From contig NZ_CP077769.1 in assembly GCF_020386615.1 (NCBI RefSeq), positions 6,931,501 to 6,995,500 on the forward strand: a DNA stretch of 64,000 bases. Direction: 5' to 3'. Origin of the DNA: Chitinophaga pendula (lineage in GTDB: Bacteria > Bacteroidota > Bacteroidia > Chitinophagales > Chitinophagaceae). Under the pieces are notes generated by a model. That model was not told the DNA's origin. It saw only the letters and a program-made list of their open reading frames with translations, and searched no databases. Positions 1-64,000 of the stretch are shown here, piece by piece. The position numbers were made by a program, and so were the translations under genes. Each line of letters starts with the position of its first letter. Position 1 is the first letter of the stretch.

Positions 1-247
1 CGCCGGTGAGGAGGGCGGCTGCTTCTTCCTGGCTGAACATGACCGGTGGGAGGTGATATCCTTCTACAATGTAGTATCCGGTACCTGCTTCGGCGCCGAT
101 GGGTACTCCTGCTTCCTGGAGGGCTTTTACATCGCGGTAGACGGTACGCAGGCTCATACCGAAGCGTTCGGCTATCTCAGCGGCTTTAACCACCTTTTTA
201 CTCTGTAATTGTATTAAAATAGCGGTGAGACGGTCGATGCGATTCAT
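1..247 (-). CDS. YafY-type HTH regulator, 5' part only
   Basis: Only the first 82 or so codons are present; the gene runs off the left edge. The product opens MNRIDRLTAILIQLQ and continues through an HTH_11 (DeoR-like) helix-turn-helix with the typical stretch FGMSLRTVYRDVKALQEAG at about residues 30-48. It then enters the GTGYYIVEGYHLPPVMFSQEEA segment that links to a WYL domain in this family. Such proteins are DNA-binding regulators whose WYL domain senses a ligand; that domain is outside the window, so the signal is unknown. The gene is divergent from the candidate RNA promoter at 299-325, so it may control that transcript (inference). Confidence 0.85.
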   Translation of the reverse strand, partial: MNRIDRLTAILIQLQSKKVVKAAEIAERFGMSLRTVYRDVKALQEAGVPIGAEAGTGYYIVEGYHLPPVMFSQEEAAALLTG

Positions 248-298
248 GGTTGTGAAATGATTAGTTAATTTTTTTCATTTTTTGATACAATTATGTCC

Positions 299-325
299 TT
301 GGTGTCTAAAGTCAGTGTATCTTTG
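299..325 (+). promoter_or_regulatory. Bacteroidota-type promoter of candidate RNA
   Basis: A TATCTTTG box (318-325) fits the TAnnTTTG -7 consensus, and a CTTGG lies 16 bases upstream (TTG at 299-301) as the -33 element. Transcription should begin near 332. No coding frame follows on this strand before the terminators at 659-737. Confidence 0.55.
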
Positions 326-331
326 TAAAAT

Positions 332-691
332 GACCAGGGGAACTTTTGGCTGAGTTCCCGGCATCAAGAAAAAACCTGAGATCAAAATTACTTATAAGTA
401 AAGGAATTATCTGACCGACTATTCTTAAGTTCAATCTGCCAGCTTCAAAACTAGAATGACGTTAAAGTCGTAAATGATAATAAAAATTTCAGTGTCGATT
501 AAACTTTGAGCTTATTTGCTGGTCTAAGATATAAATCAATCCACAAGATTACTAATAACTCGTTGATAATAAACTAATTAATATAAAACGACGATGTACT
601 GCGTCTAACAAAGATCTTTTTTAAGAAGCTACAGTACAGAATATAGGTTAAATGGTAAGCCTCTGCAAATCCTTGCGGGGGCCTTTTTTTT
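332..691 (+). ncRNA. Candidate structured non-coding RNA, about 360 nt
   Basis: A convincing promoter and a convincing intrinsic terminator enclose about 360 bases with no plausible coding frame. Near the 5' end GGGAAC (338-343) pairs with GTTCCC (354-359) to form a hairpin. The body is AT-rich. I looked for tmRNA, RNase P, SRP and 6S hallmarks and saw none. It lies between the divergent YafY-type regulator and the convergent cydB gene. It could be a regulatory RNA, or the 5' and 3' remains of a lost gene. Confidence 0.4.
659..691 (+). terminator. Intrinsic terminator of the candidate RNA
   Basis: GCCTCTGCAA (659-668) pairs with TTGCGGGGGC (673-682) in a 10-bp stem with two G-U pairs and an ATCC loop, followed by an eight-T run (684-691). 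The orientation suits only rightward transcripts. Confidence 0.8.
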
Positions 692-709
692 GTGGTAATA
701 TGATGTTTG

Positions 710-737
710 AGCCGGTAATTCCGGCTTTATTTTTTTG
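710..737 (+). terminator. Second, tandem intrinsic terminator
   Basis: AGCCGG and CCGGCT (710-715 and 721-726) flank a TAATT loop and are followed by TTATTTTTTT. It is the second terminator in a row for the rightward transcript. It lies 23 bases beyond the cydB stop codon but has no T tract in the cydB direction. Confidence 0.6.
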
Positions 738-760
738 TTTTTGAGCGTTTGGATGGGTGT

Positions 761-1795
761 TTAGTAGCTCATTTCGTTCAATTTCACTTTGCCCCGGAAG
801 GTCCAGAATACGAATGTGCTGTACGCGATGACCAGCGGGGTGCCTATGCAGGCGATGAGGAGCATGATCTTTAATGATTTTTCGGAGGAGGCGGCTTTAT
901 AGATACTGATGCTAAAGGCTGGGTCGGTTGTGGATATAATGATGCGTGGGTACAGTCCTATTGCGAAGAGTATGAGTAGTATGGCGGTGATGAAGCTGGA
1001 GAATATGAAGGCGATGAAATATTTGCGGCCATCAATATTCCGTTTGATATTCAGCACGGTTAGTACGGCCAGCAGGGGGAGGAGGAAGAGGGCTGGGTTG
1101 CGTTTGAATTCGTGGGTCATATGCGGGATATATATTAAGGTGGCCATAGAGGTCAGGATAAAGCAGAGGATAAAGAATTTACTGCAATTATTGACCAGGA
1201 CGGTGAGTTTGGTATAGAGGCGGTTTTCGGTTTTCATGACGAGGTAGATGGCGCCATGGAGCATGAAAAGGGAGAGGGTGGTAACGGCGATGAGGATGGC
1301 GTATGGATTGAAGAAAGTAAGGAGGTCGCCGGTGAATTCCTGATGGGCGTTGATGGGGATACCTTGTATAAGGTTGCCTAGTATAAGTCCGAGGAGCAGG
1401 GTAATTACGACACTGGATACCATATAGCTGATATCCCACATTTTGCGCCACCAGCGCATGGGTTCTTTGCTTCGAAATTCTATGGAGATAGCCCGGAAGA
1501 TGAGGCTTACGAGGAATAGCATGAAAGGGATGTAGAAGGTTGACAGGATGATACCGTATACGAGTGGGAATCCGGCGAAGAGTGCGCCGCCGGCTATTAC
1601 CAGCCATACTTCATTGCCATCCCATACGGGGCCGATGGCGTTGAGAGCGAGGCGTCTGCTTTCTTCTTTGTTGAAGAACAGGTGGAGAGCGCCGGCGCCC
1701 AGGTCGAAGCCATCGAGTACGCCGTAGCCGGTGATCAGTCCGCCTATCACGAGGAACCACCATGTGGGGAGATCCAGTCCGAGAATTGTTTCCAT
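761..1795 (-). CDS. cydB: Cytochrome bd ubiquinol oxidase subunit II
   Basis: A 344-residue polytopic membrane protein that forms the second subunit of the bd-type quinol oxidase, a high-affinity oxygen reductase of the inner membrane. The N-terminal half carries the family's conserved stretch GPVWDGNEVWLVIAGGALF at about residues 55-73, preceded by VLDGFDLGAGALH. About eight to nine hydrophobic segments are visible and the length is close to the family norm. It starts 27 bases after cydA ends and is surely co-transcribed with it. No small cydX-like frame was evident after it. Confidence 0.95.
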   Translation of the reverse strand: METILGLDLPTWWFLVIGGLITGYGVLDGFDLGAGALHLFFNKEESRRLALNAIGPVWDGNEVWLVIAGGALFAGFPLVYGIILSTFYIPFMLFLVSLIFRAISIEFRSKEPMRWWRKMWDISYMVSSVVITLLLGLILGNLIQGIPINAHQEFTGDLLTFFNPYAILIAVTTLSLFMLHGAIYLVMKTENRLYTKLTVLVNNCSKFFILCFILTSMATLIYIPHMTHEFKRNPALFLLPLLAVLTVLNIKRNIDGRKYFIAFIFSSFITAILLILFAIGLYPRIIISTTDPAFSISIYKAASSEKSLKIMLLIACIGTPLVIAYSTFVFWTFRGKVKLNEMSY

Positions 1796-1822
1796 AAAGC
1801 AGCAGTATAAGGTCTATAAGTA

Positions 1823-3205
1823 TTAATTGATCTGAGCGATGTTACGTTTGGAGTATTCATCGCTTTCTTCCTCTTCGTTGGTGGTTACGTCAGGGCCATG
1901 CTGGATTTTGCGATGCAGCAGGAAGAGGAACAACACGAATAGCAAGGCGTATACCAAAGTGAATAATACGAGTGAGAAAATGACCTGTTGGGCGGTGACT
2001 GTTTTAGAGAGGGCATCGGAGGTGCGTAGCAGTCCGTATACGACCCAGGGTTGGCGGCCTACTTCGGCGGCGTACCATCCGGCTTGATTGGCGATTTGCG
2101 GGAGTAGTACGGCGAATACGAAGACGGTCATGAGCCATCGCTGGTTGAACAGTTTTTTCTTCCAGAGGAGGATTGCGGCCAGTAGGGTAAGTCCGATGAG
2201 GGTCATGCCTATGGTGACCATGAGGTGATAGGTTTGGAATACGAAGTTGACCGCTTTGGGGCGATCGTTGACGGGGGTGGCGTGGAGGCCTTTTACGGGG
2301 GCTTTGAAGTCGCCATGGGTGAGGAAGGAGAGTCCGCCAGGTATTTTAAGTCCGACGGTGCGTTCTTTTTTCTGATCGACCCATCCTATGAGGTACATGT
2401 CGGCGACGGCGCTGCTATCGTAATGGCCTTCCATGGCGGCTAGTTTAGCTGGTTGGTATTCGCTGACATATTCGGCGGAGCGGTGTCCGGTGAACAGTTG
2501 TAATAAGGCGGCGACGGCGGCTACGCGCAAGCCTACTTTGAACATGGCCTGTGCGTGTGTAACGAATTGCCGTTTGAGTATATACCAGGCGCCTACGCTC
2601 ATGACAAGGAATGCGCCTGCGAGGAAGGAGCCGATGATAACATGGGAGAACCGGTCGGCGGATGAGGGGTTGGAGACCATTACCCAGAAGTCGGTGACAA
2701 CGGCGCGGGCTTGCATCCCCTCTCCTTCTATGCGGAATCCGGCAGGTGTTTGCTGCCAGGAATTAGCGATAACGATCCAAAGGGCGGAGAAGATGGAACC
2801 CAGTGCGACCATGATGGTGGAGAAATAATGGACGCCTTTGCTGACTCGGTTCCAGCCGAAGAGCAGGATACCCAGGAAGCCGGATTCGAGGGCGAATGCG
2901 AAGATGCCTTCGGCGGCGAGGGCGCTGCCGAAAATATCGCCTACATAGTGGGAATAGGTAGCCCAGTTGGTACCGAATTCAAACTCCATGACAATGCCGG
3001 TTGCGACGCCTATTCCGAATATCAATGCGAATACTTTGATCCAGAAGCGGGTGATATCTTTATATACCGCCAGCCCGGTTTTGAGGTAGAGGCCTTCCAT
3101 GATGACAAGGCATAGGCCCAGGCCTATACTTAAAGGAGGGTATATATAATGGAATGCGATGGTGAAAGCGAACTGAATTCTCGAAAGGATCTCAACAGAC
3201 GGCAT
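1823..3205 (-). CDS. cydA: Cytochrome bd ubiquinol oxidase subunit I
   Basis: About 460 residues; binds the b558, b595 and d haems and oxidises quinol. The start is placed at the ATG at 3205 (MPSVEILSRIQFAF), which matches family N-termini. An upstream in-frame TTG at 3268 falls inside the -7 promoter box and cannot be used. Visible hallmarks are the FHYIYPPLSIG haem-ligand helix near the N-terminus, the GRQPWVVYGLLRT motif in the C-terminal half, and a short quinol-binding loop with EYQPAKLAAMEG. The C-terminal tail is acidic (NEEEESDEY). It is the first gene of cydAB. Confidence 0.96.
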   Translation of the reverse strand: MPSVEILSRIQFAFTIAFHYIYPPLSIGLGLCLVIMEGLYLKTGLAVYKDITRFWIKVFALIFGIGVATGIVMEFEFGTNWATYSHYVGDIFGSALAAEGIFAFALESGFLGILLFGWNRVSKGVHYFSTIMVALGSIFSALWIVIANSWQQTPAGFRIEGEGMQARAVVTDFWVMVSNPSSADRFSHVIIGSFLAGAFLVMSVGAWYILKRQFVTHAQAMFKVGLRVAAVAALLQLFTGHRSAEYVSEYQPAKLAAMEGHYDSSAVADMYLIGWVDQKKERTVGLKIPGGLSFLTHGDFKAPVKGLHATPVNDRPKAVNFVFQTYHLMVTIGMTLIGLTLLAAILLWKKKLFNQRWLMTVFVFAVLLPQIANQAGWYAAEVGRQPWVVYGLLRTSDALSKTVTAQQVIFSLVLFTLVYALLFVLFLFLLHRKIQHGPDVTTNEEEESDEYSKRNIAQIN

Positions 3206-3265
3206 AACGACATGGTGTGAATGGTGGACAATAATTTGTTCTGACAGCCGGTGCGTAAACAACTG

Positions 3266-3273
3266 CAAAGTTA
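3266..3273 (-). promoter_or_regulatory. -7 promoter element of cydAB
   Basis: Read leftward the sequence is TAACTTTG, a perfect TAnnTTTG match about 60 bases ahead of the cydA ATG. The -33 region is A/T-rich without a clear TTTG at ideal spacing, which suits a promoter that depends on an activator. Confidence 0.6.
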
Positions 3274-3298
3274 GAAGTTACAAATTCAAAAAAGCTGA

Positions 3299-3320
3299 TG
3301 TTTATCATAAATGATAAACA
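3299..3320. promoter_or_regulatory. 22-bp perfect palindrome, candidate operator for cydAB
   Basis: TGTTTATCAT-AA-ATGATAAACA is a perfect 10+10 inverted repeat centred about 50 bases upstream of the predicted cydAB start point. That distance is typical for a CRP/FNR-family activator. The regulator is not in the window. A second inverted repeat, GTTAAC-N5-GTTAAC, lies about 20-35 bases further out. Confidence 0.5.
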
Positions 3321-3643
3321 ATGCTCAAATCGTATTTCCGTTAACCGTCAGTTAACAGATAAGCTTTCCATAGCGTGTAACTTTATCATTGGACACTTTC
3401 CTTTTCAATATCATTATTCCTACTTCTTTTTTGCTGGGTTATTGCGGCAGGTCATGTGCTGTTTAATCTATATGCTGTTCCTCTAACAAAGAGATTATAG
3501 TGCAAGTTCAATCTTTCCTATTAGTGTGGGATTATTAAGGTTAATTGTGTACCGGGCCTGATATTTATCGGGCCCGATCTGTTTATGGGAGGTGCTTTGA
3601 GGGGGCGGGATATGTTTTTTATGGCATTAACAATCTGTTAGCA

Positions 3644-3749
3644 TTTGCAAGTATTGACTTGGTTACCTTCGAGCGATTTCAACTCAAACGTTGTGTCTTT
3701 TTAATGGATAACTGAAAGGAGCCTGGTGTCTATCAGGCTCAATTTTTTT
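3644..3749 (+). ncRNA. Possible very short transcript with own promoter and terminator
   Basis: TTTG (3644-3647) and TACCTTCG (3664-3671, one base off TAnnTTTG) are spaced 16 bases apart. An intrinsic terminator follows about 50 bases later. The product would be roughly 70 nt with no reading frame of note. It could equally be a leftover terminator. Confidence 0.25.
3719..3749 (+). terminator. Intrinsic terminator without an upstream gene
   Basis: GAGCCTG (3719-3725) pairs with CAGGCTC (3734-3740) around an eight-base loop, followed by AA and seven T. No rightward gene precedes it; cydA runs the other way. Confidence 0.75.
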
Positions 3750-4000
3750 GTGGTGGTGGGACTGTTGCCGGTTGTTTTGCTCCGGCAGAAGTTGATATGG
3801 CCGGATTTGTTAGGATTTGCTGACGCCGTATTGCAGTTTAAAATGATATTTTTAGTGTAGTATTACTATCCTTGATGAGTCGGGTTTACACCTATTTTCC
3901 CGGGCTGCAAATCTGACCTTACTGAACTTTCGTATTTTAGTTTTTAGCGTTTAACCTGATCTGTAACTGAGGTCTTTTTACGATATAAGACAATCCTTAC

Positions 4001-5887
4001 ATGAAAACCCCATGGCTAGATACTATTACTAATACCGGTATAGTAACCGGGACCGCCGAAGATGAAGCACGTAGCGTCAGGATCGTAAATCTTTTCAGTT
4101 TTTTTACTGCTATACTCGTTGTGATATATGGGTTGATATTTTATTTTATCTCCGGGGAGATATGGGTATTGTATCCGGCGTTGTTATTGTGTGTTTGTTT
4201 TCTGGCAGTCGTTTTCCTGGGTAACAGGCGGGGCGCTTATGTGGCGGGAAAGATAGGGTTACAGCTGGTATTCTGTAGTGTGTTGCTGTATTATGGTCCT
4301 ATGTTGGGGGCTGGCAGTGGTGTACAGTTGCTCAGTTTGCTGTTGGTGGGTATGCCTTTCCTGGTATTTACGCGTCAGCAGCGGCGATGGCGGAGTGTGG
4401 GAATCGCGTTGCCTTTGTTATGTATATTGCTGCTGGAGTACAACAACACTTATCCACTTATCCGGCCGTTGGCGTTGAGTGAGCAGGTACAGCAGTTATT
4501 CCGCTGGTTGATTATGGGGGTGGTGTGTTTGTTGCATATTATGATCATTCGTTTTTACCAGACGGGGACGTCGGTCTTGTTGTTAAAACTGCAACGCAGT
4601 CATGAAGAGTTGCAGGAGGCGAATGACCGGCTTGCTATCAATAATCACCAGCTGGAGGCAACGGTGCAGGCACGTACCCGTGCTCTGACGGAGCAAAACC
4701 AGGCATTACAAGCGGCCAAGGATATGGCAGACCGGGCTAACCGGGAGAAGAGTGTGTTTTTGCGGGAGACGAGCCATGAGATCCGTAATCCGCTGAACGC
4801 CATGCAGGGCATTATTTATATGTTGTTAAATGAAGGAGAAAGCGATGCAGTATATGCGATGAACCTGTTGCATAAGTTGCACTTCAATTGTCTGGGATTG
4901 CAGGAGTTGCTTAACAATACTTTGCAGCTGTCGCAGATAGAGAGCGGACATAAGGAGCATATCAGCCAGCAGCCTTTTATGATCAGGGACTGGTTGCATG
5001 CGTTGGGTAATACTTACCGGATGGCGGGTAAGGATAAGCAGGTGAAGGTGAGTATTTCGCTTGCTGACGATGTGCCGGACTGTATCATTGGAGACCGGGT
5101 GCATCTGACCCGGGTGTTAAATAACCTGATGATCAATGCGCTTAAGTTTACGCCTTGTAGCCGGTCGGTCTATGTGTATTGTTTTACCGGTGAAGATGCG
5201 TCTACTCAGCAGGCACGATGGTATATACGGATTGCGGATGAAGGTATCGGTATACCGGCGGACCGATTGGCGGATATCTTTCTGCCATTTGAGCGGGCGG
5301 ATAAGCAAATTGCTTATGACCAGGGAGGTACGGGACTGGGGTTACCGATATCGAAGCGGCTGATTGAAGCGATGGGGGGTAGTATCAGTGTGGATAGCGT
5401 GGAGGCGGTGGGTACTACTTTCCTGCTGACTTTACCGTTGATGGTTGGTGAGGCGCCGGCAGCGGTATTGCCGAAGGCGCCCTTAGCTGCTTTGCCGGAG
5501 GGGAAACGGGTAGTATTGATGGAGGATAACGAAATGAACCAGGCGATCATGCAGCGTTTCCTGACGGGGTTAGGGGTATCTGTTACGATCGCGGGTGACG
5601 GGCATACCGGTATGGAGCTGGTTAGTGCTGTACGGCCGCACCTGGTGATACTGGATATCCGGATGCCGGTAAAGGACGGTAAGCAGGTGATAAAAGAATT
5701 AAGGAATACGCCGGAGCTATGTCATATACCTGTGATCGCTGTATCGGGAAATGCATTTACGGATGAAGCGGAGGAGGCATTCCGTTGCGGGGTGGATGAG
5801 TATTTACCGAAGCCTTTACAATACCAGCAATTACATGAATTACTATTACAATATTTAGGTAGAAAAGAAAATGTTTTGACAGCTTAA
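4001..5887 (+). CDS. Hybrid sensor histidine kinase with receiver domain
   Basis: 628 residues. The first 190 form about six membrane segments with no separate extracellular sensor, followed by a coiled coil (about 195-250). The HisKA box SHEIRNPLNAM places the phosphorylated histidine at H259. The ATPase part shows the N box NLMINALKF (about 375-385), DEGIGIP and GTGLGLPISKRLIEAMGG. A C-terminal receiver domain (about 500-620) has the acidic pair in MEDNEMNQ, the phospho-acceptor D552 in LDIRMP, and a late lysine in YLPKPL. There is no DNA-binding output domain and no cognate regulator next door, so it probably feeds a phosphorelay or acts alone. The signal cannot be told from sequence. Confidence 0.9.
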   Translation: MKTPWLDTITNTGIVTGTAEDEARSVRIVNLFSFFTAILVVIYGLIFYFISGEIWVLYPALLLCVCFLAVVFLGNRRGAYVAGKIGLQLVFCSVLLYYGPMLGAGSGVQLLSLLLVGMPFLVFTRQQRRWRSVGIALPLLCILLLEYNNTYPLIRPLALSEQVQQLFRWLIMGVVCLLHIMIIRFYQTGTSVLLLKLQRSHEELQEANDRLAINNHQLEATVQARTRALTEQNQALQAAKDMADRANREKSVFLRETSHEIRNPLNAMQGIIYMLLNEGESDAVYAMNLLHKLHFNCLGLQELLNNTLQLSQIESGHKEHISQQPFMIRDWLHALGNTYRMAGKDKQVKVSISLADDVPDCIIGDRVHLTRVLNNLMINALKFTPCSRSVYVYCFTGEDASTQQARWYIRIADEGIGIPADRLADIFLPFERADKQIAYDQGGTGLGLPISKRLIEAMGGSISVDSVEAVGTTFLLTLPLMVGEAPAAVLPKAPLAALPEGKRVVLMEDNEMNQAIMQRFLTGLGVSVTIAGDGHTGMELVSAVRPHLVILDIRMPVKDGKQVIKELRNTPELCHIPVIAVSGNAFTDEAEEAFRCGVDEYLPKPLQYQQLHELLLQYLGRKENVLTA

Positions 5888-6227
5888 CTTTTTTAAGAAT
5901 GGTTGTGATATTTCAGTGACTTTGATTAACTTGTATATATCCCGTTATGCGCGATTTAATGAGAAATAAGTATACCGATGCCAGCTATATTAATGCACAA
6001 TATTGTTATACTCCTTATTACCTTACTATTTGTGCTCATCAATAAATATTGGAGACACGAGAAAGCCAAATAGGTAGATTCAGTAGTAACAGTAAGAGAG
6101 TCAGGATTTAAGCGCAGCAGATTGCGCCATTATGTTTATTGCACTGCATAGATGTCATCCGGAAAGGAGGCAACAGGCTGTTATTTTTCAAAAGAATTAA
6201 TTAGTCTATAAAATTTGTGGACTTTTA
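5888..6227. other. Intergenic region after the kinase gene
   Basis: No clear terminator follows the kinase gene. The region contains a possible 31-codon membrane peptide gene (5978-6073) and a small GCGCA/TGCGC hairpin near 6112-6127. Nothing else is recognisable. Confidence 0.4.
5978..6073 (+). CDS. Possible small single-span membrane peptide (31 aa)
   Basis: The frame encodes a peptide with a hydrophobic core (HNIVILLITLLFVLI) followed by a basic tail (NKYWRHEKAK), the layout of many small inner-membrane proteins. It lies 90 bases after the kinase gene. There is no strong ribosome site, but that is normal in this phylum. Chance occurrence cannot be excluded at this length; it might be a small subunit or regulator linked to the membrane kinase upstream. 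Confidence 0.3.
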   Translation: MPAILMHNIVILLITLLFVLINKYWRHEKAK

Positions 6228-6259
6228 TTTGGTAAATAAAAAGCAGCCTTTTATCTTTG
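6228..6259 (+). promoter_or_regulatory. Promoter of the leader-peptide/redox operon
   Basis: TTTG (6228-6231), a 20-base spacer and TATCTTTG (6252-6259) form a near-ideal Bacteroidota promoter. The start point should be near 6266, giving a leader of about 355 bases before the first structural gene. Confidence 0.75.
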
Positions 6260-6375
6260 TTTTACCAACCTAATTAAACCACCATTAATTAGTTAATTTA
6301 TTCGGCTGTTGCCAGTGCGGCTCCCCTATTGATGAGAGGAAGGCTGCATCCTGTTGCAACATAAATTGACTAAAG

Positions 6376-6444
6376 ATGAATATTCACCATTACACTTTTC
6401 GCTACAGTTGTTGTGCCAAGGGGCATTGTTGTTTCTGTGACTGA
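6376..6444 (+). CDS. Cys-rich leader peptide (22 aa)
   Basis: A 22-codon frame begins about 110 bases after the predicted start point and lies 176 bases ahead of the first operon gene. Its C-terminal half is SCCAKGHCCFCD: five of its last eleven residues are Cys, in two Cys-Cys pairs plus one more. Downstream, AGCAG (6503-6507), CTGCT (6513-6517) and AGCAG (6533-6537) allow two mutually exclusive hairpins. The arrangement resembles a cysteine-sensing attenuator in which ribosomes stall at Cys codons. That function is inference; no family match is claimed. Confidence 0.5.
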   Translation: MNIHHYTFRYSCCAKGHCCFCD

Positions 6445-6620
6445 TCTGCGGTTCACTCCCCGCTTTTACCACTTCATTTTTCTCTAGAACATTTAGTGCA
6501 TCAGCAGTATGGCTGCTAGTATGCCTGTTTACAGCAGGTGTATGACATTGCCATGTCTACGTTGTATGCTATCACCTATCTGTTATTGACATTCCATCTC
6601 TTACCAAAAAATTATCAACC

Positions 6621-7907
6621 ATGAAGATCCTTAGATTTCCCGGCGTAACGGGCCTGCTGGCTGCTGTGCTGTGGAGTACCAACATAAGTGCTGTGCCAAA
6701 GAAAGCATTTATCAAAGAAGGCATATGGCGAGGTGTTTTTACCATTAACGAAGCGGAAGTGCCCTTCAACTTTGAATTAAAAGGGAAAGATCCTGAGCAC
6801 GCGGTATTCACCTTGTTGAACGGCAGCCGGAGAGATGACTTTCATGTGAAACGTATTGGCGATGATTCTCTCTTCATAAAAATGAATACTTATGATGCTG
6901 CACTGGTAGCGCATATCGAAAGTGACGGACGATTGACAGGAGAGTACAGAAGCCTGGTGCCTAACTTCCGGGGTAGTTCGCTGCCATTTGTAGCGGAATA
7001 CGGTAAGCGTTACCGTTACATCGCCCCCGGTCAGGATGTGCCCCCTCGCTTTAATATAAGCGGTAAGTGGGAGCTTAAAATATACAGTAAAGAGCCCTCT
7101 CCCAACCGTGTTGCTTTGCTGAAGCAGCAAGGCAATAAACTGACTGGTGTAATCATGTCGGTAGTAGGTGACAGCCGCGAGTTAGAAGGGACGGTACAGG
7201 GAGATGAGTTCGTGTTATCGGGTTTTACTGGTCCCAGTCCGATCTTCATCAAAGGGAAGATCAGCGATGACAAGGTACTCAGTGGGGAGCTGAGCCTGGG
7301 TATTTACAACAATGTAAAATTTGACGGGGATAAAAATGCCGGAGCGGCGCTGCCGGACCCTTATAAGCTGACTTATCTGAAGGAAGGTTACAACAGGCTG
7401 GATTTTACCTTGCCTGACCTGGACGGAAAGCCGGTGTCATTAAGTGATGAAAAGTATAAAGGAAAGGTCGTGATCGTGGAGATCATTGGCACCTGGTGCC
7501 CGAACTGTACCGATCAGACCGCCTTTCTGGCGCCTTGGTATAAGAAAAATAAGGATCGGGGTGTAGCTGCTATTGCCGTAGGTTTTGAGCAGAAGGACGA
7601 CCTTGATTATGCCCGTTATACGCTGGGTAAACTCCGGGATAAATACGATATACAATACGATATCCTTTTTGGTGGCATTGCGGATAAGAAGGTCGCATCT
7701 GAGCAATTCCCCGCGTTGAACCGTATGATGGCTTTTCCTACTACTATTATCATAGACCGTAACGGTGTGGTTCGCCAGATACATACCGGTTATACCGGCG
7801 AGGTGACAGGTGACTACTACAAAGCTTATGTAGAAAAATGGAATAAAGATCTTGATGAACTGATTGCGGAACCGGCAGGTGAAGCGGTTGCCAGCAATAC
7901 GTTTTAG
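6621..7907 (+). CDS. TlpA-like periplasmic thiol-disulfide oxidoreductase
   Basis: 428 residues with a signal peptide (first 24 or so). Residues about 30-250 form a beta-rich region of unclear role, as in other Bacteroidota TlpA proteins. The C-terminal thioredoxin fold (about 260-415) carries the redox motif GTWCPNC with C293 and C296. The cis-proline region (AFPTTIIIDRNGVV) is also present. It should reduce or exchange disulfides in the periplasm, perhaps of the c-type cytochrome or other products of the operon. It is the first gene after the Cys-rich leader, followed by a 117-base gap with a strong hairpin. Confidence 0.88.
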   Translation: MKILRFPGVTGLLAAVLWSTNISAVPKKAFIKEGIWRGVFTINEAEVPFNFELKGKDPEHAVFTLLNGSRRDDFHVKRIGDDSLFIKMNTYDAALVAHIESDGRLTGEYRSLVPNFRGSSLPFVAEYGKRYRYIAPGQDVPPRFNISGKWELKIYSKEPSPNRVALLKQQGNKLTGVIMSVVGDSRELEGTVQGDEFVLSGFTGPSPIFIKGKISDDKVLSGELSLGIYNNVKFDGDKNAGAALPDPYKLTYLKEGYNRLDFTLPDLDGKPVSLSDEKYKGKVVIVEIIGTWCPNCTDQTAFLAPWYKKNKDRGVAAIAVGFEQKDDLDYARYTLGKLRDKYDIQYDILFGGIADKKVASEQFPALNRMMAFPTTIIIDRNGVVRQIHTGYTGEVTGDYYKAYVEKWNKDLDELIAEPAGEAVASNTF

Positions 7908-7940
7908 TCTTTCACATATTCTTGTTCTCTGTTGTAAAAT

Positions 7941-7970
7941 CCTGCCGGGTCACCCCGGTGGCCTGGCAGG
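7941..7970 (+). terminator. Intercistronic 13-bp hairpin without a T tract
   Basis: CCTGCCGGGTCAC pairs with GTGGCCTGGCAGG (two G-U pairs) around a CCCG loop, 33 bases after the TlpA-like gene. Only scattered T follow, so it is more likely a partial terminator or an RNA-stabilising element that sets the ratio of the first gene to those downstream. Confidence 0.45.
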
Positions 7971-8024
7971 TCTATTTGAAAATTTATATACTCATTCAAT
8001 ATTAACACTGAAATACCTCATTAT

Positions 8025-8684
8025 ATGAAATACGCTGCTTCTTATGCATCTATAGGTGTTCTTGCGATCATCACTGCCTTTACTATACAGGTTTCTGCGG
8101 AGAAGGGAAATCCGCTTCCTGCGGCTCCTATTAAAGTCAATACTGCTGTTGCGCGGAAGGCTGCGACCTATCATGTGGATGTGCAGCATAGCCAGCTGAC
8201 ATGGACGGGGCATAAAGTTACGGGGCAGCATAGTGGTAACATCGCTGTATCAAAAGGCGATTTCAACGTGGAAAACAACAAGGTGAAGAGTGGCAGTTTT
8301 CAGCTGGATACACGTAGCATTACGGTGACAGATATAACGGATAAGGACGGCAACAGTAAACTGCTTGGTCATCTGAAGGGGGATGACTTCTTTGCGGTGG
8401 AGAAATATCCGTCGGCTGCATTTGTGACTACGAGTATAACCCCCGGTAGCGGAAACAGCTATGATGTGAAAGGTAAACTAACGATCAAAGGTATTACCCA
8501 GGATATCAGTTTCCCGGCTACTATCACCGTGGATAATAATCAGCTGGTGGCGAAGGCCAATATCAAAGTAGACCGTACCAAGTATGATATCAAATTCCAT
8601 TCAAAGCGCTTTTTTGATAACCTGGGAGATAAGGTGATCTATGATGATTTTGACCTTGATATTACGCTGGTAGCTAAGCCCTGA
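8025..8684 (+). CDS. YceI family lipid-binding protein
   Basis: 219 residues, with a signal peptide ending near residue 26. The remaining part is a YceI lipocalin-like fold: the opening YHVDVQHSQLTWTGHKVTGQHSG, then SFQLDTRSITVTDI, GDDFFAVEKYPSAAFVTT and GKLTIKGITQDISFPATI are family hallmarks. YceI proteins bind isoprenoid or other amphiphilic molecules in the periplasm. The gene is 35 bases ahead of the diheme peroxidase, a neighbourhood seen repeatedly for YceI proteins in this phylum. A second YceI gene lies at 35216-35758. Confidence 0.93.
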   Translation: MKYAASYASIGVLAIITAFTIQVSAEKGNPLPAAPIKVNTAVARKAATYHVDVQHSQLTWTGHKVTGQHSGNIAVSKGDFNVENNKVKSGSFQLDTRSITVTDITDKDGNSKLLGHLKGDDFFAVEKYPSAAFVTTSITPGSGNSYDVKGKLTIKGITQDISFPATITVDNNQLVAKANIKVDRTKYDIKFHSKRFFDNLGDKVIYDDFDLDITLVAKP

Positions 8685-8719
8685 GAGGATGTATACCAGG
8701 AGTAACCTAACCAACTATT

Positions 8720-9670
8720 ATGTATTACAGGATACTGACAGGCGGCTTGCTGCTGTTAGCAGTATTGCTGTCTGCTACCCAAGAAGAAGAGCCGGCGACA
8801 CGCGCTCAACTAGGTAAAAAGCTGTTCTTCGATCCCATCCTTTCTGCTGATAGAACGATCAGTTGTGCCAGCTGTCATCAGCCACGTTTTGCTTTTGCGG
8901 ATACCGCAGTATTCAGCCAGGGTATTAACGGGAAGTTGACGGTACGTAATACCCCTGGTATTACCAATCTGGCTGGCCGGCCGAACTATTTCTGGGATGG
9001 CAGGGCCGCCACCCTGGAAGAACAAGCGAAGCAGCCTATTATCTCCCCGGATGAAATGGGTTTACCTATTGCAGAAGCAGTCATCCGGCTCAATGCTGAA
9101 CCAGCGTATGTCAATGCTTTCAGAAAGATATTCAACAGTGACCCCTCCGAGCAGGCGTTGCTGCAGGCGATAGCGGCCTATGAGAGAACGCTGGAGACGG
9201 CTAACAGTCCTTACGACCGGTATATCAACGGTGATGATAATGCGATGTCTGCATCGGCTATACGAGGGCGCTTGTTATTCATTGGCAAAGCCAATTGCAG
9301 TACTTGCCATTCGGGGGAAGACTTTACAGCGGATCGTTTTAAGAACATTGGGTTGTATAACGGTAAAGAGTTGAGGGATGCGGGGCGTTATGGTGTAACG
9401 AAGGATTCTGCACATATGGGATTTTTCAAGGTGCCGGGTCTGCGTAATGTAGCTGTAACGGCGCCGTATATGCATAACGGCATGTTCAGGACGTTAAGGG
9501 AAGTGATCGAGTATTATAACTCACCGGATCGTGTAGTAAGCGGCGGTATCAAGCGGGATCTTTCGCTAGGGGCGCCTTTGCAGCTGACAGGTACTGATAT
9601 GGATGACCTGGAATCTTTTCTGCAGGCATTGACAGATGATCAATTCAGTGGTGTTCATCAACCAAAATAA
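8720..9670 (+). CDS. Diheme cytochrome c peroxidase (MauG/CcpA type)
   Basis: 316 residues with an N-terminal export signal. Two c-haem sites are visible: CASCH (C49, C52, H53) and CSTCH (C193, C196, H197). FFDPILSADRTISC, FWDGRAATLEEQ and the distal APYMHNGMFRTLREV are standard for bacterial diheme peroxidases, which act in the periplasm on hydrogen peroxide or, in MauG-like members, on protein residues. It ends five bases before the TonB receptor gene, so peroxidase and receptor are surely co-expressed. A second, distinct diheme enzyme lies at 38942-39982. Confidence 0.93.
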   Translation: MYYRILTGGLLLLAVLLSATQEEEPATRAQLGKKLFFDPILSADRTISCASCHQPRFAFADTAVFSQGINGKLTVRNTPGITNLAGRPNYFWDGRAATLEEQAKQPIISPDEMGLPIAEAVIRLNAEPAYVNAFRKIFNSDPSEQALLQAIAAYERTLETANSPYDRYINGDDNAMSASAIRGRLLFIGKANCSTCHSGEDFTADRFKNIGLYNGKELRDAGRYGVTKDSAHMGFFKVPGLRNVAVTAPYMHNGMFRTLREVIEYYNSPDRVVSGGIKRDLSLGAPLQLTGTDMDDLESFLQALTDDQFSGVHQPK

Positions 9671-9675
9671 CACGC

Positions 9676-12444
9676 ATGAAGATCGCTACTACTACCTTGC
9701 TTTTCATATGGTTTGTTTTATGGCAGGCGCTGCCATTATTTGCGCAGGAAAGAACGATTACCGGCATAGTACTTACTACCAGGGACCGTACCCCTCTGGA
9801 AGGCGTTGCTGTGTGGGTAAAAGGCACCGCCAGGGGAGTTCGTACCTCTCCTGACGGCTCTTTCCGTATTCAGGTACAAAAAGACAGTACGTTGGTATTT
9901 TCCTTTCTCGGATACGAAACCCAGGAGCTGATTCCTGGTCACCGTAAGACGCTGGAGGTAACGCTTATTGCGACTACCCGGGCATTGGGCGCGATACAGA
10001 TCGTCGGCTCCAGAAATGCTACGCGTACCAAATTGAATTCACCTGTACCTGTAGATGTCATTGATGTTAAGTCTTTACAGGAGTTGGCGCCACAGGCAAG
10101 TATTACACAATTGCTGCAATATATTTCTCCTTCCTTTCATTCGGTTAACGGCAGTAATGCCGGAGATGCCGGGTCTGCGCTCAACCTGGTGCAGTTAAAA
10201 GGTTTGGGGGTGGACCAACTGCTGGTGCTGGTGAATGGTAAACGGAGGCATAAGAGTGCCAATATCAACTGGGGTGGATTGGGTAACGGGGCTACCGGAT
10301 ATGATCTGAATGCATTGCCTGCAACAGCAATAGACCGTATTGAGATATTGCGCGACGGTGCCGCCGCCCAATACGGTTCTGATGCGATAGCGGGTGTGAT
10401 CAATATTGTACTGAAACAGCAGACGGGTGAGCTGGGGATCAATACCACTGCCAGTGTGCGTAGAAGAGGGGATGGTTTACAGACGCGGACCGGCGCCAAC
10501 TATGGCATCAAACTGGGCAATGGCGGCGGATATGTGAATGTGACTACTGAGTTTGCTACCCAGTCGCTGGCATTACCAGCCGGTCGAAAGGATGCCGGAT
10601 TGTATTATGGTCCTATTTACGGCGGAGGCGCCAATACACGCGATTATGATGCGATCTATACCAAGGAAATAGACGATGCGATATTACGGAGCAGAGGGAT
10701 GGACCGGCATTATTTTGATCAGCGTGGTGGGGGGGCTAATAAGGCCAAAGACGCGCTGTTGTTTTTTAATGCGGCGGTGCCTTTGAAAGAAAGTGCTGAG
10801 ATCTATGCGTTTGGTGGTATCAGTCATCGCAATTCGCAGTTCACCGCTGTGTATCGGTTGCCCGGGTGGACAGAGCGTAATAATACCGCGCTTTATCCGG
10901 ATGGTTTTTTGCCTGCGATGGACAATATCATTACCGACAAATCACTGGCTGTGGGTATAAAAGGGAAGGTAAAGCACTGGTTGGTGGACTTTTCCAATGT
11001 ATATGGCCGCAATGACTTTTCCAATATCATTTCCAATTCGCTGAATGCCAGTATGGGGCTTAAAAGTCCCACTTCTTTTGATGCGGGTAGTTACAATGCT
11101 TCCCAGAATACGGCCAGCCTGGATGTGTCGAGGTATTTAGATAAGCCATTGAAGGGGATCAACATTGCGTTCGGAGCGCAATACCGGGTAGAAACCTATG
11201 AGATCAAGGCAGGAGAGGTTGCTTCGTACCAGAAGGCGGATCTGCGCCAGATATTCCGGGTGGACACTTCGGCGGCGGGCATTCCCTACCTGGCTGATGC
11301 CGGCTGGCTGGCGTTGAACGGTCTTTCTCCCGGTTCGCAGATACATGCCGGATTCCGTCCGGAGAACGAGGTACGTGTGAGCCGGGCTATTACGGCGGGT
11401 TATGTGGATGTGGAGCTGAATGTGACGCGGCAGTGGTTAGTTTCTGCTGCATTGAGGGCGGAGCATTTCTCCGACTTTGGTAATGTCACTACCGGTAAGA
11501 TAGCTACGCGATATAGTCTGGCGAAGTGGCTGAATATAAGAGGGGCTTTTAACACCGGTTTCAGGGCGCCTGACCTGGCTCAGTTCTATTATACGGAAAC
11601 CTCTACCAGCTTCCAGCAAGGCCGGGCGGTAGATCAGGTGACGGCGTCCAATAAAAGCGCTGCTACCCGCGCATTGGGTATTCCTTCCCTTACACCGGAG
11701 CGATCCCGTGGATATACGGTGGGCGTCACTGCGCAGCCAGCGGCTAACCTGGAGTTGTCGGTTGATGCTTACCAGGTATCTATTGACAATAGGGTGGGTA
11801 ATACGGGAAACTTTTCCGCAACGGATAACAACCTGCCGGCGGAAGTCCGGAGCTTGCTTTTGCAGACAGGGACGACGCAGGCGAAATTTTTCTATAACTC
11901 TTTCAGTACCCGCACCCGTGGTATTGAGTGGACCGGTAGTTATAAATTACCCTTATACAAAGGCTCACTCACTTTCCTGGCAGGGGCCAACTTCGTCACG
12001 AATGAAGTAACGCATGTCAATACTCCCAAGGGGCTGGAAGCTTATAGATATATCATCTTTAACGACGGTGAAAAGGCGCGGGTGACTACGCATATACCCG
12101 GTCAGAAAATAACCTTGCAGGGGGTGTATAGGCACGGGAAGTTCAATGCGCTGTTACGGACCGTTTATTTCGGTGCGGTGACGACTGCAACTGCATTGAA
12201 TGCAAACTTTCCCCGACCGGATTATTTCCTGCAGCGATTACGGCCTATCTGGGTGACGGATGTCGCTGTGGGCTATCACTTTACCAAAGGCATATTGGCA
12301 ACGATAGGTGTCAACAACCTGCTTGATGTGTCAGGTGATTATACCGCTACGCAAGTATCTGGCTTAAGGAATCCCACGGTAGTGGGTTTACAAAACGGTA
12401 GTGCGGGCATACAGCCATTTGCCCGGGTAAATGCCCGGTTTTGA
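9676..12444 (+). CDS. TonB-dependent outer membrane receptor
   Basis: 922 residues. A signal peptide (to about residue 23) is followed by a carboxypeptidase-regulatory-like domain (about 25-95) with GVAVWVKGTARGVRTSPDGSF. The plug domain (about 110-250) includes LVLVNGKRRHKSANINWGG and IDRIEILRDGAAAQYGSDAI, and a 22-strand-type barrel ends in aromatic FARVNARF. There is no SusD partner, so a small substrate such as a metal chelate or cofactor is likelier than glycan. The ligand cannot be read from sequence. It is the fourth gene of the unit and overlaps nothing; the next gene starts ten bases on. Confidence 0.93.
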   Translation: MKIATTTLLFIWFVLWQALPLFAQERTITGIVLTTRDRTPLEGVAVWVKGTARGVRTSPDGSFRIQVQKDSTLVFSFLGYETQELIPGHRKTLEVTLIATTRALGAIQIVGSRNATRTKLNSPVPVDVIDVKSLQELAPQASITQLLQYISPSFHSVNGSNAGDAGSALNLVQLKGLGVDQLLVLVNGKRRHKSANINWGGLGNGATGYDLNALPATAIDRIEILRDGAAAQYGSDAIAGVINIVLKQQTGELGINTTASVRRRGDGLQTRTGANYGIKLGNGGGYVNVTTEFATQSLALPAGRKDAGLYYGPIYGGGANTRDYDAIYTKEIDDAILRSRGMDRHYFDQRGGGANKAKDALLFFNAAVPLKESAEIYAFGGISHRNSQFTAVYRLPGWTERNNTALYPDGFLPAMDNIITDKSLAVGIKGKVKHWLVDFSNVYGRNDFSNIISNSLNASMGLKSPTSFDAGSYNASQNTASLDVSRYLDKPLKGINIAFGAQYRVETYEIKAGEVASYQKADLRQIFRVDTSAAGIPYLADAGWLALNGLSPGSQIHAGFRPENEVRVSRAITAGYVDVELNVTRQWLVSAALRAEHFSDFGNVTTGKIATRYSLAKWLNIRGAFNTGFRAPDLAQFYYTETSTSFQQGRAVDQVTASNKSAATRALGIPSLTPERSRGYTVGVTAQPAANLELSVDAYQVSIDNRVGNTGNFSATDNNLPAEVRSLLLQTGTTQAKFFYNSFSTRTRGIEWTGSYKLPLYKGSLTFLAGANFVTNEVTHVNTPKGLEAYRYIIFNDGEKARVTTHIPGQKITLQGVYRHGKFNALLRTVYFGAVTTATALNANFPRPDYFLQRLRPIWVTDVAVGYHFTKGILATIGVNNLLDVSGDYTATQVSGLRNPTVVGLQNGSAGIQPFARVNARF

Positions 12445-12454
12445 TCTAAAATGA

Positions 12455-13267
12455 ATGACTATGAAAAAGTATCTGTTCCTATTATTCTCGTTTGTTGGTC
12501 TGATCCTTTTGGCAGGATGTAATAAGGGGGATTACCTGGATGTAAACGCCGGGGAGCGGCCTGCGCTGAATGCATATATTAGTTTTGTAAATGCGCGTCC
12601 GACAGCTACTCCCCTACACTTCTGGACTTTTACGACACGGGTTACTGCAGCAGGTGTTACGCCTAATAGCGCCAGCCCGTACCTGTCTACTGTATTCGGT
12701 AATGTGCAGATCAACTTTACAGAAGGTGCAGGTACCAGCTACAAAGTATCCCGTCAGTTTGGTAACCAGGCGGCATTCAATGCTAACGGAGGGCCTAACG
12801 GGCCTATCCCGGATTACTATCACACAGTATTTGCGGCCCGCAAGAAGACAGCATTTGATCAGGACACATTGATCCTGTTCTATGATAACCTAGAAGCGCC
12901 GGCAGCCGGCAAGGTAAAATTGCGTTTTGTACACCTGGCACCTGATGTACCAGCAGTAAGCCTTCGTGCTATACGGGATGGGAAAGACAGTGTTCTATTC
13001 AGCACGGTAGACTATGGCAGCGCAGGAGGTGCGATACTTTCCGGTGAGCAGCTACAGGCATTTTCCCTGGGCCCTTTTATAACGCTGGATGCAAGATATA
13101 GCTTCCAGGTACGATTGGTACATACGCAGGAATTGTTACCCGGACTGCAGCGGGATCTTGACAGGATACAGCTGCAGCCCGGACATATTTATACACTTTT
13201 CCTCTATGGATTAGCTGGCAAGACAGGAGAGGCAGGCGCTGCCCTTATTGAGCATGCCAAATCTTAG
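12455..13267 (+). CDS. DUF4397 domain lipoprotein
   Basis: 270 residues (or 268 if the second ATG at 12461 is used). A lipoprotein signal ends in LILLAGC. The rest is a beta-rich surface or periplasmic protein; the second half (KVKLRFVHLAPDVPAVSLRAIRDGKDSVLFSTVDYG) matches the DUF4397 fold. It follows the TonB receptor by ten bases and probably serves as its accessory surface lipoprotein or as an independent adhesion-like factor; the actual role is unknown. Confidence 0.8.
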   Translation: MTMKKYLFLLFSFVGLILLAGCNKGDYLDVNAGERPALNAYISFVNARPTATPLHFWTFTTRVTAAGVTPNSASPYLSTVFGNVQINFTEGAGTSYKVSRQFGNQAAFNANGGPNGPIPDYYHTVFAARKKTAFDQDTLILFYDNLEAPAAGKVKLRFVHLAPDVPAVSLRAIRDGKDSVLFSTVDYGSAGGAILSGEQLQAFSLGPFITLDARYSFQVRLVHTQELLPGLQRDLDRIQLQPGHIYTLFLYGLAGKTGEAGAALIEHAKS

Positions 13268-13329
13268 ATTTATGGAGGGATAAGATAATACTGAAGGTAT
13301 ACTGACAATTTGTTGATGATTGTGCAGAT

Positions 13330-13363
13330 CCCTTTGCCAGGTAGCTTGCTGCCCGGCAAAGGG
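13330..13363 (+). terminator. Long hairpin ending the redox/TonB operon
   Basis: CCCTTTGCC and GGCAAAGGG pair perfectly, and the stem continues inward with one mismatch and one G-U pair. It lies 62 bases after the DUF4397 stop. There is no T run, so it may end transcripts by another route or protect the 3' end. Confidence 0.5.
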
Positions 13364-13447
13364 ATATTATAGTTACAGGGTTGCCGGCGTAGTTAGGTAT
13401 TAAATCAATGTGTGCAAACCTTATATGAAAAAGCAAATAAAACGAAC

Positions 13448-14356
13448 ATGCATTTACGACAGATTGAATCTATCCGTGGGTACGACAAACAAAAGTTTAA
13501 AAGCGAATTTTTACGTACAGGGGTGCCTGTTATTATCAAAGATTTTATACAGGAAGATAGTGCGGCCCTGCATACCTGGGATTATGATCATTTCCGGCAG
13601 GTAGCCGGCGATAGTATGGTTTCGGTGCATAATGAAGAGGATGCACATCTGGACAAAGTAAGTAGTCCGCCGGTAAAAAAAATGAAGTTTTCCACCTATC
13701 TAGATCTCATAGAAAAGGAACCTACCGCAATGCGTTTGTTCCTGTTTAACTTGCTGCTGGAGAAGCCGGTGATGCAAAAGGATCTGCATGTAAAACGGCT
13801 GGCAGACAGGCTGATCACCTGGCTTCCTTTTCTTTTTTTTGGCGGGGCTGGGTCGTCCGTACGCTATCACTATGATATTGATATGTCTCATGTGTTTCTG
13901 AGCCAGTTTCGGGGGGTAAAGCGGGTTTGGTTATTTGCAAATGATCAATCGGAGTTATTATACCGGCTTCCTTATAATTTTCACGGTATTGTAGACCTGC
14001 GGCATCCGGACTATGATAAGTTTCCGGGGTTACGGTATTTACAAGGATGGTCCTGTGACCTGCAACATGGTGATACATTGTTTATTCCTTCGGGTTACTG
14101 GCACTACATCCAGTATGTTACAGACGGGTATTCCGTTAGTTACCGGGCCTTACCTCGCACGATGAAAGAGCGGTGGTTAGGTTTTCGCAATATTGTGATC
14201 ACCAGGCGTATTGACAATACGCTGCGTATCCTGTTTGGTAAGAAGTACTTTGACTGGAAGGTCCGGGCAGCATATCAGCGGGCGGACAAGGCGGTACGGA
14301 AGATACAAAGACGGGAGGCTGCTGTATTTGGGATGGGCGACCTGCAGCGGGATTGA
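13448..14356 (+). CDS. JmjC-like cupin (cupin_8) oxygenase
   Basis: About 302 residues from the ATG at 13448 (MHLRQIESIRGYDK); an in-frame ATG at 13412 would add an unconserved 12 residues. The fold is the Fe(II)/2-oxoglutarate type. H141-x-D143 (RYHYDIDMSHVFL) and H219 (SGYWHYIQYV) form the metal triad, and GVKRVWLFANDQSELLY is the usual following strand. Family members hydroxylate proteins or small molecules in the cytosol. It is a single gene 180 bases after the preceding operon; its substrate is unknown. Confidence 0.88.
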   Translation: MHLRQIESIRGYDKQKFKSEFLRTGVPVIIKDFIQEDSAALHTWDYDHFRQVAGDSMVSVHNEEDAHLDKVSSPPVKKMKFSTYLDLIEKEPTAMRLFLFNLLLEKPVMQKDLHVKRLADRLITWLPFLFFGGAGSSVRYHYDIDMSHVFLSQFRGVKRVWLFANDQSELLYRLPYNFHGIVDLRHPDYDKFPGLRYLQGWSCDLQHGDTLFIPSGYWHYIQYVTDGYSVSYRALPRTMKERWLGFRNIVITRRIDNTLRILFGKKYFDWKVRAAYQRADKAVRKIQRREAAVFGMGDLQRD

Positions 14357-14571
14357 TAAGAGCCGTTATATATTTAATTTATCCATACCCATAGCATGGA
14401 CTGAAGCCTATTGTATTGTAAATAAATGATTTAGACTTTAAGCGGTGGTAGGGTTTAAGGTATCTATCTGGCAGGTGGGCGGCATAATGTGCGCAAATAT
14501 CGATCGGAGGGGGAAAGCTAGATGGAAATCATTAAATTTATGCCCATTGTACAATAGGTTTCCTATGTCTT

Positions 14572-16914
14572 ATGCCTAAAGTTTTTATTCTTTATTGTTG
14601 GTTTTTGTTAACTACCATCTGTAACGTTTACGCTCAATGCACCACAATTGGACAGCACCCTCGTACCGCGTTTCCTGTATGTGGTACTGAGACTTTCCAT
14701 CAATCTTCCGTGCCGGAGTGTGGAGATAGGCGCATTCCTGTACCTCCATGTAATGATAATCAGTCTTACCAGGATAAAAATCCGTTTTGGTATAAATTCA
14801 CCTGTTTTATGCCCGGCACACTGGGCTTTGTTATAACGCCCGCCACATTGTCGGATGATTATGACTGGCAGTTATTTGACATCACCGGTAAGAACCCGGA
14901 TGACGTATACACGAATACTTCCTTGTTCGTGGCCTGTAACTGGTCGGGGGAAGGGGGTATAACCGGGGCAGGTGTCAGCGGGCGTTCCCTGGGGGTCTGT
15001 GGCGGCCTTGGGCAACCTCTATTCAGCTCTATGCCGGTATTACAGCTAGGGCATGAGTATTTGCTGTTGATCAGTCATTTTTCTCCCGGTCAGAGTGGAT
15101 ATAACCTGGAATTTAAAGGTGGGACTGCCAATATCACCGATCCTGGGAAACCGGACCTTAAGAGCGTTAACTATCGTTGTCTCAATAATACGATAGGTGT
15201 TAAACTCAGTAAGAAGATGCAGTGTAAGAGCCTTTCGGCAGACGGCAGCGAGTTTACACTTAATACTGTGGCAGCCAAGGTATTATCTGCTACTGGGGTG
15301 AATTGTAACAACGGTTTTGACATGGACTCCGTGATCGTTACGCTGGACAGGCCCTTACCTGAGGGAACCTATACGCTGAAGGTGCAAGGTGGCATTGACG
15401 GCAACAGTATCCTGGATGCCTGTAATCAACCATTGATGGCAACGATGGATTTTACTGTTCCCAAGCAGTTGCCTGTACCTTTTGATAAGATGGTACAGCC
15501 GGGTTGTGCTCCTGATAAGATACAACTACAATTTTCTGCTCCCATACGCTGTAATTCTATTGCCGCTAACGGCAGTGATTTTATAATCAACGGTCCGCAG
15601 GCTGTAACGGTGACGGGCTTTACAGCCAACTGTGATGCGAATGGGCTCGCTACAGAAGTGACGCTGTCATTGAGTACACGGATCATCACCGGGGGCAATT
15701 ATGAGGTGGTATTGAATGCTGGTACGGATGGTAATACAATATTGAGTGAATGCGGAGTGCCCACCGCTGCCGGAGGCGCTATTCCTTTTACTATGCAGGA
15801 GCAGCCCTTTGTGCCTTTTACGGGGCCTATTGCGGTTACCTGTCAGCCGGATACGTTGCAGTTCACCTTGCCGGCGCCGGTGCAATGTAGTTCTATTGCG
15901 GCGGATGGCAGCGACTTTACCGTCATAGGTACTTTACCTATTGGTATTACCGGCGCTACGATCAGGTGTGACGGTAATAACCTGGGTACGGTGATTACGG
16001 TAAAGCTGGATAAGCCCATTCCTACTGCTGGTAGTTTTATGCTGACTTTGAAGCGGGGAACCGACGGTAATACTTTACTCAGCGAATGTTGGAAGGAAAC
16101 GCCTGTGGGCAGCCAGCGTCCTTTCGAAACCAAAAGTCCTGTAAATCCTGCTTTCACCTATACGATTACCCTAGATTGTGAAAAGGACACGGTACATCTG
16201 TCACACGATGGGAATAACGGTGCCAATAACTGGATGTGGATATTTGACGATCAATCGACGGCTACCGGTCAGACAGCGATCAAGGCGTATGACAACTTTG
16301 ATCCGAAGGAAATTAAGTTGGTGGTGTCTAATGGGGTCTGTAAGGATAGTTCGGTAGCGCGTATTGTATTCAGCAATGCAATGAAAGCTGACTTTACCAT
16401 GTCTACCGACATATTGTGTCCGCAGGATGCGGTAACATTTACCAATAAAAGCACCGGTAACATCATCGGATACCGTTGGGAGTTTGGGAATGGGATCATC
16501 AGCAGGACTTTCACACCGTCAGCGCAGCGTTATCCGATGCATCCGCGGGATGAGATATACCAGGTGAAACTGATCACGGAAAACGATATGCACTGTTTTG
16601 ATACGGCTATTTACCCACTGAAGGTGGTGACCAGCTGTTATATTGACGTTCCGACGGCATTTACGCCCAATGGGGATGGGCAGAATGACTTCTTATATCC
16701 ATTGAACGGCTATAAGGCTACTAATCTGAAATTTACGGTATACAATCGTTTAGGACAGCTGATCTTTGAGACGACAGACTGGACGCGTAAATGGGATGGA
16801 TCTTTCAATGGGCGGCCGCAGGCGGCGGGTACTTTCTTCTGGATACTGACCTATACGCATAAGGAAAACGGGCAAAAGGTGTTTCTGAAGGGCTCGACAT
16901 TGTTATTGAGATAG
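14572..16914 (+). CDS. Secreted protein with type IX (type B) sorting domain
   Basis: 780 residues. A signal peptide (ending ...NVYAQC) and a Cys-rich N-terminal module (about 25-190) come first. Three tandem Ig-like repeats of about 105 residues follow (about 195-515), each with an xCxSIAADGSDF-like turn and a DGNTILSEC-like end. Next are a PKD-like region (VTFTNKSTGNIIGYRWEFGNG, about 625-650) and a C-terminal gliding-motility-associated CHU_C domain beginning DVPTAFTPNGDGQNDF and ending GSTLLLR. The C-terminal domain marks export by the type IX system. It is a large surface adhesin-like protein without a visible catalytic domain. Regularly spaced cysteines suggest disulfides in each repeat. 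Confidence 0.9.
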   Translation: MPKVFILYCWFLLTTICNVYAQCTTIGQHPRTAFPVCGTETFHQSSVPECGDRRIPVPPCNDNQSYQDKNPFWYKFTCFMPGTLGFVITPATLSDDYDWQLFDITGKNPDDVYTNTSLFVACNWSGEGGITGAGVSGRSLGVCGGLGQPLFSSMPVLQLGHEYLLLISHFSPGQSGYNLEFKGGTANITDPGKPDLKSVNYRCLNNTIGVKLSKKMQCKSLSADGSEFTLNTVAAKVLSATGVNCNNGFDMDSVIVTLDRPLPEGTYTLKVQGGIDGNSILDACNQPLMATMDFTVPKQLPVPFDKMVQPGCAPDKIQLQFSAPIRCNSIAANGSDFIINGPQAVTVTGFTANCDANGLATEVTLSLSTRIITGGNYEVVLNAGTDGNTILSECGVPTAAGGAIPFTMQEQPFVPFTGPIAVTCQPDTLQFTLPAPVQCSSIAADGSDFTVIGTLPIGITGATIRCDGNNLGTVITVKLDKPIPTAGSFMLTLKRGTDGNTLLSECWKETPVGSQRPFETKSPVNPAFTYTITLDCEKDTVHLSHDGNNGANNWMWIFDDQSTATGQTAIKAYDNFDPKEIKLVVSNGVCKDSSVARIVFSNAMKADFTMSTDILCPQDAVTFTNKSTGNIIGYRWEFGNGIISRTFTPSAQRYPMHPRDEIYQVKLITENDMHCFDTAIYPLKVVTSCYIDVPTAFTPNGDGQNDFLYPLNGYKATNLKFTVYNRLGQLIFETTDWTRKWDGSFNGRPQAAGTFFWILTYTHKENGQKVFLKGSTLLLR

Positions 16915-16963
16915 GTATTACCTGGGTTTTAAGGTGCTACAGACTAAAAATATTCGATAAAAC

Positions 16964-16993
16964 TTGGTTTTCTAACCTAAAATGGTATCTTTG
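16964..16993 (+). promoter_or_regulatory. Promoter of tRNA-Ser
   Basis: TTG (16964-16966), a 19-base spacer and TATCTTTG (16986-16993) lie just ahead of the tRNA, giving a start point near 17000. Confidence 0.75.
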
Positions 16994-17018
16994 CATCCCC
17001 GAATTTAGAATTTCAACC

Positions 17019-17103
17019 GGAAAGGTGCAGGAGTGGTTGATCTGGCTCGCCTGGAAAGCGGGTATACCGCAAGGTATCAAGGGTTCGAATCCCTTCCTTT
17101 CCG
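17019..17103 (+). tRNA. tRNA-Ser (anticodon GGA)
   Basis: The 85-nt class II tRNA folds cleanly. The acceptor GGAAAGG (17019-17025) pairs with CCTTTCC (17096-17102). The T arm is AAGGG-TTCGAAT-CCCTT (17079-17095). The anticodon loop CTGGAAA gives GGA, which reads UCC/UCU, and a long variable arm is present. The 3' CCA is not encoded. Seryl-tRNA synthetase is in the same window (28322-29593). Confidence 0.96.
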
Positions 17104-17134
17104 CTAAATAAATCGCTTGATTTACCAACGGATT

Positions 17135-17166
17135 AAAAGCCTTCAGAGACATCTGAAGGCTTTTTT
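17135..17166 (+). terminator. Intrinsic terminator of tRNA-Ser
   Basis: AAAAGCCTTCAGA and TCTGAAGGCTTTT form a perfect stem with a GACA loop and a T tract, 31 bases after the tRNA. From here to the next gene (17400) I see only a weak TATCTTTA box near 17353. Confidence 0.9.
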
Positions 17167-17399
17167 CTTTTGTGGTCCCTCCTAGTTTTGTGAGGACAAT
17201 GGCACGCAACAAAATTATCTTCCCGGTTCTACTTGTGTTGATTATTTTATCCCGGCATGTCAACTCCTGCCTGTATAGCTACAAGTGCCGGTCGTGACAT
17301 GGCCAGGATACCCCAGGGGATGACTTATTTGATAAAGTATTAGATATAAACAATATCTTTATTCGTCATTCAATACCATTTCCCACTAATATAATTTAT

Positions 17400-19415
17400 A
17401 TGAAAAGCTGGCTATTACTACTCCTTTTCCTGGGATGTTTTGTTGCCTGTCAAGAGCGAACTGACGAGCAATCTTTTATTGCTATTGAGGGAATCGACTC
17501 TACTATCCGGCCCGGCGATAATTTTTATAATTATGTCAATTTAAAATGGTACGATACTGCACAAATACCACCGAGCCAGTCTGGCGTAGGAGCCTACCGG
17601 TTTATGAACTATCTGCAACGTCTCAAGCTGCAGGGTATTCTTGACAGTGTATCAAAAAGTGATAATCCTGCTGGTAGCCTTCAACAGAAGATCGGTGACT
17701 TCTTTGCTTCCGGAATGGATACGAATGTTATCAATCACCGGGGTTTTGAGCCACTCAAGAATGGGTTGCAGCGGGTTGATGCTATCACTAGTGTTCCCGA
17801 TATGCTTCATTTCATAGCGGAAGAAGCTAAACTGTCAAACTTATCCCTTATCGATTTTCAAATTTCACCCGACCAGGATAACAGCAGCATGAATATGGGA
17901 CATATTTATCAAACTGGTATCGGCATGCCTGACAGAGATTATTACTTTAAGGCTGACACTTCTACCATTGCTATACAGCAAGCCTATAAAAAATACCTCG
18001 CAGATCTTTTTATGTTGACCGGGAGTGATGCGGCGTTAGCGCAAAAAAATGCAGCACTTGTTTACAATATCCAACAGCAACTCGCTTCGTCCCATAAAAC
18101 CAATGTTGAGTTGCGGGATATAAGAGGCAATTTCCATAAAGTCGCACTGGCGGACCTGAATAAGCAACAACCTAATATAGGTTGGCCGGCTTTCTTCCAG
18201 CATCTGGGAGCTACCATGGATTCGCTGGATATTGCCCAGCCAGGCTATTATGATAAATTAAATGTGCTTCTCAAATCTATTCCGCTCGGGGATTGGAAAA
18301 TATACCTGAAAGGAGCTTATATCAGTAATTATGCAGATTACCTTAGCCAGCCTTTCGTGAATTCATTATTTGCATATAATAAAGCGCTTACAGGGCAGGC
18401 GGTACAAAAAACACGCGGCGAGGTCCTGTCAAACGTGGTAGATACTTATCTGGGTCAGGCTTTGGGACAATTATATACGAAACTCTATTTTCCGGAGTCG
18501 GCCAAAACGCGGATGCTGGAGCTGGTGAATAACCTGCAGAAGGCGTTCTCTATCAGGGTAGACAAACTGGATTGGATGAGTGACAGTACTAAACAAAAAG
18601 CGAAGGAGAAATTATTTGCTATCACCAAAAAGATCGGTTATCCTGACAAGTGGCGCGAATACAACCATGTAAACATTGTACGGAATAAGTATTTTGAAAA
18701 TGTGGTATCAGCAGCTGCGAACAATTTCCAATATAACCTGGCCAAGCTGGGGAAGCCGGTTGATAAGACGGAGTGGTTCACTACACCTTCGACAGTTACT
18801 GCCTATAACAATCCTTCCGCTAACGAGATCGTTTTCCCAGCTGGTATTTTACAACCTCCCTACTTTGACAACAACGCTGACGATGCGCTCAACTATGGTG
18901 GTATTGGCATGGTGATCGGGCATGAAATGACGCATACATTTGACGATCAGGGGGCCCAATTTGACAAAGACGGTAATGTGAAAAGCTGGTGGACACCTGA
19001 AGACTATAAGAAGTTTAAGGCCAAAACACAACAGGTTATTGACCTGTACAGTACGTTCACGGTACTGGACAGCATGCAGGTAAAAGGTGCGCTTACAGTG
19101 GGAGAAAATACAGCGGATATCAGCGGGGTTGCCGTAGCATATGATGCTTTTAAGATGACCAAACAGGGGCAGGATACGACGAAGATCGGCGGCTTTACGC
19201 CCGATCAGCGATTCTTCTTTTCCATAGCCAGGATCTGGCGGGTGAAAATGAAAGACGAATACCTGCGGTACTGGATCAATAACGACCCCCATTCCCCACC
19301 CATGTGGCGTGTAAATGGTCCATTGATGAACACATCAGCTTTTTATACTGCGTTTAATGTGCGACCCGGAGAGCGGATGTTCCTGGACGAAAGTAAGCGG
19401 ATCAAGATATGGTGA
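17400..19415 (+). CDS. M13 family zinc metallopeptidase (neprilysin-like), lipoprotein
   Basis: 671 residues. The lipoprotein signal ends in GCFVAC, so it is anchored to a membrane facing the periplasm or surface. M13 hallmarks include the opening IDSTIRPGDNFYNYVNLKWYDT, the zinc site VIGHEMTHTFDD (H508, E509, H512) and the third-ligand motif ENTADISG. NEIVFPAGILQPPYF and the C-terminal NTSAFYTAFNVRPGERMF are also typical. Length is typical of PepO-type enzymes. It cleaves small to medium peptides. It stands alone, with 395 nonspecific bases on its right. Confidence 0.95.
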   Translation: MKSWLLLLLFLGCFVACQERTDEQSFIAIEGIDSTIRPGDNFYNYVNLKWYDTAQIPPSQSGVGAYRFMNYLQRLKLQGILDSVSKSDNPAGSLQQKIGDFFASGMDTNVINHRGFEPLKNGLQRVDAITSVPDMLHFIAEEAKLSNLSLIDFQISPDQDNSSMNMGHIYQTGIGMPDRDYYFKADTSTIAIQQAYKKYLADLFMLTGSDAALAQKNAALVYNIQQQLASSHKTNVELRDIRGNFHKVALADLNKQQPNIGWPAFFQHLGATMDSLDIAQPGYYDKLNVLLKSIPLGDWKIYLKGAYISNYADYLSQPFVNSLFAYNKALTGQAVQKTRGEVLSNVVDTYLGQALGQLYTKLYFPESAKTRMLELVNNLQKAFSIRVDKLDWMSDSTKQKAKEKLFAITKKIGYPDKWREYNHVNIVRNKYFENVVSAAANNFQYNLAKLGKPVDKTEWFTTPSTVTAYNNPSANEIVFPAGILQPPYFDNNADDALNYGGIGMVIGHEMTHTFDDQGAQFDKDGNVKSWWTPEDYKKFKAKTQQVIDLYSTFTVLDSMQVKGALTVGENTADISGVAVAYDAFKMTKQGQDTTKIGGFTPDQRFFFSIARIWRVKMKDEYLRYWINNDPHSPPMWRVNGPLMNTSAFYTAFNVRPGERMFLDESKRIKIW

Positions 19416-19672
19416 GTTGCGGAGGCTTTTGTTTTTGGTATTGCAGGGATCTATTGGTATGATCTCCAGTATGTCCACCGCTTAGGCGAGAAAATCGGCT
19501 GGCGGGGGGACTCCTGAGTTATTCGATCAGATAAAAAGGTTTACCAAAACATCACTACTTCGTCGCCTTCCCATAGGCCCGCCTGATAAGTGTTCGCGGT
19601 TGTATGCAATCCGGATATTTTGCTATCTGCGGATAGTTCTGGAAGTGCTGAGGCCTGTGTCAAAGATGCCGG
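19416..19672. other. Intergenic region with a possible gene remnant
   Basis: No intact gene. On the minus strand a 48-codon open stretch (about 19541-19687) has no usable start and ends in a coherent-looking tail NTYQAGLWEGDEVVMFW followed by a stop. It may be the C-terminal relic of a deleted gene, possibly PDZ-like (AGLWEGDEVV), but this is weak. Confidence 0.25.
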
Positions 19673-19704
19673 TTTGCTTACTGGCTATAAGCAACCTATC
19701 TTGG
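19673..19704 (+). promoter_or_regulatory. Promoter of the MBL-fold hydrolase gene
   Basis: TTTG (19673-19676), 20 bases, then TATCTTGG (19697-19704; one base off consensus). The start point would be near 19711, 40 bases before the ATG. Confidence 0.55.
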
Positions 19705-19750
19705 AGATAGCAGCTATAAAAGCACAGGCCCACGCATAACATTATCGCAA

Positions 19751-20887
19751 ATGAGACGACTACGCCGCATCGGAAAAATATTTATGATCACCACATCTTC
19801 GTTACTGGTATTATTCGGGATTGTTACATTTGCGTTTATGCAACACCCCAAATTTGGTAAAGCGCCGTCGGGGGAAAGGCTGGTGCGCATGGAGCAGTCG
19901 CCTAACTTTAAGAAAGGCAAGTTCCAGAACCTCTCTCCTACTCCCACATTTGCCGAAGGTTATACCTTCTGGGGAGAGATCTACAAACTTATGTTCCGCA
20001 AAGCGAATCCGAGGCGTTACCCTAAGGATCAGCTTCCTACTATGAAAGAAGATCTGCTGCATTTGCCGGCGGATACCAATGTGCTGGTATGGTTCGGACA
20101 TTCCTCCTATTTTATGCAGGTGAATGGCAGGACCTTCCTGATGGACCCTGTGTTTAGTGGAAATGCTTCTCCCATTCCTAATTCTGTAAAGGCATTCGAA
20201 GGTACCGATGTATATACGGTGGCTGATCTGCCGCCTGTAGACTATTTAATGATCTCTCATGACCACTATGACCACCTGGATTATGAAACGGTGATACAGT
20301 TGCGGGAGAAAGTGCGGTATGTAGTGTGCGGATTAGGTGTAGGCGCTCATTTTGAGCATTGGGGATATCCGAAAGAGAAGATCATTGAGAAGGACTGGCA
20401 TGAGCAGGTGGACCTGGGTAATGGTAGTATTATTTATACGCAGCCGGCCCGTCATAAGTCGGGCCGTGGCTTCAGCCAGAACAATACGCTTTGGATGTCT
20501 TATGTATTACAGTCGCCGGACTTCACTATTTATATGGGGGGAGATAGCGGGTACGACAAACATTTTGCTGCTATCGGGCAACAGTTTGGCCGTATTGACC
20601 TGGCTATACTGGAGAATGGGCAGTATGACCCCGCCTGGCACTACGTGCATACGTTGCCGGAAGAGGTGTTGATGGCGGCCCATGACCTGCAGGCGAAACG
20701 GTTATTGCCGGTACATTCTTCCAAGTTTGTATTGGCGAAACATTCCTGGGATGAACCGTTGAGTAAGCTGACTGCTTTGAACAAGGCTGGGGATCCGCTG
20801 TCGTTGGTAACGCCGGTGATAGGGCAGATTGTGTATCTGCAGGATACGACCCAGGTATTCGAGCCATGGTGGGAAGGGCTGCAATAG
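19751..20887 (+). CDS. MBL-fold metallo-hydrolase (NAPE-PLD/UlaG-like)
   Basis: 378 residues. One N-terminal membrane segment (about 8-32) anchors a metallo-beta-lactamase fold domain. The metal motif is H170-D-H172-Y-D174-H175 (SHDHYDHLDYE). FGHSSYFMQVNGRTFLMDPVF, QPARHKSGRG, YMGGDSGYDKHF and LPVHSSKF match the family that includes N-acyl-phosphatidylethanolamine phospholipase D and UlaG. The role is probably hydrolysis of a lipid or phosphate ester at the membrane; the substrate is unknown. It converges with the M19 peptidase gene only three bases away. Confidence 0.9.
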   Translation: MRRLRRIGKIFMITTSSLLVLFGIVTFAFMQHPKFGKAPSGERLVRMEQSPNFKKGKFQNLSPTPTFAEGYTFWGEIYKLMFRKANPRRYPKDQLPTMKEDLLHLPADTNVLVWFGHSSYFMQVNGRTFLMDPVFSGNASPIPNSVKAFEGTDVYTVADLPPVDYLMISHDHYDHLDYETVIQLREKVRYVVCGLGVGAHFEHWGYPKEKIIEKDWHEQVDLGNGSIIYTQPARHKSGRGFSQNNTLWMSYVLQSPDFTIYMGGDSGYDKHFAAIGQQFGRIDLAILENGQYDPAWHYVHTLPEEVLMAAHDLQAKRLLPVHSSKFVLAKHSWDEPLSKLTALNKAGDPLSLVTPVIGQIVYLQDTTQVFEPWWEGLQ

Positions 20888-20890
20888 GCT

Positions 20891-22039
20891 TTATCTGCCT
20901 GTATTAGCGGCTAATACCCGCAGGAAGTTGCCACCCATTATCTTACTGATATCTGCTTCTTTATACCCTATTTTACGCAATTCTACCGCTATTTTAGGAT
21001 AGTCGCTGACGGAGTCCAGTCCGAGTGGGAATGACTCTGAGCCATCAAAATCGGAGCCGATGCCTACGTGGTCAGCTCCGATCAGTTTGACGATATGATC
21101 GATATGTTTGATCAGCAAGCTGAGCGGGGGGCGGAACTTGTTGACTTCTGCTTTATATATTTCATTCAATTTCATGGGGGCATATTCGCCGTACAGGCGA
21201 TGCAGGGAGTCTACTTCTGCTTTATGTTGCTGCATAAATGCCTGTTGTTTGCCATTGTAGGAGGGGTCGATGAACCCGCTGTAAAAATTCACGAACACTA
21301 CTCCACCGTTTTTAGCCAATGCTTTGAGTTGATCATCTTTGAGATTACGCCGGTTGGGGCAGATCGCGTATGCGCTGCTATGTGATGCGATGACAGGTTT
21401 TGTTGTAGTTGCCAGCACATCGTAGAAGGTAGCTTCTCCTACATGGGATATGTCTACCATTACGCCGAGGGTGTTCAGGCGGGTAACGATCTCTTTGCCT
21501 TTGGCGGTGAGGCCAGCCTGTCTGAGGGTAGTCTTGCGGGCTGTTTCATCGCGGGCTGAGCTGGCCCAGGGGGTGCTGTTGTTCCAGGTGAGGGTAAGAT
21601 ATCGCATGCCTCGTTTGGCCAGGCTATCGAGCTTTTCGACACTATCTTCTATCATGTGGCCGCCTTCTACTCCTATCAGGGCGGCGAGGCGATGTTGCTG
21701 ACAGGCTTGTTTGAGTTCTGCTGCGTTCCTGACCAGTGTTATCTTGTTGGGATAACGTTTGATGAGGGCGTAGAGTGAGTCGATCTCCCGGTTGGCCCTG
21801 GCGAAAGCTTTCCCTTTACCAAAGGATTCGTCGCACCAGATAGAGAATACCTGGGCATTGAGACCACCTTTGGCTGCTCTTACGAGGTCGAAGTTGCCTT
21901 TGGCCTGTAGTTTTCCGAGATCGGCTTTAGTAAGTAGCTGGGAGGACAATACATCATTGTGTGTATCGACCAGCAGGTATTGTTGGGCGTTGGTGGTGGT
22001 GACCAGCAGCAGGAGTAGTGGGAGTAGCAGGTATTTCAT
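20891..22039 (-). CDS. Membrane dipeptidase (peptidase M19)
   Basis: 382 residues with a signal peptide ending TTTNAQ. Renal-dipeptidase-type metal ligands are visible: DTHNDVLS (H and D), the bridging glutamate in GVEGGHMIEDS, VDISHVGEATF, ASHSSAYAICPNRRNLKDD and the catalytic-region aspartate in GIGSDFDGSESFP. It should hydrolyse dipeptides, including those with a D-residue, in the periplasm, perhaps in peptidoglycan turnover. Length agrees with the family. Confidence 0.95.
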   Translation of the reverse strand: MKYLLLPLLLLLVTTTNAQQYLLVDTHNDVLSSQLLTKADLGKLQAKGNFDLVRAAKGGLNAQVFSIWCDESFGKGKAFARANREIDSLYALIKRYPNKITLVRNAAELKQACQQHRLAALIGVEGGHMIEDSVEKLDSLAKRGMRYLTLTWNNSTPWASSARDETARKTTLRQAGLTAKGKEIVTRLNTLGVMVDISHVGEATFYDVLATTTKPVIASHSSAYAICPNRRNLKDDQLKALAKNGGVVFVNFYSGFIDPSYNGKQQAFMQQHKAEVDSLHRLYGEYAPMKLNEIYKAEVNKFRPPLSLLIKHIDHIVKLIGADHVGIGSDFDGSESFPLGLDSVSDYPKIAVELRKIGYKEADISKIMGGNFLRVLAANTGR

Positions 22040-22105
22040 GTGCTTATCCAGGTTATCTTTTTTACTTACTCCAAGGTACTGTTTTTTATGTGGTACCGGA
22101 AGGGA

Positions 22106-22480
22106 TCAGGCGTCCAGGTTAAAGGTGCCTACTTCTATCATGATCTTATCGATGTTAAAATAGAAACCGAAGCTCTTACGCATGCGCTGTGGTTCCTGGT
22201 CTAATGTGATACCCCCTGCTTTCAGGTTGTTGTGCAGGTCGATGACCTGTTGCATGCTATCGAGCATAAATCCTGCATGGAATACATCGGGATAGCCGGT
22301 GTTGCCGTTTTCATTCATTTTTTCGGACATAAGTACGAGGAGGAATCCGTCTGCGTTGTCCAGTATGGACAAGGAATCATTAGGTTTCTTATCGAGTCTT
22401 CTGAACTCGAAATAGGTTTCGAAGAAACGGGCGGCAGCGTCTACGTTTGTGACGGTGAAGTTGAGGTGATTAATTGTCAT
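22106..22480 (-). CDS. VOC (glyoxalase/bleomycin-resistance fold) protein
   Basis: 124 residues comprising a single VOC domain: INHLNFTVTNVDAAARFFETYFEF at the N-terminus and a C-terminal FYFNIDKIMIEVGTFN strand. A metal-binding His is likely near residue 4 and acidic residues near the end. Members include dioxygenases, glyoxalases and antibiotic-binding proteins; which applies here is unknown. Its promoter region carries an operator identical in arms to that of the adjacent TetR gene, so it is probably that regulator's target and may serve in detoxification. Confidence 0.85.
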   Translation of the reverse strand: MTINHLNFTVTNVDAAARFFETYFEFRRLDKKPNDSLSILDNADGFLLVLMSEKMNENGNTGYPDVFHAGFMLDSMQQVIDLHNNLKAGGITLDQEPQRMRKSFGFYFNIDKIMIEVGTFNLDA

Positions 22481-22506
22481 AGTCTTATTATTTAGTCATT
22501 TATATT

Positions 22507-22526
22507 AATCGAATGTTCGTTCGATT
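22507..22526. promoter_or_regulatory. TetR operator copy ahead of the VOC gene
   Basis: AATCGAA-TGTTCG-TTCGATT, a perfect 7+7 inverted repeat with a six-base centre, lies 27 bases before the VOC start codon. It differs in one central base from the copy at 23147-23166. Confidence 0.8.
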
Positions 22527-22542
22527 TAAGGGCAAAAAAATA

Positions 22543-23130
22543 TTAGATTTTAAGGGAGCGGATCACTACGTCAAATGTTTGTTTCATTTTCTGTTCGCTA
22601 AGCGTGAAGGGTTTGTCGTTCATACTGCTTTTATCCAGGTGGAATTTGATTAGTATATAGAAGGCGCCGTATGCGACTGCCCAGAATATTTCCATGGGGA
22701 GGGTGATGATCTCTTTTTTATCCATGGCATGTTGTACGAACTTGTTCATCGCGTCTTTGAAGCGGCTCATGGCCGGTTCCTGGTGGCGGATCAGCGGGGA
22801 GTAGCGAAATTGTTCGAAGAAGTGGTAGGCTACCGGGTCTTTTTTGATGTTGCGGTAGCGGTTTTTCCACTGTGTCCAGAGGAAGGCTTCGAAGGTCATT
22901 TCGTCTTTGTAGCCGATCAACGCGTCTTTTTCAAACTGTTGTTCGACGCCCAGGTAGAGTTTATTGACCAGGTCTTCCCTGCTGTCGAAGTAGGTGTATA
23001 TGGTAGAGGGCGATATGTTGGCGGCCCTGGCCAGTTTTTGCATACTGAGGCCATCAAAGCCTTCTTGTACGATCATTTCGATCGCTTTTTGCCGGATTGT
23101 TCCTTCTTTATTGTCGTCTTTATGTCTCAT
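22543..23130 (-). CDS. TetR/AcrR family repressor
   Basis: 195 residues. The N-terminal helix-turn-helix (about 12-58) reads RQKAIEMIVQEGFDGLSMQK, then LARAANISPSTIYTYFDSREDLVNKLY, a textbook TetR domain. The C-terminal ligand domain is not assignable to a subfamily. Its own promoter holds an operator directly abutting a TATCTTTG -7 box, and the downstream VOC gene has the same operator. Autorepression plus control of the VOC gene by one inducer is the simplest reading. Confidence 0.93.
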   Translation of the reverse strand: MRHKDDNKEGTIRQKAIEMIVQEGFDGLSMQKLARAANISPSTIYTYFDSREDLVNKLYLGVEQQFEKDALIGYKDEMTFEAFLWTQWKNRYRNIKKDPVAYHFFEQFRYSPLIRHQEPAMSRFKDAMNKFVQHAMDKKEIITLPMEIFWAVAYGAFYILIKFHLDKSSMNDKPFTLSEQKMKQTFDVVIRSLKI

Positions 23131-23146
23131 GTGCCCGGCAAAGATA

Positions 23147-23166
23147 ATCGAATATTCGTTCGATTA
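23147..23166. promoter_or_regulatory. TetR autoregulatory operator
   Basis: AATCGAA-TATTCG-TTCGATT lies 17-36 bases upstream of the TetR start codon. Read leftward it runs straight into TATCTTTG, so a bound dimer would cover the promoter. Confidence 0.85.
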
Positions 23167-23192
23167 AAAACAAATATTCCTTTGATTATTTG

Positions 23193-24224
23193 TTATCCTT
23201 CTGATCCCAGTACTTCGGATAATGCATTGGCCAGTGCGGGGCGGCGGTGGTATTTCTGTATGAGGTGTTGTAGCAGGCGGATCAGTTCGGAATGAGCTTC
23301 GGGCATGGATTGCAGTAGTTGTCTGAAGATGCCTGCCAGTAGTATGAACTGTATGCGATTGCCGGAGCGGTCGCCCATACGTTCGAGGGCGGGGAGGTAT
23401 ATGGCCAGTAGTTCGGCGGGATAATGTGGCAGGAGGTGATGGTGATAAGGCATGATGAGCTGGATGTCGGTTTCTTCTTGTACGAGGGCCAGTAGTTTGT
23501 GCCAGTATTGCTCTTCGATGTAGACGGGTGCCAGTTGTTCGAGCATCCAGGTATGCGGGGTGGACCATACCTGGCCTTTTTGTTGTGTGTGCGTGTTGTT
23601 GATCTGGGCTGTGATCTCCTCGATCCGGGAGGAGATAACGGTGGTCCAGGTGTCGGGATCGTAGGTTTGTTTCCATCGGCGGTACCAGGTGGTGTTGAAG
23701 GTCGGGTGGAAGGCGAATTGCTTAGCATATTGCCTAACGGTGGGGAGGTCGTTGGTAGCGGAGGCTAGTTCGAGGAGGAGGAGTTGCCATTTGTGTAATA
23801 ATCCTGGGCGGTCGGCGGCGTTGGCGTTGTTGAGGCCTTCGTGGATGAGTTGGCGGGCGGTATGGAGATCCCCGGTGGTCAGTGCCTGCCGGGCTGCTAC
23901 CAGTAGGCCGCTGGGGGATGTGGCCGGAGGGTTGGAGGCGGGGATACGGGGGGTACGTTGAAAGTGGTGTCGCAGTGCGAACCAGGTAGCTACGATATGT
24001 TTGCACGGAGTGCTGTTGTCCGGGCAATCGCAGGTAGCATCGATGATCTCTTGTTGATGGAGTATGACCTTAACGGTATAGGTAGTGGTGCCGTTGACGA
24101 ATGCCTGCCATTCGTTGTCGTTGAGGGCTTGTAGTGCTGTAACGGTCCCGTTGCTATAGGCTTCTCTGCCCCTGGTGAGGATGCTGTTGGTGGTGATGGC
24201 GTCGAAATTGTCCAGTGTGCGCAT
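23193..24224 (-). CDS. SWIM zinc finger protein
   Basis: 343 residues. The SWIM motif CDCPDNSTPCKHIVATW (C65, C67, C74, H76) follows an N-terminal strand region. The rest is helical, TPR- or HEAT-like, with Ala/Leu-rich repeats from about 110 to the end, and no enzymatic motif. SWIM proteins bind DNA or proteins; bacterial ones often sit near MoxR/VWA or SNF2 genes, which are absent here. It is the last gene of the GNAT-M48-ThiF-methyltransferase-SWIM series, 31 bases after the methyltransferase gene. Function is unknown. Confidence 0.8.
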   Translation of the reverse strand: MRTLDNFDAITTNSILTRGREAYSNGTVTALQALNDNEWQAFVNGTTTYTVKVILHQQEIIDATCDCPDNSTPCKHIVATWFALRHHFQRTPRIPASNPPATSPSGLLVAARQALTTGDLHTARQLIHEGLNNANAADRPGLLHKWQLLLLELASATNDLPTVRQYAKQFAFHPTFNTTWYRRWKQTYDPDTWTTVISSRIEEITAQINNTHTQQKGQVWSTPHTWMLEQLAPVYIEEQYWHKLLALVQEETDIQLIMPYHHHLLPHYPAELLAIYLPALERMGDRSGNRIQFILLAGIFRQLLQSMPEAHSELIRLLQHLIQKYHRRPALANALSEVLGSEG

Positions 24225-24255
24225 ATCGGTAGTGGATGGGAGGTGAGGATGGTGA

Positions 24256-24912
24256 TTATATTTCGAGTACGCCGCCTTTGAGGTGGACGAGTTTTACGAA
24301 GTGCTCTGATTCACGGAAGCCGGTGTCCAGCCATAGTTGTTTACACTGTGGGTTGGCATATAGTACTTTGAGTGGTCTCTTTTTCCGGCGGAGGCTTTCC
24401 ATTACTTTTTCGATGAAGATCTTCATGATGGTTTCGTCGAAAGGATTGAACAGGAATATGACGCCTATATTGTCCGGGAGGTCGAACACGCGGGCATCAG
24501 CCTGGATGACGGAGATGTGGGTACCCGGATGGCGTTGTTTCAGTGCATCGCAGACGGGTTGGGCGAGGCGACAGAGTTTTGGTGAGTACTCTATGCCGAT
24601 AACCTGTGGAAAGCCATAAGCAGCGGCGATGGCCAATACGCGGCCTTTGCCGCAGCCGATATCTATAAAGGCGGTGTTGCGGTCGGCAGGTGTGAGCCGA
24701 TCGAACAGCCAGGTGGCGGTATAGTAGTTGATCGGTTCGTACATGCTGACATGTTCGATATCTTCTTTAGGGATATCGCCGGTGAGGTTATCGGTACCGA
24801 TGGTACGGATACCGTATTTTCTTTCACCTTTTATTTCGTGCCGGACGATAAATAGTGCCAGCGCGACGCCCCAATGCCAGCTTACATAGAGGAAATAGAG
24901 CAGGTATCGCAT
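24256..24912 (-). CDS. Class I SAM-dependent methyltransferase
   Basis: About 218 residues from the ATG at 24912. An upstream ATG at 24975 would overlap the ThiF-like gene by 40 bases and adds no conserved sequence. Motif I is FIDIGCGKGRVLAIAAAYGF, followed by VIGIEYSPKLCRLAQP and SVIQADARVF. An N-terminal hydrophobic stretch (YLLYFLYVSWHWGVALALFIV) suggests membrane association. The substrate is unknown. Its order in the run (after a ThiF-rhodanese protein, before SWIM) does not point to a pathway. Confidence 0.85.
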   Translation of the reverse strand: MRYLLYFLYVSWHWGVALALFIVRHEIKGERKYGIRTIGTDNLTGDIPKEDIEHVSMYEPINYYTATWLFDRLTPADRNTAFIDIGCGKGRVLAIAAAYGFPQVIGIEYSPKLCRLAQPVCDALKQRHPGTHISVIQADARVFDLPDNIGVIFLFNPFDETIMKIFIEKVMESLRRKKRPLKVLYANPQCKQLWLDTGFRESEHFVKLVHLKGGVLEI

Positions 24913-24935
24913 TCTCGGAGTAGCTATTGAAAGGA

Positions 24936-26021
24936 TCAGTATTGCATCATTTCGTTGTCGATCTTCACGGACCACGCATGTATGCCACCTTCTACATTAT
25001 ATACGTTGCGGAAGCCGGCGGCTACGAGTTGTTGGCCTATCATACGGCTGCGCATTCCATGATGGCATAGTACGGCTATACGCTGTTGTGGTTGCCATTG
25101 GTGCATGACGGCTGCTACCTGGCGCATGGGGATGTGTATAGCTTGCGGGATGTGGCAGATATCCCATTCGTGGTCTTCTCTTACATCGATCAGTTGTACG
25201 CCGGTATTATTGTTCAGCCATTGTTGCAGTTGTTCTACTTCTATGCTTTGGAGTACGCCGGTATTGCATACGCTTTGGGCATAGTCTTCCTGCAGGGAGG
25301 TGATGTTGTGATTGCCAGGTACGGGAGAGAACCGGAATATCTGTTGCTGGTTATCCAGTATGTTGATAGAAAGGAGTTGTCCGGCCAGCGGGGTGCCTGT
25401 TTTGGAGAGTACTTTTACGACTTCGTTGGCCATATGGCAGCCTATGATGCCTGGCAGTACGCCTAATACGCCCAGTTCATTGCAATCGGGGGCTTCTCCT
25501 GCTCCCGGTGGTTCGGGGAAGAGGCAGCGATAGGTGGCACTCCCTTCGTGGTTGAATACGCTTACCTGGCCATTGAACTGTTGGATGGCGCCATAGACGA
25601 GAGGTTTGTTGAGTATCACGCAGGCGTCGTTGATGAGATAGCGGGAGCCGAAGTTGTCGGTGCAATCGACTATTACATCATATGCGGCGAGGATATCCAG
25701 TGCATTATCGGTATCGAGATAGGTATCGTATAGTTCGAGTTGTACGTCGGGATTGAGTTGTTGGAGTTTTGCGGCGGCGGTATGTAGTTTGGGTCGTCCT
25801 TGTTCGGCGGTGGTATATAGTACTTGCCGGTGTAGGTTGGTGATGGATATGTCATCATGTTCTACGATGCCCAGTTTGCCGATGCCCATGGCGCAGAGGT
25901 ATTGTAATACGGGTACGCCCAGTCCTCCTGCTCCTATTATCAATGCGCTACTTTGCAGCAGCAGTTGTTGTTTAGCCATTCCGAATCCTTCGAGCCGGAT
26001 CTGTCGGTCATATCGTTGCAT
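24936..26021 (-). CDS. ThiF/MoeB-type adenylyltransferase fused to rhodanese
   Basis: 361 residues. The E1-like domain (1 to about 245) opens YDRQIRLEGFG and has the nucleotide loop GAGGLG at 30-35 and a conserved DCTDNFGSRYLIND segment. C180 in DCNELGVLG is the conserved position. The C-terminal rhodanese domain (about 265-361) has IDVREDHEW and the active-site loop LCHHGMRS with C319. It should activate a ubiquitin-like sulfur carrier for thiamine, molybdopterin or thio-modification. Unusually, the four-Cys zinc site of MoeB/ThiF is broken: only C166 of TYRC remains, and the second CxxC is PVPGNHN. Confidence 0.9.
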   Translation of the reverse strand: MQRYDRQIRLEGFGMAKQQLLLQSSALIIGAGGLGVPVLQYLCAMGIGKLGIVEHDDISITNLHRQVLYTTAEQGRPKLHTAAAKLQQLNPDVQLELYDTYLDTDNALDILAAYDVIVDCTDNFGSRYLINDACVILNKPLVYGAIQQFNGQVSVFNHEGSATYRCLFPEPPGAGEAPDCNELGVLGVLPGIIGCHMANEVVKVLSKTGTPLAGQLLSINILDNQQQIFRFSPVPGNHNITSLQEDYAQSVCNTGVLQSIEVEQLQQWLNNNTGVQLIDVREDHEWDICHIPQAIHIPMRQVAAVMHQWQPQQRIAVLCHHGMRSRMIGQQLVAAGFRNVYNVEGGIHAWSVKIDNEMMQY

Positions 26022-26054
26022 GCTCCTTCGTTTTTGGATACTAAAGGTACTTAA

Positions 26055-27122
26055 TTACGGCTGTTGTGATTTGATCCGGGTCCAGATGGCCTGTAGGGCG
26101 GGATTGCCGGCGGAGTTGTAGTTATTGGCTGCCTGTTGTTTGATATAGGCCGCTCTTTTTTCCAGGTCGGGATGGCTGCTGAGCCATTCGGTGGGTTGGG
26201 AAGAGCTTTGTTTTTGCAATGTCTGGAACAGCTGGATAAATCCATCGGGGGATATTTGCCGTTTTTCCAGTATTTGCAGGCCATAGCCGTCGGCTTCTTT
26301 TTCGAGGGAGCGGGAGTACTGGAGTCCTTTGAGGCTGTTGGCATTTTCCACGATTACTGCGCCGATGCCGGAGAGGTCGCCGAAGAGGATGGAGATGAAA
26401 GCGTAGGAGCCTACGGAGCGGAATATGGAGCGGGTGGTATGTTTCAGTTGTATGTGGGCGAATTCGTGGGAGAGCAGGGCGGCCAGCTCTTCGTAGTGTT
26501 GCATATCGTGGATGAGTCGGTCGTAGACGATGATATGTCCGCCGGGGAGGGCGAATGCGTTGGCGACGGTATCTTTTACGACGGTTATCCGGATATTATA
26601 GGGGGAGGGAACTGCCATGGTACGGAAGAAATCGTTGAGCAGTTGTGAGGTTTCCTGTTGGGGGGTATACTGTTTGATGATGGCTTCATAGCTTTGGTTG
26701 CCGAGGTCTTCTTCGTAGGAAACGGGTACCTGGTCGGCAATTTTGACTGCGATGAAGGGTATCAGCCAGAAGTATACCGCGGCGATAATGGCGGCGAATG
26801 CGGCGAGTATGCAGCCTATGATGAGTGCTGGTGAATAGCGTCTTTTACGTGCATGCTGGAGGAAGTAGGCGGCTACGTCGGGGAATACGACATCGGCGAC
26901 GGTGATGTGTTGTTCGGGGTATCCGGGATAGCGGAGGCGGTATCCGCCGGGTACGCTGCCGGCGTTCTTTACGGCATTCCAGTGCCATATGACGAATCGG
27001 GGCTGGCCTTGCGGGGAGGGCAGTGATATTTTCAGTTCATGGGCATTAATGGCGATGGTGGCGTCGACGGTGCGATCGGAGGCGCTATCGTAGTATTTGC
27101 CGGTGAAGGTTTGTACAGGCAT
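26055..27122 (-). CDS. M48 family membrane-anchored zinc metallopeptidase
   Basis: 355 residues. An N-terminal soluble region (about 1-90) resembles a small beta domain. A membrane segment follows (about 98-120), then the peptidase domain with ALLSHEFAHIQLKH (H219, E220, H223) and the third ligand in LEKEADGYGLQIL. The layout is like BepA/Oma1-type proteases with the catalytic domain outside the cytosol. Likely role: envelope protein quality control. The gene is the second of a five-gene operon, 12 bases after the GNAT gene and 33 before the ThiF-like gene. Confidence 0.92.
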   Translation of the reverse strand: MPVQTFTGKYYDSASDRTVDATIAINAHELKISLPSPQGQPRFVIWHWNAVKNAGSVPGGYRLRYPGYPEQHITVADVVFPDVAAYFLQHARKRRYSPALIIGCILAAFAAIIAAVYFWLIPFIAVKIADQVPVSYEEDLGNQSYEAIIKQYTPQQETSQLLNDFFRTMAVPSPYNIRITVVKDTVANAFALPGGHIIVYDRLIHDMQHYEELAALLSHEFAHIQLKHTTRSIFRSVGSYAFISILFGDLSGIGAVIVENANSLKGLQYSRSLEKEADGYGLQILEKRQISPDGFIQLFQTLQKQSSSQPTEWLSSHPDLEKRAAYIKQQAANNYNSAGNPALQAIWTRIKSQQP

Positions 27123-27134
27123 TTTGGCAGGTAT

Positions 27135-27677
27135 TTACTTAACGAGTTTTTGCATGAGGATGACAGGGGCAAAGGTACCATCTGTCCCTTTCATATTATC
27201 GGGTATGCGGCCATATTCCTGGAAGCCGAAGTTGCGGTACAGGTGGATGGCTTTATCGTTGTGGGCGGAGGTAGAGAATTGGATGAGGGTGATATCGGGA
27301 TGTTGTTCGGCCCAGCGGATCATGGCGGTCATGAGCCGTCTGCCGATGCCGAGGTTCCAGTATGGGCGGGATACGGCGATGCCCATGATGCCGATATGGG
27401 CTTGTTTTCGGAAGGGCTGTTGATTGACGGAGATGCTACCGGCGAGCTGGCCATTGACTTCGGCCAGCAGGAGGAGGTGTTGGGGGTGGTTGAGATAGGA
27501 TTGAATAAATGTTTCTTCTTCCTGTATGGTCATGGCGGCGGCTTCTTCCGGTGTGAGGAGGAGGAAGTCGGTTTCACGGGTTTGTTGGCGGAAGGATTCC
27601 AAAAGGGCGGGAGCGTCCTCTATTGCGGGGGGACGGATGATCAGGTATTGCCCATTTGGAAGCAGGTGTTGTTGCAT
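27135..27677 (-). CDS. GNAT family N-acetyltransferase
   Basis: 180 residues covering a complete GNAT fold. IRPPAIEDAPALLESFRQQ starts strand 1. The acetyl-CoA loop is GIAVSRPYWNLGIGRRLM (a Q/RxxGxG/A variant), and HLYRNFGFQEYGRIPDNMK closes the fold. The acceptor substrate cannot be predicted. It is first in the operon and has no recognisable promoter box directly ahead, but the terminator at 27720-27770 separates it from the cytochrome gene. Confidence 0.88.
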   Translation of the reverse strand: MQQHLLPNGQYLIIRPPAIEDAPALLESFRQQTRETDFLLLTPEEAAAMTIQEEETFIQSYLNHPQHLLLLAEVNGQLAGSISVNQQPFRKQAHIGIMGIAVSRPYWNLGIGRRLMTAMIRWAEQHPDITLIQFSTSAHNDKAIHLYRNFGFQEYGRIPDNMKGTDGTFAPVILMQKLVK

Positions 27678-27719
27678 ATATTAAGCAGGTTCAGGCTAAA
27701 GTGACAGTTTTTGTGCCAT

Positions 27720-27770
27720 AAAAAAAATCCGGATACCTATCTGACTGGGGGCAGCCATCCGGTATCCGGA
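27720..27770 (-). terminator. Intrinsic terminator of the small cytochrome gene
   Basis: TCCGGATACC (27728-27737) and GGTATCCGGA (27761-27770) pair; read leftward the stem is followed by eight T. Confidence 0.9.
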
Positions 27771-27793
27771 TCAATGCGATGATGCGGGCCTTG

Positions 27794-28093
27794 TTAAGAC
27801 GCTTTGGCGTTGCTTTTAACAAATTCAGTAACGGCCGCTTTTTGTGTGTCAGTCAGTTTGGCTTTTTTGGCCATTCGTTCCATGATGCCCGTCCATTTGT
27901 CTGCCGTACGGAATTCTGGCAGTTGGTACTTATGACACTTGCCGCATTTTTCCAGGAATAAGCTTTTACCCTCTCCATCCGGATATTTGGCGAAGGCTTC
28001 CTTGACTTTTGCGGTGTCAGTGGGTGATATACCCTTGCTGCATCCCCACAGGATGACAGCCAGCAGTAATAGTTGGCCTACTGTTTTCTTCAT
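27794..28093 (-). CDS. Small c-type cytochrome lipoprotein
   Basis: About 99 residues from the ATG at 28093 (MKKTVGQLLLLAVILWGC). The longer in-frame start at 28156 adds a sequence that would hide the signal. The lipobox ends in ILWGC, and the single haem site is EKCGKCHKY, with candidate distal methionines in WTGIMERMAKKAKLT. It is a monohaem electron carrier tethered in the periplasm. It is a single-gene unit. Confidence 0.88.
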   Translation of the reverse strand: MKKTVGQLLLLAVILWGCSKGISPTDTAKVKEAFAKYPDGEGKSLFLEKCGKCHKYQLPEFRTADKWTGIMERMAKKAKLTDTQKAAVTEFVKSNAKAS

Positions 28094-28264
28094 AAGAACA
28101 AATTGAGTGGTGATCGTAACGGTAACAATATAAGAAATCTCGCGCATATAACCCACTGATCCGGATTATTTTAGCGAGGGTAGCTTATAGGATGCTTATA
28201 CGAATGTTATACGAATGATACAGGAATGATATAGGAAAGGTGGAGGGAAAGAAGGAGCTAGATA

Positions 28265-28294
28265 AGAAAAAAAGGCCGGCTCCAAAAGCCGGCC
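28265..28294 (-). terminator. Intrinsic terminator of serS
   Basis: GGCCGGCT (28274-28281) and AGCCGGCC (28287-28294) with a five-base loop; read leftward it is followed by a T run. It lies 28 bases past the serS stop. A TTTT on the other side allows weak action rightward. Confidence 0.88.
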
Positions 28295-28321
28295 TTTTAG
28301 GGAAAAATATGGGGAGCAGTT

Positions 28322-29593
28322 TTAGCTGATCTTACCTGCACCGAAGTAGGATTGTAATACGGGGGGCAGGTGGATGCCATCTGCGGTCTGGTTGTTTTCG
28401 AGCAGGCATGCCAGGATGCGGGGCAATGCGAGTGAGCTGCCGTTGAGGGTGTGTACCAATTGGGGTTTGCCACCTGCTTCGCGGAAGCGTATCTTCATGC
28501 GATTGGACTGGTAGCTTTCAAAATTGGATACGGAGCTTACTTCGAGCCATTTTTCCTGTGCTGCGCTGTATACTTCGAAGTCGTAGGTCTGTGCGGAGGT
28601 GAAGCTCATATCGCCACCGCAGAGATTGAGGATACGATAAGGCAGCTGGAGGGATTGCAGGAGTGTTTCCACGTGTGCTACCATTTCTTCCAGTGCTTGG
28701 TAAGATTTATCGGGATGTACGAGTTGTACGAGTTCTACTTTATCGAACTGATGGACGCGGTTCAGGCCTCTTACATCTTTACCGTAGGAGCCTGCTTCTC
28801 TTCTGAAGCAAGGGGTATGTGCGGTCATTTTGATGGGCAGGTCGGTATCTTTCAATATTTCATCGCGGTAGATATTTGTTACGGGTACTTCAGCGGTAGG
28901 GATGAGGTACAGTTTATCTTCTGTGATGTAATACATTTGTCCTTCTTTGTCGGGCAGCTGGCCGGTGCCGTAAGCGGAGGTTTCGTTTACGACATAGGGA
29001 GGTGCGTACTCGGTATAGCCATTGTTGGTATTATAATCCAGGAAGTATTGGATGAGTGCGCGTTGGAGACGGGCGCCCTTGTTTTTGTATACGGGGAATC
29101 CGCTGCCGGTGATCTTATTGCCCAGTTCGAAGTCGATGAGGTCGTACTTTTTGGCGAGGTCCCAGTGTGGAACGGCGCCTGCTTGCAGGGTGGGTATATT
29201 GCCCCAGCTGCGGATCTCGACGTTCTCTTCCGGCGTTTTTCCGGGAGGTACGGCGGGGCCGGGCAGGTTGGGGAGGTGTACCAATGTATCGTGTAGCAGC
29301 TGTTCGGTAGCGGCCAGTTCTTCTGTGATGGGTGCGAGGCGTTGTTTGAGTAGTGTTACTTCTGATTTGCGTTGTTCGGCTTCTTCTTTTTGTCCTTTGG
29401 CCATCAGTTGTCCGATTTCTTTCGAAGCGGAGTTGACCTGGGCTTGGGTTTCATCGTATTCCAGCGTTAACTTTTTACGCTTGTCATCCAGTGCCAGCAC
29501 TTCTTCCACGATGGACACTTGTTTAAAATGTTTAAGTGCCAGACGTTCCAGTACCAATTCCTTGTTTTGTCGAATAAAAGGGACTTGTAACAT
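28322..29593 (-). CDS. serS: Seryl-tRNA synthetase
   Basis: 423 residues, the usual length. The N-terminal long antiparallel coiled coil (about 25-105) contacts the tRNA variable arm. Class II motifs are present: motif 2 TPCFRREAGSYGKDVRGLNRVHQFDKVELVQ region, motif 3 NGSSLALPRILACLLENNQ. It charges tRNA-Ser in the cytosol; the cognate tRNA-Ser(GGA) gene is in this window. Confidence 0.98.
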   Translation of the reverse strand: MLQVPFIRQNKELVLERLALKHFKQVSIVEEVLALDDKRKKLTLEYDETQAQVNSASKEIGQLMAKGQKEEAEQRKSEVTLLKQRLAPITEELAATEQLLHDTLVHLPNLPGPAVPPGKTPEENVEIRSWGNIPTLQAGAVPHWDLAKKYDLIDFELGNKITGSGFPVYKNKGARLQRALIQYFLDYNTNNGYTEYAPPYVVNETSAYGTGQLPDKEGQMYYITEDKLYLIPTAEVPVTNIYRDEILKDTDLPIKMTAHTPCFRREAGSYGKDVRGLNRVHQFDKVELVQLVHPDKSYQALEEMVAHVETLLQSLQLPYRILNLCGGDMSFTSAQTYDFEVYSAAQEKWLEVSSVSNFESYQSNRMKIRFREAGGKPQLVHTLNGSSLALPRILACLLENNQTADGIHLPPVLQSYFGAGKIS

Positions 29594-29693
29594 TGTTTCT
29601 AGTATAAAATTTGGGCAAATATAAGTCTTGCTGCGGTAAGTCGCAGGCAGTAAGTGTCGAGCATTATTCGTCTTTGACGATCTGTGGCTGTTG

Positions 29694-31358
29694 TCAGCTC
29701 AGGTATTTACCAACGATGGGTACCCTTCTACCTACGCCGAATGCTTTGGAGGAGACGCGGATGATGGGACAGAACTGGTTACGTTTATATTCGTTGGTAT
29801 TGACCATTTTGAGCGTGCGGGTGACGAGTGCGGGATCGAAGCCCTGTGCGATGATCTCGCGGGGTCCCTGGCGGCGTTCGATGTACTGATAGAGGATGCT
29901 ATCGAGTACAGTATAGTCCGGCAGGCTGTCGCTGTCCTTTTGGTTGGGGCGCAGTTCGGCGGACGGTGCTTTGTCGATGATATTGACCGGTATGATTTCT
30001 TTATGGCGGTTGATATACCGAGCCAGGGCGTAGACCTGCATCTTATACACATCGCCCAGTACGGCTAGTCCGCCGGCCATATCGCCGTACAGCGTACCGT
30101 AACCGGTGGACAGCTCGCTTTTGTTGGAGGTGTTGAGCAGGATGTATCCGAACTTGTTGGACAGTGCCATCAGCAGGTTGCCCCGTATGCGGGACTGGGT
30201 ATTTTCTTCTGCGACGTTGAAGGGGAGTCCTTTGAAGTAGGGATCCAGTGTTTGGAGGAATGTTTCGTAGATATTGTTGATACGGATGATATCGTAGGGA
30301 TTGTCGAGGTTTTTGGACAAGGCGACGGCATCATCTACGGAGTGTTCGGTAGAATACGGTGACGGCATGAGAATAGCCCGTACGTTTTCTTTGCCGAGGG
30401 CTTCGCAGGCGAGGGCGAGGGTGACAGCGCTGTCGATGCCGCCGCTGGAGCCCAGGATCGCTTTGGTAAATCCCATTTTACGGAAATAGTCACGGATACC
30501 CAGTACGATGGCTTCGTATATGCTGGCGATATTGTGTTCTGGCAGCAATTGAGTGATTGCCTGATAGGCAGGGGCTGGTGTATGTACGGTAGGGATGAGC
30601 AATTGTTCCAGTGCTATTCCGTCGATGGCTTCCTGGAAGTAGGGCAGTTCCCGGACGATGTTGCCCAGGGCGTCGAATATTTTGGAGCCGCCATCGAATA
30701 CGATCTCAGTCTGTGAGCCGACGGTATTACAGTAATACATGGGGATCTTGTACTTCAATACGTTGGAGCGTATGATCTCGCGGCGGTCGGCATCATGGTC
30801 ATAGTCGAACGGGGATGCGGACAGGTTGATCATGACATCCGGTTGCTGGAGGATAAGCAGGTCCATGGGGCAGACGCGGTAGAGCGGGTTGTCGCCCAGG
30901 TTCCAGATATCTTCACAGATGGTGACAGCTAGTTTTTTGCCTTTGAAGGGGATGACCTTCCATTCGTAGGACGGTTCGAAGTAGCGATATTCATCGAATA
31001 CATCATAGGTAGGCAGCAGTGTTTTATGGATGACCTGTTTCACCTCTTTTTCGTGGAGGAACCAGGCGGCATTGAAGAGGTCTTTACCTTCTTTCTGCGG
31101 GTTACGGCAGGGTCCTCCTACCAATACGGCTATACGGTCGGTGTATGCTTTGATCTCATCGATGGCGGCATAACATTTATTGATAAAGTCTTCAAATTCG
31201 AGGAAGTCGCGGGGAGGGTATCCGCATATGCTCAGTTCTGAGAATACGACCAGGTCCGCTTCCTGTGCTATTGCTTCCTGAATGCCGCTGATGATCTTGG
31301 CGGTATTGACCTCGAAGTTGCCGATATGATAGTTCTGCTGTGCCAGTACGATCTTCAT
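29694..31358 (-). CDS. nadE: Glutamine-dependent NAD+ synthase
   Basis: 554 residues. The N-terminal nitrilase-like glutaminase domain (1 to about 265) shows its triad in VVFSELSICGYPP (Glu), HKTLLPTYDVFDEYRYF (Lys) and AVTICEDIWNLG (Cys). The C-terminal synthetase domain has the ATP-pyrophosphatase loop GSSGGIDSAVTLAL and NTSNKSELSTGYGTLYGD. It converts nicotinic acid adenine dinucleotide to NAD+ with glutamine as the amide donor. It stands 100 bases upstream of serS. Confidence 0.97.
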   Translation of the reverse strand: MKIVLAQQNYHIGNFEVNTAKIISGIQEAIAQEADLVVFSELSICGYPPRDFLEFEDFINKCYAAIDEIKAYTDRIAVLVGGPCRNPQKEGKDLFNAAWFLHEKEVKQVIHKTLLPTYDVFDEYRYFEPSYEWKVIPFKGKKLAVTICEDIWNLGDNPLYRVCPMDLLILQQPDVMINLSASPFDYDHDADRREIIRSNVLKYKIPMYYCNTVGSQTEIVFDGGSKIFDALGNIVRELPYFQEAIDGIALEQLLIPTVHTPAPAYQAITQLLPEHNIASIYEAIVLGIRDYFRKMGFTKAILGSSGGIDSAVTLALACEALGKENVRAILMPSPYSTEHSVDDAVALSKNLDNPYDIIRINNIYETFLQTLDPYFKGLPFNVAEENTQSRIRGNLLMALSNKFGYILLNTSNKSELSTGYGTLYGDMAGGLAVLGDVYKMQVYALARYINRHKEIIPVNIIDKAPSAELRPNQKDSDSLPDYTVLDSILYQYIERRQGPREIIAQGFDPALVTRTLKMVNTNEYKRNQFCPIIRVSSKAFGVGRRVPIVGKYLS

Positions 31359-31400
31359 GTCCTAAATGATCTGTGATAAAAAATGTCGATTAAAAAATGA

Positions 31401-32084
31401 TTAGAAATATACGCCGAGCCGGAGCGATAGGCTATTCATATTAACTTTGCCATCGCCCCATCTGGCGTTGCGCGTAACGTCAATGAATCCGTTCTGATAG
31501 CTGAGGCCTACGAGGCCGGTGAGGCGTTCGCCCAGTGGGTATTCTACACCTGCGCCTACGAGCAGGCCGATATTGATACGATTGACTTCTTTGATCAGGT
31601 TTTGTTTTTCCCATTTCTGGTTGAGGCTGACTACGTCGGCCCTGGCTCTGACGGGAAATCCGAGGTAGGTGCCGAACTGGCCCCAGAAGGCGGCGCCGCT
31701 GCTGGTAGGGGTTGTTTTGAGTTTGAGGGTAGCAGGGATCTCTATATGTGTGAGGCGCATGTCGTATTCAGCGGGGGCACTATTGTACCTGCTGAGGCCT
31801 TTGCCTGCATCATATTTGAGTTTGCCGCCGCTGGTGACGATCTGGAGGCCGGTAGCGATGGCATAGGTTTCTGCTTCATTGAGCATGAAGTCGACCATGA
31901 TACCAAAGCTGGCACCGAACCGGGACGAGTTGCGGGTAACGCCTTCTTCCTGGGGTTTGAGCATCATGATACCCGGGTCTATTTTGAATCCGAGCCGTAC
32001 TGATCTTGTCATATCAAACTTGCCTTGTGCCATACTCCCCACTGCTATGCTGAACAATGCTAATAACAATGAAAAACGCTTCAT
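31401..32084 (-). CDS. Outer membrane beta-barrel protein (porin-like)
   Basis: 227 residues with a signal peptide (ending VGSMAQ) and a sequence of alternating amphipathic strands that ends LSLRLGVYF with a terminal aromatic, as outer membrane barrels do. It belongs to the broad PorT/OMP_b-brl group of Bacteroidota. The function is unknown. It is divergent from gldB, with their starts only about 70 bases apart. Confidence 0.8.
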   Translation of the reverse strand: MKRFSLLLALFSIAVGSMAQGKFDMTRSVRLGFKIDPGIMMLKPQEEGVTRNSSRFGASFGIMVDFMLNEAETYAIATGLQIVTSGGKLKYDAGKGLSRYNSAPAEYDMRLTHIEIPATLKLKTTPTSSGAAFWGQFGTYLGFPVRARADVVSLNQKWEKQNLIKEVNRINIGLLVGAGVEYPLGERLTGLVGLSYQNGFIDVTRNARWGDGKVNMNSLSLRLGVYF

Positions 32085-32153
32085 ATTGATTTTACCTTTT
32101 TTTTAATACAATGTATGCAATATTTTTACCTGCTATTTAGTTTTGATAAACCG

Positions 32154-33191
32154 ATGCAAAGTTACACCATAAAAAACACCTGGCTGTGGTTGATCTGTTT
32201 CCTGTGGTTGGCAGGGGCGGGATGCGGGCATACCGTAAAGGCCCCTGACGTGAGTCATATACCGATGACCGTGAAGATACAGCGATTTGACCAGGAGCTG
32301 TTCCGTATTGACAGTAATGCGGTAGGGGACGGTTTGAAGCGATTGTCGATAAGGTATCCTTTATTCCTGCCGGTGTATTCGGAGCATATTGTGAACCTGG
32401 GGCCTTATTCTGACAGCAGCGATGTGGTGAAGCATCAGCTACGGACGATGTTGACCAACCGGGATCTGCGGTTATTGCAGGATTCCGTGAATAAACATTT
32501 TGCGAAGGTGGAGCCGATCGAGCAGGAGTTGACGCAGGCATTTAAATATACCCGGTATTACCTGCCGGACTTTCATGCACCGGAGGTAGTTACTTTTATT
32601 TCGGCGATTGGTAACTATGGAGCTATCACTGCGGACGGTGTATTGGGGATTGGGCTGGATATGTATATGGGCGCAAACTTCCCGGTATATGGGATGTTAC
32701 CGGATTATCCTGCTTATATGATCCGTAAGTTCTCTCCGGAATATATTCCTGTCAACTGTATGCTGGCGTTGGTACAGCAGCGTTATCCGCTGGCGGCGAA
32801 TAATACGACGTTGATTGCCCAGATGGTAGATGCGGGACGGCAGCAATATTTCCTGGATAAGGTATTACCGTTTACGCCCGATACTATTAAGACCGGTTAT
32901 ACGAAGGAGCAACTGGCCTGGTGTAAGGATAATGAGCAACTGATCTGGCAATTTTTTGTGCAGCAGCAGTTATTGTATAGTTCTGACTGGCAACATGTGT
33001 CGCGTTTTCTGAATGACGGGCCTACTACGCAGGGGATGCCGGGAGAGGCGCCGGGTAAGATCGGTTATTTCGTAGGGTGGCAGATCGTGAAGAAGTATAT
33101 GGATCGTAATCCGCAGGTAACGTTGCAACAGCTGCTGGAGATCAAGGACCCGATGATCATTTTCAACGGGGCTAAGTATAAGCCAAGATAG
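32154..33191 (+). CDS. gldB: Gliding motility lipoprotein GldB
   Basis: About 345 residues from the ATG at 32154. A TAGTTTTG box (32138-32145) sits between this and the earlier in-frame ATG at 32115, so the later start is preferred. The lipobox ends LAGAGC. The GldB family is recognised by IQRFDQELFRIDS near the N-terminus, then PDFHAPEVVTFISAIGNYGA, LGIGLDMYMGANFPVY and CMLALVQQRYPL, with GYFVGWQIVKKYMDRNP near the end. GldB is needed for gliding and type IX secretion in Flavobacterium johnsoniae. Other gld genes in the window are gldF and gldG. Confidence 0.9.
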   Translation: MQSYTIKNTWLWLICFLWLAGAGCGHTVKAPDVSHIPMTVKIQRFDQELFRIDSNAVGDGLKRLSIRYPLFLPVYSEHIVNLGPYSDSSDVVKHQLRTMLTNRDLRLLQDSVNKHFAKVEPIEQELTQAFKYTRYYLPDFHAPEVVTFISAIGNYGAITADGVLGIGLDMYMGANFPVYGMLPDYPAYMIRKFSPEYIPVNCMLALVQQRYPLAANNTTLIAQMVDAGRQQYFLDKVLPFTPDTIKTGYTKEQLAWCKDNEQLIWQFFVQQQLLYSSDWQHVSRFLNDGPTTQGMPGEAPGKIGYFVGWQIVKKYMDRNPQVTLQQLLEIKDPMIIFNGAKYKPR

Positions 33192-33220
33192 CCATTAGTT
33201 AATAAAAAAGAACAGGTAAT

Positions 33221-33267
33221 AAAAAAGGCTGACAGGAAAGTATCTTACTTTTCCGTCAGCCTTTTTT
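33221..33267. terminator. Bidirectional terminator between gldB and apaG
   Basis: AAAAAAGGCTGAC and GTCAGCCTTTTTT form the base of the stem, with GGAAAG and CTTTTCC extending it. A/T runs on both sides suit the convergent genes. Confidence 0.9.
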
Positions 33268-33307
33268 AAATAGTTTAAGACTATAGGGTGGATAATACCA
33301 GCTGTTA

Positions 33308-33694
33308 CTAATTGAGTTTAAATGGTACTACCATATGGAATTCAGGGATCTTTACTTCCAGCATTTTCTTATTGAGCTGGTTTTCCATTTGGTAGGTGCC
33401 ATACATTTTCCCTATTTCGGTACGGAGGTTAGAGCCAGACACGTATTGGTAGCTTTCTCCGGGGGCCAGCAAGGGCTGAACGCCTACTACGCCTTCTCCT
33501 TCTACTTCGCGGTGTGTACCGTTAGAATCAATGATGAACCAGTGGCGGCGTAATAACTTAATAGGGAAGGTATTGTTGTTCTCAATGGTAACGCGATAGG
33601 CAAACATGAATTCACTTCCGATTGGATTAGAGTAATCGGGCTGATAGAATGTTTCCACGCTGATGGTGATTCCTTCTGTTACTTTTTTTACCAT
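33308..33694 (-). CDS. apaG: ApaG (DUF525) domain protein
   Basis: 128 residues of the fibronectin-III-like ApaG fold. Key strings are VETFYQPDYSNPIGSEFMFAY, RLLRRHWFIIDSNG, EVEGEGVVGVQPLLAPGESYQYVSG and GTYQMEN. In enterobacteria ApaG is linked to Co/Mg tolerance, but its biochemistry is unsettled. The start at 33694 is fixed by an unusually strong Shine-Dalgarno six bases upstream (33699-33708), rare in this phylum. Confidence 0.95.
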   Translation of the reverse strand: MVKKVTEGITISVETFYQPDYSNPIGSEFMFAYRVTIENNNTFPIKLLRRHWFIIDSNGTHREVEGEGVVGVQPLLAPGESYQYVSGSNLRTEIGKMYGTYQMENQLNKKMLEVKIPEFHMVVPFKLN

Positions 33695-33698
33695 AGAA

Positions 33699-33708
33699 CA
33701 CCTCCTTT
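33699..33708 (-). promoter_or_regulatory. Strong Shine-Dalgarno site of apaG
   Basis: Read leftward the sequence is AAAGGAGGTG, a near-full complement of the 16S 3' end, with six bases between AGGAGG and the ATG. Nearly all other genes in the window lack such a site. Confidence 0.85.
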
Positions 33709-33851
33709 GACGTAAAAATAAGGAAAATAAGTGCAGTCCCTGAAAATTTATATAAGCGGGTAGCGCACTTTAACGAATTTTTAGGTAAAGTGCTAACGAG
33801 GCCGCAGTCACTTAAATTATTGAGCACCAGCTCGCTTTAGGGATGGGGATT

Positions 33852-34178
33852 TTAGGTGATGTGGATACCTTCGAGGATATAGGGATCATTTTCGGCGGCT
33901 CTGGCGGCAATTTCGAAGTGGTTGTTATAGTATCCTTTGCGACACCATTCTACGAAATATAGCCATAGGAAGAGCCAGCGGCCGTATTGGCGGTATTGTC
34001 TGACATGGCATACTTCGTGTCGCAGCCAGGATATATTGGATAAGAGATCGGAACGGGAGGCGCCATACAGGTGTATAGTGCCTCCCAATACCAATGCTAC
34101 CTGCTTGCTATGCAGTTTGGCGGCCGCTATTTTGGCCAGCCAGGAATTTTCTTTTATGCGGCAGGTGATCTTTTCCAA
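33852..34178 (-). CDS. Small HEXXH protein (DUF4157-like)
   Basis: 108 residues. The central WLRHEVCHVRQYRQYG holds H54-E55-x-x-H58. The following WYFVEW-like segment FLWLYFVEWCRKGYYNNHFEIAARAAEND supplies a downstream acidic residue, as in DUF4157-type minimal metalloprotease-like proteins. No signal peptide is evident. It starts two bases after the stop of the DUF5777 gene, so the two are translationally linked. Proteolytic activity is unproven for many members. Confidence 0.7.
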   Translation of the reverse strand: MEKITCRIKENSWLAKIAAAKLHSKQVALVLGGTIHLYGASRSDLLSNISWLRHEVCHVRQYRQYGRWLFLWLYFVEWCRKGYYNNHFEIAARAAENDPYILEGIHIT

Positions 34179-34180
34179 GT

Positions 34181-35101
34181 TTATAATGAAAATCTTCTGG
34201 AAATATTGAATCCCCAGCGGAACTGTCCTTGTAACCAGGAACTGGTGGTTTCTGGTATGAATTGGTTTTCCAGTATTGCTGTGGAGTTGGTAAAGTTAAT
34301 GTGAAATACGTGACCGCCGGTTTCAATTTCCAGGCCGACTGCCAGGGGGTTATAAAATTGTTTGCCCAATGTTTTGTAGTAGTCTTTGCTTTCCTGGTTG
34401 CGGAAGGGGTAGAAATATTCTACCAGCAGTCCCATTCTTTTGGAAAATTTGAACCGGCCGCCGCCGCCGATGGCCAGTATGCTGTTTTGGTCCATATAAC
34501 CGACGCGGTTACGGTGTACATAGGTGGGTAATAGGGACAAGGAGAGGCGTTCGCCGAACTTGCGGGATACGACTACTTGTCCTGTATAGGACATACGGTC
34601 TGTGAACTGTTCAAAGTGACTGGGATCGGAGACTGTTTTGCTGGAGGTCATACCGCTTACTACTGCATTACCGAATACAACCAGGGATACCGGTACGTGA
34701 TCGTCTGTTGTTTGTTGGAGGAGGCGGAATTTGGCCATTCCCTCATAAAGTTGGCTGAGGTCGCCGGAGCCTTTGGCGCGGCTGACACCTATCATCAGGT
34801 TGTCAGTGATACCATATTCGAAAGCGATGCGTATATCGGTAGAGTTATCCATACCGAAGAAGGTTTTGGAGCCACCGAATTCTCCGCCCAGGTCGCCGAA
34901 CCGGTGTGCCACACGAAAGTCCAGCTCACGTTTTTTCAGCATTTCGGTGGAGTGTCCCTGGATGATGCGGGTAGATTTGTAGGTGGCAATCACGGGTGTA
35001 TGTTCTTTAGGAGTGTCTTTGTCAAACATTTTGCTCAGATCATCCTGGGCCATACACCACTGGCTTAACAGGCAAAGGAACGCAATTCTAAGAATGGTCA
35101 T
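34181..35101 (-). CDS. DUF5777 family outer membrane beta-barrel protein
   Basis: 306 residues: a signal peptide (ending QWCMAQ), a conserved KSTRIIQGHSTEMLKKRELDFRVAHRFGDLGG segment typical of DUF5777, and barrel strands to the end (FRWGFNISRRFSL). The family is often found near YceI and c-type cytochrome genes in Bacteroidota, and a YceI gene lies 114 bases upstream here. The role is unknown, perhaps in envelope respiration or transport. Confidence 0.82.
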   Translation of the reverse strand: MTILRIAFLCLLSQWCMAQDDLSKMFDKDTPKEHTPVIATYKSTRIIQGHSTEMLKKRELDFRVAHRFGDLGGEFGGSKTFFGMDNSTDIRIAFEYGITDNLMIGVSRAKGSGDLSQLYEGMAKFRLLQQTTDDHVPVSLVVFGNAVVSGMTSSKTVSDPSHFEQFTDRMSYTGQVVVSRKFGERLSLSLLPTYVHRNRVGYMDQNSILAIGGGGRFKFSKRMGLLVEYFYPFRNQESKDYYKTLGKQFYNPLAVGLEIETGGHVFHINFTNSTAILENQFIPETTSSWLQGQFRWGFNISRRFSL

Positions 35102-35215
35102 TTTAACGCTGGATTTTAATTGATTTAAGATGAAGGGATGTTGTGTTGTCGTAATATGTGGTAGCCGGCGCCGGCCTAAAAAGATATCGTTGAGTCTATA
35201 CTGCAGGTCGTACTA

Positions 35216-35758
35216 TTATTTGGGTTCATAGGCGGCCTGGATCTTCACGGCTACTATTTCTGCAATATTTTTTATTACCAGTGTGGGTATTTTGATCTGG
35301 TGGTCTGCCAGTTTTACATTGAAGCCGGAATGCAGGGTTATCTGTTTGTCTCCTACGGTGAGGGTACCTTTTTCCCGATAGGTTTTATCTACGCCGTGGA
35401 GGGAGAGGGTGCCTTCTACATTTACTTCGTAAGTGCCTGGTTTGGAGAAGTCGGGTGCATTGAGGAGTTTACCTTTAAATTCTGCAGACGGGAATTTATC
35501 GGTTTCCAGGTAGTTTTCGTTGAAATGTTCCTGCATGAGTTTCTTTTTAAACTGGAAGGTGTTTACCGGTACTTTGAAGTACACGTTGCCTGTTTTCAGA
35601 TTGATAGCAGATACGCCCTTATCTGTTTTAGCATCAATATTCTCCATGGGAGCCTCTGAAAAAAAGGACAATGAGACATTCCTGCAGGAATAGATGTCTT
35701 GGGCAAAAAGGGGGGCCGTCAGCATTGATGCGGCCAGTAAGGCTAATAATTTTTTCAT
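35216..35758 (-). CDS. YceI family protein
   Basis: About 180 residues from the ATG at 35758 (MKKLLALLAASMLTAPLFAQ is the signal peptide). The in-frame ATG at 35803 would bury that signal. YceI strings include VSLSFFSEAPMENIDAKT, GVSAINLKTGNVYFKVP, FPSAEFKGKLL and GTLSLHGVDKTYREKGTLTV. It binds a lipid-like ligand in the periplasm. It is co-oriented with the DUF5777 and HEXXH genes, with which it may form an operon. Confidence 0.9.
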   Translation of the reverse strand: MKKLLALLAASMLTAPLFAQDIYSCRNVSLSFFSEAPMENIDAKTDKGVSAINLKTGNVYFKVPVNTFQFKKKLMQEHFNENYLETDKFPSAEFKGKLLNAPDFSKPGTYEVNVEGTLSLHGVDKTYREKGTLTVGDKQITLHSGFNVKLADHQIKIPTLVIKNIAEIVAVKIQAAYEPK

Positions 35759-35979
35759 AATATCAATTGAATAGTTCTTCAAAAAAGCTGGCAACCGGCT
35801 CATTGCTCCTGATTGAAAGCGGGCACTCTGTCCATGTGCCTGATTATGCCCCGTATACGTAAGACAGCAGTGTTACGTTGCCTGGAAGGCCAGGATTTTT
35901 CATTAATAGCTGTGATTGGTATAGTTTACAGATAGGGGAAATGATAGATGACTGCGGAAGGGCTGCCGGGAAAAAAGTA

Positions 35980-36009
35980 TTTGCCGGACGGCGGATATTT
36001 TTACATTTG
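35980..36009 (+). promoter_or_regulatory. Promoter of murF
   Basis: TTTG (35980-35983), 18 bases and TACATTTG (36002-36009) match the consensus exactly. The start point near 36016 lies beyond a GTG at 36009, so translation must start later, at the GTG at 36030. Confidence 0.8.
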
Positions 36010-36029
36010 TGACCAAACATAACATAGCC

Positions 36030-37313
36030 GTGACTATCGATCAATTATATGAAGTTTACCGTCAGCATCCGTCTGTACAAACGGATACCCGTCAGTTAAA
36101 GGCAGGGGATATCTTTTTTGCATTAAAGGGACCCAACTTTAACGGGAATACCTATGCGGCGGCGGCCCTGGAAAAGGGGGCTGCTTTTGCCGTCGTGGAT
36201 GAAGCAGCCTATTATACACAGCCTGATAAGATGATGCTGGTAGCAGATGCATTGCAGACCTTACAGTCATTGGCCAACTACCATCGCAGGCAACTGAATA
36301 TCCCGGTGCTGGCCATTACCGGTACTAACGGTAAAACCACCACCAAAGAACTGGTCAGGACAGTATTGGCAGCAGGGTTTAAGACGCAGGCTACGGTAGG
36401 TAATCTGAATAATCATATCGGCGTGCCGCTGACATTGTTGGCAATAGGGCCTGAAATAGAGATCGCCGTGATTGAAATGGGGGCTAATCATGAGAAGGAG
36501 ATCGCCGCTTACTGTGAAGTAGCATTGCCTACCCATGGTATTATTACCAATATCGGTAAAGCTCACCTGGAGGGCTTTGGCAGTGAGGAAGGGGTACGCA
36601 GGGCAAAGGGTGAACTATATGATTTCCTGCGCTCCAGTGGAGGGACGGTATTTGTATGCCGGGACTATCCGTACCTGGTAGAGATGAGTAAAGGTATTGC
36701 GACGGTCATTACCTATGGTGAGACCGATGCTGACTTTACGGGATCTCCACTGGCGGATACGGCATTATTGGGGGTTAGGGTTACACAGCCGTCTTCGGTA
36801 GGGACTTTACAGACCAACCTGGTGGGGGCATATAATTTCCCCAATGTGATGGCGGCAGTGGCAGTAGGTGTACATTTTGGAGTAGCTGTCGACAAAATCA
36901 GCGAAGCGGTAGCGGGATATGTACCTTCCAACAACCGTTCGCAGGTGATCAAACAAGGCTCCAATACGATCATAATGGACGCCTATAATGCGAATCCATC
37001 CAGTATGCGGGCAGCGGTAGAGAACTTTGCCGGGATACAGGCAGATAAGAAAGTATTGTTATTGGGAGCGATGGCTGAACTTGGAGGAGATAGCATTAAA
37101 GAGCATCAGGCATTGGTGGATTTGCTACAACAGCATCATTGGCATGCGGTGGTATTGGTAGGGGGAGATTTTGCCAAGGTGCATCATCCTTATATTCTTT
37201 TGCCGGATGCCGCAGAAGCTGCTGTGTGGTTAAAGCAACAGCAGTATGAGGATGCATATCTGTTGATAAAAGGTAGCCGTAGTACGGGCATGGAGAAAGT
37301 TCTTGCGTCATAA
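36030..37313 (+). CDS. murF: UDP-MurNAc-tripeptide D-Ala-D-Ala ligase
   Basis: About 427 residues from a GTG at 36030 (reading MTIDQLYEVY, which fits family N-termini). The Mur ligase features are TDTRQLKAGDIFFALKG in the first domain, the P-loop ITGTNGKTTTKELV, TVGNLNNHIGVPLTLL, IGKAHLEGFGSEEGV and MDAYNANPSSMRAA. It adds D-Ala-D-Ala to the peptidoglycan precursor in the cytosol. A second MurF is fused to alanine racemase at 47701-50205. Confidence 0.95.
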   Translation: MTIDQLYEVYRQHPSVQTDTRQLKAGDIFFALKGPNFNGNTYAAAALEKGAAFAVVDEAAYYTQPDKMMLVADALQTLQSLANYHRRQLNIPVLAITGTNGKTTTKELVRTVLAAGFKTQATVGNLNNHIGVPLTLLAIGPEIEIAVIEMGANHEKEIAAYCEVALPTHGIITNIGKAHLEGFGSEEGVRRAKGELYDFLRSSGGTVFVCRDYPYLVEMSKGIATVITYGETDADFTGSPLADTALLGVRVTQPSSVGTLQTNLVGAYNFPNVMAAVAVGVHFGVAVDKISEAVAGYVPSNNRSQVIKQGSNTIIMDAYNANPSSMRAAVENFAGIQADKKVLLLGAMAELGGDSIKEHQALVDLLQQHHWHAVVLVGGDFAKVHHPYILLPDAAEAAVWLKQQQYEDAYLLIKGSRSTGMEKVLAS

Positions 37314-37405
37314 GGGCAACGCAGTAATCGACTGATAGAGGTATATCGACCGGACAGGGAGGTATACCTTTTTTAGCGTAAGATGGCGGGGAATTGAGTG
37401 GCTAT

Positions 37406-37440
37406 AAAAAAAAGACCTGCAAGCTAAAAAACCCGCAGGT
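37406..37440 (-). terminator. Leftward intrinsic terminator without an upstream gene
   Basis: ACCTGC (37415-37420) and GCAGGT (37435-37440) pair; read leftward the stem is followed by C and eight T. No leftward gene precedes it within 500 bases, so it either ends an unannotated small RNA or stops read-through from 38.0 kb. Confidence 0.7.
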
Positions 37441-37835
37441 GTTCATAACCTATGCCAACTTTAGAGTTATCGTTATACTATCAACTCCGTAGAGAGACAG
37501 CAAATATGTTGATTGAGAACTTTGTTTACTCTCGAAAACAATTAGCGCTGATCGGGCGACTTTGGTTGTTTTGTTTATGGAATTAACAGCTGTAATGACT
37601 TCTTTGTTCAATTGCTTCCGTATTCATTTCTTAAGCTGTGGTACTAATATCGTTACTTACGATAGATTAGAGTAGTTCGGATTGCTAAAATCAAAAAAAA
37701 GTTGCCCGAAATAATAGATTGATTTTCAATATATAAAGAAAAATAGCATTATAAGATTCGTTCTGAAGCCCCGTTTTTAGGGGGGGGAATGCTAAAAAAA
37801 TGCAGTGGGGACAAGGGGGAGAGGCATATATGTTG

Positions 37836-37863
37836 ATTTCACATAAAATACCTATATCGCAGT
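37836..37863. other. Candidate dif (XerCD recombination) site
   Basis: The 28 bases read ATTTCACATAA-AATACC-TATATCGCAGT. Against the reverse complement of Escherichia coli dif the first arm matches at 10 of 11 positions, the centre at 4 of 6 and the second arm at about 5 of 11, including CGCA. It lies in a convergent gap at the point where the strand-wide G excess ends. Confidence 0.35.
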
Positions 37864-37953
37864 CACTTCGCGAAGCTGCTTTTTACCTTTGCATACTATC
37901 CTGGAATAATCCGATATAAGTGATTGTTGGTTTATGAACATATGCGAGCTGCA

Positions 37954-37995
37954 TACTGCGTATTTGCCGATATGACTACCGATAAATACGCAGTA
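37954..37995. repeat. 12-bp inverted repeat after the barrel gene
   Basis: TACTGCGTATTT and AAATACGCAGTA are perfect complements separated by 18 bases, starting five bases beyond the stop codon of the leftward gene at 38000. There is no T run, so it is probably a 3' mRNA hairpin. Confidence 0.6.
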
Positions 37996-37999
37996 ATAA

Positions 38000-38929
38000 T
38001 TAAAACAGATAGGAAACACTTAGCATCATCCTGTTTTGTGCCTTTACTTTTTGTCCTGCCAGTTGTTGTGCCAGTGGTGTCTGGAAGTTGCCACCTACGG
38101 CAAACCGGGAGAAAGTGATTTCCATGCCTGCTGTTCCCAGCAGCAGATCCCCACCGGATACATCAACTGGATACTTCTTTTGCTCTGTATCTTTTGCCGC
38201 TGTTTCATACAGTATGCCTACGTTAGGAGCTATGGTTACTTTGCGTGCAATATTGATCTTATAGTAGGCCAGTACATTGGCTGTAAATTTATTGCCGTAG
38301 CGATAGTCGTACTGGTTGTCGGTATTGATCTTATAGCTGACGTTGGTATTCAGGCCAAAATCCTGCAGTCGGACGTCGTACATGGCATTAAGTGTGAAGT
38401 CGACACTACCGGTGCCGAGTTGAAAGTTGTTGGGCATGGCTTCCGACAGTTTTTGTTCGGCAGGCTCATACTTTCCGGTAGGGGCTTTTACGCCTGCGCC
38501 TATCCAGAGGGATTGTATCAGCAGGTTGTTGCCTAAGGAGCGCTGCTTGCTAAGCAATTGATAGTAACCTACGACAGCGATGTCGCCCAAGCCGGTTTTA
38601 TATTTGGTTGCATCCTGATTTTGCCGCTCGTTAAAATTGAGTGGAACAAAACCCAGTATACGGAACCTTTTACCCAGATTCCAGCCGCCCCATAATTCTG
38701 CTGTTTGATAGTGTTCGTCGGTGGTGAGATAAGATGTCCTGCCACCTGGTCCTAAGTGTGTGCGTAACGTTTTGTACTGATATCTTAAGCCTATAAAGCG
38801 CTTTTTGAATTCAGGTAAGATGCCTATATAATAACTGCCTACACCGCAGCCGCAGATATCACAGGCGAAGGCAGGTGTAGCCATGTTTGCCATCAATATA
38901 AGTAGTAGTAGGTAAGTCTTTTTCATCAT
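38000..38929 (-). CDS. Putative outer membrane barrel of the MbnP/MbnH cluster
   Basis: 309 residues. The signal peptide ends ATPAFA, so the mature protein begins CDICGCGVGSYYIG, with a compact CxxCxC group that could bind metal or carry disulfides. The rest is a transporter-like (phenol MetA type) beta-barrel ending LSVSYLF. It follows the diheme peroxidase gene by 12 bases. Given its neighbours, transport or sensing of copper is plausible, but no direct evidence exists. Confidence 0.7.
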   Translation of the reverse strand: MMKKTYLLLLILMANMATPAFACDICGCGVGSYYIGILPEFKKRFIGLRYQYKTLRTHLGPGGRTSYLTTDEHYQTAELWGGWNLGKRFRILGFVPLNFNERQNQDATKYKTGLGDIAVVGYYQLLSKQRSLGNNLLIQSLWIGAGVKAPTGKYEPAEQKLSEAMPNNFQLGTGSVDFTLNAMYDVRLQDFGLNTNVSYKINTDNQYDYRYGNKFTANVLAYYKINIARKVTIAPNVGILYETAAKDTEQKKYPVDVSGGDLLLGTAGMEITFSRFAVGGNFQTPLAQQLAGQKVKAQNRMMLSVSYLF

Positions 38930-38941
38930 GATTACTGCTGC

Positions 38942-39982
38942 TTAAGGTTGAGAAAATCTTTTGTCTGTAATGAAGTCCCTGTCATTTAAAGTATTGAGGA
39001 AGGCGAGTAATTGTGTCCGTTCTTCCGCGCTGAGGGATATGCCTGGCAGTGCCTGTTGTTGCAGCAGCGGGTCCAGATTAGGTGTACGTTGTACTTCCTG
39101 TGTGTAATGATCCAAGACCCCGTTGAGCGTGAGCAACCGCCCATCATGCATATAAGGTGCGGTGTAAGCCAGGTTCCGCAGGCTGGGAACTTTAAACTTG
39201 TATTTGTCCTGCGGGTTCAATGTGATCAGGTACCGGCCCTCGTCATTGTTAGGGCCAATGCTAAGGCCGTTATTACGAAAGGATTGATCTGTAAATAGGG
39301 GTTCCTGGTGGCAGGTACTGCATTTCTGTTGATAGAGCGTGTATCCTTTTTGTTCTTCTGCTGTAAATACATCGCCTTCTTTACGCATGACCTTGTCGTA
39401 TTTCGCATTACTGCTTACCAGCATGACCATGAACTGGGATAGTGCTTTAAGCATACGTGCCGCTGTAATGTCTCTATTACCGAAGGCTTTCTGGAATAAT
39501 GCAGGATATTCACTGCTGGCTTGTAATTTTTTTACTACGTTGTCTACTTTTTCATCCATCTCTACCTCGTTGGTGATGGGGGCGATCGGTTGCAGGTCCA
39601 GGTCGAATACCCCACCGTCCCACATGAACGTGGTATGCCAGGCCAGGTTCATTAGAGGTGTGGCATTACGGGTACCCAGCCGGTCGTCAATACCATGACT
39701 TACATCATGGCCGTGATGGGTGAAGGCAGCGGCTTGCAGGTGGCAGTCTCCACAGGAAATGGTATTGTTCCTAGAGAATCTGGGTTCATAAAATAGCTTA
39801 CGTCCCAGCTCAAAGCCAGCCTGGGTAATATTATTGTCTGATAATCTGTAAGCTGCTGCTGCGAAATTCGCCGGTTGCCGGAAACCCTCAAAGGGTGGAG
39901 GGGTATCGTTTTTGTCACTTTTGCTGCATGCTGTTATTGACAGCATGCAGCAAAATATGAACCCGTATTTATTCATCATCAT
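38942..39982 (-). CDS. MbnH-like diheme cytochrome c peroxidase
   Basis: 346 residues (or two fewer; three Met codons open it), a lipoprotein with lipobox LSITAC. Haem sites are CGDCH (C77, C80, H81) and CSTCH (C221, C224, H225). NATPLMNLAWHTTFMWDGGVFDL and APYMHDGRLLTL follow the MauG/MbnH pattern. MbnH enzymes oxidise a tryptophan of the partner MbnP to kynurenine, making a copper site. The upstream gene encodes exactly such a partner, 19 bases away, which supports MbnH rather than a simple peroxidase. Confidence 0.88.
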   Translation of the reverse strand: MMMNKYGFIFCCMLSITACSKSDKNDTPPPFEGFRQPANFAAAAYRLSDNNITQAGFELGRKLFYEPRFSRNNTISCGDCHLQAAAFTHHGHDVSHGIDDRLGTRNATPLMNLAWHTTFMWDGGVFDLDLQPIAPITNEVEMDEKVDNVVKKLQASSEYPALFQKAFGNRDITAARMLKALSQFMVMLVSSNAKYDKVMRKEGDVFTAEEQKGYTLYQQKCSTCHQEPLFTDQSFRNNGLSIGPNNDEGRYLITLNPQDKYKFKVPSLRNLAYTAPYMHDGRLLTLNGVLDHYTQEVQRTPNLDPLLQQQALPGISLSAEERTQLLAFLNTLNDRDFITDKRFSQP

Positions 39983-40001
39983 GATTGTTGGGTTGAACGG
40001 A

Positions 40002-40808
40002 CTAGTTTTCTGTGTGGTCGTGACGGAACATAGCGGTATAGTTATTCGCTATAAGTTTGCTGAAATCGCCGAACATTACGGTAGCGTTTTGAGCGATGCT
40101 GACATTGGTCGGTCCGTTGAATACTTTCATTACATCTACCATAAGGTGGATATTGGCTTCCCGGTCTTGTCTGACTTTGGCAACACCAGCAGCGGTCAAC
40201 TGTATATCGATGGTTTTGAGGTTATTGATGGTAGGAGCACTATAGCCGCCGAATCCGCCGATATGATACCTGAATTTTTTATCACCCGGCGCTACCGCGG
40301 AGGAGCCTTCCATCTTAAAGAAAATATAACCGCTGTTCCAGCTCCAGTACATATTGCCACCAGCTTCACCAGCCGGGTCTAGTACGCCGGTACGTTTATC
40401 TACTTTAGCTGTGCTACGCAGGCTGTCGACACCTAACACAAAGCTGAGTGTAGCGTATTCCCCTTCGGGTACTTTCACTTTTACAAATTGGGAGGTAGCA
40501 CTGCTCTCCGATACAAGAAAGTAGCTACTATCCTGTGGTACCGTGTATGCTTGTCCACCGCTCGTGGTAACCTTGATATTGCTAATATAATATTGTAACG
40601 TGCTCACGGAGAATTGTTCACCACTTGCGTTGGTATACACGCCTGTATTAAGTTGTAGGTTCTTCTCCCCTACTATATTGTCGAACTGTATGGATAAAGT
40701 GGCTAATTTCTTTTCATTGTATGCCGGCGTGGCTGATTCCTTTTTACAGGAGGAGAAAATAGCCAGGGTGATAATGGTATATAAGACGGAGGTAATAATA
40801 CGTTGCAT
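40002..40808 (-). CDS. MbnP family copper-binding lipoprotein
   Basis: About 268 residues from the ATG at 40808 (an earlier ATG at 40862 would mask the signal). The lipobox region is LAIFSSC. The family is seen in LSIQFDNIVGEKNLQLNTGVYTN, QYYISNIKV, LSFVLGVDS and GGNMYWSWNSGYIFFKMEG. The two tryptophans (W155, W157) are candidates for oxidation by MbnH, and RYHIGGFGG supplies a histidine. Related proteins bind copper through a kynurenine and histidines at the cell surface or periplasm. It is directly followed by the mbnH-like gene. Confidence 0.85.
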   Translation of the reverse strand: MQRIITSVLYTIITLAIFSSCKKESATPAYNEKKLATLSIQFDNIVGEKNLQLNTGVYTNASGEQFSVSTLQYYISNIKVTTSGGQAYTVPQDSSYFLVSESSATSQFVKVKVPEGEYATLSFVLGVDSLRSTAKVDKRTGVLDPAGEAGGNMYWSWNSGYIFFKMEGSSAVAPGDKKFRYHIGGFGGYSAPTINNLKTIDIQLTAAGVAKVRQDREANIHLMVDVMKVFNGPTNVSIAQNATVMFGDFSKLIANNYTAMFRHDHTEN

Positions 40809-41079
40809 GATGTTAGGCAGTATTTTAAGGATGGACGCAGGCAATTGCGATCCGTTTCGCATTATGCAGGCGAATATGGACTGCTGGTCCGTTGCTTTGG
40901 AAGAAAAAGATGTTCTGATTAAGCAGTAGAAGCTGGATATACACGCATACGTATACGAGTTTCCGCCAGGTGATATAAGTTGTCGGGAGGAAAACTAAGT
41001 TTTCCCGGACAGGGAGTATCACTTTTAAGTACGGAGATATTGTTATTCGTGAATGCTAAGTGCAGTTGCGTGTAATGCG

Positions 41080-41457
41080 TTATGCGAGTGGTGGGTGGAA
41101 GATGCAGGAGGAGCGGTCAACAGGCATGCCTGCGTTGCCCGGCTGACAGGCTGTGACGATGAATATGAAGGCAGGTGTGATGCTATTGATAATATGTTGC
41201 GTATAGAATACTTCGTTTTTGTTTTCCGCTTTACGCTCCGGGTTTTCATTGTCTTTACGCTCCTGGTCGTTCATGCGTTTTTTCAATTGACAATGCCCGT
41301 TACAATGCATCATCGGCTTGTCGCGGTTGATACAAAGTGTTTTGGCAATAAAATCACGATTCATGTAGAAGTCGGCCATCACCCAATAACGGCTGAATGC
41401 CTGGCACATCCATGCCAGCACAAGCAACGCTACCATTATATGTTTGGAGACTTTCAC
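41080..41457 (-). CDS. Small Cys/His-rich membrane protein, possibly metal-linked
   Basis: 125 residues. An N-terminal hydrophobic segment (about 8-25) precedes a motif with CINRDKPMMHCNGHCQLKK (C at 42, 52 and 56, with His at 51 and 55). A charged linker (ERKDNENPERKAENKNE) and a second hydrophobic stretch with later cysteines and histidines follow. I do not recognise a functional family, but the Cys/His cluster and its place just upstream of the MbnP gene (270 bases) suggest copper binding or sensing in the envelope. Start and size are supported only by this pattern. Confidence 0.6.
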   Translation of the reverse strand: MKVSKHIMVALLVLAWMCQAFSRYWVMADFYMNRDFIAKTLCINRDKPMMHCNGHCQLKKRMNDQERKDNENPERKAENKNEVFYTQHIINSITPAFIFIVTACQPGNAGMPVDRSSCIFHPPLA

Positions 41458-41531
41458 GACGAGAATACAATTGGCCGCAAAGGTAGCTAATAACTTTGCA
41501 AATACGTACAGAAAAATTTAATGTTGCTTCC

Positions 41532-41933
41532 TCATCTGATCTCCTGGCACAGTTCTATCAGTACTCCATTTGTATCTTTAGGATGCAGAAAGCAGATCAT
41601 TTTATTATCAGCGCCGGCTTTAGGTTGTTCATGCAATAAAGTAAAACCTTCAGCCGAGAGTCGCTGCATTTCTGCATGTATGTCTGCTACTTCGAAGGCG
41701 ATGTGATGCATGCCCTCTCCTTTTTTATCGATGAATTTGGCGATCGCACTGGAGGGTGCAGTAGCTTCCAATAACTCTATCTTGGTATCGCCTGTCCGAA
41801 AAAAAGCGGTAGTCACATGTTCGCTTTCTACTGCTTCTTTTTTATAACAGGAGGTGTTGAGTAATTTTTCGTACAAAGGTACAGCCGTCAATAAGGATTT
41901 TACGGCGATGCCAATATGTTCAACTTTGAGCAC
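41532..41933 (-). CDS. mce: Methylmalonyl-CoA epimerase
   Basis: 133 residues of the VOC superfamily. EHIGIAVKSLLTAVPLYEKLL at the start, MHHIAFEVADIHAEMQRL in the middle and the end GVLIELCQEIR fit methylmalonyl-CoA epimerase, which interconverts the R and S forms in the propionate/succinate route. It is a single gene here; the matching B12-binding mutase subunit lies at 62403-62867. Confidence 0.9.
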   Translation of the reverse strand: MLKVEHIGIAVKSLLTAVPLYEKLLNTSCYKKEAVESEHVTTAFFRTGDTKIELLEATAPSSAIAKFIDKKGEGMHHIAFEVADIHAEMQRLSAEGFTLLHEQPKAGADNKMICFLHPKDTNGVLIELCQEIR

Positions 41934-42086
41934 GAGCTGGTTTTTATGTATTTGTAAAAAAGTTGTTAACGCACGTCAAACGCAAACCATACCGTTCTGT
42001 ATCACGAATATAAAGGTATAGACTACTTCTATCGGCGCATCAGTATTTGCAATGGGAGCGACCGGGTAAAAATAGAACATATGTCG

Positions 42087-42094
42087 TAAATTTG
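42087..42094 (+). promoter_or_regulatory. -7 element of the iscS-iscU unit
   Basis: TAAATTTG fits TAnnTTTG 41 bases before the iscS ATG. A clear -33 box at ideal spacing is not seen. Confidence 0.5.
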
Positions 42095-42134
42095 GTTTGA
42101 TTTTAGCTACAGACCACAACAGAATCCTGCGAAT

Positions 42135-43352
42135 ATGCCAAAACTACCTATATACCTGGATTATAACGCAACCACTCCCTGCGATCCGAGAGTGGTAGAC
42201 GTAATGCTACCTTATTTTACAGAAATATTTGGCAATGCGGCCAGCAGAAGCCATGCTTTTGGCTGGACGGCAGAAGAAGCTGTAGATCACGCCCGAGAGC
42301 AGGTAGCTCGTTTGATAGGTGCAGAGCCGAAAGAGATCGTTTTTACATCCGGGGCTACTGAGGCCGATAATCTTGCTTTGAAAGGAGTGTTCGAGATGTA
42401 CAGCAGCAAAGGCAATCATATCATCACTACGGAGACGGAACATAAAGCGGTATTGGATACCTGTAAGCACCTGGAGAAGAAGGGCGCGTCAGTGACCTAC
42501 CTGAAAGTAAACAACGAAGGGGAAATAGACCTGAAAGAACTGGAGGCGGCTATTACCCCGCAGACTATACTGGTGGCAATTATGTATGCTAATAATGAAA
42601 TCGGTATAGTACATCCTATCAAAGAGATCAGTGCTATTGCCAAGAAACATGGTATACTGATGATGACGGATGCCACACAGGCGGTAGGGAAGATACCGGT
42701 GAATGTTGACCGGGACGGAATAGATCTGCTGGCGTTAAGTGCACATAAGATCTATGGCCCTAAAGGAGTAGGTGCCCTGTATGTAAGGCGTAAGTCTCCC
42801 CGTGTGAAGGTAACGGCTCAGATGGATGGAGGCGGACATGAAAGAGGGATGCGCTCCGGCACATTAAATGTCCCCGGTATTGTAGGGTTGGGTAAGGCCT
42901 GCGAGCTGTGCATGGAAGAGATGGAAGCAGAAGCTAAGCGACTGGCTGTTTTACGTGATAAATTGGAGAAAGCACTGCTGGAACTGGAAGAAGCCTATGT
43001 AAATGGCTCTACACAGCATCGTTTACCACATGTGTCTAATTTGTCGTTTAAATATGTAGAAGGAGAAGGGTTGATGATGGGATTTAACAGGGAGATTGCC
43101 GTATCTTCCGGTGCAGCTTGCACATCAGCATCCCTGGAAGCAAGTTATGTCCTGAAGGCTTTGGGATTAGGAGATGACCTGGCGCATGCTTCGCTGCGTT
43201 TCAGCCTTGGACGGTTTACAACTGAAGAAGAAATAGACTATACCATCCAGGCGGTAACAGCTGCAGTAAAAAAACTGCGGGACATGAGTCCGCTTTGGGA
43301 AATGTTTAAAGATGGAATAGATATGAATACCATCACCTGGGAACATCATTAG
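42135..43352 (+). CDS. iscS: Cysteine desulfurase
   Basis: 405 residues of the NifS/IscS class I type. [15 protein letters not shown] opens it, [15 protein letters not shown] holds the catalytic-region His, and the PLP lysine is K205 in [16 protein letters not shown]. The active-site loop [21 protein letters not shown] carries the sulfur-accepting cysteine C329. It removes sulfur from cysteine and passes it on as a persulfide. The next gene, 45 bases on, encodes an IscU-like protein lacking two ligand cysteines. Confidence 0.95.
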
Positions 43353-43397
43353 CATGACCAGGAATACTAACTAACGTGGCACTAAACAGAGAAGTAT

Positions 43398-43847
43398 ATG
43401 ACATATTCTGACATCGTTTTAGATCATTACAACAACCCCAGAAATGTCGGCACTTTGGATAGCAAGAGTAATACTGTAGGTACTGGCCTGATTGGCAACA
43501 ATGAATGGGGCGAGGTAATCCGCCTCCAGATAGAAGTCAGCCTGACCACACGTGTCATTACAGCGGCTAAGTTTAAGACCTTCGGAGGCGGCGCCGCTAT
43601 AGCAGCTTCATCACTGGCAACAGAGTGGCTTAAAGGGAAAACAATAGAAGAGGCTGCCCGTATTGACAATATGGACTTTGTAGCTGCCCTTAACCTATCG
43701 CCTGTCAATCTGCATTGTTCTATTCTGGTAGAAGACGCGATCAAAGCATCCATCAACGACTTCCTGCGTAAAAACGGATTGGAAGAGCTATCAGTAGCTG
43801 AAATTGAAAATGCAGATATAGAAGAAGAGGAAGATATCTTCCATTAA
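43398..43847 (+). CDS. IscU-like scaffold with two of three cluster cysteines lost
   Basis: 149 residues, clearly IscU: YSDIVLDHYNNPRNVGTLD, AKFKTFGGGAAIAASSLATEWLKGKTIEEA and LSPVNLHCSILVEDAIKA. The three Fe-S ligand cysteines of IscU align with W37 (codon TGG at 43506), G64 (GGC at 43587) and C107. So only the last is kept. The conserved aspartate after the first cysteine is Glu. The reading frame is intact and the fold motifs are conserved, so this is not simple decay. It has an acidic C-terminal tail (IEEEEDIFH) not seen in ordinary IscU. It may act as a sulfur acceptor or a regulator of IscS. Confidence 0.85.
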   Translation: MTYSDIVLDHYNNPRNVGTLDSKSNTVGTGLIGNNEWGEVIRLQIEVSLTTRVITAAKFKTFGGGAAIAASSLATEWLKGKTIEEAARIDNMDFVAALNLSPVNLHCSILVEDAIKASINDFLRKNGLEELSVAEIENADIEEEEDIFH

Positions 43848-44004
43848 ATTGTCGACGTCCTTTTAGCCCTATCCCGTGCTGGTCCTGCTCGCTTTGGCAG
43901 GACGGATAAGCCTTTCACTTGTTACATTCCTCCCTTTTTTACTTCACCATTGCCAGGAAAACATCCAATGGTATAAGTTTTTAATAGCACATGGCGTTAT
44001 TTTA

Positions 44005-44012
44005 TATATTTG
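44005..44012 (+). promoter_or_regulatory. -7 element of gldF
   Basis: TATATTTG lies 20 bases before the gldF ATG at 44032, within what would be the coding part of a longer frame beginning at 43876. This argues for the shorter protein. Confidence 0.6.
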
Positions 44013-44031
44013 TGCTTTTACTAATTTTTCC

Positions 44032-44769
44032 ATGCTGGCCGTCTTTAAGAAAGAAATACAACAGTTTTTCAGCAGTATAACAGGATACGTAGCTATCCTG
44101 CTGTTTTTACTGGCAAATGGTCTGATGTTATTCGTGTTCCCGGATACCAGTCTGCTGGACTACGGGTATGCAAATCTAGACCCGCTTTTTGAATTGGCTC
44201 CTATTATTTACCTGTTGCTGATACCAGCTATCACGATGCGTAGCCTGGCAGATGAATTCAAAACCGGTACGATGGAGCTGCTAAGTACCAAACCCTTGAC
44301 CTGGTGGCAGGTCATAATGGGTAAATATTGGGCCGGGCTACTGGTCGTATTGATATCCCTATTGCCTACCCTTGTCTATTACGTTGCCATATCCAGACTG
44401 AGCACCGTTCCCGGAAACATTGACAATGGCGGTATCACCGGCGCATATATCGGCCTCTTCCTGTTGGGGGCTGTCTTTACCGCCATTGGTATATGGTCGT
44501 CCTCGCTGACAGCCAACTCGGTAGTCGCTTTCTTAATAGCCGTATTTACCTGCTTCCTGTGCTATAATGGATTCGATGCCCTTAGTAAGGTCGCCGTATT
44601 TACAGGTGGCGCCGACTATTATCTACAAATGGCAGGGATTAAATTTCATTATACTTCCATCAGCCGCGGGGTTATTGATAGCCGGGATGTGGTGTACTTC
44701 ATCAGTTTAATTGCTTTTATGCTATACCTTACCCGTTTGTCACTACAACGAAGAATGTGGGATAGCTGA
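44032..44769 (+). CDS. gldF: Gliding-associated ABC transporter permease GldF
   Basis: About 245 residues from the ATG at 44032 (MLAVFKKEIQQFFSSITGYVAI), the usual GldF N-terminus. Six membrane segments of the ABC-2 permease type are visible. SLADEFKTGTMELLSTKPLTWWQVIMGKYWAG is the conserved cytosolic coupling segment. With GldG and the ATPase GldA (not in the window) it forms a transporter tied to gliding. GldG follows 59 bases on. Confidence 0.92.
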   Translation: MLAVFKKEIQQFFSSITGYVAILLFLLANGLMLFVFPDTSLLDYGYANLDPLFELAPIIYLLLIPAITMRSLADEFKTGTMELLSTKPLTWWQVIMGKYWAGLLVVLISLLPTLVYYVAISRLSTVPGNIDNGGITGAYIGLFLLGAVFTAIGIWSSSLTANSVVAFLIAVFTCFLCYNGFDALSKVAVFTGGADYYLQMAGIKFHYTSISRGVIDSRDVVYFISLIAFMLYLTRLSLQRRMWDS

Positions 44770-44828
44770 TCAAAGCAGCTCCCCCGGCAAATGGAATAAT
44801 AACTGAATAACCAGAAACGTAGATCACC

Positions 44829-46532
44829 TTGCAGACCAAACAAAAGAAATATTTACAGCGGGTATTGGGAGTGGCGATCTTATTGATCGCTGTTAACATC
44901 CTGGCTGCCTATTTTCATACTCGTCAGGACCTGACAAAAGAAAATAGATATACACTCACGCCTTCCACCAAAGCTTTACTGAAAGGGCTGGACAGTACGG
45001 TTACGATAGAAGTGTTCCTGAAAGGGGACTATCCGGCCAGCTTCCGCCAATTAGCTCGTTCTACCCAAGAGCTATTGGATGAGTTCCGAGAATATGGTAA
45101 ACAACATATCCAATACACCTTTCAAGGTCCCGGACAAGGATTGGATGACTCTGCCCGGCTGGCTTTTCAGGAATCGCTGGCTGCACAGGGCATTATGCCG
45201 TTTAACCTCCAAGTACAGGAACAGTCTAGCCAAGGGTATGCGGAAAAACTGATATTCCCCGGTGCATTGCTTCATTACAAGGGAAGAACTATCGGTGTCA
45301 ATTTACTAAAGAGCCAGGGAGGCCAGGATCCCCTGCAGACAATGAGTAACTCCGAAGCACTATTGGAATATCAGTTTGCCAGCGCTATTCAAAAGCTGCA
45401 ACAAAAGGAAAAACCGCTGATCGGGTATATGCTGGGCAACGGAGAATCGCTGGGCGCCGAAGTGTATGATGCCCTGAGTACCCTACAATCCAACTATCGC
45501 CTGGATACCCTGGGACTGGCGGCTAATAGCCATATTCCCCAGGATTTTGATGTGATTTTATTCAACCGTCCTATTCAAACGTTTACCGAACAGGATAAGC
45601 TGAAGATCGACCAGTACGTCATGAACGGCGGCCGTATCATATGGTATATAGATGCATTGACCGCCTCCGTAGACAGTCTGCAGGGTGGACGAAACTTTAT
45701 TGCTTTTGATCGTGGACTCGACCTGGAAGATCTGTTATTCAGATATGGTGTCCGTATCAACCAGGACCTGGTACAGGACCTGCAATGTGATGTCATCCCC
45801 TTGGTCGTGGGAAGAACTGGAGATCGTCCTCAGATACAACCAGTCCCTTTCCCCTATTTTCCTTTGCTGACACCTACCGGGCAACATCCGATCGTTAAAA
45901 ATATGGATATGGTGCTCAGCAGGTTCACCAGTTCTATGGATACCGTTAAGGGTGGGGAGATCCGCAAGACGGTGTTGCTGACAACTTCTCCTAATAGCCG
46001 TACCCTCCGTGCGCCCGTACAGGTAAGCTGGGATGATGTTAAAAAGCAACCTAACCCACGGGATTTTCGACAATCCAACCTGCCTGCAGCAGTATTACTG
46101 GAAGGTAAATTCATATCCTTGTTCCGTAACAGGCTGGACGACGCCAGCCTGAAAATGGTACAGCAGGTTTCCGGCGCCCCTTTCAAAGCGCAAGCTGAAC
46201 AGGATGGTAAAATGATCGTGATCAGTGACGGAGATGTGATTGCCAATGCAGTATCCCGAAAGAATGGACCGCTGCAAATGGGGATCAATGAATTTAACCC
46301 GGGTTTCGCATTCGCTAATAAAGAATTCTTTTTGAACTGCCTGGAATACCTGACTAATAATAATGGGATACTGGAAAGCCGTAACAAACAGCTAACCCTG
46401 CGCCTGCTGGATCCGGAAAAAGTAAAACAGGAAAAGACAAAATGGCAGGCTATCTGCTTCCTTGCTCCTATAGGTTTGATCTTATTGTTTGCAATGATAT
46501 TCCAGTTCGTTCGCCAACGTAAATACCAGTAA
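44829..46532 (+). CDS. gldG: Gliding-associated ABC transporter component GldG
   Basis: 567 residues beginning at a TTG codon. Membrane segments lie at the N-terminus (about 13-32) and C-terminus (about 537-557), with a large extracytoplasmic region between. Family strings include RYTLTPSTKALLKGLDSTVTIEVFLKGDYPASFRQL, ELLDEFREYG, VILFNRPIQTFTEQDKLKIDQYVMNGGRIIWYIDAL and EFFLNCLEYLTNNNGILESRNK. GldG pairs with GldF. The TTG start is taken because the frame has no ATG nearby. Confidence 0.93.
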   Translation: MQTKQKKYLQRVLGVAILLIAVNILAAYFHTRQDLTKENRYTLTPSTKALLKGLDSTVTIEVFLKGDYPASFRQLARSTQELLDEFREYGKQHIQYTFQGPGQGLDDSARLAFQESLAAQGIMPFNLQVQEQSSQGYAEKLIFPGALLHYKGRTIGVNLLKSQGGQDPLQTMSNSEALLEYQFASAIQKLQQKEKPLIGYMLGNGESLGAEVYDALSTLQSNYRLDTLGLAANSHIPQDFDVILFNRPIQTFTEQDKLKIDQYVMNGGRIIWYIDALTASVDSLQGGRNFIAFDRGLDLEDLLFRYGVRINQDLVQDLQCDVIPLVVGRTGDRPQIQPVPFPYFPLLTPTGQHPIVKNMDMVLSRFTSSMDTVKGGEIRKTVLLTTSPNSRTLRAPVQVSWDDVKKQPNPRDFRQSNLPAAVLLEGKFISLFRNRLDDASLKMVQQVSGAPFKAQAEQDGKMIVISDGDVIANAVSRKNGPLQMGINEFNPGFAFANKEFFLNCLEYLTNNNGILESRNKQLTLRLLDPEKVKQEKTKWQAICFLAPIGLILLFAMIFQFVRQRKYQ

Positions 46533-46648
46533 CCACAATCGCTTGCGTCAAATAATATCTTTTTTTATATGTTGGCCGGCAGCCTTACTGCTGGCCATTT
46601 CTTTCTGCTGTAGATCAGCAGTTCGCTATCGTGGCATATAAATATCCT

Positions 46649-46656
46649 TATCTTTG
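46649..46656 (+). promoter_or_regulatory. -7 element of the terC-like gene
   Basis: TATCTTTG lies 25 bases before the ATG at 46682, which implies a short leader. Confidence 0.55.
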
Positions 46657-46681
46657 CCGTTCACTAATCTAAAAGGTTTTC

Positions 46682-47629
46682 ATGACACCCACGCAGTGGA
46701 CGTACCTCATCTTTGGAATTGTTATAGTATTGGCCCTTATCTTCGACCTCGGGCTGCTTAGCAAAAAATCCGCCACAATCTCCATTAAAAAAGCACTACT
46801 TCAGACAGCCTTCTGGGTAAGCCTTTCCCTGGCCTTCTTTGTTTATATGTGGTTTGAAGATGGACATGCTACCGCCATCAGCTTCCTGAGCGCCTACCTC
46901 ATGGAATGGTCCCTGTCTATTGACAATATTTTCGTTTTCATCTTGATTTTCAGTTTCTTCAAGATTAAAGAAACCAGTTATGCCAGGGTACTGTTGATCG
47001 GTATCCTCATGGCCATCCTATTCCGCGCTGTCTTTATCACTGTTGGAGCCGCCCTGATCGCTGAATTCCATTGGTTATTGTACGTATTTGGAGCCTTCCT
47101 GGTATATACCGGTATCAAAATGTTCGTTGTGGATCAACATGAAGACTTCAAACCGGAAGAAAACATCGCTTATCGCTTTATGAGTAAATACATGCGTATC
47201 ACACATGAAGATCCCAAAGAGCGATTTGTAATAAAAAAACATAATAAGGTGTATTTCACCTCCCTCAGTGTGGTAGTGGTGATGCTGGCGGTAACAGACA
47301 TTATCTTTGCGCTGGACTCCATTCCAGCCGTGTTTGCTATATCCCAGGACCCATTGGTGGTATATACCTCTAATATATTTGCAGTATTAGGACTTCGTTC
47401 CCTCTTTTTCTTACTGAGAGGGGCCGTCACACAATTTGATTACTTACAGCAGGGTATAGCTATCGTGCTGGTATTTATAGGACTGAAGATGTTGGCAGAG
47501 ATCTTTCACTTCACCTTACCCATATATGTTTCCCTGATCGTTATCGTACTATGCCTGGGTGGCTCTATCTGGTATTCTATATACCATAAGAAAAAAGGAG
47601 TACCTGAGCAGTTGAAGGATGGTCATTAA
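46682..47629 (+). CDS. TerC family integral membrane protein (Alx-like)
   Basis: 315 residues with about nine membrane segments. The signature YLMEWSLSIDNIFVFILIFSFF and the second-half DIIFALDSIPAVFAISQDP carry the intramembrane acidic residues of the family. Alx/TerC proteins are linked to manganese export, pH response and tellurite resistance, often supplying metal to secreted proteins. Length matches the Alx subgroup. It is a single gene with its own promoter. Confidence 0.92.
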   Translation: MTPTQWTYLIFGIVIVLALIFDLGLLSKKSATISIKKALLQTAFWVSLSLAFFVYMWFEDGHATAISFLSAYLMEWSLSIDNIFVFILIFSFFKIKETSYARVLLIGILMAILFRAVFITVGAALIAEFHWLLYVFGAFLVYTGIKMFVVDQHEDFKPEENIAYRFMSKYMRITHEDPKERFVIKKHNKVYFTSLSVVVVMLAVTDIIFALDSIPAVFAISQDPLVVYTSNIFAVLGLRSLFFLLRGAVTQFDYLQQGIAIVLVFIGLKMLAEIFHFTLPIYVSLIVIVLCLGGSIWYSIYHKKKGVPEQLKDGH

Positions 47630-47700
47630 GAAAATGTATAACCAGGTATAACGTGACAGATAAAATGTCAACTGAGAGTTTATTACAAATCTGATATCAA

Positions 47701-50205
47701 GTGTACAACGCAGAAAGTATCAGCAAGATCCTGAAAGGGGAGATCCTGCAACAAACAGGTTTCCCGGAGATAGAACATATTTTGCTGGACAGCAGGAAGC
47801 TGAATTTTCCGGAGACATCCCTTTTTATTCCACTCGTTAGCGAGCGGCGTAATGCCCACCAATATATGGAAGAGCTCTACCGTAAAGGTGTGAGCAATTT
47901 CCTGGTGAGCCAACCCGTGGAACTAGGGCATTTCCCCAAGGCCAATATCATACTGGTAAAAGATACCTTACACGCATTACATATGCTGGTAGCCTATCAC
48001 CGCCAGCAATTCCATATACCCGTTATTGGCATCACAGGCAGCAATGGTAAAACGATCATCAAAGAATGGCTTTACCAGCTGCTGGAGAAAGACTATCACA
48101 TCGTACGTAGTCCTAAAAGCTATAACTCCCAGATAGGTGTACCGCTGTCCGTTTGGAAAATGAAGCCGGAACATGAGTTAGCTATTTTTGAAGCGGGTAT
48201 CTCGCAACCGGGAGAAATGGTGAACCTGGAAAAGATCATCCATCCTACCATCGGTATCTTCACTAATATCGGAGAGGCGCATAGCGAAGGCTTTCTGAAT
48301 ATCCGACAGAAGATCAATGAAAAGCTGGTCCTATTTACCAAAAGTGAAGTACTGATCTACTGCAAGGACTACCTCGCTCTCAACGAATGCGTACTTAACT
48401 TCCACACTCAGGTAGGTAAACGCGATAACCAGACCAACCTACAGTTGTTAAGCTGGTCCCGTAAGACCGATGCCGACCTGCGTATCACCCTCCTCGAAAA
48501 GTTAGATAATCACACCCGCATAGAGGCGCTTTATAAACAGGAAGAGCATTTGTCGATAGAGATCCCATTCGTAGACGAAGGATCTATTGAAAACGCCATT
48601 CACTGTTGGGCCCTGATGTTATATCTCGGCAGAGACCAGGCAGAGATCCGCCAGCGTATGCTGACATTGAGCAATATCGCCATGCGGTTGGAACTGAAAC
48701 AGGGCATCAACAACTGCTCTGTGATCAACGATGTATATAACTCCGATCTCGGGTCATTGACGATCGCGCTGGACTTCCTGCAGCAGCAGCAACAACATCC
48801 TACACGTACCGTCATATTGAGCGATATCCTGCAAAGTGGAAAAAGCGACGCGTCCCTTTATGACGAAGTGGCCAGCCTGTTGCAGAAAAAAGGAATAGAA
48901 CGCCTGATCGGTATCGGCAAAAATATCTCCCGCGAGAAAAAGATCTTTCAACAGATAGAAGGACTGAAAAGCAGCTTCTTCAATACCACAGAAGAATTCA
49001 TTCAACAGTTCAATCAGCAGGATTTCCAGCATGAAACCATCCTGCTCAAAGGGGCGCGCGTATTTGAATTTGAACGTATCGGTAAGCTACTGGAGCAAAA
49101 GGCGCATCAGACCATCCTGGAAATCAACCTCAGCGCCATCTCACATAATGTAAAATATTTCCAGTCCCTGCTCAAACCCAATACCAAGCTGATGGCTATG
49201 GTAAAGGCGTTCTCCTACGGCAGCGGCAGTTTTGAAATTGCCAATCTGTTGCAGTTCATTGGTGTAGATTACCTCACCGTAGCCTATGCAGATGAGGGAG
49301 TAGACCTGCGCCGGGCAGGTATCACTATGCCGATTATGGTGATGAACCCGGAACCCAGCACATTCGATGCTATCCTGCAATGGAACCTGGAACCGGAGAT
49401 ATACTCCATGCACATCCTCCAACAGTTCGAAGAGGAAGTGCGTATCGCCGGAAAAACAGCCTTCCCTATCCACGTCAAACTGGATACTGGTATGCACCGC
49501 CTGGGTTTCGAACAGAAAGATATCCCGGCATTGGCTACCATATTAACAGACAACCCGCAGTTAAAGGTACAATCCATCTTCAGCCACCTGGCTGGCAGTG
49601 AAGATCCGGCATTGGACAGTCTCACCAAACAACAGGGGGAATTGTTCTATGAAATGAGCCACCAGCTGCAAAAAGCACTGGGATATGCCGTAATTCGTCA
49701 TATCGCTAACAGCGCTGCTATACATCGGCATCCCGACCTCCAGCTCGATATGGTCAGACTGGGCATCGGCATGTATGGCATAGACAGTGGACAGAATATC
49801 CAGAACCAATTGCGCAATGTGAGCACCCTCAAAACTACTATCGCGCAGCTGAAACACTTGCAGCCGGGAGAGACCGTAGGATATGGCGCCAAATGGAAAG
49901 CCCAGTCACCGGCCGTGATTGCAACCGTTCGCATCGGCTATGCAGATGGATATTTCCGCTCCCTGGGCCAGGGCAAAGGAAGTATGCTGGTAAAAGGGAA
50001 AATGGCTCCCGTCGCCGGTACCATCGCTATGGATATGCTGATGCTGGATGTGACACACATCCCCGGAGTGGAAGAAGGCGACGAAGTGATCGTATTCGGA
50101 GAAGACCTGCCGGTAAAAAAACTCGCACAATGGGCAGGTACCATCCCATATGAAATACTAACCAGTATCTCTCAGCGGGTAAAACGTGTATATTTCCAGG
50201 AATAA
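47701..50205 (+). CDS. Bifunctional MurF ligase / alanine racemase
   Basis: 834 residues from a GTG. Residues 1 to about 455 form a MurF-like ligase (ILLDSRKLNFPETSLFIPL, P-loop GITGSNGKTIIKEWL, SYNSQIGVPLSVW, IGEAHSEGFLN). Residues about 465-834 form a PLP-dependent alanine racemase (LEINLSAISHNVKYFQSLL, the lysine in LMAMVKAFSYGSG, HVKLDTGMHRLGF, GYGAKWKA, AMDMLMLDV). The fusion, typical of Bacteroidota, couples D-alanine supply to use. A separate murF (36030) exists, so the fused ligase part may be redundant or altered; its TGSNGKT loop is still intact. Confidence 0.95.
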   Translation: MYNAESISKILKGEILQQTGFPEIEHILLDSRKLNFPETSLFIPLVSERRNAHQYMEELYRKGVSNFLVSQPVELGHFPKANIILVKDTLHALHMLVAYHRQQFHIPVIGITGSNGKTIIKEWLYQLLEKDYHIVRSPKSYNSQIGVPLSVWKMKPEHELAIFEAGISQPGEMVNLEKIIHPTIGIFTNIGEAHSEGFLNIRQKINEKLVLFTKSEVLIYCKDYLALNECVLNFHTQVGKRDNQTNLQLLSWSRKTDADLRITLLEKLDNHTRIEALYKQEEHLSIEIPFVDEGSIENAIHCWALMLYLGRDQAEIRQRMLTLSNIAMRLELKQGINNCSVINDVYNSDLGSLTIALDFLQQQQQHPTRTVILSDILQSGKSDASLYDEVASLLQKKGIERLIGIGKNISREKKIFQQIEGLKSSFFNTTEEFIQQFNQQDFQHETILLKGARVFEFERIGKLLEQKAHQTILEINLSAISHNVKYFQSLLKPNTKLMAMVKAFSYGSGSFEIANLLQFIGVDYLTVAYADEGVDLRRAGITMPIMVMNPEPSTFDAILQWNLEPEIYSMHILQQFEEEVRIAGKTAFPIHVKLDTGMHRLGFEQKDIPALATILTDNPQLKVQSIFSHLAGSEDPALDSLTKQQGELFYEMSHQLQKALGYAVIRHIANSAAIHRHPDLQLDMVRLGIGMYGIDSGQNIQNQLRNVSTLKTTIAQLKHLQPGETVGYGAKWKAQSPAVIATVRIGYADGYFRSLGQGKGSMLVKGKMAPVAGTIAMDMLMLDVTHIPGVEEGDEVIVFGEDLPVKKLAQWAGTIPYEILTSISQRVKRVYFQE

Positions 50206-50292
50206 AAAAGCACCTGACGCTGTAAAATAAGGCCGCCCTTTTCTACAGCCACTTTAAATAAATCTATTATTTTTGACAAAATTTAATCTATT

Positions 50293-50946
50293 GTGAAATA
50301 TCGTCACGTAATAATAATTGTAGTGCTGATACTGGTGATAGACCAGGCCCTGAAATTCTGGATTAAGACCAATATGTACATGCAGCAGGAATTCATGATA
50401 TTTCCTGATTGGTTCCGGATACACTTCATAGAAAATGAAGGAATGGCCTACGGTCTCAAATTTGGTGGCGATTTTGGTAAGATCCTGCTCACCCTCTTCC
50501 GCCTGGTAGCGGTGGTGATAGGATTTGTATATATGAAAAGACTGATCCGCGAAAAATATCATACCGGCCTGCTCATCTGCGGCTCCCTGATACTCGCAGG
50601 AGCTGCCGGTAACCTGATCGACAGCATGTTCTACGGACTGATATTCTCCGAAAGCACCTACGAAGTGGCCAAGTTCCTGCCCAAAGGTGGAGGATACGGC
50701 AGCTTCCTCCATGGTAAAGTAGTTGATATGCTCTATTTCCCTATCTACGAAGGCTATCTCCCCAAGTGGGTGCCATTCAAAGGTGGCGATTACTTCATAT
50801 TCTTCCGGCCTGTATTTAACATCGCAGATGCCGCTATCTCCGTAGGCGTGATCACAATACTCATTTTCCAGAAACGTTTCTTTAGCCGGCACCTGCAACC
50901 CGCCAGTAACCAACGGCTGGGCAATGAAGTAGATGCCACCGCATAA
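50293..50946 (+). CDS. lspA: Lipoprotein signal peptidase (signal peptidase II)
   Basis: 217 residues from a GTG at 50293. Four membrane segments are present. The catalytic aspartates lie in LAGAAGNLIDSMFYG and in VFNIADAAISVG. Asn-rich HFIENEGMAYGL fits the family. An insert of about 30-40 residues between them (FLPKGGGYGSFLHGKVVDMLYFPIYEGYLPKWVPF region) is a usual Bacteroidota feature. It cleaves lipoprotein signals, needed for the many lipoproteins of this window. It follows murF-alr by 87 bases. Confidence 0.95.
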   Translation: MKYRHVIIIVVLILVIDQALKFWIKTNMYMQQEFMIFPDWFRIHFIENEGMAYGLKFGGDFGKILLTLFRLVAVVIGFVYMKRLIREKYHTGLLICGSLILAGAAGNLIDSMFYGLIFSESTYEVAKFLPKGGGYGSFLHGKVVDMLYFPIYEGYLPKWVPFKGGDYFIFFRPVFNIADAAISVGVITILIFQKRFFSRHLQPASNQRLGNEVDATA

Positions 50947-50970
50947 AAATATACACTCGTTGTAAACAAG

Positions 50971-50999
50971 AAGGCGTAACAGACCAACTGTTACGCCTT
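50971..50999 (+). terminator. Terminator hairpin after lspA
   Basis: AAGGCGTAACAG and CTGTTACGCCTT are a perfect 12-bp stem with an ACCAA loop, followed by a weak CCTGTTTA tail. A 187-base leader with TTTTG and TAATTTAG boxes (near 51095 and 51130) precedes the next gene. Confidence 0.75.
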
Positions 51000-51186
51000 C
51001 CTGTTTATAAAAAGATTACTGCACAACCCCTTGCTAACCAGTTACATTGTAAGACCAGTCCCCCACCCCGCCTCCAATCCCCGTAAATAAAGTCCTCGGA
51101 AATTTTGTAAATAAGCAATAGGCACACTAATTTAGTCCACTAATTCTATAGACTATTAACATTAAAACCACCAAAATCACATTTTA

Positions 51187-54060
51187 ATGAAAGCACTCAC
51201 CTATGCTTTGACATTTATACTCTTATTATTGCTAAGTCTTCCAGTATACCTTCAGGCACAGGAAAGCAATATCGTCGTGATATCCGGAGCTGTCAACGAC
51301 CAGGAATCAGGCGCCCCCCTTGCAGGAGTGAGTGTGGTCATTAAAGGTACAGTATCCGGCACCGCCACGGACAACAAAGGAGCATTCAGCATTAAGACCA
51401 AACTGAAATTTCCATTTACATTGGTCTTTTCCATGGTAGGCTTTGAACCTAAGGAATACACGGTCAACGGTATCGATTCCAAATTGAATATAGGCCTGCT
51501 GACCCAGACCGTATTAGGTAAAGAGGTGGTAGTAACGGCTTCCCGTGTGGAAGAAGCCGCTATGAAGTCCCCGGTAGCCATCCAAAAACTGGATATCAGG
51601 GCCATTAAAGAGTCTCCTGCACCTAGTTTCTACGATGCACTGGAAAATGTAAAAGGTGTCCAGATGACCACCTCCAGTCTAACATTTAAAGTGCCCAATA
51701 CCCGTGGATTTAATATTCCCAATAACTTCCGCTTTATGCAGCTCGTAGATGGCGTGGATATGCAGGCTGCCACATTGGGAGTACCGCTTGGCAACGCGAT
51801 CGGTCCTACAGAACTGGATATTGCTAGTGTTGAGATCACCCCGGGTGCCGCCTCCGCATTATATGGTATGAATGCAATTAATGGGATGGCCAACCTAATC
51901 ACTAAAAGCCCCTTTTTATACCAGGGACTAAGTGTATATCAGAAGGTAGGCGTCAATCATGTCGATGGTACCGATTACAATCCCAGCGTCCTGACAGAAA
52001 CTGCCATCCGCTATGCTAAAGCTTTTCATAACAAGTTCGCCTTCAAGATCAATGCGAGTTACATGAGAGGTACTGACTGGCTTTCCAATACCAAAACAGA
52101 TCAAAACCCTTATAATCTTACTTCGGCAAACCCGGCCTTCCCGGAGCTCAGTGGAGACAATAATCCCGCGTATGATGCCTGGAATCGTTATGGCGATGAG
52201 AACAACAACAACGTACCGGTAAGCGTACTCTATAAAGGCAAAAACCAGACATTCAATGTACGCCGCACCGGGTACTGGGAAAAAGACCTGATCAATCCTA
52301 AAGTGGAGAACCTGAAAGCTGACCTGGCTTTACACTACCGGATCAGTGAAAAAGCAGAACTGTCATACGCTTTCCGCTATGGACGTATGGATGGTGTATT
52401 TCAACGGGGTAATAAGATACAGCTGGACGGCGTGACCGTCATGAATCATAAAGTCGAATTGAAAGGCCCCAGCTATTTCGCAAGAGCTTACGTATCTATT
52501 GAAAATACGGGTGATTCCTATAACCTCAAACCATTGGCAGACAACCTCGACCTGAATAACGGTACAAATGATCAATGGGGGGCCCGCTTCAAGACTAGCC
52601 TGCAGGATCAGATCGATAAGTCAGGTGGTAATGTAGACCTGGCCGCCGCCATGAAGATTGCCCGCTATGCAGCAGATGCCGGCCGCGTACAGCCCGGTAC
52701 CCCTGCTTTTGACGCCCTGAAGAAAACGATCATAGGCGTCAACAACTGGGACATCGGCTCCGTAATACCTGGTGCTCCTGCTACCGGTGGCGCCTGGCTT
52801 TCACAAAAGAGCCGTATGTACAATCTCGACGGACAATGGGATCTCACTCAAAAGATCAAAGCTTTCAACCTGTTGGTAGGGGCAGACCTCCGCGTTTACC
52901 AGGTGATACCGGACGGTAATAACTTCGTCGACTTCAAACGCCCCCTGGCAGAACGGACACAACCTGGTGGTAACAATGTATACTATACGAAATATGGTTT
53001 TTTCGCACAGGCCACTAAGACCTTCTTCGACGAAAAACTGAAACTCACCGGCTCTCTCCGCTTTGATCAGAACCTTGAATTTCAGCCCAAGGTCAACCCC
53101 CGGTTAGCAGTAGTATATACGCTGGCAGAGAAACACAACTTCCGTGCTTCCTATCAGAATGGTTTCCGTTTCCCCGCACTGTTTGAAGCATTGTCCTTTG
53201 TAAACAATGGAAACGTAAGAAGAGTGGGTGGGCTCGATTTTATCAACGAAGGACTGGGATACCTGGATAACTCCTATACCCTGGGCTCTATCAATGATTT
53301 TAATGCAGCAGTCAATAAAGAGGTAGCCAATGGCATGAATAAGAATGACGCGGCGCTGAAAAATAAAGCTATCTTGTCTATTACCAATCTGTCACCTACC
53401 CGCCCAGAAAAGATCAACTCCTTTGAAATAGGTTATCGCAGTGCCCTGCTGGACAATAAGCTGGTAGTGGATTTTGATGCCTACTACAATATCTATGACG
53501 GATTCCTTGGACAAGTGGAGGTGGCAGTACCCTCCAGTGGAAAAGTAGGATCAGATGCCGCTGTATTGGATATGCTTGCCCGATCCAAACAAACGCGTTA
53601 TAGGGTATTCACCAATGCCAAAAACGACTATCATAACTATGGTTCTTCCCTGGGAGTAACCTATAACTTCTATAAGAAGTTTACGATCTCGGGCAACCTG
53701 AACTACAATAACATCGTCAACAATAAAGAAAAGGATGTATTTGTGACGGCATTCAATACACCTAAATGGGTGACCAATATATCTATCGGTAACCGGGAGC
53801 TACTGAAAAATTTCGGCGCTAATATTGTATGGCGCTGGCAGGACACCTTCCTGTGGGAAAGCCCTTTGGCAAATGGTGTTGTACCCGCATACAGCGTAGT
53901 CGATGCGCAGGTGACCTATCGCATTCCCAAGATAAAAGGCACCATTAAAGTAGGTGCATCCAATATATTCAACAACAGGTATATACAATATGCGGCTGGT
54001 CCTACCATCGGTGGCTTATATTATGCTGCTTTCACCCTGGAAGGACTACTAGCGAAATAA
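51187..54060 (+). CDS. TonB-dependent outer membrane receptor
   Basis: 957 residues. A signal peptide (ending YLQAQ) is followed by a carboxypeptidase-regulatory-like domain (about 28-110: GVSVVIKGTVSGTATDNKGAFSIK). The plug domain (about 115-240) has EVVVTASRVEEAAMKSPVAIQKL, VDGVDMQAATLG and LYGMNAINGMANLITK. The barrel ends YYAAFTLEGLLAK. There is no SusD-like partner next to it. Plug features (GMNAINGMAN) place it among the small-substrate receptors; the ligand is unknown. It stands alone with a terminator at 54084-54120. Confidence 0.92.
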   Translation: MKALTYALTFILLLLLSLPVYLQAQESNIVVISGAVNDQESGAPLAGVSVVIKGTVSGTATDNKGAFSIKTKLKFPFTLVFSMVGFEPKEYTVNGIDSKLNIGLLTQTVLGKEVVVTASRVEEAAMKSPVAIQKLDIRAIKESPAPSFYDALENVKGVQMTTSSLTFKVPNTRGFNIPNNFRFMQLVDGVDMQAATLGVPLGNAIGPTELDIASVEITPGAASALYGMNAINGMANLITKSPFLYQGLSVYQKVGVNHVDGTDYNPSVLTETAIRYAKAFHNKFAFKINASYMRGTDWLSNTKTDQNPYNLTSANPAFPELSGDNNPAYDAWNRYGDENNNNVPVSVLYKGKNQTFNVRRTGYWEKDLINPKVENLKADLALHYRISEKAELSYAFRYGRMDGVFQRGNKIQLDGVTVMNHKVELKGPSYFARAYVSIENTGDSYNLKPLADNLDLNNGTNDQWGARFKTSLQDQIDKSGGNVDLAAAMKIARYAADAGRVQPGTPAFDALKKTIIGVNNWDIGSVIPGAPATGGAWLSQKSRMYNLDGQWDLTQKIKAFNLLVGADLRVYQVIPDGNNFVDFKRPLAERTQPGGNNVYYTKYGFFAQATKTFFDEKLKLTGSLRFDQNLEFQPKVNPRLAVVYTLAEKHNFRASYQNGFRFPALFEALSFVNNGNVRRVGGLDFINEGLGYLDNSYTLGSINDFNAAVNKEVANGMNKNDAALKNKAILSITNLSPTRPEKINSFEIGYRSALLDNKLVVDFDAYYNIYDGFLGQVEVAVPSSGKVGSDAAVLDMLARSKQTRYRVFTNAKNDYHNYGSSLGVTYNFYKKFTISGNLNYNNIVNNKEKDVFVTAFNTPKWVTNISIGNRELLKNFGANIVWRWQDTFLWESPLANGVVPAYSVVDAQVTYRIPKIKGTIKVGASNIFNNRYIQYAAGPTIGGLYYAAFTLEGLLAK

Positions 54061-54083
54061 TACTATCCCCTGATCCCCTTTAA

Positions 54084-54120
54084 CTCCCGGAGTACCATTA
54101 CAGATGGATATCTCCGGGAG
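54084..54120 (+). terminator. Terminator-like hairpin after the TonB receptor
   Basis: CTCCCGGAG (54084-54092) and CTCCGGGAG (54112-54120) are perfect complements with a 19-base loop, followed by CCTTTATTG. The leftward HAD gene ends 30 bases away, so the hairpin may also serve it. Confidence 0.6.
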
Positions 54121-54149
54121 CCTTTATTGTTGATTATAGATGTCTCGCT

Positions 54150-54974
54150 TTATAAGGAGGTCTGATAAGCAACCTCCATTTTACTGTTCATTACCTGCAT
54201 AAACAGGTCCTCGTTCAGCAGGTCATTTACAGACTTGATGATAAAATCAGGGGAGTAGCCAAAATGTGCCAGGTCTTTCTCCTGCGTCACACCGGAAAGG
54301 GTCAGTACAGTCGTGAATCCCATAGAGCCCGCACCCAGTATATCCGTGCCCATGGTATCGCCGATCATGACCGTTTCATCGGTCGTTAGCTGCAGTTCCT
54401 TTCTGGCCATCCGCATCATAATAGGACTAGGCTTTCCCACACTGAAGGCTTTGATACCCGTGGCAAATTCAAGCATCGCCACCAGGGCACCACAACCGGC
54501 CCTGTATTTACCATTACCTACCGGACAGTTCGGATCCAGGTTGGTAGCAATCAGTTTCGCGCCGTTCATGATCATATTGATCGCTTTATCTACGGATTCC
54601 AGCATAATAGTACGCCCTTCTCCTATGATCACATAGTCCGGCTGATCATCCACGATCGAATAGCCTGCATTATAAAGCTCTGTAAGTAATCCCCCCTCTC
54701 CGATCACATAGGCAGTACCATGGCTCTTTTTACTGGCCAAATACCTGGCAGTAGCGGTACCGCAGGTAAAGATGTCATGTTCATTCACATGAAATCCCAT
54801 CTTCTTTAGCTTGTAGCTCACATCACGACTGGTACGCTGGCTGTTATTGGTAAGGAAAAGGAAAGGGATTCCCTTCTCTCTAAGGCCATTAATAAACTCT
54901 ACAGCACCGGGAATAGGCTCACTTCCCTTGTAGATCACGCCATCCATGTCGATTAAAAATCCCTTTTGTTTCAT
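54150..54974 (-). CDS. HAD-IIA family phosphatase (NagD-like)
   Basis: About 274 residues from the ATG at 54974 (MKQKGFLIDMDGVIYKG); the extra ten residues from 55004 look non-coding. HAD motifs: DMDGVIY (motif I), FLTNNSQRTS (motif II), VGKPSPIMM with its lysine (motif III) and IGDTMGTDILGA (motif IV). Members dephosphorylate nucleotides, glycerol phosphate or phosphoglycolate. The substrate here is unknown. Confidence 0.92.
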   Translation of the reverse strand: MKQKGFLIDMDGVIYKGSEPIPGAVEFINGLREKGIPFLFLTNNSQRTSRDVSYKLKKMGFHVNEHDIFTCGTATARYLASKKSHGTAYVIGEGGLLTELYNAGYSIVDDQPDYVIIGEGRTIMLESVDKAINMIMNGAKLIATNLDPNCPVGNGKYRAGCGALVAMLEFATGIKAFSVGKPSPIMMRMARKELQLTTDETVMIGDTMGTDILGAGSMGFTTVLTLSGVTQEKDLAHFGYSPDFIIKSVNDLLNEDLFMQVMNSKMEVAYQTSL

Positions 54975-55004
54975 AGTAATTTGATTCTGGTTATTGTTGA
55001 ACAA

Positions 55005-55260
55005 TAGAATATTCCGATAAATAACATGGAATAGATAAAAGCTGCATGGAATAATAAAGGCGAGAATTAGAGCGGGGATAACAATGGTTTCATCAGGTTT
55101 TCCAGTTACAAGTTAAGCATTAACTGCCGGAAATAAAAATTATGGAAATATTATCTAATGCTGAGTAGGCTGACCTTCAGTTTACATGACTATCCTACAT
55201 ATCTCCCGTCCACCTTTTCCTTAGTTAGGGTATATCATTTGTATATCTCCCGTCCACCTT
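55005..55260. other. Intergenic region with a 19-bp direct repeat
   Basis: No gene is supported. Two identical copies of ATATCTCCCGTCCACCTTT lie at 55199-55217 and 55243-55261, spaced 44 bases. The second adjoins the terminator palindrome of the siderophore-type receptor gene. Only two copies exist, so it is not a CRISPR array. Confidence 0.7.
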
Positions 55261-55305
55261 TATAAAACAGAAGGCCGGTCGTCACGACCGGCCTTCTGTT
55301 TTATA
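55261..55305 (-). terminator. Perfect 22-bp stem terminator
   Basis: TATAAAACAGAAGGCCGGTCGT (22 bases; shown as TATAAAACAG plus the GC part) and its exact complement surround a single central C. The stem has A/T-rich outer ends, so it can act in both directions. It lies 18 bases past the leftward receptor gene. Confidence 0.85.
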
Positions 55306-55322
55306 ACTAACAATGACATCTA

Positions 55323-57689
55323 CTAAAATCTATATCCTACGCTGACACGGAAATTGCGTGGTGCTTCAGATACCCAATAGAAAGCTTTCGTACTGCCAAA
55401 GGCATATGGAGCCCCGGAGAACAGATAATCATTCAGTATGTTGTTGATATTCAGGGCTATACTGTATTTTTTATTTTGCCAGGAGATGCTACCATCCAAC
55501 CTGAAATAATCAGGAATTTGTTGCTCAGATCCATCAAATACATACCATGCATAACGGCCTATCTGGTATTGATAGCCCAGTGACACGCCAAAACCTTTCA
55601 GACGGCCGGTGGGTAAACGGTAAGATAACCAGGCATTGGTTACATGCCGGGTAACGCCGGGTGTTATGTTACCAATAGTTTTGGAATTAGCAGTATCCTT
55701 CGCGATGCGGGAATCGGCATAAGCGTAGTTCAGCATTAGGTCCAGCCCTTTGGCGAGTTCTCCCTTTACATCTACCTCGACACCATTGGCACGAATACCG
55801 CCGATTTGTATAGAATAAATGTGGTTGGGATCGTTGGGATCACCAGTAAGTACGTTGTTTTTGGTATAATGATAAAGTGCTACAGTACTATTCCATCTGC
55901 CGCCAAACCAATCGCGTTTGAAACCAACTTCATAACTGTTGCCAGTTACCGGTTTGAAGCGATTTCCAGCACGATCACGGCCTGGTTGCGGAACAAATGC
56001 CTGATCAAATACTGCATATACAGAAGTCTGCTTATCCAGTGAAGCACTTAGACCTACCCGGGGAGTGAACTTCTTGTCATCAGTAGAAGAACTGCCGGCA
56101 TCGTTGGCATCCGTAGACACAGTATACCTGCCTGCTAATGTCAACCGCAATTTATCATGAAAGAACTGGAGCTCGTCCTGAACATACAAAGACGCATACT
56201 TCTGTGATACAACATATATACCTGTCCTTTCGGTGATGGGTATAGAACGGTCAAATACCGGGATGCTGCTATGGGCAATGGCATGATTCGGGTGATAGAT
56301 ATTAAAGCTGGCAGTAGCGTCTAAAGGCGCATTCTGAGAGAAATCGGCCCAATAGTCCTTAATACCAAGGTCTACTCCCGCCAGGATACGATGTGTTACA
56401 GCACCTGTCCGTACATCACCGTTGACAAACACCTGTCCGAATGCATTTTTACCAAGTGCATCCCAGATGGTAATGCCGCGTTGCATATTACCCGCTTCGT
56501 CAATGGTACGTGGCCAAAGGCTTGTACCGACCTGCCTGTAGTTAAAATAAGCCAATTGAGTGGTCAGGCTCCATTTACTGTTGAAAGAGTGATTGAATGC
56601 CAGCAATACACGATGATCGTTAATATTGGTTGGGTCGATATCCGGACTGGCAGTAGTCCAGTTCCTGGGAACATCTTTAAACCCTTTGGCGGAATATTGA
56701 TAGGCTGCACCTGGTGCCCGCATACGACTGAACTGATAGTCATATTCCAATGTCAACGAAGTATGGTCGGTAAAGTTGTATTTTAATACAGGCGCTACGG
56801 AAACACGGTCATTGAAATCATAAGGAACGAATGAGCCCTTCTTCTGTCCCATCACATTAAGACGATACAGCAGTTTACCTTTGCTGTCTACTTTACCGTC
56901 TACATCTGCAGTGGCCCTGTAGGTATCAAAACTTCCGGCAGTAAATGTCACCTCTCTGCGGTTAATGCCGGTAGGTTTTTTGGTCACTACGTTGTACATA
57001 CCCCCAGGTTCAGCATTCGCCAGCATAAAACCAGCCGGACCTTTGATAAATTCAACGCGGTCTACAAAAGACATATCCTCCGTCAGCGGCCCCCAGGGCA
57101 TGCTCACATTCATACCATCGCGAAGGGCGGGGATCTGTGTACCACGAGTATAGATCAACGCATAGTTGTCCCAGTGCTCCCCACGGGTCACACCACTGAC
57201 GTTGCGGGTCACTCCCTCAAGCATGTCAAATACCTGCTGATCAGCCAGGAGTTTACTATTTACTACCTGGATGTTTTGAGGGATCTCCAATAAAGGCGTT
57301 TTGATACGTAAAGTAGGAGATACATTTTCGGCTTTATACCCTTTTTTCAAACCGTTCACCACAACCTCCTGCAATTCAGATGCAGATTCCTGGAGAACGA
57401 TATCCGGTACCTGGAGAGTTTCACCAGCGCTGAGTTGTATAGCCTGTTCCGTGGATTGTACACCTACAGCGCTGATCTTGAGTATATAATTACCTGCTTT
57501 TACCTTTTCGAATTTATATTGACCTTGTTCATCGGTGATGGCGCCGGCATGGCTGCCTTTAAGACCTATGGTTACATATCCTGCGGGCTTATGGTCTGCG
57601 GTAAAGACCGTTCCCTTAATGCTGCCGCTTTGTGCCATTGCAAATATTTGTAGCAGCAACAGACAAAGCGAGAGTAGCGTTCCTTTCAT
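55323..57689 (-). CDS. TonB-dependent siderophore-type receptor
   Basis: 788 residues. A signal peptide (ending IFAMAQ) is followed by a carboxypeptidase-regulatory-like domain (about 22-100) and the plug (about 125-245). The plug has LEIPQNIQVVNSKLLADQQVFDMLEGVTRNVSGVTRGEHWDNYALIYTRG and VDRVEFIKGPAGFMLANAEPGGMYNVVTKKPTG, typical of FhuA/FepA-like siderophore receptors (TIGR01783-like). The barrel ends FRVSVGYRF. It imports a ferric siderophore across the outer membrane with TonB. No siderophore biosynthesis or Fur box is seen nearby. Confidence 0.93.
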   Translation of the reverse strand: MKGTLLSLCLLLLQIFAMAQSGSIKGTVFTADHKPAGYVTIGLKGSHAGAITDEQGQYKFEKVKAGNYILKISAVGVQSTEQAIQLSAGETLQVPDIVLQESASELQEVVVNGLKKGYKAENVSPTLRIKTPLLEIPQNIQVVNSKLLADQQVFDMLEGVTRNVSGVTRGEHWDNYALIYTRGTQIPALRDGMNVSMPWGPLTEDMSFVDRVEFIKGPAGFMLANAEPGGMYNVVTKKPTGINRREVTFTAGSFDTYRATADVDGKVDSKGKLLYRLNVMGQKKGSFVPYDFNDRVSVAPVLKYNFTDHTSLTLEYDYQFSRMRAPGAAYQYSAKGFKDVPRNWTTASPDIDPTNINDHRVLLAFNHSFNSKWSLTTQLAYFNYRQVGTSLWPRTIDEAGNMQRGITIWDALGKNAFGQVFVNGDVRTGAVTHRILAGVDLGIKDYWADFSQNAPLDATASFNIYHPNHAIAHSSIPVFDRSIPITERTGIYVVSQKYASLYVQDELQFFHDKLRLTLAGRYTVSTDANDAGSSSTDDKKFTPRVGLSASLDKQTSVYAVFDQAFVPQPGRDRAGNRFKPVTGNSYEVGFKRDWFGGRWNSTVALYHYTKNNVLTGDPNDPNHIYSIQIGGIRANGVEVDVKGELAKGLDLMLNYAYADSRIAKDTANSKTIGNITPGVTRHVTNAWLSYRLPTGRLKGFGVSLGYQYQIGRYAWYVFDGSEQQIPDYFRLDGSISWQNKKYSIALNINNILNDYLFSGAPYAFGSTKAFYWVSEAPRNFRVSVGYRF

Positions 57690-58110
57690 GACTATTTTTC
57701 TTTAGAAATGCAAAGCTGGCCGCTATGCTGTTCTTGGGTAGATCAATAAAGGAAAAAATATTACGCAATAGGGAAAATTAAACCAATCTCTGCCATTGCG
57801 ACGTCTTTCTGGTAATTGTTCCAGCTTCTTTTGCCTGTAATCCCACTTGTGACTTGCCCTGCTTTCATACCCTCTTGGCATTTCTTTCTCCAGGTCCCAC
57901 ATCTCCAACGCCCTTCACCCCTTATACCTCTATTCTCCCTTCCCCACAGCCTCCCTCTCTTGCCGTCCTCACCTCCTCCTAATAATCGCCTCCCGCCCCC
58001 GCGCCAATGCCCCTTCCCCCATACTCCCCCACCTCGCCGTGCCCTCACAGTCCCCCCTCCAGCCCACCACTACTTGCCGCTCCCCCAAATAATAAAATAT
58101 GCCTTCTTTT
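57690..58110. other. Intergenic region with a strongly C-rich tract
   Basis: No gene. From about 57835 to 58088 the given strand is almost free of G and mostly C and T (CCTCCTCC, CCCCCACC and similar). The tract ends just before the promoter of the TauE/SafE gene. A similar tract lies at 62900-63030. Confidence 0.8.
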
Positions 58111-58141
58111 TTTGGATGCTGAAGAATTACTACTATCTTTA
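58111..58141 (+). promoter_or_regulatory. Promoter of the TauE/SafE gene
   Basis: TTTG (58111-58114), 19 bases and TATCTTTA (58134-58141, one base off) with ATG 35 bases on. Confidence 0.65.
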
Positions 58142-58175
58142 GTCTATAATTTTAATAGGGTTATAAACTTAGCAC

Positions 58176-59147
58176 ATGTCCCATAACGAGGTGATAGACA
58201 AAGTCGAACAAAAAAGGGCCACTTTAGAGACGCAGGAGGTGTTGATAGATCTTGTAAATGAGGAAAATAAGCGTAAACCTGCCATCTGGATACTGATAAG
58301 CCTGCTTGTTGCCGCCACAATAGCCGGCCTTTGGGTAACCTATTATTATAGCGTACCCGTTGAAACCCAAACACATGTGTACGGCTTTGTACAATCGTTG
58401 TTCACAGAACAGCTGTTGTTCTATATCCTCGTCGGACTCGCCGCTCAAATGGTAGACGGCGCTCTAGGAATGGCTTATGGTGCTACTTCCTCTTCCTTAT
58501 TGCTCGGCCTGGGTATACCACCCGCTGTCACCAGCGCCAGTGTACACGTAGCAGAAGTATTTACTACGGGTGCCTCCGGCATCGCACACTTTCGTTTCGG
58601 TAACGTTAATAAGAAATTGTTCCTTTATCTGCTCATCCCTGGTATGACTGGTGCCATTATAGGGGCATATCTCCTTTCCGAAAAAATAGATGGAGACGTC
58701 ATCAAACCTTTCATGAGCGCTTACCTCATGATATTGGGTGTCATCGTCATCCGCAAAGGACTGCAGAAAAATAAACCTAAAAGTAAAACCAAACGCCTGG
58801 GACCACTGGCTTTCTTCGGTGGATTCATGGACGCCATCGGCGGCGGTGGCTGGGGACCTATTGTTACCTCCACTTTGCTGAGTAAAGGACGCACCGTACA
58901 CTATACGATCGGCTCCGTAAATGCAGCTGAGTTCTTTATCTCCGCCGCCAGTTCCATCACATTTCTGATATTCGTAGGGATCAACAGCTGGCAGGTAATC
59001 ATCGGACTGGTGATCGGTGGCGTCATCGCCTCTCCATTCGCAGCCCTGTTGGTAAGAAAGATCAAACGTAAACCCCTGATGATCATGGTCGGTATACTGG
59101 TGATCCTGATGAGCCTTCGTACCATCATTATGGTACTCTGGCACTAA
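58176..59147 (+). CDS. TauE/SafE (TSUP) family transporter
   Basis: 323 residues with about eight to nine membrane segments. The N-terminal LAAQMVDGALGMAYGATSSSLLLGLGIPPAVTSASVHVAEVFTTGASG and the C-terminal GFMDAIGGGGWGPIVTSTLLSKG repeat are TSUP family hallmarks. Family members export sulfite, sulfoacetate or other C2 and sulfur anions. The substrate is not predictable. The N-terminus carries a soluble tail of about 35 residues before the first membrane segment. It is a single gene. Confidence 0.92.
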   Translation: MSHNEVIDKVEQKRATLETQEVLIDLVNEENKRKPAIWILISLLVAATIAGLWVTYYYSVPVETQTHVYGFVQSLFTEQLLFYILVGLAAQMVDGALGMAYGATSSSLLLGLGIPPAVTSASVHVAEVFTTGASGIAHFRFGNVNKKLFLYLLIPGMTGAIIGAYLLSEKIDGDVIKPFMSAYLMILGVIVIRKGLQKNKPKSKTKRLGPLAFFGGFMDAIGGGGWGPIVTSTLLSKGRTVHYTIGSVNAAEFFISAASSITFLIFVGINSWQVIIGLVIGGVIASPFAALLVRKIKRKPLMIMVGILVILMSLRTIIMVLWH

Positions 59148-59172
59148 TTATATTAATCTGCCGCGTAAATAA

Positions 59173-59205
59173 AAAAGGGGAAAAGATCATGTCTTTTCCC
59201 CTTTT
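59173..59205. terminator. Bidirectional terminator between TauE/SafE and fumC
   Basis: AAAAGGGGAAAAGA and TCTTTTCCCCTTTT are a perfect 14-bp stem with a TCATG loop, between convergent genes, with A/T runs on both sides. Confidence 0.85.
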
Positions 59206-59228
59206 CTTATTCGTTGAATAGTAATCGC

Positions 59229-60629
59229 TTATTTCAATTCTCCCACCATATCTCCTGGTATTACCCACTCGTCAAACTGTTCAGGTGTCACATAACCGAG
59301 TTTCACTGCAGTTTCTTTCAGCGTAGTACCTTCTTTGTGAGCGGTCTGCGCGATCTCTGCTGCTTTGTAATAACCGATCCTGGTATTCAGCGCAGTAACC
59401 AGCATCAGGGAGTTGTCAACGTGCTTTTTGATATTTTCTTCTATCGGGGCAATACCTACCGCACATTTATCATTAAAGCTGACACAACCGTCGCCGATCA
59501 GGCGGGCAGAATGCAGAAAGTTGTAGATCATCACCGGCTTGAACACGTTCAGCTCGAAATGACCGGTAGCACCACCGATACCGATAGCTACATCGTTCCC
59601 CATTACCTGGGCAGCGATCATAGTCAGCGCCTCACACTGGGTGGGGTTCACTTTACCTGGCATGATACTGGAACCTGGCTCATTATCAGGGATGAATAAC
59701 TCCCCGATACCAGAACGGGGACCCGAACTCAGCATACGGATGTCGTTGGCGATCTTCATCAGGCTCACCGCCACGGTTTTCAATGCACCATGAGCCTCTA
59801 CGATAGCATCATGTGCAGCCAACGCTTCGAATTTATTCTCCGCAGTCACAAAAGGCAAACCAGTCAGGTCAGCAATCTGTTTAGCAACGTTAACGGCATA
59901 ACCTTTAGGGGTGTTGATACCAGTACCTACTGCAGTACCGCCCAGTGCCAGTTCGCTCAAGTGTGGAAGACTGTTCTGAATAGCCTTCAGACCATGGTCC
60001 AGCTGAGATACATAACCACTGATCTCCTGACCTACAGTAAGCGGCGTCGCATCCATAAAGTGGGTACGGCCGATCTTCACAATATGCATAAAAGCCTTGG
60101 ACTTCTCTGCCAGAGTATCACGCAGCTTTTTGATACCGGGAATGGTCACCTCTACCAGCATCTTGTAAGCAGCAATGTGCATCGCTGTTGGGAAAGTATC
60201 ATTGGAAGATTGTGACTTGTTCACATCATCATTAGGATGGATCACCTTGTCTTTGTCAGTCAGCTGACCACCATTGATCACATGTGCACGGTAAGCCACC
60301 ACTTCATTTACGTTCATATTAGATTGTGTACCGGAACCTGTCTGCCACACTACCAGCGGGAACTGATCATCCAGTTTACCTGCCAGTATCTCATCACACG
60401 CCTGGCCGATCAGTTGCGCCTTCTCTGCCGGCAGTACACCCGCTTCCTGGTTGGTCAGCGCCGCCGCCTTCTTCAGATAGGCAAAAGCACGGATGATCTC
60501 TTTAGGCATCCGGTTGATATCCTGCGCAATCTTGAAATTGTCGATGGAGCGTTGTGTCTGGGCACCATAATAGGCATCTACCGGTACCTTTACCTCTCCC
60601 ATCGTGTCTTTCTCTATTCTGAATTCCAT
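59229..60629 (-). CDS. fumC: Class II fumarate hydratase
   Basis: 466 residues from the ATG at 60629 ([16 protein letters not shown]); the longer frame to 60698 is not conserved. Class II signatures: [42 protein letters not shown] and the loop [15 protein letters not shown]. It hydrates fumarate to malate in the TCA cycle without an iron-sulfur cluster. Confidence 0.97.
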
Positions 60630-60742
60630 ATGCTTATTTTTGAGGCACAAACCTACGTAACCAACGGACAATTTCCAATTCCGGACTGGCCGTCCCATCT
60701 GTGGTACTGTAAGGCTGTGCTGCCTCTATGCCCGTTACAGGC

Positions 60743-61519
60743 CTATTCTCCTTTAAATTTAGGCTCTCTTTTTTCTACAAATGCCGCTGCTCCCTCCTGC
60801 AAATCCTTCGTCGCAAAACAAGCAGCAAACTCGTTCATCTCCGTCTCATAACCGTCCAGGTCTTTGTCGATCGCTGCATTAGTACATTTGATCACCTTCG
60901 CAATGGCCAACGGCGCCTTTCCGTGTATCTTCTGTAAGATCTCCATCACCTTCGGCATTAATTCCTCCTTACCCACCACATGATTGACCAATCCCAGCTG
61001 ATGAGCCTCCTCTGCACCGATCATATCAGCCGTCATCATCAACTCCAGCGCTTTCCCCTTTCCGATCAACTGTGTCAGCCGCTGTGTACCACCATAACCA
61101 GGTATCAATCCCAGTTTTACCTCCGGCTGACCGAATTTGGCATTCGCACTCGCTACACGGAAGTGGCAGGCCATCGCCAGCTCACAACCACCCCCAAGCG
61201 CAAAGCCATTCACCGCCGCAATAATAGGTTTCGGACAATCCTCTATCCGTTGGAAAATTACCTGCCCGCGTTTGGCCAGGTCAGCACCCTCCTGGGTAGA
61301 CAGCGTCAGGAACTCAGCAATATCAGCTCCCGCTACAAATGCCTTTTCTCCCGAACCAGTAATGATCGCACTGCGTATAGCCGGTTTCGTATATACTTCA
61401 TCGATAGCAAGCGCAAGATCTGCCATTACCTGCCGGTTCAAAGCATTCATCTTATCCGGCCTGTTAATGGTAATGATAAGCGTATGGTCTGTCAATTGGG
61501 TTTGCAAAGTCTGATACAT
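60743..61519 (-). CDS. Enoyl-CoA hydratase/isomerase family protein
   Basis: About 258 residues from the ATG at 61519 (MYQTLQTQLTDHTLIITINRP); an ATG four codons earlier is possible. The crotonase oxyanion region KAFVAGADIAEF and both catalytic glutamates in GGGCELAMACHF and FGQPEVKLGLIPGYGGTQRL are present. It is a short-chain enoyl-CoA hydratase for fatty acid or amino acid catabolism. It lies 113 bases upstream of fumC and probably has its own promoter. Confidence 0.92.
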   Translation of the reverse strand: MYQTLQTQLTDHTLIITINRPDKMNALNRQVMADLALAIDEVYTKPAIRSAIITGSGEKAFVAGADIAEFLTLSTQEGADLAKRGQVIFQRIEDCPKPIIAAVNGFALGGGCELAMACHFRVASANAKFGQPEVKLGLIPGYGGTQRLTQLIGKGKALELMMTADMIGAEEAHQLGLVNHVVGKEELMPKVMEILQKIHGKAPLAIAKVIKCTNAAIDKDLDGYETEMNEFAACFATKDLQEGAAAFVEKREPKFKGE

Positions 61520-61577
61520 GATACGTGTCATTTATTGTATCGACTAAGTTAAGGCATTATGCGTTGCGGGCCCTCCG

Positions 61578-62315
61578 CTAAAAATAATCCTGGTAACCCC
61601 GCTGTTTACCATGCTTCATATTGATCCGTGCAAAGTCATAACTGAGCGTTACAAAAAATAACTTGGCATCCAGCCCCTCGTAAGGCTTCACATTAGCTTT
61701 CGAATAATCCTGGTTGAAGAAGTTGGTGGGATAATATTGTACTTTAAGACCAAATCCCGGGCTGGCACGCAATCCTGCAAATACAGATGGCATCAGGATA
61801 GGCGTGCGGTCGCTGAACCACTGGTTGTACTTGCGCTCCTTATGACCATTTACAAATTGTTTCTCTTTGTAATTGAGTGCCAGGTCATAGGCGCCGCCGG
61901 CAAAAAAGAAAAGCCCATAACGGCGCAGGTTACCGATCTTAAAACCAATGGGAATACCTAAGGTATACACTCTCCGCTTCAGTCGCAAAGAGTCCGTAGC
62001 ATCATTGATCAAACCGATGTTTTTCAGACTTACCCCGGTAAAAATTCCGAAATTATTCGAGAAGTTGTGGTTGATATTCACGCCTATATGCAGAAAGGCA
62101 GAGAATCGGGGAATGTTACGTACATGATTGCCGTTAGATTTCATCTGGGCAAAAGATAAGATCGCTCCGTCACCACCCCAGGTCAGATAGGTACGGCTTT
62201 TATACCTGGAAGGAGCTTCATAATGGGAAGTGCTACGGCTACTATCTTGTTGGGCAATAGCTGGCAGGCATGCCAATAACAGGCAGGCGGCGTACAGTGC
62301 GAAAATTTTTTTCAT
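61578..62315 (-). CDS. Outer membrane beta-barrel protein (PorT-like group)
   Basis: 245 residues with a signal peptide ending PAIAQ. Amphipathic strands and Tyr/Phe-rich ends (FAFLHIGVNINHNF-like, GLFFFAGGAYDLALNY, FFVTLSYDF) are seen through the length. The C-terminus GKQRGYQDYF is a little unusual because a charged tail follows the last strand. It is of unknown function; the size suits an eight- to ten-strand barrel. Confidence 0.75.
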   Translation of the reverse strand: MKKIFALYAACLLLACLPAIAQQDSSRSTSHYEAPSRYKSRTYLTWGGDGAILSFAQMKSNGNHVRNIPRFSAFLHIGVNINHNFSNNFGIFTGVSLKNIGLINDATDSLRLKRRVYTLGIPIGFKIGNLRRYGLFFFAGGAYDLALNYKEKQFVNGHKERKYNQWFSDRTPILMPSVFAGLRASPGFGLKVQYYPTNFFNQDYSKANVKPYEGLDAKLFFVTLSYDFARINMKHGKQRGYQDYF

Positions 62316-62402
62316 AGTGTTGTTGATTATACCGTCGGATAATGCGTTTCCACTGGTAAGACGATCAACGTGGAATAAAGTTTCAACGGGAATTTATAAT
62401 TA

Positions 62403-62867
62403 TCAGAAATTACGGTGAGCAGCCACCCAATCCGCAATGTAAGCAGATATCTCCTGGGTATTGGTGCCCGGTGGGAACAACTTTCCTACCCCCATCGCCT
62501 GGAGCTCCTGCATGTCCATATCAGGAATAATACCGCCACCGGTCAGCAGTACATCATCCATACCTTTCTCTTTCATCAAGGCAATGATCTTGGGGAAAAC
62601 GGTCATATGAGCACCAGACAGGATACTGATACCGATGGCATCCACGTCCTCCTGCAAGGCCGCATTCACGACCATTTCCGGCGTCTGCCGGAGCCCGGTG
62701 TATATTACTTCCATACCTGCATCCCGCAGAGCAGCGGCTATTACCTTCGCTCCCCGGTCATGTCCGTCCAATCCTACTTTGGCTACTAGTACCCTCAACG
62801 GGCGTTTTGTCGGGTTGACCATACCTGTTTTACTTAAGGTTGTAAATGTATGATTTTTTTGCGCCAT
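62403..62867 (-). CDS. Cobalamin-binding domain of methylmalonyl-CoA mutase type
   Basis: 154 residues. After about 20 unconserved residues, [41 protein letters not shown] holds the DxHxxG cobalamin ligand (GLDGHDRG). [28 protein letters not shown] and [11 protein letters not shown] complete the fold. It is the free-standing B12-binding subunit that pairs with a separate catalytic subunit in two-gene mutases. With the epimerase at 41532 it implies methylmalonyl-CoA metabolism. Confidence 0.93.
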
Positions 62868-62899
62868 ACCGCATCACCGCTCACAGCATACATGTTAGC

Positions 62900-63035
62900 A
62901 CTCCCCACTCCTCCCCTCGCATCCTTCCTTCTACCATGCCTCGCTTCCTTCCTCCTCCCACACCACCATCTGCCCACACCCTCCCCACCGTTCCTCTCAT
63001 ACACAACGCCTCCCCGCCCCGCCACTCCTTCGTAG
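62900..63035. other. C-rich intergenic tract ahead of glnS
   Basis: The given strand is mostly C and T with very few G, like the tract at 57835-58088. It stops just short of the glnS promoter. No coding frame in it resembles a protein. Confidence 0.75.
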
Positions 63036-63046
63036 ACTATTTTAGT

Positions 63047-63054
63047 TATATTTG
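63047..63054 (+). promoter_or_regulatory. -7 element of glnS
   Basis: TATATTTG lies 24 bases before the ATG at 63078. The -33 element is not clear. Confidence 0.55.
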
Positions 63055-63077
63055 CCGTCCTGTAAACTGTAAATATT

Positions 63078-64000
63078 ATGAGTGAAGAACGATCTCTCAA
63101 TTTTATCGAACAAATTGTAGAGGAAGATATAGCCAACGGCAAACACGGAGGACGCATCCTGACCCGATTCCCCCCCGAACCTAACGGCTATCTGCACATC
63201 GGCCATGCTAAATCCATCTGCCTCAATTTCGACCTCGCAAAGAAATATGGCGGCCAGACCAACCTGCGCTTTGATGACACCAACCCCGTAACAGAAGATA
63301 CTGAATACGTAGACTCCATAAAGGCCGACATCAGTTGGCTGGGCTTCCAATGGGCCCAGGAACTGTATGCCTCCGACTATTTCGACCAACTGTACGCATT
63401 CGCCGTAACACTCATCCAAAAAGGATTAGCTTACGTCGATGACCTGTCATCAGAACAGATCGCTGCTCTTAAAGGCACCCCCACCGAACCCGGAAAAGAC
63501 AGCCCGTTCCGCAATCGCACTATAGAAGAAAACCTCGACCTCTTCACCCGCATGCGCAACGGCGAATTCAAAGATGGAGAAAAAGTACTGCGCGCCAGAA
63601 TAGATATGGCCGCTATCAATATGCACATGCGCGATCCCATCATCTACCGGATCAAACATGCACACCACCACCGTACCGGCGACAAATGGTGCATCTATCC
63701 CATGTACGACTTTGCCCACGGACAAAGCGATAGCATCGAACAGATCACCCACTCCCTCTGTACCCTCGAATTCATACCGCACCGGGAACTGTATGACTGG
63801 TTCATCGAAAAACTGGAAATCTTCCCCTCCCGCCAATACGAATTCTCCCGCTTCAACCTCGGATACACTGTAATGAGTAAACGTAAACTCAAACAATTGG
63901 TGTCCGAAGGCCACGTACGTGGCTGGGATGATCCTCGTATGCCTACCATCAGCGGACTGCGCCGCCGCGGATACACCGCTGCCAGCATCCGTATGCTCTG
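63078..64000 (+). CDS. glnS: Glutaminyl-tRNA synthetase, 5' part
   Basis: The first 307 or so codons are here; the gene continues past the right edge. Class I motifs are clear: [20 protein letters not shown] with the HIGH box and, at about 267-272, [11 protein letters not shown] in the KMSKS place. Sequences such as [16 protein letters not shown] and [17 protein letters not shown] separate GlnRS from GluRS. It charges tRNA-Gln. GlnRS in this phylum is well known. Confidence 0.97.

Follow-up and report, generated by a model that had tools for sequence, protein, structure and literature searches.

The window, that is, the whole stretch of 64,000 nucleotides that was analysed, comes from a Chitinophaga pendula genome assembled as one contig of 7.66 Mb. 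An operon on its forward strand encodes, in this order, a TlpA-like protein, a YceI-family protein, a MauG/MbnH-type diheme peroxidase, a TonB receptor, and a DUF4397 protein. The first structural gene (6621-7907) specifies a TlpA-like thioredoxin with an N-terminal extension, matched by the Pfam families AhpC-TSA and Redoxin. It is followed by the yceI gene (8025-8684, PF04264), which lies downstream of tlpA in all 31 orthologs examined, and by the diheme peroxidase gene (8720-9670, PF03150), for which the top NCBIfam match, TIGR04039 (MbnH), falls under the cut-off. The TonB-dependent outer-membrane receptor (9676-12444) combines Plug and barrel domains, and the DUF4397 protein (12455-13267, PF14344) is probably a lipoprotein.

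The upstream region, on the same strand, begins with the palindrome TAGTCTATAAAATTTGTGGACTTTT (6202-6226), which has no mismatch to the pattern TAGTCYAYNAANNTNRTRGACTWTT and is presumed to be the operator of a sulfur regulator. Under this sulfur-type candidate operator, the MbnH/MauG-like enzyme adjoins the TonB receptor. Next comes the promoter, TTTG-20 nt-TATCTTTG (6228-6259), a good match to the Bacteroidota promoter consensus (TTTG/TAnnTTTG), and the sole TAnnTTTG element found within 1500 bases upstream of the operon. The original prediction had called it near-ideal, and its presence is confirmed. The palindrome is present without mismatch in 30/30 genus orthologs, and the TAnnTTTG element stands exactly 50 nt from the palindrome start in all of them. 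Transcription is expected to start a few bases 3' of this promoter.

The frame of interest, MNIHHYTFRYSCCAKGHCCFCD, starts with the ATG at 6376 and ends with its stop codon at 6444. It has 22 residues with five Cys among the last 11, exactly as first described, and Cys-ending frames recur at other loci. In the window, and in those orthologs having such a frame, it is located 3' of a conserved promoter and 5' of the gene, i.e., within the predicted transcribed leader. A second short frame of the window leader, MAASMPVYSRCMTLPCLRCMLSPICY (6509-6589), contains four spaced Cys and overlaps the AGCAG/CTGCT/AGCAG elements considered below. Rfam scanning of positions 5900-6800 gave three matches, all far under the gathering score, and no known cis-regulatory RNA or riboswitch.

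The palindrome is a recurrent sequence. When up to three mismatches were allowed, 34 matches were found on both strands of the window's own genome, versus 5 for a reversed control pattern. A search of the family (probably Chitinophagaceae) at one mismatch found it in 54 of 127 genomes, and the reversed control in 3. In an order-wide draw of 149 genomes, the exact palindrome was present in 6 of 18 family genomes versus none of the 131 others. Judging by eye from translations, own-genome sites precede a Cys/Met-type PLP gene, a cysE-cysM-like pair, a second tlpA, a redoxin gene, and several TonB/SusC receptor genes; some sites precede genes with no evident sulfur link. The Pfam domains encoded downstream of the sites include PAPS reductase, tetrapyrrole methylase, Cys/Met PLP enzyme, PALP, SrpI-like, and TauE domains, from which the names cysD and cysH were inferred, and sulfur genes are also found among the palindrome genes that have no leader. 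The window operon probably belongs to a sulfur regulon recognisable by the palindrome TAGTCTAnnAAnnTnATAGACTA, and it is this shared palindrome that suggests its tie to sulfur or cysteine supply. Our guess is that the palindrome is bound by an Rrf2-family regulator. One Rrf2-family gene of the window's own genome (C1:4673741-4674145), a candidate for the binder, lies immediately 5' of the gene for PAPS reductase.

TlpA homologs were detected at E ≤1e-20 in all 79 genus genomes; the close group comprises 34 places with 67-100% identity, the rest being distant, and the upstream DNA was compared for the best 30 orthologs, ATG frames only. Conservation of the frame and its Cys codons in relatives, on which the original prediction had staked its case, is found within the genus, but only for part of these orthologs: 17/30 have a leader frame in which two or more Cys fall within six residues (e.g., MYNFLRSSGCMPCCCS, MKQPVYFFRCCPHNILKF, and MNNNHYHRNCHRCCIYFTRPGSACC), and four more have a frame ending in a single Arg-Cys, while nine, with leaders of 121-138 nt, have no ATG Cys frame and yet keep the palindrome. 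With 9/30 orthologs devoid of it, gain and loss of the leader frame are frequent. A 31st ortholog, from a separate draw, carries the frame MINMNRIIYSSGCMPCCCSNTCC. Among 17 more distant family homologs of TlpA, a good palindrome is followed by a two-Cys frame in one case; in four others, a palindrome with up to two mismatches is present but no such frame follows it.

Orthologs with a MYNFLRSS-type peptide (n = 9) allow a comparison by column. Variable columns amount to 9/52 in the frame versus 37/64 just 3' of it, the 5' leader being as conserved as the frame (10/68). Within the frame, codon positions 1, 2, and 3 contain 3, 2, and 3 variable columns, hence no third-position excess, and one Cys is lost in two of the nine members. 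For seven MKxxV-type frames (codons 2-10), the corresponding counts are 2, 4, and 5, which does not establish coding either. The comparison thus separates the frame from the stretch 3' of it, without proof of coding. Exact-motif scanning of 60 genus genomes for CCxKGxCC gave two matches besides the window, neither of them in a similar leader as judged from the printed sequence, which indicates that the window peptide sequence itself is not conserved.

A chance frame has to be considered at this point, the leader then mattering only as RNA or as a spacer, and the palindrome alone exerting control. The orthologs without a frame and the missing third-position excess are both in its favour, and dinucleotide-preserving shuffling of the window leader also produces an ATG frame with at least five Cys in 11 residues in 12 of 5000 trials. 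Against it stands an enrichment of Cys over the whole set of palindrome leaders, approached by no other amino acid, and this makes a chance origin highly improbable.

This enrichment was measured on 115 palindrome-to-gene leaders from 90 family regions, each site being read in both directions and each gene assigned its nearest site; some of the directions in the set are presumably not real, and sites of the window's own genome were excluded. Leaders were searched for a frame that starts with ATG, spans 6-50 codons, and has at least three Cys in six residues, and compared with 100 rounds of shuffling. Of the 63 leaders that reach 100 nt, 20 contain such a frame and 43 do not, whereas shuffling, which ignores kinship, gave 0.88 on average and never more than 4; all 52 shorter leaders lack it. 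At a threshold of at least four Cys in six, the 63 leaders give 12 against 0.02 expected by shuffling. When other residues are counted in the same manner, Leu reaches 18 versus 13.5 expected, and Met, the only residue besides Cys to exceed every shuffle, reaches 2 versus a shuffle maximum of 1; none approaches Cys. By batch, the counts are 5/26 in the initial 31 regions, which had drawn attention to the pattern, and 15/37 in the 59 later ones, the exact Cys threshold having been set only after both batches, i.e., all 90 regions, had been listed. The 20 leaders are spread over 16 of 38 genomes. Cys codons are clustered by the stop codon beyond chance, and this clustering is specific to Cys.

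The TonB/SusC loci of the window's own genome provide a control. For 30 of them, the 500 nt before the automatically called start were inspected: both loci with a palindrome (up to two mismatches) have a frame with at least three Cys in six residues, and none of the other 28 reaches this threshold, as judged from the printed list. The contrast between 20/63 palindrome leaders and 0/28 TonB/SusC loci has a Fisher p of 2e-4. Besides the operon with the 22-codon frame, Cys-rich frames were noted at two SusC loci of this genome, one being MQSSTIHFFQRKDGTWCCFVCCCQ and the other ending HSCCCCTYMAA. Of 25 leader loci, 19 have a TAnnTTTG/A element no more than 160 nt 5' of the frame, in some cases overlapping the palindrome, and the other six yielded none over this distance.

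The genes behind the 20 Cys leaders encode 12 TonB Plug proteins, 3 PhyH, 2 PAPS reductases, 2 AhpC-TSA proteins, and 1 TlpA. Outside the family, in one genus of another Bacteroidia family, both matching genomes (L233 and L234) have a Cys frame before the PAPS reductase gene, ending MMCCFCCCC or MMCCCCCCC, with six or seven Cys in the last nine residues. Of 13 other PAPS reductase loci, 12 lacked frames with as few as two clustered Cys, and the PAPS reductase gene of the window's own genome has a two-Cys frame only, the ATG of which lies 5' of a TAnnTTTG element. The presence of the same design at sulfur-linked genes of relatives suggests a switch sensing how much cysteine the cell has at its disposal. 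Control by cysteine supply through the leader peptide, as initially proposed, is in this way well supported by comparison, from the recurrence among palindrome leaders and from the positions ahead of PAPS reductase genes within and beyond the family. As to the PhyH (phytanoyl-CoA dioxygenase) genes with a palindrome and a Cys leader (L102, L160, and L192), they possibly serve organosulfur breakdown.

What the leaders share is the position of the Cys codons. In 25/27 leaders, the stop codon follows the final Cys within two residues. These 27 comprise 21 from the fetched regions, among them one selected by its ending, and six chosen from the genus. Across loci, this nearness to the stop is kept, and neither the peptide sequence nor the Cys spacing is, which speaks against the other proposal of the original prediction, a peptide whose own redox state is sensed. 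It also bears on a nascent-chain arrest peptide of defined sequence, for which the FRCC or RC ending recurring in several genus orthologs could be quoted; as the peptides of the other loci have little in common except Cys near the stop, such a peptide is hardly credible.

The MbnH-like enzyme prompted us to consider copper sensing. The copper-responsive operon of Bordetella reportedly includes a TonB receptor. Upstream open reading frames (uORFs) responding to copper in Bordetella and Rhodobacter control copper-related operons, according to the excerpts available (PMC9426467, PMC9973294). A peptide of this kind, with its Cys binding copper or forming disulfides, would suit a Cys-rich sequence ahead of a MbnH/MauG-type diheme enzyme, a TlpA-like protein, and a TonB receptor. 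Nevertheless, the design also precedes PAPS reductase and PhyH genes, and while the signal of the copper uORFs is copper, the sulfur-gene palindrome and the variable Cys spacing point elsewhere here. Metal or redox sensing by the peptide was, therefore, set aside as very unlikely. The reading preferred here, to which we give a probability of roughly three in four, is that the 22-codon frame is a leader peptide reading cysteine, in the form of charged tRNA-Cys, within a sulfur regulon.

The way in which such a leader might act was sought in the RNA. The AGCAG/CTGCT/AGCAG elements of the original prediction are indeed present (6503-6537, starting at 6503, 6513, and 6533), but the switch between mutually exclusive hairpins that they were thought to form was rejected because it is not conserved, the triple being found in 0/29 other orthologs. 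A common intrinsic terminator behind the leaders was also looked for, and none was seen at 21 loci. The conserved alternative hairpins of a trp-type attenuator, one of them an intrinsic terminator, were not found at these leaders. The 177 nt after the window frame fold a little more stably than their shuffled versions (z -1.88; 7/200 as good), the whole window leader folds no better than shuffles (z -0.22), and no shared fold was detected in the 70 nt 3' of the stop over 27 leaders (mean z -0.45, single loci reaching -4.4).

In the window, the stop codon of the leader is followed by a C-rich, G-poor stretch (6445-6503), with 18 C and 7 G in 6444-6503, which is a candidate rut site for Rho; the Rho gene is encoded in the genome. 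Over 26 leaders, the 60 nt 3' of the stop contain 25.7% C and 12.9% G, a skew stronger than in palindrome leaders without such a Cys frame (p 9e-7) and in SusC controls (p 3e-4), positions being unmatched in both comparisons. Two genus leaders (L006 and L019) are without the skew and have more G than C after the stop.

If the frame is a cysteine-reading leader, transcription would start at the promoter and a ribosome would translate the 22 codons. With ample cysteine, the ribosome would complete the leader and come off at its stop codon, leaving the C-rich, G-poor RNA uncovered, and transcription would end ahead of the structural genes, with Rho as the most likely agent. With scarce Cys-tRNA, it would stall on the terminal Cys codons and cover the C-rich RNA, and transcription would reach tlpA-yceI-peroxidase-tonB-duf4397. 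Of this scheme, the frame, the recurrence of frames with Cys clustered by the stop, their association with the palindrome of sulfur genes, and the base skew 3' of them are observed; we infer translation, stalling, the direction of the response, and Rho. Among cysteine-responsive mechanisms, the Rho step stands at about even odds. A ribosome stalled at the leader end might instead alter folding or ribosome delivery at the first gene, without premature termination. This variant, which is counted within the same three in four, agrees with the lack of a common terminator and with the 39-126 nt that separate the leader stop from the gene start at 15 of 21 loci. On the other hand, the gap is 208-412 nt at the other six, the 176 nt of the window are long for direct coupling, and the C-rich, G-poor bias after the leader is left unexplained, so that this variant appears rather unlikely.

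Stalling that masks a Rho loading site is favoured in view of the missing shared fold, the base skew, the encoded Rho, and the resemblance to the mycobacterial cys-leader arrangement. In the E. coli tna leader, a ribosome held at the leader end masks RNA needed by Rho; there, the stall arises because free tryptophan is sensed by means of a conserved peptide, TnaC. The mechanism proposed here is like tna in that a stalled ribosome would mask the Rho RNA, and unlike it in that stalling would be driven by codons. The tna leader is named as a parallel for the mycobacterial cys leaders in the available excerpt of PMC1262725, which proposes a Rho-dependent terminator for the latter because no conserved terminator hairpin is found. 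As far as the excerpts go, the mycobacterial and actinobacterial cys operon, cysA2, and cbs have a short uORF with a Cys run near the stop, before sulfur genes (PMC1262725, PMC4633059). The leaders described here share with them the Cys codons by the stop, the sulfur genes, the missing conserved terminator hairpin, and the suggestion of Rho. They differ in belonging to another phylum, in that many mostly unrelated peptides stand behind one palindrome, and in that most precede TonB/SusC receptors; moreover, the mycobacterial leaders lie on leaderless mRNAs, which is not expected here. Polycysteine leaders of mycobacteria have reportedly also been studied by experiment.

In Rhodobacterales, the uORFC-8-2 motif upstream of cysS contains tandem Cys codons and is read as ribosome-mediated attenuation, with a two-stem RNA and an intrinsic terminator according to the excerpt (PMC8632094), whereas no such common structure was found here. 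In a Flavobacterium, clues to leader-peptide attenuation have been reported ahead of amino-acid operons, cysteine not being named in the passage concerned (PMC9723704). Cysteine leader peptides have, in the excerpts available, been described in Actinobacteria and predicted in Rhodobacterales, and searches of open-licence PMC papers brought up none recognised as reporting them from Bacteroidota.

A wider generalisation is offered tentatively, at somewhat less than even chances. In the family and in at least one other family of the class, there might be a regulon-wide, Rho-dependent checkpoint, controlled by Cys-tRNA and acting after a common sulfur regulator. Its leader peptides would be short-lived, repeatedly invented, and mostly unrelated except for the Cys at the stop, and they would stand mainly before TonB/SusC genes, thereby gating outer-membrane uptake by aminoacyl-tRNA charge. 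If the reading as cysteine leader peptides is right, the leaders would allow a role in sulfur scavenging to be assigned to outer-membrane receptors of Bacteroidota, giving a function to unannotated TonB/SusC operons. It would also suggest that the TlpA-YceI-peroxidase-TonB operon serves sulfur-limited cells, and would make the group a natural test of leader-peptide origin and loss.

Some further features of the leader and of the palindrome sites may be mentioned. At the expected transcript start, the window RNA can form a 5' hairpin, CTAATTAA/ACCACCA/TTAATTAG (6270-6292), and CCACC-containing loops are seen by eye in many of the 30 orthologs, on other stems such as ACTGAT/ATCAGT or AGAAAA/TTTTCT. 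The 3' arm of this hairpin can alternatively pair with bases just before the leader ATG, in a second, overlapping stem (6289-6373) formed by TTAGTTAATTTAT (6289-6301) and ATAAATTGACTAA (6361-6373). By eye, a comparable pre-frame stem exists in most orthologs having a frame, except L026, L027, and L034. Alternation between the 5' hairpin and the pre-ATG pairing possibly controls leader translation.

The window contains a second copy of the palindrome (51133-51157, one mismatch), about 30 nt before the ATG of a TonB-type receptor (51187), with no leader frame. Elsewhere in the genome, at C1:1906816, a leader that by eye resembles a SAM riboswitch lies between a palindrome and a Cys/Met PLP-type gene, which would amount to a different kind of two-layered control within this regulon. 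SrpI-type encapsulin genes stand behind the palindrome at C1:5634759 of this genome (by eye) and at L171 (Pfam match), the former followed by a desulfurase-like gene (by eye); from these assignments, the encapsulin would be a sulfur storage compartment within the regulon.
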